In this document: piece by piece, positions 1 through 33,105 of the stretch
Position numbering within the stretch: position 1 is the stretch's first letter
Layout: each line of letters starts with the position of its first letter
Assembly (NCBI GenBank): GCA_937862865.1
Contig: CALMFJ010000090.1
Location: 1-33,105, forward strand
Origin: an uncultured Pseudomonadota bacterium
GTDB lineage: Bacteria; Desulfobacterota; Syntrophorhabdia; Syntrophorhabdales; Syntrophorhabdaceae
Length of the DNA: 33,105 nucleotides
Direction of reading: 5' to 3'
The notes under the pieces: model-generated
What the model was told of the DNA's origin: nothing
The model's database searches: none
What the model saw: only the letters and a program-made list of their open reading frames with translations
Program-made: the position numbers and the translations under genes

Positions 1-31
1 ACTGGTTGAGAGATAATTCTGGGCATATAAG

Positions 32-106
32 CGTCCCCAGGGGGATTCGAACCCCCGTTGCCGGCTTGAAAGGCCGGTGTCCTGGACCAGGCTAGACGAT
101 GGGGAC
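32..106 (-). tRNA. tRNA-Glu (UUC)
   Basis: Cloverleaf read on the minus strand. The acceptor stem GTCCCCA pairs with TGGGGAC and the discriminator is G. The anticodon loop CTTTCAA between CCGGC and GCCGG gives anticodon TTC. The T-arm carries GGTTCGAATCC. CCA is not encoded. It lies 13 bases downstream of tRNA-Lys on the same strand, so the two are probably one transcript. Confidence 0.96.
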
Positions 107-119
107 CTTAAAAACAATA

Positions 120-193
120 TGGGCCGTGAAGGACTTGAACCTTCGACTCTCTGCTTAAAAGGCAGATACTCTACCAGACTGAGTTAACGGCCC
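120..193 (-). tRNA. tRNA-Lys (UUU)
   Basis: Cloverleaf read on the minus strand. The acceptor stem GGGCCGT pairs with ACGGCCC and the discriminator is A. The anticodon loop CTTTTAA between TCTGC and GCAGA gives anticodon TTT. The T-loop is GGTTCAAGTCC. CCA is not encoded. It is the first gene of a tRNA-Lys/tRNA-Glu pair that diverges from the nad operon. Confidence 0.96.
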
Positions 194-274
194 AAAACGT
201 GCATTAAGATATGAAAAATTTGTTATAAAGTCAAGGGGAATGAAAGCAATGACACGCCTGAAGCAAGTCTGCCA

Positions 275-1132
275 TTGACTCGCCTTGAACGCTCACTTTA
301 TAATATCACCATGCTGCCCGGGATCAAAGAATTCCTGATGGAAGACGTTGGCGTCGAGGATATCACGACGAATTCCATTGTCCCGCCTGAACATCGGTCA
401 CACGCAAAGATCATTGCAAAGGCGGCCGGGGTGCTCGCCGGCCAGCGGTTTGCGCGGGACGTCTTCGGGTTCTTCGACAAAGACGCCGAATACACGGAGA
501 TCAAAAAAGATGGCGACCTGCTTCAGCCCGGAGAGCCGGTCAGCACCATCGCGGGGCTCACGCGGGCCATCCTGACCGGGGAAAGGGTCGCCCTCAACAT
601 ACTCCAGAGATTGTCGGGTACGGCATCACTCACGAGGAAATTCGTCGACGCCGCGGCGGGTACGAAGGCACGGATACTCGACACCCGGAAGACAACCCCC
701 GGAATGAGGGAGATGGAAAAGTATGCCGTCAGGATGGGGGGCGGGGTCAATCACCGGCGCGACCTTACCGAGATGGCGCTCATCAAGGAAAACCACATAG
801 CGGTCGCGGGGTCGATACCGGAGGCGGTCTCGCTTATCCGCAGAACGTCCCGGGTCCCCATCGAGGTCGAGGTCCGGTCGATGGACGAATTGAAGATCGC
901 CGTCGCAACGGGCGTCGAAAGGATCATGCTCGACAATTGGGACACCGCGTCAATGAAAGAGGCGGTGCAGTTCGTGGCGGGGCGCATTGAGATCGAGGCA
1001 TCCGGGAACATGACGCTCGAGCGGGTGCGTGAGGTCGCGATGACCGGGGTGGACTTCATATCCGTCGGCGCACTGACGCATTCGGCCGGGTCCCTCGATA
1101 TGAGCCTGCTTCACGAGGGAGTAAAAACATGA
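275..1132 (+). CDS. nadC: Nicotinate-nucleotide pyrophosphorylase (quinolinate phosphoribosyltransferase)
   Basis: Cytosolic enzyme that joins quinolinate and PRPP to give nicotinate mononucleotide, CO2 and pyrophosphate, the third step of de novo NAD synthesis. The protein is 285 aa, normal for the family. It shows the N-terminal EDVGVEDITT segment (23-32), ERVALNILQRLSGTAS (103-118), the signature DTRKTTPGMRE (136-146) with GGGVNHRRDL (155-164), and KENHI (171-175). It is first in nadC-nadA-nadB and its stop overlaps nadA by ATGA. The start is uncertain: the TTG at 275 lacks a clear Shine-Dalgarno, ATG at 311 is the next in-frame choice, and a well-placed AAGGGG serves an out-of-frame 9- or 12-codon reading frame (ATG 240 or 249) that ends at 278. 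Confidence 0.95.
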   Translation: MTRLERSLYNITMLPGIKEFLMEDVGVEDITTNSIVPPEHRSHAKIIAKAAGVLAGQRFARDVFGFFDKDAEYTEIKKDGDLLQPGEPVSTIAGLTRAILTGERVALNILQRLSGTASLTRKFVDAAAGTKARILDTRKTTPGMREMEKYAVRMGGGVNHRRDLTEMALIKENHIAVAGSIPEAVSLIRRTSRVPIEVEVRSMDELKIAVATGVERIMLDNWDTASMKEAVQFVAGRIEIEASGNMTLERVREVAMTGVDFISVGALTHSAGSLDMSLLHEGVKT

Positions 1133-2190
1133 CTTTAGATGCGAACATGCCGCTGCAGGAGATAAACGGAAGAATTGCCGCCGTGAGAAAAAGGCTGGGG
1201 AAAGACCTTGTCATCCTTGCCCATTATTACCAGAACATAAACATCGTGCGCGCCGCCGACTTTGTCGGTGATTCGCTTCAACTCGCCCAGAGTGCATCGC
1301 GTCAGACAGACGCAAAGTACATCGTGTTCTGCGCCGTCTCCTTCATGGCGGAGATGGCGCGTATGCTCTGCCAGCCGCACCAGAAGGTCTTTCATCCCGA
1401 CCTCGCCGCGAAATGCCCCCTTGCCGAAATGGCGGTGATCAGCGATGTCGAGAGGGCATGGGAGTTCCTCAAGGGGACGGGCAGGCGCGTCATACCCGTT
1501 GTGTACGTGAACTCGCGCGCAGACCTCAAGGCCTTCTGCGGGAAAAATGGGGGCTTCGTCTGCACGTCCGCGAACGCCGGAAAGGCGATGGATTTCGTCC
1601 TGTCGCAGGGCGCGGTCCCGCTTTTTTTCCCCGACGAGAACCTCGGGCGGAACACCGCACACACGCTGGGTATAAAGGATGACGAGATGTTCCTGTGGGA
1701 ACCGTATACGGACATGCCCAAAACGGATCCCTCGCCCATCGCCGGCAAAAAGGTCATCCTCTGGCGCGGCTTCTGCTACGTCCACGTCGCCTTCAAACCG
1801 TCCGATATAGACGATGTCAAAAGAACGCACGGCAACGATATCAAGATCATCGTCCACCCGGAATGCGTGCCCGCGGTCGTTCAGCGGTCGGATTACGTCG
1901 GGTCGACAAGCTTCATCAAAAGCACGGTCGAGGCCGCGCCGCCGGGCTCCAGGTGGGCCATCGGGACCGAGATAAATTTTGTCAACCGCCTCAGGGACGA
2001 CCACCCCGACAAACTGATCGTGCCCCTGAAGGAGTGGGGATGCCGGGAAATGGCCAGGGTCACCCCCTTGAGATTTCTCGAGGTCCTCGAGAACATCGTT
2101 AACGGCAAGCCTCAGCCCGAGGTCGCCGTTGATCCGGATCACGCAAAATATGCTAAAATTGCTCTAGAAAGGATGCTCGCGATAACCTGA
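1129..2190 (+). CDS. nadA: Quinolinate synthase A
   Basis: Cytosolic [4Fe-4S] enzyme that condenses iminoaspartate with dihydroxyacetone phosphate to form quinolinate. At 353 aa it has the usual length. Visible motifs are AHYYQ (31-35), FVGDSLQLAQ (45-54), FCAVSFMAE (67-75), CTSANA (145-150), VHPEC (242-246) and GTEINFVNRL (279-288). The probable cluster ligands are Cys68, Cys145 and Cys305, one in each of the three pseudo-repeats, as known for the family. The ATG overlaps the nadC stop and the last base of its TGA is the first base of nadB, so translation of the operon is probably coupled. NadA and NadB act in sequence on an unstable intermediate, which fits tight co-expression. Confidence 0.97.
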   Translation: MTLDANMPLQEINGRIAAVRKRLGKDLVILAHYYQNINIVRAADFVGDSLQLAQSASRQTDAKYIVFCAVSFMAEMARMLCQPHQKVFHPDLAAKCPLAEMAVISDVERAWEFLKGTGRRVIPVVYVNSRADLKAFCGKNGGFVCTSANAGKAMDFVLSQGAVPLFFPDENLGRNTAHTLGIKDDEMFLWEPYTDMPKTDPSPIAGKKVILWRGFCYVHVAFKPSDIDDVKRTHGNDIKIIVHPECVPAVVQRSDYVGSTSFIKSTVEAAPPGSRWAIGTEINFVNRLRDDHPDKLIVPLKEWGCREMARVTPLRFLEVLENIVNGKPQPEVAVDPDHAKYAKIALERMLAIT

Positions 2191-3761
2191 TGAAGACGGA
2201 CGGAAAATATTATTGTGATGTGCTGATAATCGGCTCCGGCATTGCGGGGCTGTCGTGCGCCATAACGGCAGCCGACCTCGGGCTCGACGTGATCATCGTC
2301 AACAAGGAATCGTCGATCCAGGAATCGAACACGAACTATGCCCAGGGGGGTATCGTCGCGCGGGGCCTCGAAGATTCCCCCGAGCTCCTTTCCGACGATA
2401 TCATGCAGGCCGGCGACGGGATATCGAACCCCGAGGCCGTTAAGATCGTTGCCTACGAGGGCCCGGGCATGGTTGAAGATTTCCTCGTCAAGAAGGTCGG
2501 GGTGCCCTTTTCCCGTACCGGCGACGATGAATTCGAGTATGCACGTGAAGGCTGCCATTCACGCAGAAGGATCCTCCATTCGAAAGACTCGACAGGCAGG
2601 GCGATCGAAACCTCGCTGGTCGGCAAGCTGGGAGAATACAAGAACATCCGCGCTTATTCCGACCATACCGCGATAGACCTCCTGACGATACCGCACAACT
2701 CGACGAACCCGATCGCGCTCTACAGGGAGCCCCAGTGCATCGGCGCATATGTCCTCAACAACAAGACGGGTAATGTCGAGCGGTTCTTTTCATCGTACAC
2801 AGTTCTTGCCACGGGCGGCCTCGGACGGATATACCAGCATACGACGAACCCCCCGATCGCGACAGGCGACGGCTTCGCCATGGCGGACCGCGCGGGTGCA
2901 CGGCTCATCAACATGGAATACATACAATTCCACCCCACGACGCTTTTCCACAAGGACGCCGACGGTTTCCTCATCTCGGAGGCCCTGCGCGGGGAAGGGG
3001 CACGGCTTAAAACGAAGGACGGCGTCCCGTTCATGGCGAAATACTCCGAGCTCGGTGACCTTGCGCCGAGGGACGAGGTGTGCCGCGCGATGTACGAGGA
3101 GATGATAAAACGCGGGGATTCCTATGTATATCTCGACATCGCCTCGTACACCGAGATCAATGTCAAGAAACGCTTTCCGATGATCTATGAGAAATGCCTT
3201 GCCTTCGATATCGATATCCAGAAGGTCCCGATCCCCGTCGTCCCCGCCGCTCATTTCAGCTGCGGGGGTGTGCAGGTCGACACGTGGGGAAAGACATCGC
3301 TCAAGTGCCTGTACGCCGCCGGCGAGGTCGCTGCAACGGGCCTTCACGGGGCGAACAGGCTCGCGTCCACATCCCTTCTCGAGGGCCTCGTGTGGGGAAT
3401 ACGCTCCGCGAAGGACATCGCCGGGAATTTCAACGGGAACAGACCGTACAAGGAATTCGACATACCCCCGTGGCAGTTCCCGGAAAGGACGGAAGAGACC
3501 GACCCCGCACTGATACAGCAGGACTGGGTGAGCATAAAATCGACGATGTGGAACTATGTCGGTATCATTCGAACGACAAGAAGGCTTGAGCGCGCCCGCG
3601 CCGACATCGGGTACCTGAAGAGCCGCGTCGATGATTTTTACCGCAGGGCCCAGCTCGTACCGATGGTCATCGACCTGCGCAACGGTGTGCGGACCGCCCG
3701 GATCGTCGCCGAGGCCGCCCTGAAGAACAACGTCAGCCGCGGGTCACATTTTATAAAATAG
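2190..3761 (+). CDS. nadB: L-aspartate oxidase
   Basis: FAD enzyme that oxidises L-aspartate to iminoaspartate for NadA. The 523-aa protein starts with the dinucleotide-binding segment VLIIGSGIAGLSCA (about 11-24). It carries the NYAQGGI flavin motif, the REGCHSRRRILHSKDSTG substrate/FAD loop, APRDEVCRAMYEE, AAHFSCGGVQVD and GEVAATGLHGANRLAS, all typical of the fumarate reductase/succinate dehydrogenase flavoprotein family and specifically of NadB. It is the last gene of the nad operon and overlaps nadA by one base. In an anaerobe the electron acceptor is probably fumarate rather than oxygen (family knowledge). It converges on the gene ending at 3857 across a heptad-repeat hairpin. Confidence 0.97.
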   Translation: MKTDGKYYCDVLIIGSGIAGLSCAITAADLGLDVIIVNKESSIQESNTNYAQGGIVARGLEDSPELLSDDIMQAGDGISNPEAVKIVAYEGPGMVEDFLVKKVGVPFSRTGDDEFEYAREGCHSRRRILHSKDSTGRAIETSLVGKLGEYKNIRAYSDHTAIDLLTIPHNSTNPIALYREPQCIGAYVLNNKTGNVERFFSSYTVLATGGLGRIYQHTTNPPIATGDGFAMADRAGARLINMEYIQFHPTTLFHKDADGFLISEALRGEGARLKTKDGVPFMAKYSELGDLAPRDEVCRAMYEEMIKRGDSYVYLDIASYTEINVKKRFPMIYEKCLAFDIDIQKVPIPVVPAAHFSCGGVQVDTWGKTSLKCLYAAGEVAATGLHGANRLASTSLLEGLVWGIRSAKDIAGNFNGNRPYKEFDIPPWQFPERTEETDPALIQQDWVSIKSTMWNYVGIIRTTRRLERARADIGYLKSRVDDFYRRAQLVPMVIDLRNGVRTARIVAEAALKNNVSRGSHFIK

Positions 3762-3769
3762 ATAAAAAC

Positions 3770-3844
3770 AGGCTATGGGCGATGGGCTATAGGCGATGGG
3801 GATTTTCCTCTTGCCTGTAGCCTATTACCTATTGCCCGTCTTTT
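3770..3844. repeat. Family B heptad repeats, inverted pair (hairpin)
   Basis: On the plus strand five units run AGGCTAT, GGGCGAT, GGGCTAT, AGGCGAT, GGGGATT (3770-3804). They are followed by opposite-orientation units CTTGCCT, GTAGCCT, ATTACCT, ATTGCCC, GTCTTTT (3810-3844). The arms are imperfect reverse complements, for example GGGCTATAGGC against GCCTGTAGCCT, and can fold into a long hairpin followed by TCTTTT. The site lies between the convergent nadB and the gene ending at 3857, so a bidirectional terminator role is plausible but inferred. Confidence 0.85.
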
Positions 3845-3856
3845 CACTATCCTGCT

Positions 3857-4438
3857 TCATTTGGGGGAGGGGCGGGTCATCTCGGCTATCGTCGAGAGGA
3901 ATGCCCTGTAATTGGCCTCTTCCGTTTCACGGGCGCTGGCGAAGTATGTTATCCTGAGCTTCATGAAGAGGCCGCGGTATCCCGTAAGGTAAAGGTGGGA
4001 TATTAGTTTTATGTTGTTCTGCTCGTAGGTCAGCAGGCTGTGGAGATATTTCACGCGCCCGACAGGCACCGTTTCTTTCCGGACGAGGAACGATACACTC
4101 TTATAGGTTCCCTGTTTTTCCATTGCCACGATGTCGGTCAATGCCTGCTCGAATTCTTTGCCCGCTGCCGGCGAGGATGCCCCCTCGGGGACAGGGCCCT
4201 GTGTCAGATCGTAGAGAAAGATGTCCGCCCGCATCGCTTCCGTGCGGTAGGAGATGCCGGTGCCGAGCCCGGCATAGAGAGGTTCATAATCGGTCACCCG
4301 GACAAGTTTCAGCGCGGCGATCGCATCCGGGAAAAGGAGGCCGGCCTTCTGGTGCCGGTAGGGCTCCGCGGCAGCGCTTATGGCGATCAGGAGCGCCAAT
4401 ACGGTGACAATGGCCGTCAAACCCCATATTTTTCTCAT
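3857..4438 (-). CDS. Exported protein of unknown function
   Basis: This 193-aa protein has no family I recognise. The N-terminus is a signal peptide: MRK, then a hydrophobic stretch from about 5 to 22, with likely cleavage after ISAAA. The mature part is periplasmic or surface exposed. It has many charged and aromatic residues, including GISYRTEAMRADIFLYD (about 62-78) and LISHLYLTGYRGLFMKLRITY near the end, which looks like a beta-rich fold. It has no cysteine after the signal region and no metal motif. A GAGGG precedes the ATG. It lies 12 bases downstream of the PH-domain gene and probably shares its transcript. Confidence 0.75.
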   Translation of the reverse strand: MRKIWGLTAIVTVLALLIAISAAAEPYRHQKAGLLFPDAIAALKLVRVTDYEPLYAGLGTGISYRTEAMRADIFLYDLTQGPVPEGASSPAAGKEFEQALTDIVAMEKQGTYKSVSFLVRKETVPVGRVKYLHSLLTYEQNNIKLISHLYLTGYRGLFMKLRITYFASARETEEANYRAFLSTIAEMTRPSPK

Positions 4439-4450
4439 AGTATTCCCTCG

Positions 4451-4936
4451 CTACGAAACAGCGTTTTGCGCCTGCAATGCCTCGTGCGTACGTATTATTT
4501 CCTTCTTGAGCTTTTCGACGAGGTCCTCCGGCTTTGCGACCAGCCTGAAAACAACCGTCTTGTTGTCCTTCCGGAGGACCATGACCTTTCCGAACCCCAT
4601 CATCACGCCGAGGGCGGGCTTGAAAAAATCGGCGCCCGCGAGCTCGGTGTAGGGCATCTCATAAAGACGCGTGAAGGGAAAACCTATCCTGACAACCAGC
4701 TTTGAATCCGTCAGAACGAACTCGGACATCCGGAGATTGCGTATGGAGAGTATGCCCCACCCCACCGCAACAGCCAGCATGATAAGCGCCGGGATGGTCC
4801 GCGTGCGAACGGACACTCCCCCTACGATGAACAGCATCGCAGGCCCAAAAAGCGCAGCCCAGTGCACCGTTGTACGGTACACCACGTTCTCGGCCTTGTC
4901 AGGTGAATCCCCGGATCCTGTCATTTTCTCTTCCAT
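4451..4936 (-). CDS. Membrane protein with bacterial PH-like (bPH2/YdbT-type) domain
   Basis: 161 aa. Residues 1-25 are cytoplasmic. Two adjacent hydrophobic segments follow (about 27-43 and 47-64) with a short turn, then a soluble domain of about 95 residues. That domain has the pattern of bacterial PH domains: FVLTDSKLVVRIGFPFTRLYEMPYTEL, then a beta-rich stretch and a C-terminal helix (EDLVEKLKKEIIRTHEAL). The two-TM plus PH layout matches small bPH2 proteins, whose role is generally unknown. Start choice is between ATG 4936 and ATG 4924, the latter preceded by GGAAGAG. It lies downstream of mogA, separated by a family A heptad array, and upstream of an exported protein. The family call is from pattern only. 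Confidence 0.7.
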   Translation of the reverse strand: MEEKMTGSGDSPDKAENVVYRTTVHWAALFGPAMLFIVGGVSVRTRTIPALIMLAVAVGWGILSIRNLRMSEFVLTDSKLVVRIGFPFTRLYEMPYTELAGADFFKPALGVMMGFGKVMVLRKDNKTVVFRLVAKPEDLVEKLKKEIIRTHEALQAQNAVS

Positions 4937-4951
4937 GATAAAAAATCTTCT

Positions 4952-4986
4952 AACCCGGAACCCGGAACGCAGAACGTGGAACGCCC
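4952..4986. repeat. Family A heptad repeats, five units
   Basis: Five contiguous 7-bp units on the plus strand: AACCCGG, AACCCGG, AACGCAG, AACGTGG, AACGCCC. The array fills the gap between the PH-domain gene and mogA and ends immediately beside the mogA stop codon (4987-4989). Confidence 0.85.
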
Positions 4987-5478
4987 CTAGCTTCCGCAGT
5001 CTGCGGGATCGCCCTGCAGCTTTGCAAGGGCGTGCGGGATGGCCTTTATCACGAAACCGAGATTTTCCACGGCGGCCCTTTCACTGCCGGGGAGGTTAAT
5101 GATGATGCTGGTGCCGCGGATGCCGCAGACGGCCCGTGATATGATCGCGTGGGGCGTTATCCTGTAGCTCTCGGAGCGCATCACCTCGGCAAAACCGGGC
5201 AGGTCGCGATCGATCACCATGCGGGTCGCCTCGGGGGTCACGTCCCGCGGGGACAGTCCCGTTCCCCCCGTTGTTATCACAACATCCGTTTTTTCGTCAT
5301 CCACCGCGCGCTTCAGCATACCGGCGATCCCGTCGGTCTCGTCAGGCACAATAACAATATCATTCACGATAAAGCCCTGCTCCTCCATCATTTTCTTCAA
5401 GGCGGGCCCGCTCGTATCGACCCTCTCACCGCGGGAGCCCTTATCGCTGACCGTTATTATCCTGGCCCTGTATGTCAT
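4987..5478 (-). CDS. mog: MogA/MoaB-type molybdopterin adenylyltransferase
   Basis: Activates molybdopterin by adenylation (MogA), preparing it for metal insertion in molybdenum or tungsten cofactor synthesis. The protein is 163 aa. It has the MoCF-domain pattern: ITVSDKGSRGERVDTSGP (about 8-25), VITTGGTGLSPRDVTPEA (about 67-84) with the TGGTG nucleotide/MPT loop, and a terminal IIINLPGS motif. The ATG is preceded by GGAGG. Whether it is functionally MogA or the MoaB paralogue cannot be settled from sequence alone, but its place behind moaA and moaC favours cofactor synthesis. It is third in the moaA-moaC-mog run. Confidence 0.93.
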   Translation of the reverse strand: MTYRARIITVSDKGSRGERVDTSGPALKKMMEEQGFIVNDIVIVPDETDGIAGMLKRAVDDEKTDVVITTGGTGLSPRDVTPEATRMVIDRDLPGFAEVMRSESYRITPHAIISRAVCGIRGTSIIINLPGSERAAVENLGFVIKAIPHALAKLQGDPADCGS

Positions 5479-5544
5479 TGCGCAACCTCCAGGTCATCCC
5501 CCGTGGAGACATTCCCCTCCGTCAACACTTCCGTGAAAATCCCC

Positions 5545-6039
5545 TCATACTTTCTTTTTCGTTCCTTTCCTTGTGTATGTCCCGCTCTTGCCGCCGCTCT
5601 TTTGAACAAGGTAAAAGGGGCCGAGTTCGATGCCCTTGTCAACCGCCTTGCACATATCGTATATCGTGAGGCCGGCCACCGCCGCGCACGTCATCGCCTC
5701 CATCTCCACGCCCGTCTGGCCTTTTGTCCGTACCGTCGATGTGATGGTGACCCTGTGCTGTTGATCATCAAGATCGTACGCGACATCGATGTGGGTGATC
5801 GCAAGAGGGTGGCACAGCGGTATCAGTTCGTGGGTCTTCTTTGCGGCCATGATCCCGGCAATCTTTGCCACGGTGAATATGTCACCCTTCGGCCCCTGCC
5901 CGCCCCTGATAAGGTCATACGTCTGCCGGGACATCGTCACCGCCCCCCGGGCGACCGCCTCCCGCTCCGTCTCCTTTTTCAACGTCACATCAACCATCCG
6001 CGCATTCCCGTCACTATCAACATGGCTCAACTTCCCCAT
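5545..6039 (-). CDS. moaC: Cyclic pyranopterin monophosphate synthase
   Basis: Converts the MoaA product 3',8-cyclo-7,8-dihydro-GTP into cyclic pyranopterin monophosphate. It is 164 aa from the chosen start. Signatures are MVDVTLKKETEREAVARG, KGDIFTVAKIAGIMAAKKT, the LIPLCHPL active-site motif, EMEAMTCAAVAGLTIYDMCKAVDKG and a terminal KSGGKSG. I prefer ATG 6039 to the upstream GTG at 6045 because GGGGGG lies directly before the GTG and is correctly spaced only for the ATG. It lies between moaA and mog, separated from moaA by a family A heptad array and from mog by 66 bases. Confidence 0.96.
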   Translation of the reverse strand: MGKLSHVDSDGNARMVDVTLKKETEREAVARGAVTMSRQTYDLIRGGQGPKGDIFTVAKIAGIMAAKKTHELIPLCHPLAITHIDVAYDLDDQQHRVTITSTVRTKGQTGVEMEAMTCAAVAGLTIYDMCKAVDKGIELGPFYLVQKSGGKSGTYTRKGTKKKV

Positions 6040-6062
6040 CGCCACCCCCCGGATCTTTTATT

Positions 6063-6097
6063 AACGTAGAACGTAGAACCTGGAACGCGGAACCTTT
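6063..6097. repeat. Family A heptad repeats, five units
   Basis: Units on the plus strand are AACGTAG, AACGTAG, AACCTGG, AACGCGG, AACCTTT. They fill the moaA-moaC gap inside what should be one transcript, so this copy does not mark a clear operon end. Confidence 0.85.
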
Positions 6098-6100
6098 TCA

Positions 6101-7081
6101 TCAGCCGCCAATATCCCTCAACGTCCTCTGGCATTTCCTGATAGAGCCCATTTCAAGCTTTCTTTCAGGTTTCACCTTGACGACGTCACGGATGAAGGCC
6201 CTGATCGCGTCGTCGCCGCTTCCCGACCTGAACAACGATTTTACATTATATTCCACGTCGGAAAAAAGGCACGGGCGTATCATGCCGCGGGATGTCAAAC
6301 GGATCCTGTTGCATTCGGAGCATATGTGGGACGAGACGGGGCTTATAAAACCGATCCTGCCCGGTCCGCCTCGTATGTCGTACACCTTTGCCGGGCCCCT
6401 GTTGGTTTTCAGTGAGGGGACAAGTTCGAACTCACGCCTGATCACCTCTTCGATCTGCTTCGACGTGATGATGTCCGTGCCCTTCCATAAAGAAGTATCC
6501 CCGAAAGGCATAAATTCGATGAACCGGATCTCGTGGTCCCATTTCCGGGCAATCTTGACGAAATCGAGTATCTCGTCATCGTTGAAGCCCTTGATAATGA
6601 CGGTGTTTATCTTGATAGGATTCAAACCCGCGTACGATACCTTCTTGATACTGTCGATCACCCGGTCAAAAGCGTCGATGCAGGTGATCCACTCGAACCT
6701 GTCTTTCCTCAAGGTATCGAGGCTGATATTGATCCTCTTGAGGCCGGCATCTTTCAGCTCCTCTATATTGTCCGCAAGGAGCACGGCGTTCGTCGTAAGG
6801 CTGATATCCCTGATCCCCTCTATGGCCCAAAGTTCCCTTATGAGATACGGCAGCCCTTTTCTCGTCAGCGGCTCGCCGCCGGTGAGACGGACCTTGTTCA
6901 CTCCCATAGCCGCGCATATCCTGACGAAACGGATGATCTCTTCGTAGGTCAGCACCTCGGCATGCGGTATGAACGGAAAATCACCGTCAACACAGTACCG
7001 GCACCGCAGGTTGCACCTGTCGGTGACAGAGATCCGGACATAGTCTATAACCCGGTTGTAATCGTCAATGAGCTTCGACAT
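6101..7081 (-). CDS. moaA: GTP 3',8-cyclase (radical SAM)
   Basis: First enzyme of molybdenum cofactor synthesis, rearranging GTP with a radical SAM [4Fe-4S] cluster. The N-terminal cluster motif is CNLRCRYC (CxxxCxxC), preceded by VRISVTDR. VRLTGGEPLTRKG is the SAM/GTP region. The C-terminal cluster motif is CSECNRIRLTSRGMIRPCLF. The chain ends in DIGG, the conserved double-glycine tail that stimulates the reaction. I chose MSKLIDDYNRV (ATG 7081, or 7084 in tandem) because family members begin about 20 residues before the first Cys. The reading frame opens further up to 7171, but that extension has no family resemblance. It is first in the moa/mog run. Confidence 0.95.
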   Translation of the reverse strand: MSKLIDDYNRVIDYVRISVTDRCNLRCRYCVDGDFPFIPHAEVLTYEEIIRFVRICAAMGVNKVRLTGGEPLTRKGLPYLIRELWAIEGIRDISLTTNAVLLADNIEELKDAGLKRINISLDTLRKDRFEWITCIDAFDRVIDSIKKVSYAGLNPIKINTVIIKGFNDDEILDFVKIARKWDHEIRFIEFMPFGDTSLWKGTDIITSKQIEEVIRREFELVPSLKTNRGPAKVYDIRGGPGRIGFISPVSSHICSECNRIRLTSRGMIRPCLFSDVEYNVKSLFRSGSGDDAIRAFIRDVVKVKPERKLEMGSIRKCQRTLRDIGG

Positions 7082-7215
7082 CATATGAATATAACCATCT
7101 CCTGCCCCTGAATCCACGGTCTTTGCCGGTGCACCCGGAATGACCGCGGATAACGGCATTACGCAAGGCACTCTATAATACCATAACGGTGATAGTTTTT
7201 CCTTCTTTATCCCCC

Positions 7216-7244
7216 TTGTTAATTTGACAAAAAACGGGTATCAT
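7216..7244 (+). promoter_or_regulatory. Candidate sigma70 promoter of the PIN-domain gene
   Basis: TTGTTA (7216-7221), a 17-base spacer, then TATCAT (7239-7244). The predicted transcript would start only a few bases before the ATG at 7255, which has no clear Shine-Dalgarno, so the message may be nearly leaderless. Confidence 0.4.
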
Positions 7245-7254
7245 AGCAGATAAG

Positions 7255-7881
7255 ATGACACCAAAACGTATTATACTCGTCGATTTCGAGAACATTCAGA
7301 GGCTCGATTTTGACAACATGGACATATCGAACACGAACCTGGCGATATTCGTCGGGAAATCGCAGAACAAGATCCCGTTCTCGCTCGTCGAAAAGGCGCA
7401 GTCGTTCGGTGAACGCCTTGTCTGGATCAAGATAGCGGGGGACGGCAAGAACAATCTTGACTTCCATCTCGCCTTCGAGCTCGGAAGGCTCTGCGAGCGC
7501 ATGGAGAAAGACGTAGAACTGATCATACTGTCAAAAGACAGCGGATACGATTCGCTCATCCGGTACGTCAACGAGATCGGCATCAAAACGCGCAGAATCG
7601 CCAATCCCGCCGAGCTGTCGGATAACACGAAGCCCCTGCCGTCTTCGAACTACACGAAGTATATCGTGAACAACCTCACGAAGATAGACGGCCAGAAACG
7701 TCCCCGCACGGTGAGGACCCTGAGAAAGCATATAGAATCGCTTCTGCGTGATAAGGCCGGTGCGAGCGAAATAGACGCCATCCTCGAAGAGATGTTCATC
7801 AGGGGCCTGCTCGCCGAAATAAATAACCGGCTGAAATACACATTCGATGCATCCGAAATATCTCAAGGCTCCGCGCCCTAG
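7255..7881 (+). CDS. PIN/NYN-like domain protein
   Basis: 208-aa cytosolic protein. The first half (about 4-120) looks like a PIN/NYN nuclease fold: RIILVDFENIQ with Asp10 at the end of strand 1, then KIAGDGKNNLDFHLAFELGRLCE, then ELIILSKDSGYDSLIRYVNEIGIKTRRI. The acidic residues in these three blocks are positioned like PIN metal ligands. The second half (about 135-195) is basic and helical, RTVRTLRKHIESLLRDKAGASEID, resembling a small winged-helix or OST-HTH-like module. Substrate RNA is unknown. There is no antitoxin-like partner next to it; the downstream gene is an exported hydrolase 34 bases away, possibly co-transcribed. Confidence 0.75.
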   Translation: MTPKRIILVDFENIQRLDFDNMDISNTNLAIFVGKSQNKIPFSLVEKAQSFGERLVWIKIAGDGKNNLDFHLAFELGRLCERMEKDVELIILSKDSGYDSLIRYVNEIGIKTRRIANPAELSDNTKPLPSSNYTKYIVNNLTKIDGQKRPRTVRTLRKHIESLLRDKAGASEIDAILEEMFIRGLLAEINNRLKYTFDASEISQGSAP

Positions 7882-7915
7882 CCGACAACTCCATTCTTTG
7901 CACGGGGGAGAACCG

Positions 7916-8953
7916 ATGCAGAAGACAAGGCATAACCTTGCTCCGCTGATGATCGTCATCGCGGCAATGGTGCTGACACTGGCGCCGTCATGGAGCACGG
8001 CCGGGGAACAGGAGTTCTTTGCCCTCGGAAATTACAACCTTGGATCGGGAAAAGCGATCAAGGATTGCGCCCTGGGCTTCAGGACATACGGGACCCTGAA
8101 CAGTGCGCGATCGAACGCGGTCCTGTTCCCGACATGGTACGGCGGGACATCTGCGGAACTCGAGGCCTTCATCGGGCCGGGAAAGATGCTCGACACCACC
8201 CGCTATTTCGTGATAGCGGTTGATTCGTTCGGCAACGGGGTATCGTCCTCACCCTCAAACAGTCCGGGCCAGAAAGGAAGGTCATTCCCTCAATTCACGA
8301 TCGAAGACATGGTCAGGGCCCAGCATCGCCTTGCGGCGGAAAAATACGGCATACAGCGCCTCCATGCCGTCATAGGCGTCTCGATGGGCGGCATGCAGGC
8401 ATTCCAATGGGCAGCCGCATACCCCGGCGCGGCCCGCAAGATCGTCGCCATAACCGGTACCCCGCGCCCTACCGCCTACGACCGTCTCTTTTTTCAGACA
8501 CTGCTTACCGCACTCGAAGGGAGCCGCACGCAGGAAGGCTGGGATGCCGTGTCCCTGGGCACCGTCGCAGGGCTCAACGCAATGGCATCCAATACCCCGG
8601 CGCGCTTCAACGCGCTCTGCAGCCGGGAGAACCTGGCATCACAGATAAACAGAGAACGCGATGGTCTCAAGAAAAAGGACCCTCTTGACCTCGCATGGCA
8701 GGTAAAGGCCCTGCTCAGGCACGACATATATGCCCTGCCCGGAGCACCGGCCAACCTTGCCCGCCTCGACCGTTCATCGATGCTGACCGTTATATCGAAA
8801 CAGGACGTCATGGTAAACCCGCAACCCGCGATGGAATTCGCAGCGTCAACCAGGACCGGGTCGGTCGTTTTCGACAGCGATTGCGGCCATTACATCTTCC
8901 AGTGCGAGTACGCAACGATCACGGCGCTGGTGTCGGAATTCCTGGATAAATAA
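7916..8953 (+). CDS. Exported alpha/beta hydrolase, MetX (homoserine acetyltransferase)-like
   Basis: 345 aa from ATG 7916, which has GGGGGAG upstream; an earlier in-frame start would spoil the signal peptide. Residues 1-30 form a signal peptide (hydrophobic 9-22, cleavage near STAG). The mature protein resembles the homoserine O-acetyltransferase branch of alpha/beta hydrolases: LGFRTYGTLN, VDSFGNGVSSSPSN, the nucleophile elbow GVSMGGMQ with Ser156, a late Asp in SKQDVMVNP and a His in DCGHYIFQ. True MetX is cytosolic, so the signal peptide makes a methionine role unlikely. It is better called a periplasmic hydrolase or acyltransferase of unknown substrate. A family C heptad array and a hairpin repeat follow its stop. 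Confidence 0.85.
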   Translation: MQKTRHNLAPLMIVIAAMVLTLAPSWSTAGEQEFFALGNYNLGSGKAIKDCALGFRTYGTLNSARSNAVLFPTWYGGTSAELEAFIGPGKMLDTTRYFVIAVDSFGNGVSSSPSNSPGQKGRSFPQFTIEDMVRAQHRLAAEKYGIQRLHAVIGVSMGGMQAFQWAAAYPGAARKIVAITGTPRPTAYDRLFFQTLLTALEGSRTQEGWDAVSLGTVAGLNAMASNTPARFNALCSRENLASQINRERDGLKKKDPLDLAWQVKALLRHDIYALPGAPANLARLDRSSMLTVISKQDVMVNPQPAMEFAASTRTGSVVFDSDCGHYIFQCEYATITALVSEFLDK

Positions 8954-8960
8954 ATTGAAT

Positions 8961-8988
8961 CCGTAAGGCGTCAGGCGTAAGTCGTGAA
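8961..8988. repeat. Family C heptad repeats, left arm
   Basis: Units CCGTAAG, GCGTCAG, GCGTAAG, TCGTGAA on the plus strand, 8 bases after the hydrolase stop. An opposite-orientation copy (GCGTAAG then GCGAAAG on the minus strand, 9047-9062) lies beyond a hairpin repeat. The gap between the two convergent genes is therefore a nested inverted structure. Confidence 0.8.
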
Positions 8989-9000
8989 AAAACCAAGAAA

Positions 9001-9034
9001 CCTTGGATCCCGGCGTCAAGCGCCGGAATGACGG
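9001..9034. repeat. Palindromic hairpin repeat, copy 1
   Basis: ATCCCGGCG (9007-9015), loop TCAAG, CGCCGGAAT (9021-9029), with flanks CCTTGG and GACGG. It is nearly identical to the copy at 27089-27122. One stem pair is changed on both sides (GGCG/CGCC here, GGTG/CACC there), a compensatory change. Confidence 0.8.
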
Positions 9035-9046
9035 ACACGGGATAGA

Positions 9047-9062
9047 AGCCTTTCGCCTTACG
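9047..9062. repeat. Family C heptad repeats, right arm containing a stop codon
   Basis: Read on the minus strand: GCGTAAG then GCGAAAG. The TAA of the first unit is the stop codon of the MEDS-PAS-PAS gene and its GCG is that protein's last alanine codon. Confidence 0.75.
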
Positions 9063-10425
9063 CTTTCTGTGATTTTTTCCCGATAACCATAATGGTCTGC
9101 CCTTCTGCCTGGTCGAGGACCATACCCGTCCAATCGATGGATATGGTCTTCCCGTCGGGGCCCGCAGTTTCAAGCCTTACGGGATCGAGGCTCTTTTTGC
9201 GCTCAAGGACCACATCCAGGAACTGGTTGAACAGGCGGGCACCTCTTTCATCGAACATTTCCTGCATCCGGCGGCCGATCAGGTCCCGCGGACGATCGAG
9301 GCCGAGCATTTCGTAGGCTGCCGCATTGGCAAATATGATACGGCCCTCGTTGAGGGTGAGGACCGCATCCGGAAGCATCTCGATCAGCTGGCGGTAACGT
9401 TTTTCGCTTTGCAGCAGCGCCTCCTCGACCCGCTTGCGGTCCGTGATATCGTCGACGATAGACACAACCTCCGCCATCTTCCCTTTTTCATTCTTCAACG
9501 GCGTGCTGTTGACGCTCACGATGACGGTCGATCCGTCTTTCTTGACCATTTCGTACTGCTTGTCATACGATGCCCCTTTCTTGATCACCTCTCTGACCGT
9601 CTGATGGACCCTGGGAAGATCATGCGGGTGAAAAAGGGCGGCGATGGGTTTTCCGATGATCTCGTCCTTCTCGTATCCGAGAACGTCCCTGATCTTCGCA
9701 TTGCAGTCGACAATGGTCCCTTTTTTATCAATGGTCGCTATCAGGTTGGCCACCGATTCGAAGATGGAAAGATAATTGTGCTCGCTTGCCCTGAGAGCTT
9801 CGCCTCCGCGCCTGAGCATCTCTTTCAGCTTTTTGTGGTCCTTGATAAGTTCAAGAAGGTGCTCGGCGTTGAGGGTTTTTATTTCCTCATTTGGCATTAT
9901 TGATGGATCGGGGAACAAGAAATTTTCGTATATTTCATCTCCGATAATAAGGGACGGGAAGACGGCAAGAACATGAAAAAGGGCCTCAGGAGAGATCCTT
10001 GCGATGCAATACATAAATACGGCAACAGAGCGTTCACTGACGACAGGGCCGAGATCGTTCGAAATGTGCGAAAACCATCTCTTACCGATCTTCCTCAAGC
10101 TCTCCGTATCGTCGACGGCGACACGAACGATCTCGGAAGCGCCTTCGGGCCCGCATACACCCTTGAAAACCCCGCCGACCGTCTGCCCTTCCCTGCTCGC
10201 CAGGAACAGCCTTCCTGTCTTCCGCGCTTCTTCTATGTCTATGCCATTCTCACGGAGCAAGCCGACGAAAGTGTGATCGTTATGATCCGTATCGACATAA
10301 AGATTCTTTTCGTTCCTGTCGAATCCCTGCTTGAAGTATGAATACAAAAAGAGGTCGGCTTCCTCTTTTTTTGCATAAAGGTAGCAGTAATTTTCTCCGG
10401 GTTTTAATAACCGTAATTTCGGCAT
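9058..10425 (-). CDS. MEDS domain and two PAS domains, sensor without output domain
   Basis: 455-aa cytosolic protein. Residues 8-172 match the MEDS (methanogen/methylotroph DcmR sensory) domain pattern: GENYCYLYAKKEEADLFLYSYFKQGF, then DTDH, GRLFLAS, SHISNDLG and FMYCIARI. A coiled linker (about 180-212) follows. PAS 1 (214-331) has FESVANLIATIDKKGTIVDCNA and ends in VDDITDRKRVEEAL. PAS 2 (341-452) has LPDAVLTLNEGRIIFANAAA. After PAS 2 there is no histidine kinase, GGDEF, EAL or helix-turn-helix module; the chain stops at GKKSQKA with a stop codon inside a family C heptad. It may be a complete sensor acting on a partner, or a receptor cut short by the repeat. The start has AAGG upstream. Confidence 0.88.
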   Translation of the reverse strand: MPKLRLLKPGENYCYLYAKKEEADLFLYSYFKQGFDRNEKNLYVDTDHNDHTFVGLLRENGIDIEEARKTGRLFLASREGQTVGGVFKGVCGPEGASEIVRVAVDDTESLRKIGKRWFSHISNDLGPVVSERSVAVFMYCIARISPEALFHVLAVFPSLIIGDEIYENFLFPDPSIMPNEEIKTLNAEHLLELIKDHKKLKEMLRRGGEALRASEHNYLSIFESVANLIATIDKKGTIVDCNAKIRDVLGYEKDEIIGKPIAALFHPHDLPRVHQTVREVIKKGASYDKQYEMVKKDGSTVIVSVNSTPLKNEKGKMAEVVSIVDDITDRKRVEEALLQSEKRYRQLIEMLPDAVLTLNEGRIIFANAAAYEMLGLDRPRDLIGRRMQEMFDERGARLFNQFLDVVLERKKSLDPVRLETAGPDGKTISIDWTGMVLDQAEGQTIMVIGKKSQKA

Positions 10426-10468
10426 CGGGTTACCTTAGCTCACAGTAATCACCGCATTCTGCTTACAT

Positions 10469-10495
10469 ATTATACACTTTTTAGCACATTGTGAG
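10469..10495 (-). promoter_or_regulatory. Candidate -10 element and small palindrome upstream of the MEDS-PAS gene
   Basis: On the minus strand TATAAT (10469-10474) lies about 45 bases before the start codon. No convincing -35 is present. A short perfect palindrome, CACAATGTG, lies just upstream at the -35 position and could be an operator for an activator or repressor. The operator idea is inference. Confidence 0.35.
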
Positions 10496-10549
10496 TTTTT
10501 TTTCTTAAAAATTGGCGCACTAGGGCCTGGAATGAAACCATTACATAAA

Positions 10550-10630
10550 GCGTAGGTTGTAAGTGGAATGCCGTAAAACGTAAATCGGAGATCTTTTAAC
10601 TTCTTGCGTTTTAAGTTTTACGAGATTTAC
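10550..10630. repeat. Family C heptad repeats, degenerate inverted pair
   Basis: Left arm on the plus strand: GCGTAGG, TTGTAAG, TGGAATG, CCGTAAA, ACGTAAA, TCGGAGA (10550-10591). The right arm, read on the minus strand, has TCGTAAA, ACTTAAA, ACGCAAG. The arms face each other and the stop codon of the zinc-ribbon gene (TAA at 10627-10629, context CGGTAAA) lies at the outer edge of the right arm. Otherwise the gap 10426-10626 shows only the promoter elements of the MEDS-PAS gene. Confidence 0.65.
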
Positions 10631-11034
10631 CGGAGCATCCAGTGGACAGATGCAGCACAGATGATGGCGAGCGCCGCAAGAACAGTGAGGATCGTCGGCC
10701 ATTCCCACCGGCCCATCTTCACTATTTCGTGCCAATCACAATGCGTGCAGTAAAAGACCTTCCGGCCCGCATATTTGAGCACCCAATCCAGGGGACGGGC
10801 CCTGTAACTCCTCTTCACTTCGTGCCCGCATTCAGGACATTTCAGAGACGTGAGCGCCTGCCTCAAATAGAGCGGGCCCATGTCCGAGACGGACCGGGTT
10901 GCATCGTACTGCATCAGGTCCCTGTATTGGGTGTGGTCGGCGATAAAATCGATATCCTTGAGCCCTCTGTGCCTTTCATCAACAGAGATGCGGAGACTGC
11001 CTTTTGTGATTTTCGAGATTGCCTGCTGACCCAT
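10627..11034 (-). CDS. Zinc-ribbon protein with C-terminal membrane anchor
   Basis: 135 aa from ATG 11034, chosen over GTG 11040 because GGGGGG overlaps the GTG and is spaced properly for the ATG. The N-terminal 60 residues are polar. Two CxxC pairs (CPECG and CTHCD, about 30 residues apart) form a probable zinc ribbon. A single hydrophobic helix near the C-terminus (WPTILTVLAALAIICAASV) anchors it to the inner membrane with the ribbon probably cytoplasmic. I do not recognise a named family. It lies 74 bases downstream of tRNA-Leu on the same strand. Confidence 0.7.
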   Translation of the reverse strand: MGQQAISKITKGSLRISVDERHRGLKDIDFIADHTQYRDLMQYDATRSVSDMGPLYLRQALTSLKCPECGHEVKRSYRARPLDWVLKYAGRKVFYCTHCDWHEIVKMGRWEWPTILTVLAALAIICAASVHWMLR

Positions 11035-11107
11035 GAACACCCCCCGATGTTCAAGAAATATTCATGCGGTGCAACGACCGCCAGATACTGATAAAAGCTT
11101 TATATAA

Positions 11108-11189
11108 TGCCGAAGGCGGGATTTGAACCCGCACGAGTCTCCCCGCCACCCCCTCAAGATGGTGTGTCTGCCAATTCCACCACTTCGGC
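11108..11189 (-). tRNA. tRNA-Leu (GAG)
   Basis: Class II cloverleaf on the minus strand. The acceptor GCCGAAG pairs with CTTCGGC and the discriminator is A. The anticodon stem CCATC/GGTGG encloses TTGAGGG, giving anticodon GAG. A long variable arm and T-loop GGTTCAAATCC follow. CCA is not encoded. It starts 8 bases after the secG stop and is probably processed from the gap-pgk-tpiA-secG transcript. Confidence 0.95.
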
Positions 11190-11197
11190 ATTGTTGA

Positions 11198-11518
11198 TCA
11201 TTTCGTTCCCTGCTGGGGAGCTGCCGGTTGAGCCGGCACAGGTGCACTCTGCTCGGTCTGAGCGGGCACGGCCCTTACAGTGCTCCCTTTATGACTGTAT
11301 GTATACGCAAGAACCAGGCTTGTCACCATAAAAACAACGGCCCCTATCGTCGTCAATTTCGTCATGAACCCGGACGATCCGGAACTGCCGAAAAGCGTCT
11401 GGCTCGAGCCTCCGCCGAACGCGGCGCCGATGTCCGACCCGCGGCCGGTCTGCAGCAATACGATCAGAATGAGACCGATCGCCATAATGACGTGAATTAT
11501 CCCGATTACTATTGTCAT
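11198..11518 (-). CDS. secG: Preprotein translocase subunit SecG
   Basis: Small inner-membrane subunit of SecYEG. 106 aa with two hydrophobic helices (about 2-21 and 52-71) separated by the conserved loop LLQTGRGSDIGAAFGGGSSQTLFGSSGSSGF. The C-terminal tail is rich in Pro, Ala and Gln. Its ATG overlaps the tpiA stop by ATGA, so translation is coupled to the glycolytic genes. The tpiA-secG-tRNA-Leu order is common in proteobacteria. Confidence 0.95.
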   Translation of the reverse strand: MTIVIGIIHVIMAIGLILIVLLQTGRGSDIGAAFGGGSSQTLFGSSGSSGFMTKLTTIGAVVFMVTSLVLAYTYSHKGSTVRAVPAQTEQSAPVPAQPAAPQQGTK

Positions 11519-12276
11519 GTATTTCTCTCCAATGCGCGGCTTATTATACCAAGAAAGTTCCCGGATTTCAAGGATGCACCGCCAACAAGTGCACCATTTA
11601 TATCTTTCATGGCAATTAATTCGCCGAAATTATCTGCCGTGACGGAGCCGCCGTAGAGAATTCTCGTCTCCACAGCGGGGCTGCCGTAAACATCGGAGAG
11701 AATATTTCTAATAAATTCATGTACTTCTTCAGCTTCTACGGGTGTGGCATTTTTCCCCGTGCCAATCGCCCAGACGGGTTCATATGCAATGGTGACATGC
11801 GCAAGGTCGTTTATGCCGGCAAGGGCTTTTTTCACCTGGATGCCGACAACGAACTCCGTTATCCCCGCTTCACGCTCCTCGTCCGTCTCCCCGACACAGA
11901 TTATGGGTTTCAGGCCGGCGGCGAGGCATTTCTTCACCTTCAGGTTTACGTTCCCGTCCGTTTCGTGAAAATATTTCCGCCTCTCCGAATGCCCTATGAT
12001 CGCATATGTGCAGCCCGCGTCCCTGAGCATGGCCGCAGATATCTCGCCCGTATAGGCCCCCTTGTCCTCAAAAAAGATATTCTGGGAGGCAAGAGTAACG
12101 GGACTTCCTTTTATGACGTCGTAGACGCTCCTGAGGACGGTAAAAGACGGCGCGAGGACCACCTCTCCTCTTCCCGCTATATCCGGCAGGCCGGCAATTA
12201 TCTCTTGCGCGAGCGCCACCCCTTCCGCCGCGGTATTGTTCATCTTCCAGTTCCCGGCTACCATCCACGTCGTCAT
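11515..12276 (-). CDS. tpiA: Triosephosphate isomerase
   Basis: Interconverts dihydroxyacetone phosphate and glyceraldehyde 3-phosphate. 253 aa from ATG 12276. It has AGNWKMN with catalytic Lys11, IIGHSERR with electrophile His96, AYEPVWAIGTG with catalytic Glu166, and YGGSV for phosphate binding. The frame opens 21 codons further upstream inside pgk, but GGAGGG directly before 12276 and the family N-terminus (TTWMVAGNWKMN) fix the start. One base separates it from the pgk stop; it overlaps secG by four bases. Confidence 0.97.
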   Translation of the reverse strand: MTTWMVAGNWKMNNTAAEGVALAQEIIAGLPDIAGRGEVVLAPSFTVLRSVYDVIKGSPVTLASQNIFFEDKGAYTGEISAAMLRDAGCTYAIIGHSERRKYFHETDGNVNLKVKKCLAAGLKPIICVGETDEEREAGITEFVVGIQVKKALAGINDLAHVTIAYEPVWAIGTGKNATPVEAEEVHEFIRNILSDVYGSPAVETRILYGGSVTADNFGELIAMKDINGALVGGASLKSGNFLGIISRALERNT

Positions 12277-12277
12277 T

Positions 12278-13465
12278 TTACCCTCCACAGCGCTCAAGCG
12301 CATCGACGGCGGGCATCGTTTTGCCTTCGAGCAGTTCAAGGAAGGCCCCGCCTCCGGTGGAAATGTACGAAATCTTATCGCTCACGCCTGCCTTGTGCAC
12401 GGCCGAATCCGTATCGCCTCCGCCAATGATGGAAAGCGCCCCGGATGCGGCGACATCCCGCGCCAGCCCGAAGGTCCCCTTGCTGAAAGGCTCGAGCTCA
12501 AACATGCCCATCGGGCCGTTCCAGACGATCGTCTTCGCCTCCCTGACCGCGTCGCCGAAGATCTTTTGCGTGGCGGGCCCTATGTCAAGGCCCATCCAAT
12601 CGGCTGGTATGCTGTCAACGGAGCATGTATTGACGCTGGCGCCGGCCTCGGCTTTATCCGCGACCACGCAATCGACGGGCAGAAGTATCCTGACATTCTT
12701 CGATCCCGCTTTCTCCATGATGCTTTTTGCCTTGTCGAGCATGTCGGGCTCGCAGATCGACCTGCCGATCTCCTTGCCCATAGCCCTCAGGAATGTGAAC
12801 GCCATGCCGCCGCCGATTATCAGCATATTGACCGTATCGACGAGGTTCTCGAGGACACCGATCTTGTCGGAGACCTTGGCGCCGCCGATAATGGCGGCCA
12901 GCGGTCTTTGCGGGTCTTTCATGGCCCTGTTGAAATAATCGATCTCGTCCTTGAGGAGAAAACCTGCGGCGCAGGCCTTGACGGCTTCCGTGATCGCCGA
13001 ATTGGATGCGGCCTTCCTGTGGGCGACCGCAAAGGCGTCATCGATATAGACATCCGCCAGCCCGGCAAGCTGCCGGGCAAAATCCGGGTCGTTCTTTTCG
13101 TCGCCTATGTGGAACCTCAAATTCTCAAGCAGGATGACATCGCCCGGCTTCATCGCGTCAACGGCCTTCTGCGCCTTCTCACCGACACAGTCATCGACGA
13201 ACGGGACCTCTTTTCCCAGGAGCCCCGAGAGGATCGCGGCGCACGGCTTGAGGGTCAGTTTGTCGACCCTCTGCCCCTTCGGGCGGCCCATATGGGAAAT
13301 AAGGACCAGCTTCGCACCTTTCTCCATGCAATATCTGATGGTGCGAAGGTGGGCCTTGATCCTCGTCGTATCCGTGACATTGCCGCCCGCGTCGACGGGT
13401 ACGTTAAAATCAACACGCATCAACACTCTCTTTCCCGAGATATCAACTTGATCGATCGAATTCAT
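12278..13465 (-). CDS. pgk: Phosphoglycerate kinase
   Basis: Transfers phosphate from 1,3-bisphosphoglycerate to ADP. 395 aa, standard length. Motifs are KRVLMRVDFNVP (about 12-23), DTTRIKAHLRTI, SHMGRPKG (about 57-64), ENLRFHIGDEKND, GGAKVSDKIGVLENL and the C-terminal nucleotide/hinge loop IGGGDTDSAVHKAG. GGAG precedes the ATG. It is second in gap-pgk-tpiA, which encodes three consecutive steps around glyceraldehyde 3-phosphate. Confidence 0.98.
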   Translation of the reverse strand: MNSIDQVDISGKRVLMRVDFNVPVDAGGNVTDTTRIKAHLRTIRYCMEKGAKLVLISHMGRPKGQRVDKLTLKPCAAILSGLLGKEVPFVDDCVGEKAQKAVDAMKPGDVILLENLRFHIGDEKNDPDFARQLAGLADVYIDDAFAVAHRKAASNSAITEAVKACAAGFLLKDEIDYFNRAMKDPQRPLAAIIGGAKVSDKIGVLENLVDTVNMLIIGGGMAFTFLRAMGKEIGRSICEPDMLDKAKSIMEKAGSKNVRILLPVDCVVADKAEAGASVNTCSVDSIPADWMGLDIGPATQKIFGDAVREAKTIVWNGPMGMFELEPFSKGTFGLARDVAASGALSIIGGGDTDSAVHKAGVSDKISYISTGGGAFLELLEGKTMPAVDALERCGG

Positions 13466-13493
13466 AGCGTCAGCTCCTTCCTGTACGAGTGTG

Positions 13494-14492
13494 TCATTTC
13501 ATTACGAACGAGAGAAGATCGAACATGCGGTTGGAAAAACCCCATTCGTTGTCGTACCAGGAAAGCACCTTTATCATGTTCCCGCCTATCACGGTCGTGT
13601 TTTCCATGTCCACGATGGACGAATGGGTATTGCCGTTAAAATCCTTCGAGACAAGAGGCTCGTCACAGCAGGCGAGGATGCCCTTCATGGGCCCGTCTGC
13701 ATATTCCCTGAACTTCTTGTTTATATCTTCCTTGCTGGCCTTTGTCGAAAGCGTCGCGACGAAGTCAACGAGCGACACGTTGGGTGTCGGGACGCGTATC
13801 GCAAGACCGTCCAGTTTCCCTTTCATTTCCGGGATGACCTCTGCAATTGCCCGTGCAGCACCCGTCGTCGTCGGGATCATCGACAGTGCGGCGGCGCGCG
13901 CCCTGCGAAGGTCTTTATGGGGCTCGTCGAGGACGACCTGGTCGTTCGTGAACGAGTGTATGGTCGTCATCAGGCCGTATTCAATGCCGAACTCCTTCTG
14001 GAGTATCTTGACAACCGGAGCAAGGCAATTGGTCGTGCACGACCCCATCGAGATGACATGATGCTTCGTTTTATCGTAGACCTCTTCGTTGACACCGAGA
14101 ACGAACGTTACGTCGGGCCCTTTTGCCGGTGCCGATATAATGACCTTTTTCGCTCCCGCCTTGAGGTGCCGCTCGGCGCCTGCACGATCGGTGAATTTCC
14201 CGGTGCTCTCAAGGACAACGTCGATGCCGAGGTCCTTCCAAGGGAGGGACTCCGGCTCTTTCATCGCATACGCCTTGATCTCTTTGCCGTCAATGACGAT
14301 AGAGTTGTCGGTATACCTGACTTCATTTTGCATGATTCCATGGACTGAATCATATTTCAGCAAATGAGCGAGGGTTTTGGGGTCCGTAAGATCATTCACA
14401 GCCACGAATTCAACATCTTTTTTATTAAACCCGGCCCGCAGGACAAGTCTGCCGATCCTTCCAAAACCGTTGATTGCGATCTTTACGGACAT
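13494..14492 (-). CDS. gap: Glyceraldehyde-3-phosphate dehydrogenase, type I, NAD-dependent
   Basis: Oxidises glyceraldehyde 3-phosphate to 1,3-bisphosphoglycerate. 332 aa. The Rossmann start is INGFGRIGRL, with Asp34 in VAVNDL, which favours NAD over NADP. The active site is SCTTNCLAP with Cys152, and His179 in MTTIHSF is the general base. PTTTGAARAIAEVIPE and WYDNEWGFSNRM near the end are typical. GGGGAGG is spaced 6 bases before the ATG and a near-consensus promoter lies upstream, so it heads the glycolytic operon. Confidence 0.98.
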   Translation of the reverse strand: MSVKIAINGFGRIGRLVLRAGFNKKDVEFVAVNDLTDPKTLAHLLKYDSVHGIMQNEVRYTDNSIVIDGKEIKAYAMKEPESLPWKDLGIDVVLESTGKFTDRAGAERHLKAGAKKVIISAPAKGPDVTFVLGVNEEVYDKTKHHVISMGSCTTNCLAPVVKILQKEFGIEYGLMTTIHSFTNDQVVLDEPHKDLRRARAAALSMIPTTTGAARAIAEVIPEMKGKLDGLAIRVPTPNVSLVDFVATLSTKASKEDINKKFREYADGPMKGILACCDEPLVSKDFNGNTHSSIVDMENTTVIGGNMIKVLSWYDNEWGFSNRMFDLLSFVMK

Positions 14493-14519
14493 AAACGACC
14501 TCCCCTTCTTTTTTTATCA

Positions 14520-14548
14520 ATAGTAATCAAAAGGGACTATCATGTCAA
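14520..14548 (-). promoter_or_regulatory. Sigma70 promoter of gap-pgk-tpiA-secG
   Basis: On the minus strand TTGACA (14543-14548), 17 bases, TACTAT (14520-14525). The leader to the gap ATG at 14492 is about 20 bases and contains GGGGAGG. Confidence 0.7.
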
Positions 14549-14559
14549 CTCATTAAAAT

Positions 14560-14627
14560 AGGCTATGGGCTATGGGCTATGGGCTATGGGGAAAGATGGA
14601 AAGATCAGGCGATGGGCGATGGGCTAT
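14560..14627. repeat. Family B heptad repeats, two blocks, entering the end of pgsA
   Basis: AGGCTAT, GGGCTAT, GGGCTAT, GGGCTAT, GGGGAAA (14560-14594) and, out of register, AGGCGAT, GGGCGAT, GGGCTAT (14607-14627). The pgsA stop codon TAG (14624-14626 on the minus strand) is part of the last unit (GGGCTAT, ATAGCCC on the minus strand). The array separates pgsA from the gap promoter. Confidence 0.85.
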
Positions 14628-15190
14628 TGCCTTATCTTTTTCAGCGTTTTGATTCCGCCGATCACGTAGTGGGTTCCGGAGATGATGGTTGCGAGGGTGG
14701 TTGCTATGAAAAATACCGCAGCGTACTGGCGGGGCGCAGCGCCGTCCGTGGACCATGCCCAGAGGACGTATACGATGGTGACGATCTGCAGGGCCGTCGT
14801 TATCTTGCCGAAGATCGTCGGCCTCGGTCTTACGTTGCTGACATACCGGCGGAGGACCAGGAACCCGCCGGCGATGACGATGTCCCTGCCGAGGACGAGC
14901 GCCGTGAGCCACAGCGGGATGACGTCGACGATGTAGAGCATCACGAATGCGGCGACGAGCATGGTCTTGTCGGCGATGGGGTCAAGGTATGCCCCCAGCT
15001 CCGTCTTCCAGTCCATGACCCGCGCGATGAAGCCGTCGAGCAGGTCGCTTATCCCCTGGATGATAAAAAGGTACAGGGCGAGGCGCATCCTGCCCTGGTA
15101 AACGGCATAAACAAAATAGAACGTGATGAAAAAACGGAGTATGGAAATTGTATTCGGGAGATTTATGGCCTGCGCGGGGTTATCTCTCAT
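14624..15190 (-). CDS. pgsA: CDP-diacylglycerol--glycerol-3-phosphate 3-phosphatidyltransferase
   Basis: Inner-membrane enzyme of phosphatidylglycerol synthesis. 188 aa with about five hydrophobic segments. The CDP-alcohol phosphatidyltransferase motif DG(x2)AR(x8)G(x3)D(x3)D is complete: DGFIAR, then G, then DPIAD at about 52-74. INLPNTISILR at the N-terminus is typical of PgsA. Its start overlaps the end of dnaB by 11 bases. The stop codon lies inside a family B heptad unit, so the C-terminus may have been set by repeat insertion. Confidence 0.93.
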   Translation of the reverse strand: MRDNPAQAINLPNTISILRFFITFYFVYAVYQGRMRLALYLFIIQGISDLLDGFIARVMDWKTELGAYLDPIADKTMLVAAFVMLYIVDVIPLWLTALVLGRDIVIAGGFLVLRRYVSNVRPRPTIFGKITTALQIVTIVYVLWAWSTDGAAPRQYAAVFFIATTLATIISGTHYVIGGIKTLKKIRQ

Positions 15191-16568
15191 AGTCCTGGTA
15201 ATAGTTCCTGAACGTGGCGCACCTGTCGATGAAGCTCAGCGTCACCGTATCCTGCGGCCCGTTGCGCTGCTTCCCGATGATGACCTCGGCTATGCCCTTG
15301 TTGTCGTCCCTGTCCTTATGGTACACCTCATCGCGGTAGATGAAGAGTATCACGTCCGCATCCTGCTCGATCGCCCCCGATTCCCTGAGGTCTGAAAGGC
15401 GGGGCCTCTTGTTTTCCTTTTCGCGCGTCTCCGGGGCCCTGTTGAGCTGGGAGATCGCGATCACGGGGATATTGAGCTCCTTCGCAAGCGCTTTCAGGAA
15501 CCGGGAGATCTCGGATATCTCCTGCTCGCGCCGGTCCGTACCCGTCCTGCCCCGCATCAGCTGGAGGTAATCGACCACAACGAGGCCGATGTCATGCTCT
15601 TTTTTCAGCCGGCGCGCCCGGGCCCGCAATTCCATGACCGTAAGGGCGGGCGAATCATCGATGAACATCCGCGCCTCGGTCAGCTTTCCGGCGGCAGCGG
15701 CCAGTTTCGGCCATTCCTCTCCGGAGAATGTCCCGGTACGGAGCTTGGAATGATCGATCTCCGATTCCGAGCTCAGAAGCCGCGTGACAAGCTGCTCCTT
15801 CGACATTTCCATCGAGAATATCCCGACGGGCACGGGGTTTTCATGCAATGTCGAGACATACTGGGCCACGTTCATGGAAAACGCCGTTTTGCCCATGCTG
15901 GGCCTTCCCGCGACAATGATAAGGTCTGACGGCTGGAGACCGCTTGTCAGCCTGTCGAGGTCCGAAAAACCCGTGGGGACCCCCGTCACGGACTGTTTCT
16001 TCTTGTAAAGCCTTTCTATCAGCTTGATGCTGTCGTGAATGAAATCTCCGATGGGCAGATAGGTCTTCTTGAGCTTGTTCTCCGACACTTCAAAGATAAG
16101 CTTTTCCGCTTCGTCGATGTATGTATCGATGTCCTTTTCGGCGTCGTAGCCTTTTTCGATGATCTCAGTGGCCGCCTTCATGAGCGACCTGACGAGGGAT
16201 TTCTCCCTGACGATCTTTGCGTAATAAGCAATGTTCGCTGCGGACGGCATGAGGTCGACGAGCGTGTTGAGGTAGGTTATGCCGCCTAAGGGTTCGAGAA
16301 GGCCCCGGTCCCTGGCGAGATTGCTTACGGTTATAAGGTCGATCGCATCATTCCTTTCGGAAAGATGGACCATGAGTTCATATATCTTGCCGTGGGCGTC
16401 GCGATAAAAATCGGATGGCGCGACAATGTCAGTGACTTTGTTGATCGCTTCCGGATCGACGAGAAGACCGCCGAGCAGCGATTGCTCAACCTCTATGTTT
16501 TGAGGGGGGACCCGCAATGTTGAAGCGGGGTCTTTCGCGTCCCTGACATTTTTGATGATCCGGGGCAT
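15180..16568 (-). CDS. dnaB: Replicative DNA helicase DnaB
   Basis: Hexameric fork helicase. 462 aa. The N-terminal domain begins PPQNIEVEQSLLGGLLVDPEA (about 21-41). The RecA-like ATPase domain has Walker A GRPSMGKTAF (221-230), the Walker B region VVDYLQLM, a downstream SQLNRAPE, and DLRESGAIEQDADVI. The C-terminus is LSFIDRCATFRNY. No intein is present. Its ATG follows the rplI stop with no gap, the common rpsF-rpsR-rplI-dnaB arrangement. Confidence 0.97.
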   Translation of the reverse strand: MPRIIKNVRDAKDPASTLRVPPQNIEVEQSLLGGLLVDPEAINKVTDIVAPSDFYRDAHGKIYELMVHLSERNDAIDLITVSNLARDRGLLEPLGGITYLNTLVDLMPSAANIAYYAKIVREKSLVRSLMKAATEIIEKGYDAEKDIDTYIDEAEKLIFEVSENKLKKTYLPIGDFIHDSIKLIERLYKKKQSVTGVPTGFSDLDRLTSGLQPSDLIIVAGRPSMGKTAFSMNVAQYVSTLHENPVPVGIFSMEMSKEQLVTRLLSSESEIDHSKLRTGTFSGEEWPKLAAAAGKLTEARMFIDDSPALTVMELRARARRLKKEHDIGLVVVDYLQLMRGRTGTDRREQEISEISRFLKALAKELNIPVIAISQLNRAPETREKENKRPRLSDLRESGAIEQDADVILFIYRDEVYHKDRDDNKGIAEVIIGKQRNGPQDTVTLSFIDRCATFRNYYQDYER

Positions 16569-17021
16569 TTAAGCCTCTTCTTTTTCCACCTCGATCCTGA
16601 CCTCAGCATTGACCTCAGGCTGAAGATGGATAACAACCGTGTGCCCGCCTGTTGTCTTGATCGCCTCTTCCAGACGGACCAGTTTTTTGTCGATCTCTAC
16701 CCCCGTGGAGGCCTTGACCGCTTCAACAATGTCTTTGTGGGTTACGGAGCCGAACAGCCTCCCGTCCTCACCGGCCTTCTTCCTGACGGTCAGCGTGATC
16801 TCCTGGAGCCTCGCCTTGAGCTCCTCGGCAGTCTGGAGATCGCGGGCCTTCTTATTCGAAACGCTCCGGACGATATTTTCGAAGCGCACTACGTTCCCCT
16901 GTGAGGCGGGGATGGCAAGGCCCCGGGGCACCAGGAAGTTCCGCCCGTAACCATCCCGGACGCTGACGGTATCGCCTTTTTTCCCCGTACCCTGGACATC
17001 TTCGATAAGTATAACCTTCAT
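16569..17021 (-). CDS. rplI: Large ribosomal subunit protein bL9
   Basis: 150 aa from ATG 17021, preferred over GTG 17024 because GGAGG is 6 bases upstream of the ATG. The N-terminal RNA-binding domain has the L9 signature KGDTVSVRDGYGRNFLVPRGLAIPA, then a long helix and a C-terminal domain with GEDGRLFGSVTHKDI. Co-transcribed with rpsR and dnaB. Confidence 0.97.
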   Translation of the reverse strand: MKVILIEDVQGTGKKGDTVSVRDGYGRNFLVPRGLAIPASQGNVVRFENIVRSVSNKKARDLQTAEELKARLQEITLTVRKKAGEDGRLFGSVTHKDIVEAVKASTGVEIDKKLVRLEEAIKTTGGHTVVIHLQPEVNAEVRIEVEKEEA

Positions 17022-17033
17022 CACGCGCCTCCG

Positions 17034-17300
17034 TTATTTCAGTAATGTGGTAAAGGGCAGAAAGGCAATGTGCCGGGCCATCTTTATCGCCTCTTTCAGC
17101 TTGCGCTGATGGTTCGCACAGGTACCCGTCATCCTTCTGGGCATGATCTTGCCTCTTTCCGTGATGAATGACTTCAGGAGCTTGGGATCTTTATAATCGA
17201 TAGCCAGATTGGAATCCTGGCAGAATCTGCAAACCCGTCTTCTCACATAGACCCTTTTCTTCGGTGAATCCGACCGTGTGGTCCTCATTGGCCTTGGCAT
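17034..17300 (-). CDS. rpsR: Small ribosomal subunit protein bS18, zinc-ligand (C+) form
   Basis: 88 aa with RRRVCRFC, then [22 protein letters not shown] and [11 protein letters not shown]. Cys24, Cys27, Cys61 and His64 form a C-x2-C / C-x2-H set expected to bind zinc, so this is the C+ type of S18. GGAGG, part of the end of the preceding ssb-like gene, serves its start. Confidence 0.96.
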
Positions 17301-17304
17301 CTAT

Positions 17305-17574
17305 CTATTCCTCCATCCAAAAAATTTTATGTGCTTCGAGTTTCACTATCTCCCTGGCGGGCAGTTTTTTACGGATAAGCATGCCCGAAACCATCACGCC
17401 GGCCCCGACCGCCGCATCGACGTACGGCCCGGAAGAGTCTCCCCGGCATTCAACATCGATGAGGAAATCGCCATCCGTGACCCGAAGGGGAAAAAGCATG
17501 AATTTATCCCCCCGGGGGGTGTAGACGATCTCGGGCCTTTTCTCGACCCTTCCCGTCATAAAGACCCTGTTCAT
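17305..17574 (-). CDS. Short SSB/PriB-like OB-fold protein
   Basis: 89-aa protein between rpsF and rpsR, the slot of ssb in many bacteria and of priB in beta- and gammaproteobacteria. It begins NRVFMTGRVEKRPEIVYTPRGDKFMLFPLRV, which follows the SSB pattern (GR, PE, YTP-G) for the first OB strands. It is about half the length of a standard SSB and lacks both a Gly/Gln-rich linker and the acidic DDxIPF tip, ending in IFWMEE. It overlaps rpsF by one base (TAATG). It is best read as a PriB-like primosomal or accessory ssDNA-binding protein; the housekeeping SSB should be encoded elsewhere. The function is inferred. Confidence 0.8.
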   Translation of the reverse strand: MNRVFMTGRVEKRPEIVYTPRGDKFMLFPLRVTDGDFLIDVECRGDSSGPYVDAAVGAGVMVSGMLIRKKLPAREIVKLEAHKIFWMEE

Positions 17575-17924
17575 TAAAACTCGCCTTCGAGCTCGTCAAA
17601 GACGACCGCGTCGGGCGGTTTTTTCGGGCCTTCGCTCGCGCTGTCAACGACCACGAACATATGCCGCAGAACAGGGTCGAGCGTCCTGTAGAACCTCGAC
17701 ATCGGCGCCACCGAATTTTCATCCATATCAAGCAGGAAAAAGAAGTAATGGCCCCTGTCTTTTTTCTTTATAGGATAAGCGAGCTTTCTCACCGCCCAGT
17801 CATCCAGCTTCACAATCGCTGCGCCAGCTTTCTCCAGGTTTCCCTGGATCCTCTTCATGAGATCATCTTCTTCTTCTTTTGCGAGGTCAGGGCTGAGCAC
17901 AACAATATTCTCATATCTTCCCAC
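17574..17924 (-). CDS. rpsF: Small ribosomal subunit protein bS6
   Basis: 116 aa starting MGRYENIVVLSPDL with a GTG start codon, supported by AAAGGAG 8 bases upstream. It has the S6 core WAVRKLAYPIKKKDRGHYFFFLLD and FYRTLDPVLRHMFVVVD. The C-terminal tail is acidic. It partners with bS18, encoded two genes downstream. Confidence 0.96.
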   Translation of the reverse strand: MGRYENIVVLSPDLAKEEEDDLMKRIQGNLEKAGAAIVKLDDWAVRKLAYPIKKKDRGHYFFFLLDMDENSVAPMSRFYRTLDPVLRHMFVVVDSASEGPKKPPDAVVFDELEGEF

Positions 17925-17942
17925 GATCTACTCTCCTTTCAC

Positions 17943-18260
17943 TCAAGACTTTTGATGTGCTGCTACTGTGCCTTTATCAACTTTAACGCGAACTTTCTCG
18001 GCAATTTCTATCGTTACGCTGTCGTCGGAAATTCCCGTTATTGTACCATACAAACCACCCGATGTGATAATTTTATCTCCCTTCTTCAGGTTCTCGAGAA
18101 ACGCCTTGTGCTGCTTGGCCCTTTTCTGCTGAGGACGGATAAGAATGAAGTAAAAAATGGCAAAAACTGCCGCGATAAAGACGAGCGACATATAGCTGCC
18201 ACCCCCCTGGCCGCCGCCGGCGGCGGGATTGTTACCCATTGCATGCGCTATACCTGTCAT
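17943..18260 (-). CDS. yajC: Preprotein translocase accessory subunit YajC
   Basis: 105 aa from ATG 18260, which is 8 bases after GGAGG; the GTG at 18269 overlaps that site and is unlikely. A Gly/Asn-rich N-terminus precedes a single membrane helix (about 24-42) with FYFILIRPQQKR, the YajC signature, then FLENLKKGDKIITSGGLYGTI. It works with SecDF/SecYEG. Its start lies inside tgt (29-base overlap), the conserved queA-tgt-yajC order. secD and secF do not follow; rpsF does. Confidence 0.95.
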   Translation of the reverse strand: MTGIAHAMGNNPAAGGGQGGGSYMSLVFIAAVFAIFYFILIRPQQKRAKQHKAFLENLKKGDKIITSGGLYGTITGISDDSVTIEIAEKVRVKVDKGTVAAHQKS

Positions 18261-19368
18261 CCGATTCACCTCCTTCGTAACGTGACTTAAAATCGTGATA
18301 AAAAGACCCGAACGTGCCGTTCTTTACGGCCTCACGGACCTTCTTCATGAGCTCCATATAAAAATGGACATTATGGACCGTATTCAGGTAAAAGCTGGTC
18401 AATTCGTGCGAGACGACGAGATGCCGCAAGTAGGCCCGCGAATATGTCCTGCACGTATAGCACGAACAGTCGTCGTCGATCGGCCCGTTATCCTCGGCAA
18501 AGCGGGCGTTCTTTATGTTTATCCTGCCGTCCCAGGTGAACAGGCTGCCGTTTCGGGCAAACCGGGTCGGGATAATGCAGTCGAACATGTCGATGCCTCT
18601 TTTGACGCCTTCGAGGAGGTCTTCCGGCAGGCCGATGCCCATCATATAGCGCGGCTTGTCGGCAGGCATGAGGTCGATCACCGTGTCGGCCATGTCCCAC
18701 ATGAGGCTTTTCGGCTCGCCCACGCTCAAGCCCCCGATGGCGAAGCCGTCGAAGTCGAGCGCAAGTATGTCGTGGGCGGACCGCACCCTCAGTTCAGGGT
18801 AGAAACCGCCCTGGATGATCCCGAAGAGCTTCTGCGGGCCGTCTGCCTTCGCTTCAAGGCACCGCCTTGCCCAGCGCGTCGTCAACTCGACCGAATCGCG
18901 CGTGTATTCAAATGTCGACGGATAGGACACACACTCATCGAGGCACATTGCCACGTCGGCCCCGATATTCTCCTGCACGCGGACCATCTTTTCCGGTGTG
19001 AGGAAGTGGCGCGAGCCGTCAATATGCGATTGGAAGAGAACGCCGTCCTCTTTTATCTCGCGCAGGACACCGAGGCTGAATATCTGGTAGCCCCCGCTGT
19101 CGGTCAGGATGGCCCCGTCCCAACCGGAGAACCGGTGGAGCCCGCCCATTCTCTTGATCAGCTCGTCACCGGGCCGCAGGTAGAGATGGTACGCGTTCGA
19201 CAGGATCATTGTGACGCCCAGCTCACCAAGCTGGCGGTGGTTCATCGCCTTGACGACACCCTGCGTGCCGACAGGCATGAAGACGGGGGTATCCACCTGG
19301 CCGTGGCCGGTCAGAAGCCTCCCCGAACGGGCTTTCCCGTCGTTATGGTCTATCTCTATCGCCTTCAT
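18232..19368 (-). CDS. tgt: tRNA-guanine(34) transglycosylase
   Basis: Exchanges G34 of GUN anticodons for preQ1. 378 aa. It has PVFMPVGTQGVVKAM, ILTDSGGYQIFSLG with the general Asp, GIGLPEDLLEGVKRGIDMFDC with the nucleophile region followed by PTRFARNG, and the zinc site CSCYTC with a downstream His in VSHELTSFY. It overlaps queA by four bases (ATGA) and yajC by 29. The C-terminal tail beyond the zinc site runs into yajC and is likely its least constrained part. Confidence 0.97.
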   Translation of the reverse strand: MKAIEIDHNDGKARSGRLLTGHGQVDTPVFMPVGTQGVVKAMNHRQLGELGVTMILSNAYHLYLRPGDELIKRMGGLHRFSGWDGAILTDSGGYQIFSLGVLREIKEDGVLFQSHIDGSRHFLTPEKMVRVQENIGADVAMCLDECVSYPSTFEYTRDSVELTTRWARRCLEAKADGPQKLFGIIQGGFYPELRVRSAHDILALDFDGFAIGGLSVGEPKSLMWDMADTVIDLMPADKPRYMMGIGLPEDLLEGVKRGIDMFDCIIPTRFARNGSLFTWDGRINIKNARFAEDNGPIDDDCSCYTCRTYSRAYLRHLVVSHELTSFYLNTVHNVHFYMELMKKVREAVKNGTFGSFYHDFKSRYEGGESDDRYSACNG

Positions 19369-20384
19369 GATATGAACATTGCATCCCCGTAGCTGTAAAA
19401 CCTGTATCCCCCGGTTATCGCCTCTTCATAGGCCTTCCTCAGCGCGTCGGCCCCCATGAAGGCGGCAACGAGCATGAGAGGGGTCGAACGGGGAAGGTGA
19501 AAATTCGTTATCAGCGCGTCCACCGCCCTGAATGCATATCCCGGGTAGATGAAAAGCTCTGTCTTCCCTGCAGGCAAAGCGTTCCCGTTCGCCTGAAAGA
19601 CCGTCTCGAGGGTCCGTACGGAGCTCGTCCCGCAGGCGACTATGCGCCGCCCCATGCTGCGCGCCTCCTTGAGGAACATCCTCGACTCGTCATCGAGCAC
19701 ATACTGCTCGCCGTGCATCCGATGCTCTTCCAGGGTCTCCGCGTGGATCAGGGAGAAAGTACCGATCCCCACGTGAAGGGTTACCGTCACTATATCGACA
19801 CCCATCGAGCGAATGGCGTCGAGCAGCTCTTCGGAAAAATGGAAACCCGCGGTGGGAGCGGCTATCGATCCCCTCTTTTTTGCATACACCGTCTGGTAAC
19901 GATCGAAATCCTCCGGAGCATCCTCCCCGTTGCGCTTGATATAGGGAGGCAGCGGCATCCTGCCAAACGTCCGTATGACCTCTTCGGCCTCACCGTCCGA
20001 GGCAAAGGATATCACGAGGCCGTCGTTGTCCCGCCCTATGCTGGCGGAATGTTCCCCGATCGTGACGGGAATGGCCGAGCGGCCCCTGCCGATGCCGCGG
20101 GCGAGGCACTCCCATGCCCCGTTGCCCAGCGGCTGCACGAGAAGAACGTCGATCAGGCCGCCCGTCTCCTTCCGCACTTTCAGGCGCGCCGGGAAGACCT
20201 TGCTGTCATTGAGGACCAGGACATCACCCTTCCGGAGATAACCGGTAATGTCCGAAAAACGGCGGTGCTCGATCTTCCCCGTCGCCCTGTCACAGGCGAG
20301 AAGGCGTGACCGGGACCTTTCGCCCGATGGATGCTGGGCGATCATCTCCCGCGGCAGATCATAATCAAATGCGTCAGCTCTCAT
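19365..20384 (-). CDS. queA: S-adenosylmethionine:tRNA ribosyltransferase-isomerase
   Basis: Transfers and isomerises the ribosyl moiety of SAM onto preQ1 in tRNA, giving epoxyqueuosine. 339 aa. The start MRADAFDYDLPREMIAQHP, then SRLL, VLNDSKVFPARL, the PTAGFHFSEELL block, LHVGIGTF and TNFHLPRSTPLML are all diagnostic. It heads the nine-gene minus-strand run down to pgsA. Shine-Dalgarno support is weak (ACGGG). Confidence 0.97.
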   Translation of the reverse strand: MRADAFDYDLPREMIAQHPSGERSRSRLLACDRATGKIEHRRFSDITGYLRKGDVLVLNDSKVFPARLKVRKETGGLIDVLLVQPLGNGAWECLARGIGRGRSAIPVTIGEHSASIGRDNDGLVISFASDGEAEEVIRTFGRMPLPPYIKRNGEDAPEDFDRYQTVYAKKRGSIAAPTAGFHFSEELLDAIRSMGVDIVTVTLHVGIGTFSLIHAETLEEHRMHGEQYVLDDESRMFLKEARSMGRRIVACGTSSVRTLETVFQANGNALPAGKTELFIYPGYAFRAVDALITNFHLPRSTPLMLVAAFMGADALRKAYEEAITGGYRFYSYGDAMFIS

Positions 20385-20502
20385 AACCCGTATATACCGT
20401 CAGCCGGTCTGTGATCGTTCAGGCCCGTACCGCACCATTGTCCGGACGGACAAAAGCAAAAAAACCCCCTTCAAGCCGCCCGGCTTTTCAAAACAGGTTA
20501 AT

Positions 20503-20531
20503 TTTATAACAGATTATCCCTATATTCGCAA
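20503..20531 (-). promoter_or_regulatory. Candidate promoter of the queA-to-pgsA run
   Basis: Minus strand TTGCGA (20526-20531), 17 bases, TATAAA (20503-20508). It gives a leader of about 110 bases before queA with two hairpins: AAGCC-GGGC-GGCTT, followed by G5 and T7, and TTGTCC-GTCC-GGACAA. No preQ1 aptamer is recognisable. The rest of the 20385-20635 gap shows nothing clear for the plus-strand gene. Confidence 0.45.
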
Positions 20532-20635
20532 ATCAATTAACAGGTTACGCGCCATACCCGCACGGGGCGGGCCCGGTTGATGATTATGCTTGTAACGGAT
20601 CGGGCTTTTATTTTACAATTTCCACGGATTTTCCT

Positions 20636-21463
20636 ATGGGTATCATAACGGTATCACGGCTTCACGGCTCAGGGGGCACCTATTTCGCGCGGCAGCTCGC
20701 CAAACGCCTCGGGTATTCCTTTGTCGACAGGATGTCTATGAACCAGGAGTGCCGGGAAAGCGGCAGGCATATCTCCGTGTTCGGGGTGGGCGGCGGCGAC
20801 ACACCGGGGCTTTTCGAAAAGATGGAGGAGCTCATGGTGAACCCTGACTACCACAAGGTCTCGCTTGTGGCCTCCATACTCGACCGCGCCCTCGAAAATA
20901 ACATCGTCTTCACCGGCATGGGGACCGGCATCGTCCTCGGGGGAATGGAGAATGCCATGAATGTCCGTGTTGTTCGCCGCCAGGCGGAACGCGTCAGCGA
21001 GATAGCCCGGGTAAAAGACATCGGTTACGACGATGCCTTCGATCTCGTGGAAAGGATGGATGAGGGAAAGCGCGAATTTATCATGCGGTATTACGGGACC
21101 GATGTGGGCGATCCGTCTATCTACCACGCCGTGATCAATTCGAGCTACGTATCTCTCGATGATGCGATCAACATTGCCGCCGGGTATTCAGACAGGCATT
21201 TGACTCCCTCGCATGGGACGGATGCTGAAATGGCCCTGAAAATGCGCCTTCTCGAAAAAAGATGCGAACTGGTCCTCTTTCATATCGGAATGGCCCACTG
21301 TTACGGAAAACTGGCGTTCAATGCAGAAGAAGCCGGTCTGACGATCACGGGAAACGTACGCAACGAGGCCGAAAAAGACCGCCTCCTCGAAACGTTGCGG
21401 CACAATCCCGAAACAGGCCGGATATACGACGAGATAGAATCAGGCATTGCCGAAAGGACCTGA
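20636..21463 (+). CDS. Cytidylate-kinase-like family protein with BON-like C-terminus
   Basis: 275-aa cytosolic protein. Residues 1-190 match the cytidylate kinase-2 type: IITVSRLHGSGGTYFARQLAKRLGYSFVDR, where GSGG replaces the normal P-loop Lys as in that family. DRALENNIVFTGMGTGIVL, RVVRRQAERVSEIARVKDIGYDDA and DEGKREFIMRYYGTDVGDPSIYHAVINSS follow. Residues about 200-275 contain LTITGNVRNEAEKDRLLETL, resembling a BON domain. The family is widespread in anaerobic bacteria and its substrate is not established, so a true CMP kinase role is doubtful. The start has little Shine-Dalgarno support. Confidence 0.8.
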   Translation: MGIITVSRLHGSGGTYFARQLAKRLGYSFVDRMSMNQECRESGRHISVFGVGGGDTPGLFEKMEELMVNPDYHKVSLVASILDRALENNIVFTGMGTGIVLGGMENAMNVRVVRRQAERVSEIARVKDIGYDDAFDLVERMDEGKREFIMRYYGTDVGDPSIYHAVINSSYVSLDDAINIAAGYSDRHLTPSHGTDAEMALKMRLLEKRCELVLFHIGMAHCYGKLAFNAEEAGLTITGNVRNEAEKDRLLETLRHNPETGRIYDEIESGIAERT

Positions 21464-21488
21464 TCTCCGGCATGCCTGTCCGGGCGGT

Positions 21489-22064
21489 TTATTTCTCCCG
21501 AAGCTTTTTCCCGATCACGAAGGCGTTGCCGAGTTTTTCGCCGAAACCATAATACTCGCGGATCTCCGGTGTAAGGACAACGGGCCGTATCTTCTCGATG
21601 CTCGGTTTCATCGCATCGTCAAGCATGTCTTCGTCTATCTTCACGTCGAGGATCTCTCCGATGAACTGTGTATGGAGACCGAGGTCCGTAGAATTGACAA
21701 GCCTGCATTCCAGGAAAAAAGGGAATTCCTTGATAAACGGGGCGTCCACGACATCACTGCGAACGGGCGTAAGCCCGGTCACGGCAAATTTGTCGACATC
21801 CCTTCCCGACGCTATGCCGAAATAGTCGGCCTCGGTGAGGTACTTTTCCGGGGTCACGTGGACCGTAAAAGCCTTCCGTTCAAGAATGCTCTGATACGTG
21901 TAGGTCGCCTTTCTCAACGCGATATCGACGCATGGAGGTTTCGAGCAGCACATGCCCCCCCAGGCGACGGTCATGACATTCGGGCGGCCACCCCCGTCGT
22001 ACGTCCCCACAACAAGCACCGGGGCGGGCAAGAGGACTGTCCGCGCACCGAGGGATTTTTTCAT
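21489..22064 (-). CDS. Flavin reductase family (FMN-binding) protein
   Basis: 191 aa from ATG 22064, which has AGGAGG 6 bases upstream; the frame is open to 22247 but that part shows no protein-like pattern. It has PVLVVGTYDGGGRPNVMTVAWGGMCCSKPPCVDIALRKATYTYQSI at the N-terminus, the FMN-binding split-barrel pattern of the DIM6/NTAB flavin reductase family, then FTVHVTPE and FLECRLVN. Family members transfer electrons through FMN, in anaerobes often to rubredoxin-like partners. It converges on the kinase-like gene with a 25-base gap. Confidence 0.88.
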   Translation of the reverse strand: MKKSLGARTVLLPAPVLVVGTYDGGGRPNVMTVAWGGMCCSKPPCVDIALRKATYTYQSILERKAFTVHVTPEKYLTEADYFGIASGRDVDKFAVTGLTPVRSDVVDAPFIKEFPFFLECRLVNSTDLGLHTQFIGEILDVKIDEDMLDDAMKPSIEKIRPVVLTPEIREYYGFGEKLGNAFVIGKKLREK

Positions 22065-22085
22065 GCGAAGCCTCCTTGGTCTCAG

Positions 22086-22105
22086 GGCCTTCGCGACCGA
22101 AGGCC
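22086..22105 (-). promoter_or_regulatory. Leader hairpin of the flavin reductase gene
   Basis: A perfect 8-bp stem GGCCTTCG/CGAAGGCC around loop CGAC, 10 bases upstream of the Shine-Dalgarno. A possible -10, TATACT on the minus strand (22122-22127), places it in the 5' leader. Its function is unknown. Confidence 0.45.
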
Positions 22106-22135
22106 GGGCAAAACAGATTTTAGTATAACCCAACA

Positions 22136-22164
22136 TTGACAGCCATGAAATACTTTTATACAAT
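22136..22164 (+). promoter_or_regulatory. Sigma70 promoter of the ParB-like/radical SAM operon
   Basis: TTGACA (22136-22141), 17 bases, TACAAT (22159-22164). The leader to ATG 22192 is about 20 bases with GGAAGG as the ribosome site. This is one of the best promoter matches in the window, suggesting constitutive expression. Confidence 0.7.
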
Positions 22165-22191
22165 GATGGGCATCCGACAAAGGAAGGTGGC

Positions 22192-22542
22192 ATGCCGTAC
22201 AGAAAAACATCGCAGTGGATCGTGGTATGCGTTTCGACGGCGATCACATCCTTCTGTGTTTATGCCCTCATGGCAAGCTTACGCACGGGCAACGTGAAAA
22301 ATGCCTGGATCTTCTTCGCCTTTTCGATCATATTTGTCATCCCCCTCCTTGTCACGCTTTTCCATATGATCGCCGACAGGAGCCCCGCTCTTGCAAATCT
22401 TCATAAGAAACATATCTCACTCGGGCAAAAGCACAAGACCACATTCATCCCTCACTGGTTTGTCACGTCCGGCGTGATCGTTATCGGTCTCATCATCCTT
22501 TACACGATAATAAAATGGCTTTTCATGTACTTCCAGCGATGA
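22192..22542 (+). CDS. Small membrane protein, unknown
   Basis: 116 aa with three hydrophobic segments (about 8-27, 38-58 and 91-112). A basic cytoplasmic or periplasmic loop, ANLHKKHISLGQKHKTTFIPHW, lies between the second and third. No family is recognised. GGAAGG precedes the ATG. Its stop overlaps the start of the ParB-like gene by ATGA, so it is the translationally coupled first gene of the operon. It could anchor or localise the ParB-like protein, but that is inference from order only. Confidence 0.7.
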   Translation: MPYRKTSQWIVVCVSTAITSFCVYALMASLRTGNVKNAWIFFAFSIIFVIPLLVTLFHMIADRSPALANLHKKHISLGQKHKTTFIPHWFVTSGVIVIGLIILYTIIKWLFMYFQR

Positions 22543-23447
22543 CCGATATCCGCCTGTCCACGATCGATCTCAAGGATACGCGCTTTAAGTTTTCATACGG
22601 CCGCGATAATGAGCGGCTTCGTTCATCGATAGGCATTGCCGGTATTGTCGAGCCCGTTATCCTCCTCGACCGCAAGCCCTATATCCCGGTGGCGGGCTTT
22701 CGCCGCCTCGACTGCGCACGGTCCCTGAAAATGAGGTCCGTCCCGGCCCTCATCGTTGATGTCCCCGAAAAGGAAGCGTTTCTCAGGGCGGTCCATACGA
22801 ACATCGAGCGCGGGTACAATATTATCGAAAAGGCGGACATCCTTTCCCGGATGGACGGCCTTGGCTTTCAGCGGCCGGATATCCTGGAACAGATGGAATA
22901 CCTCGGTCTTCATCCGGGGGAAAAGATGCTGAAGATATGCATTGCCGTCGCCGGGCTCGAACCTGTCCTCAAGGGTTTCATTTTCAACAACATCGCTTCA
23001 CTGCGAAACATCGAATTATTTTTGTTGTTCGATGCCGGCGAAAGGAAGAGGATCGTGCGGTCCCTCGCCGGCGTTCACCTGACGGAAAGCATGGTCCGGG
23101 AGATCTTTGAAATGCTCCACATCCTAAGGATACGGAAAGGAAAGCTGACAGGCGCGGACATCCCTGCCCTTCCGGATGCCGGGGCATTACGGGCGCATCT
23201 CAAAAAGAGGACGCACCCGGTCCTGACGTCGCTTGCGCGAAAATTGAAGGCCATACGCGACAAGATGGCCGTGCCCCCGGGGGTGGATATTAGGGTAGAC
23301 CCTTTCTTCGAAAAGGAGTATATTGATTTAGTATTGAGAATAAAGGACGATGACGGCATACGTACCGCTCTCGCTACAATTTCGGGATTAGCGGAAGCGG
23401 GTCACCTGAGGAGCATTCTTGACCTTACAAAAGGTACAATTCGTTGA
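22539..23447 (+). CDS. ParB-like nuclease/CTPase-fold protein without ParA
   Basis: 302 aa from ATG 22539 (ATGA overlap with the previous gene). Residues 1-75 follow the ParB N-domain: LRSSIGIAGIVEPVILLD, then PVAGFRRLDCARSLKMRSVPALIVD, corresponding to the GERR-type CTP-binding box with GFRR in place of GERR. HTNIERGYNIIEKADI (86-101) corresponds to the second box ENIxR. Residues about 105-175 fit the ParB helix-turn-helix region. The C-terminal 100 residues are basic and helical and do not obviously match the ParB dimerisation domain. No parA is adjacent. Its end overlaps the radical SAM gene by 29 bases, whose ribosome site lies inside it. Confidence 0.8.
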   Translation: MTDIRLSTIDLKDTRFKFSYGRDNERLRSSIGIAGIVEPVILLDRKPYIPVAGFRRLDCARSLKMRSVPALIVDVPEKEAFLRAVHTNIERGYNIIEKADILSRMDGLGFQRPDILEQMEYLGLHPGEKMLKICIAVAGLEPVLKGFIFNNIASLRNIELFLLFDAGERKRIVRSLAGVHLTESMVREIFEMLHILRIRKGKLTGADIPALPDAGALRAHLKKRTHPVLTSLARKLKAIRDKMAVPPGVDIRVDPFFEKEYIDLVLRIKDDDGIRTALATISGLAEAGHLRSILDLTKGTIR

Positions 23448-24366
23448 CAACAGCACAGACATAATTCGAAAATGTCCCGGCACGAAGCATCATATCTGCT
23501 GCGGGTACCAGACAATAGATCTCATAGAAGGCTGCGTTCTTTCCTGTTCATACTGCATACTCAAGGCGTATCTCAAGAACGATGTAATAAAGGTCTCCTG
23601 CGACCCGGATGCGACAACCCGTGAGCTCGACAGGCTTATCGATGGCTCGGCTAAACACATCTTGAGGTTCGGGACGGGAGAGCTCTCGGACAGCCTCGCC
23701 CTCGACAGGCAGCTCAGGCTCAACCGTTTTCTCGTCGACTATTTTGGGCACAAGAAAAAAGCGATCCTCGAACTGAAATCGAAGTGGGCGGATTTCCGCC
23801 ACCTCATACCTTACCTCAATCCCTTCACGGTCATATCGTTTTCCGTGTCCCCGCAAAGGTTCATCGATTCCGAAGAACAAAGGACAAGCCCCATACACAA
23901 GCGCCTGAAGGCCGCGCGGCTGGCACAGGACAACGGCTGTTTTGTCGGCCTTCATTTCGACCCCGTCGTCATCTATGACGGGTTCGAAAGGGATTACCGG
24001 TATCTCATCGAAGATATCGGGAGAATTCTTGACCCCGGAAAGATCATCTGGATCAGCCTCGGGCTTTTGCGATTCCCCCCTGCACTTTACGGGCAGCTCA
24101 TCGAGAAAAAGCGCAGATACCTCCTGAGCGGAGAATTCATACGGGGAGAGGACGGCAAGTACCGTTATATAAAACCCGAACGGATAAGGATATACAAGCT
24201 CCTGTACAAATTATTGAAAAAGATCGACAGCCGGCTTTTCATTTACCTGTGCATGGAAAGGGCTGATATATGGAAAGAGGTCTTCGGCATAACAATGGAG
24301 AGCAGCGAAGGCCTGGTCCGGCTCTTTGACGAACGAATAAAGAACCTGTATGGAGGAATGTTATGA
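23419..24366 (+). CDS. Spore photoproduct lyase-like radical SAM protein
   Basis: 315 aa from TTG 23419, supported by GAGGAG five bases upstream; no ATG is available before residue 290. It has the SPL-family start CGYQTIDLIEGC and radical SAM motif CVLSCSYC (Cys39, Cys43, Cys46). FGTGELSDSLALD (84-96) then aligns with the region where B. subtilis SplB has its hydrogen-donor Cys; here that position appears to be Glu. ISFSVSPQRFIDSEEQRTSPIHKRLKAARLA and GLHFDPVVIYDGFERDYRYLIEDI also fit the family. No spore genes are present, so repair of spore photoproduct is unlikely. It is coupled to a ParB-like protein upstream and overlaps an SDR gene by ATGA. Confidence 0.85.
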   Translation: MTLQKVQFVDNSTDIIRKCPGTKHHICCGYQTIDLIEGCVLSCSYCILKAYLKNDVIKVSCDPDATTRELDRLIDGSAKHILRFGTGELSDSLALDRQLRLNRFLVDYFGHKKKAILELKSKWADFRHLIPYLNPFTVISFSVSPQRFIDSEEQRTSPIHKRLKAARLAQDNGCFVGLHFDPVVIYDGFERDYRYLIEDIGRILDPGKIIWISLGLLRFPPALYGQLIEKKRRYLLSGEFIRGEDGKYRYIKPERIRIYKLLYKLLKKIDSRLFIYLCMERADIWKEVFGITMESSEGLVRLFDERIKNLYGGML

Positions 24367-25148
24367 GATTCGAGAATAAAGTCGTTTTTATCACCGGCGG
24401 CACAAAAGGCCTCGGCAAGGCCATGGCGCAGGCGTTTCTCGCGGAAGGGGCTTCGGTCGCCGTTAACGGCCGCAATAAAGAGGCTGTCGAAAAATTTGCC
24501 GAGGAATTCAAGGGACAGCAGGTCCTCGCATTCGAAGGCGACATCGCCGACTACGATGGGATGGAAGCGACGGCCTCAAAAACATATGAGACATTTGGCA
24601 GAGTTGACATCCTCGTCAACAACGCCGGCATCGTCAATCCCCTCGTACCGTCCGTCAAGATCAAGAAGGAAGACTTCGGCAAGGTGATCGACGTAAATTT
24701 GAAGGGAACATTTTACGCGACCCAGATCTTCGGCAAAAGAATGGTCGCGCAGGGCTCCGGCCGGATCGTCAGCATAGCGTCCCAGGTTGCGCTTTTCGGG
24801 GAAAAAGGGTTCCTCCCGTATGCCATCAGCAAGGCTGGGCTTATGACAATGACCCGCCAGCTCGCGTATGAATGGTCGAAGTCCGGCGTGACGCTCTGTG
24901 CGGTGGCCCCCGGTTTCATCAAGGGCGGCATGAACGAAGGGCTTATCCGAAAAGAGGTGTTCGTCAACTACCTCTCCGGCAGAACACCCATCAGCAGGAT
25001 GGGCACGGTCGACGAACTGGTCTCGACCGTACTTTTCCTCGCTTCGGACGGTGCGGCCTACGTCAACGGCGAAACCATCGTCATGGACGGCGGGATGACG
25101 GGGTACACCCCTGAGGGCCTTCTTGATTTCATGTCAAAAGGAAAGTAG
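24363..25148 (+). CDS. SDR family oxidoreductase
   Basis: 261-aa classical short-chain dehydrogenase/reductase. The cofactor motif is TGGTKGLG (about 11-18), with NNAGIV, SIASQ containing the probable catalytic Ser, and YAISK (YxxxK). VAPGFIKGGMNEGL and the terminal ETIVMDGGMTGY are typical of FabG-like members. NGR after the second strand hints at NADPH use. Substrate cannot be deduced. It overlaps the radical SAM gene by ATGA and is followed three bases later by the DUF4013 membrane gene, so it belongs to the same five-gene operon. Confidence 0.92.
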   Translation: MRFENKVVFITGGTKGLGKAMAQAFLAEGASVAVNGRNKEAVEKFAEEFKGQQVLAFEGDIADYDGMEATASKTYETFGRVDILVNNAGIVNPLVPSVKIKKEDFGKVIDVNLKGTFYATQIFGKRMVAQGSGRIVSIASQVALFGEKGFLPYAISKAGLMTMTRQLAYEWSKSGVTLCAVAPGFIKGGMNEGLIRKEVFVNYLSGRTPISRMGTVDELVSTVLFLASDGAAYVNGETIVMDGGMTGYTPEGLLDFMSKGK

Positions 25149-25151
25149 TTG

Positions 25152-25811
25152 ATGGACATTATTCCGTTTATACGCTTCACCATCAATTCGCGGTACATCA
25201 ACCGGTGGATCTACGGGGGCCTCGTCCTTTTTATCCCCGTCCTCAATTTCTTCTCGATAGGGTTCCTCTGCCGTACCTCCCGTCTCATCATGGTGGGAGG
25301 TATGGGCCTCGCCACATGGCAGGACAAATACGAGACATGGATAGAGGGGATCAAGCTCCTTTTCGTTTTTATCCTCTACAACGCCATTCCCTTCTTCATG
25401 TTCTCGAGCGGGTTCTTCCTGACGACGCTGAACAGTTTTACCGCTTTCTTCGGCCATCTCATGATCAAGGCCGCCACGTTCGTCGTCCTGCCGATATGCT
25501 GTTTTTTCCTGCCTTTTGCGTTCGCCATTTTCGCGGAGCGCCTCGATTTCCGGGAAGCCCTGGAATTCGAATCGATATTCCGCGCGATCAAGGAGGTCCT
25601 CCTCGAATACATAATCGGGTACGTCGCGACAATGGCGGCTGTTTATATCTCCCTCTTTTTCATGCGCATCCCCTATCTCATCGGTTTTATCATCTCATCG
25701 GTTTTGACCTACTATTCCCTTCTTCTGTCCACGTTCTACTTTACCGAGCTCTACCGCAGGACAAGCCTCTGCCTCGCCCAGATCAGGGAAGACGAATCCG
25801 CGTTCGAATGA
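25152..25811 (+). CDS. DUF4013-type membrane protein
   Basis: 219 aa from ATG 25152 (a TTG three bases earlier is in frame but less likely; AAAGGAAAG serves either). It has five to six hydrophobic segments. The pattern near the N-terminus, GGLVLFIPVLNFFSIGFLCRTSRLIMVGG followed by WQDKYETWIEGIKLLFVF, is that of DUF4013 proteins. The final 20 residues are polar and acidic. Its function is unknown. It is the last gene of the operon. Confidence 0.8.
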   Translation: MDIIPFIRFTINSRYINRWIYGGLVLFIPVLNFFSIGFLCRTSRLIMVGGMGLATWQDKYETWIEGIKLLFVFILYNAIPFFMFSSGFFLTTLNSFTAFFGHLMIKAATFVVLPICCFFLPFAFAIFAERLDFREALEFESIFRAIKEVLLEYIIGYVATMAAVYISLFFMRIPYLIGFIISSVLTYYSLLLSTFYFTELYRRTSLCLAQIREDESAFE

Positions 25812-25830
25812 TGTGAACACCCCCCATTCA

Positions 25831-25859
25831 TTGACTTGACCGTGGAATTATGCTAACTA
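25831..25859 (+). promoter_or_regulatory. Candidate promoter of tRNA-His
   Basis: TTGACT (25831-25836), 17 bases, TAACTA (25854-25859). An alternative reading is TTGACC (25836-25841), 16 bases, TAATTA (25858-25863). Either would start transcription just before the tRNA at 25875. Confidence 0.5.
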
Positions 25860-25874
25860 ATTATTCTCGGAAAC

Positions 25875-25950
25875 GGCGGCAGTAGCTCAACGGCGGAGCA
25901 TCGGATTGTGGTTCCGAGGGTTGCGGGTTCAAGTCCCGTCTGCCGCCCCA
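25875..25950 (+). tRNA. tRNA-His (GUG)
   Basis: The acceptor GCGGCAG pairs with CTGCCGC. The extra 5' G (25875) faces C73, the histidine identity element. The anticodon stem TCGGA/TCCGA encloses TTGTGGT, anticodon GTG. The T-loop is GGTTCAAGTCC. CCA is encoded (25948-25950), unlike the other three tRNAs here. Confidence 0.97.
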
Positions 25951-25975
25951 ATCTGCCTCACCTCACCCCTCACTC

Positions 25976-26052
25976 ATTGCCCTTCGCCTATTGCCCATAG
26001 CCTATTGCCCGTCACCCATCGCCCATCGCCTATTGCCCATAGCCCATCGCCC
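25976..26052. repeat. Family B heptad repeats, eleven units
   Basis: The longest array of the window, in perfect register: ATTGCCC, TTCGCCT, ATTGCCC, ATAGCCT, ATTGCCC, GTCACCC, ATCGCCC, ATCGCCT, ATTGCCC, ATAGCCC, ATCGCCC. Its consensus is ATnGCCY and it varies mainly at positions 3 and 7. It lies between tRNA-His and the STAS gene promoter. With the tRNA and promoters it accounts for most of the 25812-26114 gap. Confidence 0.9.
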
Positions 26053-26061
26053 GTTATTCTA

Positions 26062-26090
26062 TTGTCTTTTTTCCCCCCATCGTATAGAAT
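26062..26090 (+). promoter_or_regulatory. Candidate promoter of the STAS/anti-sigma gene pair
   Basis: TTGTCT (26062-26067), 17 bases including a C6 run, TAGAAT (26085-26090). It begins 10 bases after the heptad array. Confidence 0.5.
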
Positions 26091-26114
26091 TCAATAAAAA
26101 ATCACGAGGGTTCC

Positions 26115-26447
26115 ATGGAGATAACCAGCCGCAAGGAAAAGGATATAATGATAGTTTCGGTTTCGGGCAGGATCGACGCCATCACTGCGCCGGATTTTGA
26201 GAGCAATCTCGACGGACTGATCACGGCGGGCGAAAAGATACTCCTCATCGACCTGTCCGGGCTCGGCTACATCAGCAGCGCCGGTTTGAGGAGCATACTC
26301 TCGTCAGCCAAGAAACTGAAGGCGCTGTCGGGCGAGATACTCTTCACCGGGCTTGCGGGACCGGTCGATGAGGTCTTTCAGATATCGGGATTCAAATCGA
26401 TCTTCAAGATATTCCCGACCGAGACGGAAGCACTCGCGGCATTTTAA
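26115..26447 (+). CDS. STAS-domain anti-anti-sigma factor (RsbV/SpoIIAA-like)
   Basis: 110-aa single STAS domain. It has VSVSGRIDAITAPDFESNL (about 15-33) and LIDLSGLGYISSAGLRSIL (about 44-62). The Ser pair in YISSAGLR is the usual phosphorylation site for an RsbW-type kinase. In partner switching the unphosphorylated form binds the kinase and releases its target. It lies 2 bases before the kinase gene, with GAGGG upstream. No sigma factor gene is adjacent, so the target could be a sigma factor elsewhere or a non-sigma output. Confidence 0.92.
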   Translation: MEITSRKEKDIMIVSVSGRIDAITAPDFESNLDGLITAGEKILLIDLSGLGYISSAGLRSILSSAKKLKALSGEILFTGLAGPVDEVFQISGFKSIFKIFPTETEALAAF

Positions 26448-26449
26448 GA

Positions 26450-26875
26450 ATGACGGAAAAAACCCAGCAGCTTTGCCGGATCCAGCTCCCCGCAGAACTC
26501 AAATCGCTGCCCCTTTTCATGGAACGAGTCATCGAATCCGCCGCCAGGTCCGGCATGGGGGAACACAAGCTCGGCGCCATGGAGCTGGCGCTCGAAGAGG
26601 CCATCGTCAATATCGTCAAATATTCATCCCACAAACCAGACAGCATCATAACGGTCGAATGCGCCCTTAAGAACGGAACCGAGTTCACGATCGACATCAT
26701 CGACGACGGCCCCGAATTCAACCCGCTCGACAGGGACACCCCCGACGTCGACGCAGACATCACCCACCGCCCCATAGGCGGCCTCGGAATATTCTTCATC
26801 AAGGAAATGACCGACGGCGTCTCCTACGCCCGCAAAGACAACAAAAACATCCTCACCATCGTAATGAAGAAATAA
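26450..26875 (+). CDS. RsbW-like serine kinase/anti-sigma regulatory factor
   Basis: 141-aa GHKL ATPase. The N box is ELALEEAIVNIVKYS (about 44-58), the G1 box DIIDDGPEFNP (about 80-90) and the G2 region RPIGGLGIFFIKEMTDGVSY (about 107-126). This is the HATPase_c_2 pattern of anti-sigma factors. It should phosphorylate the STAS protein encoded just upstream. The reversing phosphatase is probably the PP2C protein at 28316-30256. Confidence 0.92.
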   Translation: MTEKTQQLCRIQLPAELKSLPLFMERVIESAARSGMGEHKLGAMELALEEAIVNIVKYSSHKPDSIITVECALKNGTEFTIDIIDDGPEFNPLDRDTPDVDADITHRPIGGLGIFFIKEMTDGVSYARKDNKNILTIVMKK

Positions 26876-26965
26876 TCAATTAGATCGTGAGTCGTCATGC
26901 AGTATGTAACCGACGTTTGGGCCATGAGCGGTTATATACAAAATAACGACTGCTACCCCCCCCCA

Positions 26966-26999
26966 GCCGTCATCGCGGTGCTTGACACCGGGATCCAGT
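26966..26999. repeat. Palindromic hairpin repeat, copy 2 (inverted)
   Basis: ATCGCGGTG (26972-26980), loop CTTGA, CACCGGGAT (26986-26994), with GCCGTC and CCAGTG as flanks. It is the reverse-complement orientation of copies 1 and 3, with one mismatched stem pair. Confidence 0.8.
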
Positions 27000-27088
27000 G
27001 TCTTTGTCTTTGTTTCTCTATTTCGGGTCTGCGTGCCCCACGGTTTCGGCCAATATTTAAATGCTGGCAATACGAAAAAGAGGGAAAA

Positions 27089-27122
27089 CCTTGGATCCCG
27101 GTGTCAAGCACCGGGATGACGG
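27089..27122. repeat. Palindromic hairpin repeat, copy 3
   Basis: Perfect 9-bp stem ATCCCGGTG (27095-27103)/CACCGGGAT (27109-27117) around TCAAG, flanked by CCTTGG and GACGG. Together with copy 2 it makes a roughly 33-bp inverted repeat spaced by about 90 bases. Confidence 0.85.
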
Positions 27123-27181
27123 GAACCGGTAAGGATCCACGCTATGGCAGTCTTTTATTACGCCAATCGACCGCCCGCCGT

Positions 27182-28168
27182 TTATATTTCTATTTCCTGC
27201 CCGTCATACGCCAGGTCGATGATGAGCGGGTGTGGCTTGCGGTCATTGTAGATGTTCAGGTAGTTCCTTGTATCCTCAAGAAGTGCTTCGAGTTTTTCAT
27301 CCGTGTACGTGGGCTCGTTATGAAAAAGGCACAGGCGCTTTACCTTTGCCTTAACGGCGAGCTCAACGGCCGCCACATAGCAGGAATGCCCCCAGTCCTC
27401 TTTTGACTGCACCGCTTCGTTCCAATCGTACTGGGCATCGAAAATGAGCAGGTCGGCATCCTGGAAGAACCCGAGAAAGGGATAATTCTCGTCGCGCGCC
27501 GGACTGTTGAAGTTCGTCTTGTGCTCCGCATCCGAGGAATAGACAATGCTCTTGCCTTCTTTTTCGAAGCGGAACCCGTATGAGACGCCGGGATGCTGCT
27601 GTTCGATGCCGAAAACGTCAAAACCGCTTATCCTGACAGTCTTGCCGGGATCGAGCGTAATGAACTGAATGTCGGCATTCATGGCCGCAAGAGGAACGGG
27701 AAAATAAGGGTGGCTCTGCTGTTTCGTGAAAAACTCCTCGAATTTCTCGTGATATCCGTATATTTTAACCTGGTTGCCCGGTGTATAGGCCGGGGTGAAG
27801 AACGGGAACCCCTGGATGTGGTCCCAGTGAAAATGCGACATAAAGATATGGAATGTTGACCCGCCTGCCCGCCGAAGCCCCTGCGTTATCAGTTTCATAT
27901 GATGGTTCCCGAAGTCCCTGAGGCCCGTTCCGGCGTCGCAGATGATGTACTCGTCCCCGTCCTTTATCTCGATGCATGCGGTGTTGCTGCCGAATGTCCT
28001 GCTAACGGTAAAAGGAAGCTCGGTATCTACGAAACGCTCGATATCGGCCCGGTCTTTGAAAGCGCGGGCCTTTGCCGCCTCGAGCGCCCGGATGATCTTG
28101 GCGCGGACGGTCTCGGCCGTTATCGATGCAGGCAATGACCCCCGGGTCCCCCAGAAATAAACGCGCAT
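27182..28168 (-). CDS. Metallo-beta-lactamase-fold hydrolase (GTRGS type)
   Basis: 328-aa cytosolic protein with no signal peptide. It begins VYFWGTRGSLP, has NTACIEIKDGDEYIICDAGTG, then the metal motif SHFHWDHIQG (His112, His114, Asp116, His117), a late His in EQQHPGVSYGF, Asp in YSSDAEH and His in LFHNEPTY. This matches the RNase Z/PhnP/PqqB-like branch rather than antibiotic lactamases. GTRGS-type members often occur beside signalling genes, and here it sits between an RsbV/RsbW-like pair and a PP2C operon. A role in cleaving a phosphodiester or cyclic nucleotide is possible but not shown. A promoter lies 30-60 bases upstream. Confidence 0.88.
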   Translation of the reverse strand: MRVYFWGTRGSLPASITAETVRAKIIRALEAAKARAFKDRADIERFVDTELPFTVSRTFGSNTACIEIKDGDEYIICDAGTGLRDFGNHHMKLITQGLRRAGGSTFHIFMSHFHWDHIQGFPFFTPAYTPGNQVKIYGYHEKFEEFFTKQQSHPYFPVPLAAMNADIQFITLDPGKTVRISGFDVFGIEQQHPGVSYGFRFEKEGKSIVYSSDAEHKTNFNSPARDENYPFLGFFQDADLLIFDAQYDWNEAVQSKEDWGHSCYVAAVELAVKAKVKRLCLFHNEPTYTDEKLEALLEDTRNYLNIYNDRKPHPLIIDLAYDGQEIEI

Positions 28169-28196
28169 GAAGCTCCCTTATCGGATAGGATTTATT

Positions 28197-28224
28197 ATTT
28201 TAACCCCTTGTAAACAAAATGCAA
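28197..28224 (-). promoter_or_regulatory. Candidate promoter of the 27182-28168 gene
   Basis: Minus strand TTGCAT (28219-28224), 16 bases, TAAAAT (28197-28202), with GGGAG before the ATG at 28168. Confidence 0.45.
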
Positions 28225-28315
28225 GAAGTTTTGACATTGTAATAACAAAACCCGGCGAACGGACATGACAAAGGTCACGAACAGGCAAACCCGCACCGGA
28301 ATGCAAGAGACAGTT

Positions 28316-30256
28316 TTATCGGCTGCCGTTGTATACAACAGCCATCATGGTTATATCATCGTACTGGGGAGTTTCCTGACAGAACGTATTGACGGCGTCG
28401 CCGACGCATGCGACGATCTCCAGGGCCGATCTTCCATCGCACCCGGAAAGGACCTCGAGCAGCCTGCCGGTTGAAAATTCCTCGTCCGAAGCGTTCATAG
28501 CTTCCGTCACGCCGTCAGTGTACAGGAACACCCTGTCGCCTGCTTCGAGGAAAATGCGCCGTGACGTATAGGGTGAGCCTTCCATGATGCCCACGACGAG
28601 GTCGCCGGAGCAGTCGAGATAATCCATTTCCCCGGTCCTTCTCATAATGACGGGCGGGTTGTGGCCCCCGTTCGTATATCGCAGCTCGCCCGTTTCCGTG
28701 TTGAGGATCGCGCAAAAGACCGTTATGAACATGTCCGCGGGATTGCCCCTGCTCAATTCATCGTTGACCTCCATCATGAGCGCTCCGGTATCAATATCTG
28801 CCGACGCCTTAGCCTTGATCAGGGTCTTTGTGAAAGCCATGAAAAGGGCAGCGGGTATCCCTTTGCCGGACGCGTCACCGATAACGAAGCACAGATGGTT
28901 CCGGTCAACGAGGAAGAGATCGTAAAAATCACCGCCGACCTCACGCGCCGGTATGGTCTGTGCGTAGATGTCAAAGTCGGTCCGGTCCGGGAAGGGGGGG
29001 AACACCTTGGGAAGGATCCCCATCTGTATGCTCCGGGCTATCTTAAGTTCACTTTCCATCCGCTGGCGCGACGCGGCGGTATCCGCTATCTCCTGGATAT
29101 AATCCTTGAGCGACTTCTTCATACGGTCGAGGGCAAGGGCGAGCTGCCCTACTTCGTCGCGTGTCCTGACCTCCGGGACCTCGGCGTCGAGATCGCCCGT
29201 CCCGATCCGTCCCGCTATATCGGCCATAACGGTAAGCGGTTTCGTGATAGACCTCGCTATGAAGACAACCGCCAGGGCAAGGAGCGCAAGGCCCGTAATG
29301 CCGAGGGCGAGGACCACGTGGTTCAGGTTCTTTATATCCGACATAAGCTCGTCGTAGGGAAAGAGGATGCCGAGGGACCACCCGTTCGATTTGATCGGGA
29401 CATAGGTCATGATACACGACTTCCTCGTGACCGCACTTTTCACGCTGTGGCTCGAAAACCCTGATTGCCCCTTGATCATCTTCCGCCCGGTTTCCCTCAG
29501 CGACGGGTCGTTTCTTTCCTCTGCGACCGAAAATATGGTCTCGTTCATGATGTAGTCTTTCAGCGGGTGCGTGACGAACGTTCCATTTTTCGAAATAAGG
29601 AAGCCGTAGCCCGATTGCAGGATCCTGATGGATGACACGATATCCCGTAAGTGCTCGAGCGAGATGTCCACGACAACGACACCGGTCAGTTTTCGCTGAC
29701 CGTCGACGTTCTTGTAGAACGGGACCGCGTAGGAGGACATGAGGATCCCTCCCCCCTCCCCGAAATAAGGTTCGGTCCATTGCGGCGTCTCAAGCTCCCG
29801 GGGGATCTGGTACCAGTCCCACGTAAAATAATCATAGAATTTGTCGAGGTACTTGAAGCTCACTCCCCCGTTGACCTTGTAAAAATACGGCGCATAATAC
29901 TTTTTGGTCTTATCGAAGGCATAGGGTTCGAAGGCGACCGCTGCCCCGTATATCTCCGGGTTCCGTTCGACGATCGCATACAGGACCTTAAAAAGCTCGG
30001 ACTCGTCATAATTCATGTTCTCCAGCAGATATGCAACGTTCTGAGGGACCTTCTGCGTGGAGGTAAGGAGCACCTCGATCCTGCTTGTCGTCGTGGTTAT
30101 GAGATTTGCCGAGTTCTCCTCGATGCCCTTCTTGATCATACGACGGGACACGAGGTAATTGTAGCTGAATATGACCGCGAATATGGCCGCGCTGCTCAAA
30201 GTGAAGAAAACGACGAGTTTGAAAGCTATGCCCTTATTTTTGAACATTTCCTGCAC
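28316..30256 (-). CDS. dCache-HAMP-PP2C (SpoIIE/RsbU-type) receptor phosphatase
   Basis: 646-aa inner-membrane receptor. TM1 is at about 12-33. A periplasmic dCache sensory domain (about 38-305) includes WDWYQIPRELETPQWTEPYF and VVDISLEHL. TM2 is at about 313-335, HAMP at about 336-390, then a short coiled coil and a SpoIIE-type PP2C domain (410-644). Metal residues fit: GGDFYD with Asp443, GDASGKG with Asp461, LYTDGVTEA with Asp581, and YDDITMMAV with Asp633/634. It should dephosphorylate an STAS protein, most simply the one at 26115. The start is GTG 30256 or ATG 30247, both inside the end of the binding-protein gene, so translation is coupled to it. Confidence 0.93.
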   Translation of the reverse strand: MQEMFKNKGIAFKLVVFFTLSSAAIFAVIFSYNYLVSRRMIKKGIEENSANLITTTTSRIEVLLTSTQKVPQNVAYLLENMNYDESELFKVLYAIVERNPEIYGAAVAFEPYAFDKTKKYYAPYFYKVNGGVSFKYLDKFYDYFTWDWYQIPRELETPQWTEPYFGEGGGILMSSYAVPFYKNVDGQRKLTGVVVVDISLEHLRDIVSSIRILQSGYGFLISKNGTFVTHPLKDYIMNETIFSVAEERNDPSLRETGRKMIKGQSGFSSHSVKSAVTRKSCIMTYVPIKSNGWSLGILFPYDELMSDIKNLNHVVLALGITGLALLALAVVFIARSITKPLTVMADIAGRIGTGDLDAEVPEVRTRDEVGQLALALDRMKKSLKDYIQEIADTAASRQRMESELKIARSIQMGILPKVFPPFPDRTDFDIYAQTIPAREVGGDFYDLFLVDRNHLCFVIGDASGKGIPAALFMAFTKTLIKAKASADIDTGALMMEVNDELSRGNPADMFITVFCAILNTETGELRYTNGGHNPPVIMRRTGEMDYLDCSGDLVVGIMEGSPYTSRRIFLEAGDRVFLYTDGVTEAMNASDEEFSTGRLLEVLSGCDGRSALEIVACVGDAVNTFCQETPQYDDITMMAVVYNGSR

Positions 30257-31217
30257 ACCTGAGGATAAAGCCGTTCATATCGGGTACATCTTTGATGAGG
30301 CCCGCCTCTTTCAATTCCCTGCTTACCCTGTCATAATCCTCTTTCCCCAGGGCCCCGGGGGGCACCCCCCTGTTGTCCGAAGGATACACTATGTCCTTCA
30401 TCCTGCCCAGCATCCATTTCTGGTGCACCTTGTTTGCCGGCACATTCGCCGCTACCATGTATTTCAGAATGATGTTCAGAGCGTCGTCCGGATGGTCGAA
30501 CGCATATTTCCACCCTTCCAGGGAAGCCTGTACAAAAGAGCACACGGCCTCCGGATCTTTTTTCAGCGTTTCCTCCATCACGTACAGGCCGTCTTCAGGA
30601 AAATTGAGCCCGTAGTCGCTGTAGAAGAAGGTGGTGAGCTCATCGGCATTTACCCCTGCATTGAGGATGGTGTGATATTCGTTGTACCACATGGCCGAGG
30701 CGGCATCGACGCCGTCCCGGAGGAAGAGGTTCACCGAATAGGATTGCGGCACGACCGTGACGGAGATCCTGTGTTTTCTAAAAAAAGCCTCGGGCTGGAT
30801 CCTGAACTCTGCACCCCATAATCCAACCTTCTTACCGTTGAGGTCCTCCGGCTTTTTGATACCACGCGATCTCTTCGCAATGAGCATAAGCGACGAGTGC
30901 TGAACGATCTGCCCGACGTTTACGAGCTTTACCCCATGCGAGCGCTTTTGAATCGCCGTCGACAGCCAGATGCTGGCAACGTCTGCGTCGCCCTTCTCAA
31001 TCGCCTCTGAAGATGGCTTGTGTGACCCGCCCTGAATTATCCTGACGTCAAGCCCGTGTTTCTTGTAGATCCCCTGCTCATAAGCAACGTAATACCCCGC
31101 AAACTGCGCCTGCGGGCTCCACTGGGGAATAAACGAAATGCTTTTGAGATCGCCTCCGGTACAGACAACAACACCGGAAAAAATAACAAAGAATACGAGC
31201 AGTACCTTGAAACACAA
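30234..31217 (-). CDS. Solitary NMT1/ThiY-like periplasmic binding protein
   Basis: 327 aa from TTG 31217, chosen because it gives a clean N-terminal signal segment (FKVLLVFFVIFSGVVVC), possibly a lipoprotein. The frame is open to 31289, but that extension would overlap the upstream gene and translate heptad repeats. The mature part matches NMT1/SsuA/ThiY-type ABC substrate-binding proteins: FIPQWSPQAQFAGYYVAYEQGIYKKHGLDVRI, GDADVASIWLSTAIQ, KRSRGIKKPEDLNGKKVGLWG and FFYSDYGLNFPEDGLYV. No permease or ATPase gene is nearby. The gene overlaps the PP2C receptor gene by 23 bases. A role as ligand sensor for that receptor fits the context better than transport, but is inferred. Confidence 0.88.
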   Translation of the reverse strand: MCFKVLLVFFVIFSGVVVCTGGDLKSISFIPQWSPQAQFAGYYVAYEQGIYKKHGLDVRIIQGGSHKPSSEAIEKGDADVASIWLSTAIQKRSHGVKLVNVGQIVQHSSLMLIAKRSRGIKKPEDLNGKKVGLWGAEFRIQPEAFFRKHRISVTVVPQSYSVNLFLRDGVDAASAMWYNEYHTILNAGVNADELTTFFYSDYGLNFPEDGLYVMEETLKKDPEAVCSFVQASLEGWKYAFDHPDDALNIILKYMVAANVPANKVHQKWMLGRMKDIVYPSDNRGVPPGALGKEDYDRVSRELKEAGLIKDVPDMNGFILRCAGNVQK

Positions 31218-31235
31218 ATCCCCGAGCCCCCCAAT

Positions 31236-31263
31236 GCCTTTAGCCTTTAGCCGTTCGCCGTCA
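31236..31263. repeat. Family B-like heptad repeats, four units
   Basis: GCCTTTA, GCCTTTA, GCCGTTC, GCCGTCA on the plus strand. They lie between the stop of the metallo-beta-lactamase gene (31268-31270) and the preferred start of the binding-protein gene, inside the predicted transcript. Confidence 0.7.
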
Positions 31264-31267
31264 ATCT

Positions 31268-31993
31268 CTACGTCAGGTACGGCTCCCACATTTTCGCCGT
31301 TCTCCTGATATAATCCGCGGGAACGCCTTTCATGATCTGGTTATGGCCGGGAAGGAGGATGTCCACGTCAAGTTTGGCAAGTCTGTCGAGGGAGTCTTTC
31401 AGCCGGGACGCATCCGCACCGTAGAGGTCGAAACGGCCGATGGCGTAATCCGCATATATCACGTCCCCGGGAATAAGGATCTTCGCCACCGGCTCATACA
31501 GGGCGATCCCGCCCATCGAATGACCGGGGATGAACACGACATCCCATATCATCCCGCCGATCTCAAAAGTCTCTCCCCCCTCCAGCCTGCGGTCGACCTT
31601 GAATTTAAACGCACTGTTGCCAAGGCCGAACTGCATCTGGCACATGCTCTTGAACATCTCCATACCGTACACAGCCCTGTCATCCCCCTTTTCCAGAAGG
31701 TCCGCCTCGAGGCTGTGCACCCACAGTTCCGCCTCGGGAAAATTCTTCTGGAGCTCGGCGAGGCACCCTATATGATCGAGGTGAGTATGGGTCATAATGA
31801 TCCTCTTGATATCTTCCGGCCGGACCCCTAGCTCGAGTATTGCATGCGCCTTGTAGCTCCCCTTCCCGGTGAGCCCCGCATCGACGATAGAGAGATCGCC
31901 GGACTCCGGGTTGCCGATGAGATACACGTGAGAATCGGGAATGAACTCATCCTGACCGGGAATGAACTGGACACCTTTATAGACCTGCGGCAT
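31268..31993 (-). CDS. Metallo-beta-lactamase-fold hydrolase (glyoxalase II-like)
   Basis: 241-aa cytosolic protein. It has IVDAGLTGKGSYK, the metal motif THTHLDHIG (His69, His71, Asp73, His74), PGHSMGGIALYEP with the third-site His, PGDVIYADYAIG with the bridging Asp, and LLPGHN with the last His. All ligands of a binuclear site are present. Its sequence differs clearly from the other metallo-beta-lactamase protein of this window. AAAGGAG precedes the ATG and a near-consensus promoter lies upstream. It is first in the operon with the binding protein and PP2C receptor. Substrate unknown; thioester or lactone hydrolysis is typical of the family. Confidence 0.9.
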   Translation of the reverse strand: MPQVYKGVQFIPGQDEFIPDSHVYLIGNPESGDLSIVDAGLTGKGSYKAHAILELGVRPEDIKRIIMTHTHLDHIGCLAELQKNFPEAELWVHSLEADLLEKGDDRAVYGMEMFKSMCQMQFGLGNSAFKFKVDRRLEGGETFEIGGMIWDVVFIPGHSMGGIALYEPVAKILIPGDVIYADYAIGRFDLYGADASRLKDSLDRLAKLDVDILLPGHNQIMKGVPADYIRRTAKMWEPYLT

Positions 31994-32055
31994 GTGGGAA
32001 CTCCTTTATCGATATTCTTCTTTTTTTCTCGACCGCTCCTGGATGCGTATGACAC

Positions 32056-32084
32056 ATATTAGATAAGTGGGTGTGCATTGTCAA
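32056..32084 (-). promoter_or_regulatory. Sigma70 promoter of the hydrolase/binding-protein/PP2C operon
   Basis: Minus strand TTGACA (32079-32084), 17 bases, TAATAT (32056-32061). The leader to ATG 31993 is about 55 bases. Confidence 0.7.
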
Positions 32085-32195
32085 GGAAGTTCGCCGGAGC
32101 CCTCAAAGCGTGCATTTATGGCATGTTTCACCGGGATGGGGCCCCCGTGAATGTGATACAATATACTATGCGCGGAACATAAAAAAGGAGATGCC

Positions 32196-32957
32196 ATGGA
32201 CAAAAAACTCAGGGAAACATTTATGAAGAACTGGGGTAAGTATTTCACCGGCGCAGCGTTGCCGATAGTCTTCTTTTACAGTGACACCGAAGGGAACGCC
32301 TCACGGGTAAAGGGCCCGAAAGATGCCACGGAGCACCGGTGCGTCATCGCTGATATTGCGCGTGCAGCAAAAGGGCGCTCACTCGCCTTTCATGCCGGAT
32401 CGATCGGATGCGAAGGCGGCAGGCGGTACCTCGGGTTCAGCGCGGTCCTTCGCCCCAATTTCGAATATTTCCTCTCCTGCGGTATCCCCGGCGAGATGGA
32501 AGGAGAGAGATACAAGAAATCCCCGGAGCTCGTAAGTCAGACAATGAAGAGCTCACCGAAACTTGAAGCGCCCGCACCATTCATAATCTTCAAACCGTGG
32601 GACAAGGTCAGCGAAGATGAGGAACCGGAAGCCGTGATATTTTTCGGCACACCCGACGTAATCTCGGGGCTTTTCACCCTCGCCAACTATGACGAAGCAG
32701 AGCCGAACGCGGTCTTCTCACCTTTCGGTGCAGGATGTTCGACCATAGTCACATACCCATACCTGGAAAAAAGGTCCGCACGGCCGCGATGCGTCCTCGG
32801 CATGTTCGACATCTCCGCCCGTCCGTGCGTCGCCGCTAACACGTTCACCTTCGCGGCCCCTTTCAATAAATTCCTCCGGATGGCCGACAACATGGATGAA
32901 AGCTTTTTGACAACAGAGAACTGGAAGATGGTGAAGAAACGGCTCACTCGATCGTAA
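32196..32957 (+). CDS. DUF169 family protein
   Basis: 253-aa cytosolic protein. It has LPIVFFYSDTEG near the N-terminus, HRCVIADIARAAKGRSLAFHAGSIGCEGGRRYLGF (about 47-81), FIIFKPWDKV, a central VIFFGTPDVISGLFTLANYD, and FSPFGAGCSTIVTYPY near the end. These are the recurring blocks of DUF169 proteins, which are common in anaerobic bacteria and archaea and have conserved cysteines (here in HRCVI, IGCEGG and GAGCST) suggesting a metal or redox role. The function is not established. GGAG precedes the ATG. The stop TAA lies inside the first unit of a family C heptad array. Confidence 0.88.
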   Translation: MDKKLRETFMKNWGKYFTGAALPIVFFYSDTEGNASRVKGPKDATEHRCVIADIARAAKGRSLAFHAGSIGCEGGRRYLGFSAVLRPNFEYFLSCGIPGEMEGERYKKSPELVSQTMKSSPKLEAPAPFIIFKPWDKVSEDEEPEAVIFFGTPDVISGLFTLANYDEAEPNAVFSPFGAGCSTIVTYPYLEKRSARPRCVLGMFDISARPCVAANTFTFAAPFNKFLRMADNMDESFLTTENWKMVKKRLTRS

Positions 32958-32979
32958 GTCGTCTGTCGTAAGGTGTAAA
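32952..32979. repeat. Family C heptad repeats containing the stop codon of the DUF169 gene
   Basis: TCGTAAG (32952-32958), TCGTCTG, TCGTAAG, GTGTAAA. The TAA at 32955-32957 is the stop codon and TCG is the last codon. Confidence 0.8.
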
Positions 32980-32984
32980 AGACC

Positions 32985-33089
32985 GTTCTACGTTCTACGT
33001 TCCGCGTTCTACGTTGAAAAGACCGGAACTGATACAGGGAGCTTCTTAACGTAGAACGTAGAACGTAGAACGCGGAACGTAGAACCTCA
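32985..33089. repeat. Family A heptad repeats, long inverted pair
   Basis: The left arm (32985-33015) is four and a half units in the CTACGTT orientation. The right arm (33048-33089) reads AACGTAG, AACGTAG, AACGTAG, AACGCGG, AACGTAG, AACCTCA. Two AACGTAG units flanking one AACGCGG, plus three bases, are a perfect 24-bp inverted match, including the variant unit. The 32-base loop shows nothing else. Confidence 0.9.
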
Positions 33090-33105
33090 CACATCTTACT
33101 GTCTT

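What the first reader, a model, noticed from the sequence alone, without database searches (positions are those of the whole stretch)
22192..25811. Five-gene operon coupling a ParB-like protein to an SPL-like radical SAM enzyme
Seen: one near-consensus promoter, then a small membrane protein, a ParB-like protein with both CTP-box-like regions, a radical SAM protein of the spore photoproduct lyase family, an SDR and a DUF4013 membrane protein, joined by ATGA or 29-base overlaps. Known: ParB proteins load on DNA using CTP and SPL repairs a thymine dimer in spores. Inference: with no parA and no spore genes, this could be a DNA- or nucleotide-directed radical enzyme guided by a ParB-like clamp, with membrane partners. 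The pairing is not one I know as described.
Basis: partly seen in the sequence, partly recalled or inferred. Interest (0 to 1): 0.72.

Follow-up and report, generated by a model that had tools for sequence, protein, structure and literature searches.

The report
ParB-like plus radical SAM gene module
Two anaerobe-rich bacterial phyla carry an undescribed set of partner genes: a relative of a DNA-segregation clamp protein, a relative of a DNA-repair radical enzyme that has lost its repair residues, and a sugar-transferring enzyme; the three almost always occur together, so they probably do one job that nobody has yet identified.

Summary
Five tightly packed genes lie at 22192-25811 behind an 11/12 promoter match. 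The second is a true ParB homologue (CTP and central domains), and the third has the spore photoproduct lyase (SPL) fold.

The ParB-SPL pairing is not local. In 148 Desulfobacterota genomes, 82 carry both genes, 3 only SPL, 2 only ParB (both at contig ends) and 61 neither. The two are adjacent in 56 genomes from 24 families. In Omnitrophota, all 15 unfused SPL-like genomes carry the ParB-like gene, unlinked. Six others have the ParB-like C-terminal helices fused to the SPL-like enzyme and lack the separate gene.

Each pair is found adjacent without the third.

The membrane protein, SDR and DUF4013 genes are lineage-specific companions.

The SPL-like enzyme lacks SPL's hydrogen-donor Cys (invariant Glu) and its Tyr, so SPL chemistry is not expected. 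Best reading: the ParB-like protein is an NTP-dependent adaptor docking a radical enzyme by its C-terminal region. A DNA target is plausible but unproven; a glycan or small-molecule pathway is a strong rival.

The parts
22136..22164 (+). sigma-70-like promoter, TTGACA-17-TACAAT
   Evidence: 11 of 12 matches; consensus match only
22192..22542 (+). 116-aa membrane protein, no family; companion limited to the genus and one relative in the family
22539..23447 (+). orphan ParB-like protein, 302 aa; core component
   Evidence: Pfam ParB_N above cut-off; profile against PDB ParB/Noc E 7e-28; AF2 pLDDT 94, Foldseek/VIA top hits ParB, KorB, Noc
22611..22805 (+). ParB_N nucleotide-pocket region: G53-x-x-R56 (44/44 in family), N88, R91, N94, E97; T87 where most relatives have Asp/Glu
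23085..23267 (+). C-terminal helical region (residues 183-243) equivalent to the segment fused to the SPL-like enzyme in Omnitrophota and kept in the ~170-aa truncated partners; predicted docking module for the radical SAM enzyme
   Evidence: hhalign 96.5%, E 8e-10
23419..24366 (+). SPL-fold radical SAM protein, 315 aa; core component; lacks the N-terminal ~56 residues of SPL
   Evidence: Pfam SPL 63 bits; VIA Z 29.0, 2.1 A/271 to 4fhf; profile against PDB SPL E 4e-42
23533..23556 (+). CxxxCxxC radical SAM cluster motif (C39, C43, C46)
   Evidence: invariant in 62/62
23680..23682 (+). E88 in place of SPL hydrogen-donor Cys141; I47 replaces Tyr99
   Evidence: E88 62/62; alignment with B. velezensis SplB
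23473..23502 (+). family-specific CPGT-x-ICC motif (C19, C27, C28); with C278 (24250-24252) possible ligands of a second cluster
   Evidence: C19 61/62, C28 61/62, C278 61/62, C27 58/62
24363..25148 (+). SDR oxidoreductase, order-level companion (also in family f10)
25149..25811 (+). DUF4013 membrane protein, order-level companion

Best explanation
The ParB-like and SPL-like proteins, with a GT2 glycosyltransferase encoded elsewhere in this genome, form one three-part system. The ParB-like protein is an adaptor: its C-terminal region docks the radical SAM enzyme, while its N-terminal domain binds a nucleotide (probably CTP) and its central domain associates with DNA, so that enzyme placement depends on nucleotide state. 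The SPL-fold enzyme cleaves SAM and performs a radical C-H reaction that is not spore-photoproduct reversal. The GT2 then acts on the product or in the same pathway. Shown: homologies, folds, co-occurrence, adjacency, fusion. Inferred: docking, nucleotide binding, DNA association, order of steps, any sugar transfer to the radical product. My estimates: one functional unit about 0.9; docking through the C-terminal region about 0.7; nucleotide binding about 0.6; DNA as the place of action about 0.4.
For: Co-occurrence of SPL-like and ParB-like 82/3/2/61 in 148 genomes. All three genes in 74, none in 59. ParB-SPL adjacent in 56 genomes of 24 families, GT2-ParB in 26 genomes of 10 families, GT2-SPL without ParB between them in family f17 and Omnitrophota. 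In family f23 GT2-ParB is adjacent with SPL elsewhere. Omnitrophota: 15/15 unfused SPL-like genomes have the ParB-like gene, 0/6 fused ones do. ParB-like C-terminal helices fused to SPL-like, hhalign 96.5%. C-terminal-half-only partners in f40. Distance matrices of the two proteins correlate, r 0.81 outside the order. Nucleotide-pocket residues kept. ParB homology spans nucleotide and central domains. Both proteins basic, pI 9.7 and 9.1.
Against: The nucleotide and HTH domains are absent from f40 and from the fused Omnitrophota versions, so neither can be essential to the core reaction there. The recognition helix is not parS-like. Invariant or near-invariant polar residues (E118, K120, H179, D181) sit where SPL has non-polar or other residues, so the substrate probably differs from a thymine dimer. 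The GT2 resembles polysaccharide enzymes. Co-occurrence is not corrected for phylogeny. G161 (98% complete) has SPL-like and GT2 but no ParB-like gene. Four Omnitrophota genomes have ParB-like without SPL-like. The window protein has T87 where most relatives have an acidic residue.
Confidence: 0.42

Rival explanations
1. A small-molecule, cofactor or envelope-glycan pathway. The radical enzyme modifies a polar metabolite or sugar, the GT2 glycosylates it, and the ParB-like protein is a nucleotide-dependent scaffold not acting on DNA, as other members of the ParB/Srx fold do (SerK, sulfiredoxin).
For: GT2 nearest to polysaccharide, mycofactocin and arsenosugar enzymes, all far below cut-offs. 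Polar invariant residues in the enzyme core. ParB nucleotide and HTH domains dispensable in f40 and in fusions. Srx, SerK and SbnI share the N-domain fold. Family-wide, apparently vertical distribution.
Against: ParB homology includes the central DNA-binding domain, which SerK and Srx lack. The nearest enzyme fold by far is a DNA-repair enzyme. No sugar-nucleotide or cofactor genes are consistently linked.
Confidence: 0.36
2. DNA-lesion repair: the SPL-like enzyme reverses a base lesion and the ParB-like protein slides on DNA to find it.
For: SPL fold, and partly conserved SPL core residues (K175, R216, R274, R305 equivalents). SplB-like enzymes occur in SOS-linked operons (PMC3765255).
Against: Donor Cys and Tyr99 are lost. 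The GT2 partner is unexplained. No repair genes recur next to it.
Confidence: 0.1
3. The ParB-like protein is a DNA-binding regulator of its own operon, like KorB or VirB, rather than a partner of the enzyme.
For: Best VIA hit is KorB (Z 12.2). Often first in the pair.
Against: Co-occurs with the enzyme even when unlinked. The C-terminal half alone persists or is fused to the enzyme.
Confidence: 0.07
4. Chance neighbours carried by conserved gene order, without shared function.
For: Inheritance looks vertical. purC is also often next to ParB-like.
Against: Near-perfect co-occurrence when unlinked, in two phyla, plus fusions.
Confidence: 0.03

Closest known systems
Spore photoproduct lyase (SplB; Pfam PF20903, TIGR04070)
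   Same: Same fold (Z 29, 2.1 A over 271 residues), CxxxCxxC cluster, Y97, K175, R216, R274 and R305 equivalents, and the N-terminal domain in most relatives
   Different: Donor Cys141 is Glu, Tyr99 is Ile; extra cysteines C19/C27/C28/C278; different invariant polar residues; no splA or sporulation context seen; the window copy lacks the N-terminal ~56 residues; score far below the TIGR04070 equivalog cut-off (73 against 400)
ParB/Noc/KorB CTPase clamps (canonical ParB of the same genome at C101)
   Same: Nucleotide-pocket motifs GxxR and NxxR-xxN-xxE, central domain, overall length
   Different: No ParA beside it, a separate canonical parAB is present, diverged central HTH, C-terminal region linked to a radical enzyme
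Orphan ParB-CTPase-fold proteins surveyed in PMC12704722
   Same: An orphan ParB-type nucleotide domain co-opted with an enzyme
   Different: That paper's main text names methyltransferases, DndB, SerK and others, but no radical SAM enzyme, photoproduct lyase or glycosyltransferase partner
TIGR03886 'spore photoproduct lyase family' (e.g. Deinococcus)
   Same: SPL-like radical SAM with Glu at the donor position
   Different: No CPGT-ICC motif; no ParB-like or GT2 partner annotated in the one neighbourhood viewed
Polysaccharide-type GT2 enzymes (TuaG, chondroitin synthase domain)
   Same: GT-A fold family of the third partner
   Different: Distinct subfamily (287-452 bits on its own profile against 229 or less for other GT2s), tied by occurrence to the ParB-like/SPL-like pair

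Membership tests
Spore photoproduct lyase | SPL fold | tested here: met
Spore photoproduct lyase | CxxxCxxC radical SAM cluster motif | tested here: met
   62/62
Spore photoproduct lyase | Hydrogen-donor Cys141 (B. subtilis numbering) | tested here: not met
   E88 in 62/62
Spore photoproduct lyase | Tyr99 of the radical relay | tested here: not met
   I47, consensus Ile/Val
Spore photoproduct lyase | TIGR04070 equivalog score | tested here: not met
   73.4 against 400
Spore photoproduct lyase | Repairs spore photoproduct | not testable with these tools
   biochemistry needed
ParB-type CTPase | ParB_N domain above the curated cut-off | tested here: met
   27.1 against 26.3
ParB-type CTPase | GxxR and (E/D)NxxR nucleotide motifs | tested here: met
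   G53, R56 44/44; R91 43/44; N88 38/44; but T87 in the window protein
ParB-type CTPase | Central DNA-binding domain homologous to ParB/Noc | tested here: met
   profile match to positions ~8-226; DNA binding itself not tested
ParB-type CTPase | CTP binding, clamp closure, hydrolysis | not testable with these tools
   assay needed
ParABS partition system | ParA partner beside the gene | tested here: not met
   none in window; canonical parAB on C101
ParABS partition system | parS-like site near the gene | tested here: not met
   none in the window at 3 or fewer mismatches; two in the genome on other contigs
SerK/SbnI/sulfiredoxin metabolic members of the fold | Closest fold match | tested here: inconclusive
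   N-domain only, Z 7-10, below ParB/KorB

The most novel reading that the evidence does not exclude
An anaerobic DNA-base modification system: a CTP-switched ParB-type clamp carries a radical SAM enzyme along DNA to functionalise a base carbon without oxygen, and a GT2 enzyme glycosylates it, an oxygen-independent counterpart of base-J synthesis, conserved across two phyla.
Probability: 0.15. Interest if true: 0.95.

Novelty: new variant of a known kind. Interest (0 to 1): 0.72.

Why it matters
ParB-type CTP switches are known to work in chromosome segregation, nucleoid occlusion and gene regulation. A lineage-wide switch domain partnered with a radical SAM enzyme would extend that fold into radical enzymology. 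The set is conserved in about half of the sampled Desulfobacterota genomes and in many Omnitrophota, so an unrecognised process may be widespread in anaerobes. It is directly testable: three genes, clear partners, a defined docking region and defined residues to mutate.

Tried and rejected
Phage or mobile origin: no SPL-like relative in viral contigs, and no complete relative on plasmids. The same viral scan with the ParB-like alignment could not be run for lack of conserved stretches. Anti-phage defence: no informative PADLOC match. A fourth conserved partner: neighbours of unlinked GT2 and ParB-like genes give purC (about ten loci), a GH57-like gene in the order, IspH and others, none consistent. 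Literature: no held paper combines ParB with spore photoproduct lyase and radical SAM, or ParB-like with radical SAM and operon. Four papers hold ParB, radical SAM and glycosyltransferase together, all apparently unrelated by title and abstract; they were not read. Subscription papers are not covered. N-terminal extensions of a diverged Omnitrophota SPL-like group show no relation to the ParB-like C-terminus (hhalign 7.8%).
Full report
Anatomy. The promoter-like site at 22136-22164 matches 11 of 12 consensus positions. The 302-aa protein passes the Pfam ParB_N cut-off narrowly (27.1 against 26.3) and the 315-aa protein passes the SPL cut-off clearly (63 against 27). The genome carries a canonical parA-parB pair elsewhere, between rsmG-like and ATP-synthase-like genes (named by eye from the translations), so the window protein is an orphan second ParB.

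Is it really ParB? Yes. A profile of 44 relatives matches M. xanthus ParB and Noc over profile positions up to 8-226, i.e. the nucleotide domain and the central domain, with E 7e-28 for the best. The AF2 model has mean pLDDT 94. Foldseek ranks nucleotide-bound ParB first, and VIA gives KorB Z 12.2 over 192 residues; sulfiredoxin and serine kinase match mainly the N-domain. GxxR is invariant in 44/44, and R91, N88, N94 and E97 are nearly so. The window protein has Thr where most relatives have Asp or Glu before N88, which could affect hydrolysis (inference).

Is it really SPL? By fold, yes: Z 29.0, 2.1 A over 271 residues, against Z 15 for the next family. By chemistry, probably not: the hydrogen-donor Cys141 is Glu in 62/62 relatives and Tyr99 is Ile. 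The roles of Cys141 and Tyr99 in SPL are from my own knowledge. The family adds C19, C27, C28 and C278, nearly invariant outside one diverged row (Ser at C27 in f40), which could bind a second cluster (inference). The Glu is shared with a Deinococcus SPL-family protein, so it is not diagnostic. The window copy starts at about SPL residue 57.

Conservation. In the closest 60 genomes, 50 have a match to the SPL-like protein. In the loci of the same order, ParB-like, SPL-like and DUF4013 stay together, with the SDR in all but one locus; the 116-aa membrane protein is confined to the genus and one relative. Across 148 genomes of the phylum, SPL-like and ParB-like are both present in 82, SPL-like alone in 3 (G154 and G182 are 80-82% complete, G161 is a real exception), ParB-like alone in 2 (both hits at contig ends), and neither in 61; Fisher p 3e-35, uncorrected for phylogeny. 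They are adjacent in 56 of the 82 genomes, in 24 of 35 families. Where unlinked, both are still present. Pairwise distances of the two proteins correlate (r 0.89; 0.81 outside the order; shuffles at most 0.24).

A third component. In many families a GT2 glycosyltransferase lies directly upstream of ParB-like. In Omnitrophota and family f17, where ParB-like is elsewhere, it lies directly upstream of SPL-like. On its own profile this subfamily scores 287-452 bits, other GT2s 229 or less. All three genes occur in 74 of 148 genomes and none in 59. In family f23 GT2 and ParB-like are adjacent with SPL-like on another contig; in the window's order ParB-like and SPL-like are adjacent with GT2 elsewhere (G000:C36:23606-24418). 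Each pair is thus found without the third.

Second phylum and fusion. A sample of 58 genomes around an Omnitrophota relative gives 15 unfused SPL-like genes, all in genomes that also have ParB-like (14 full length, one C-terminal fragment), at unlinked places. In six others the SPL-like protein carries an N-terminal extension matching the helical part of the ParB-like C-terminal region (hhalign probability 96.5%, E 8e-10; reversed sequences give no hit), and none of these six genomes has a separate ParB-like gene. In Desulfobacterota family f40 the partner is a ~170-aa protein holding only that C-terminal half. The C-terminal region is therefore the part most tightly tied to the enzyme. ParB-like without SPL-like occurs in four Omnitrophota genomes; completeness there is not told. 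Seven further, diverged or partial SPL-like genes in this sample have no ParB-like gene.

Mechanism. The evidence supports one functional unit, with the ParB-like C-terminal region as docking module. The nucleotide-dependent DNA association of the rest is inferred from homology and is not always retained. What the radical reaction and the sugar transfer act on is unknown. A DNA target fits the ParB and SPL ancestry; a metabolite or envelope glycan fits the polar enzyme core, the GT2 resemblance and the loss of ParB domains in some lineages. I put these close together, with DNA slightly ahead only because two of three components descend from DNA-acting families.

Against the literature. The 2025 survey of ParB-CTPase folds (PMC12704722) describes orphan ParBs and many fusions, with ATP, GTP or CTP binding, but its main text does not contain the words radical, photoproduct or glycosyltransferase. 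SplB-like enzymes in SOS operons are described in PMC3765255, without ParB. Searches for ParB with SPL and radical SAM, and for ParB-like with radical SAM and operon, gave no paper. ParB with radical SAM and glycosyltransferase gave four, unrelated by title and abstract and not read.

Limits. No co-folding of the pair could be run, sampling covers two phyla, thresholds for presence were set by eye on bimodal scores (canonical ParB up to about 106 bits, lowest accepted full-length ParB-like 118), the presence lists were copied by hand from the search outputs, and no experiment bears on function.

Noticed in passing
L057, L106, L120, L124, L125, L212, L214, L216, L221, L225: purC (SAICAR synthase) lies directly upstream of the ParB-like gene in about ten Desulfobacterota loci, linked or unlinked to SPL-like; perhaps the ancestral position of the gene.
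   Followed up: partly
L186:5504-8440 (G000:C36), L201, L202: In the window's order the GT2 partner sits directly after a gene whose protein looks like a GH57-type glucan enzyme (by eye, not tested).
   Followed up: no
L227 (Fusobacterium vincentii NZ_CP084075, 1870-3741): An SPL-like radical SAM domain appears fused behind a nucleoside phosphorylase/nucleosidase-like domain in one 623-aa frame; the N-terminal domain was judged by eye.
   Followed up: no
window 25966-26054, also 3771-3800, 14561-14590, 32984-33085: Clusters of 7/14-base tandem repeats lie after tRNA-His and at other places; several share the CCCATCG/GGCTATG type of unit.
   Followed up: no
G000:C164:17609-17764 (L063): A third ParB_N protein (508-aa frame) in the same genome, function not examined.
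   Followed up: no
L050, L095, L097, L099 (family f13): Where SPL-like is unlinked from ParB-like in this family it sits next to a ThiI-like/NFACT-R protein, in L050 with a THEP1-type NTPase on the other side.
   Followed up: partly
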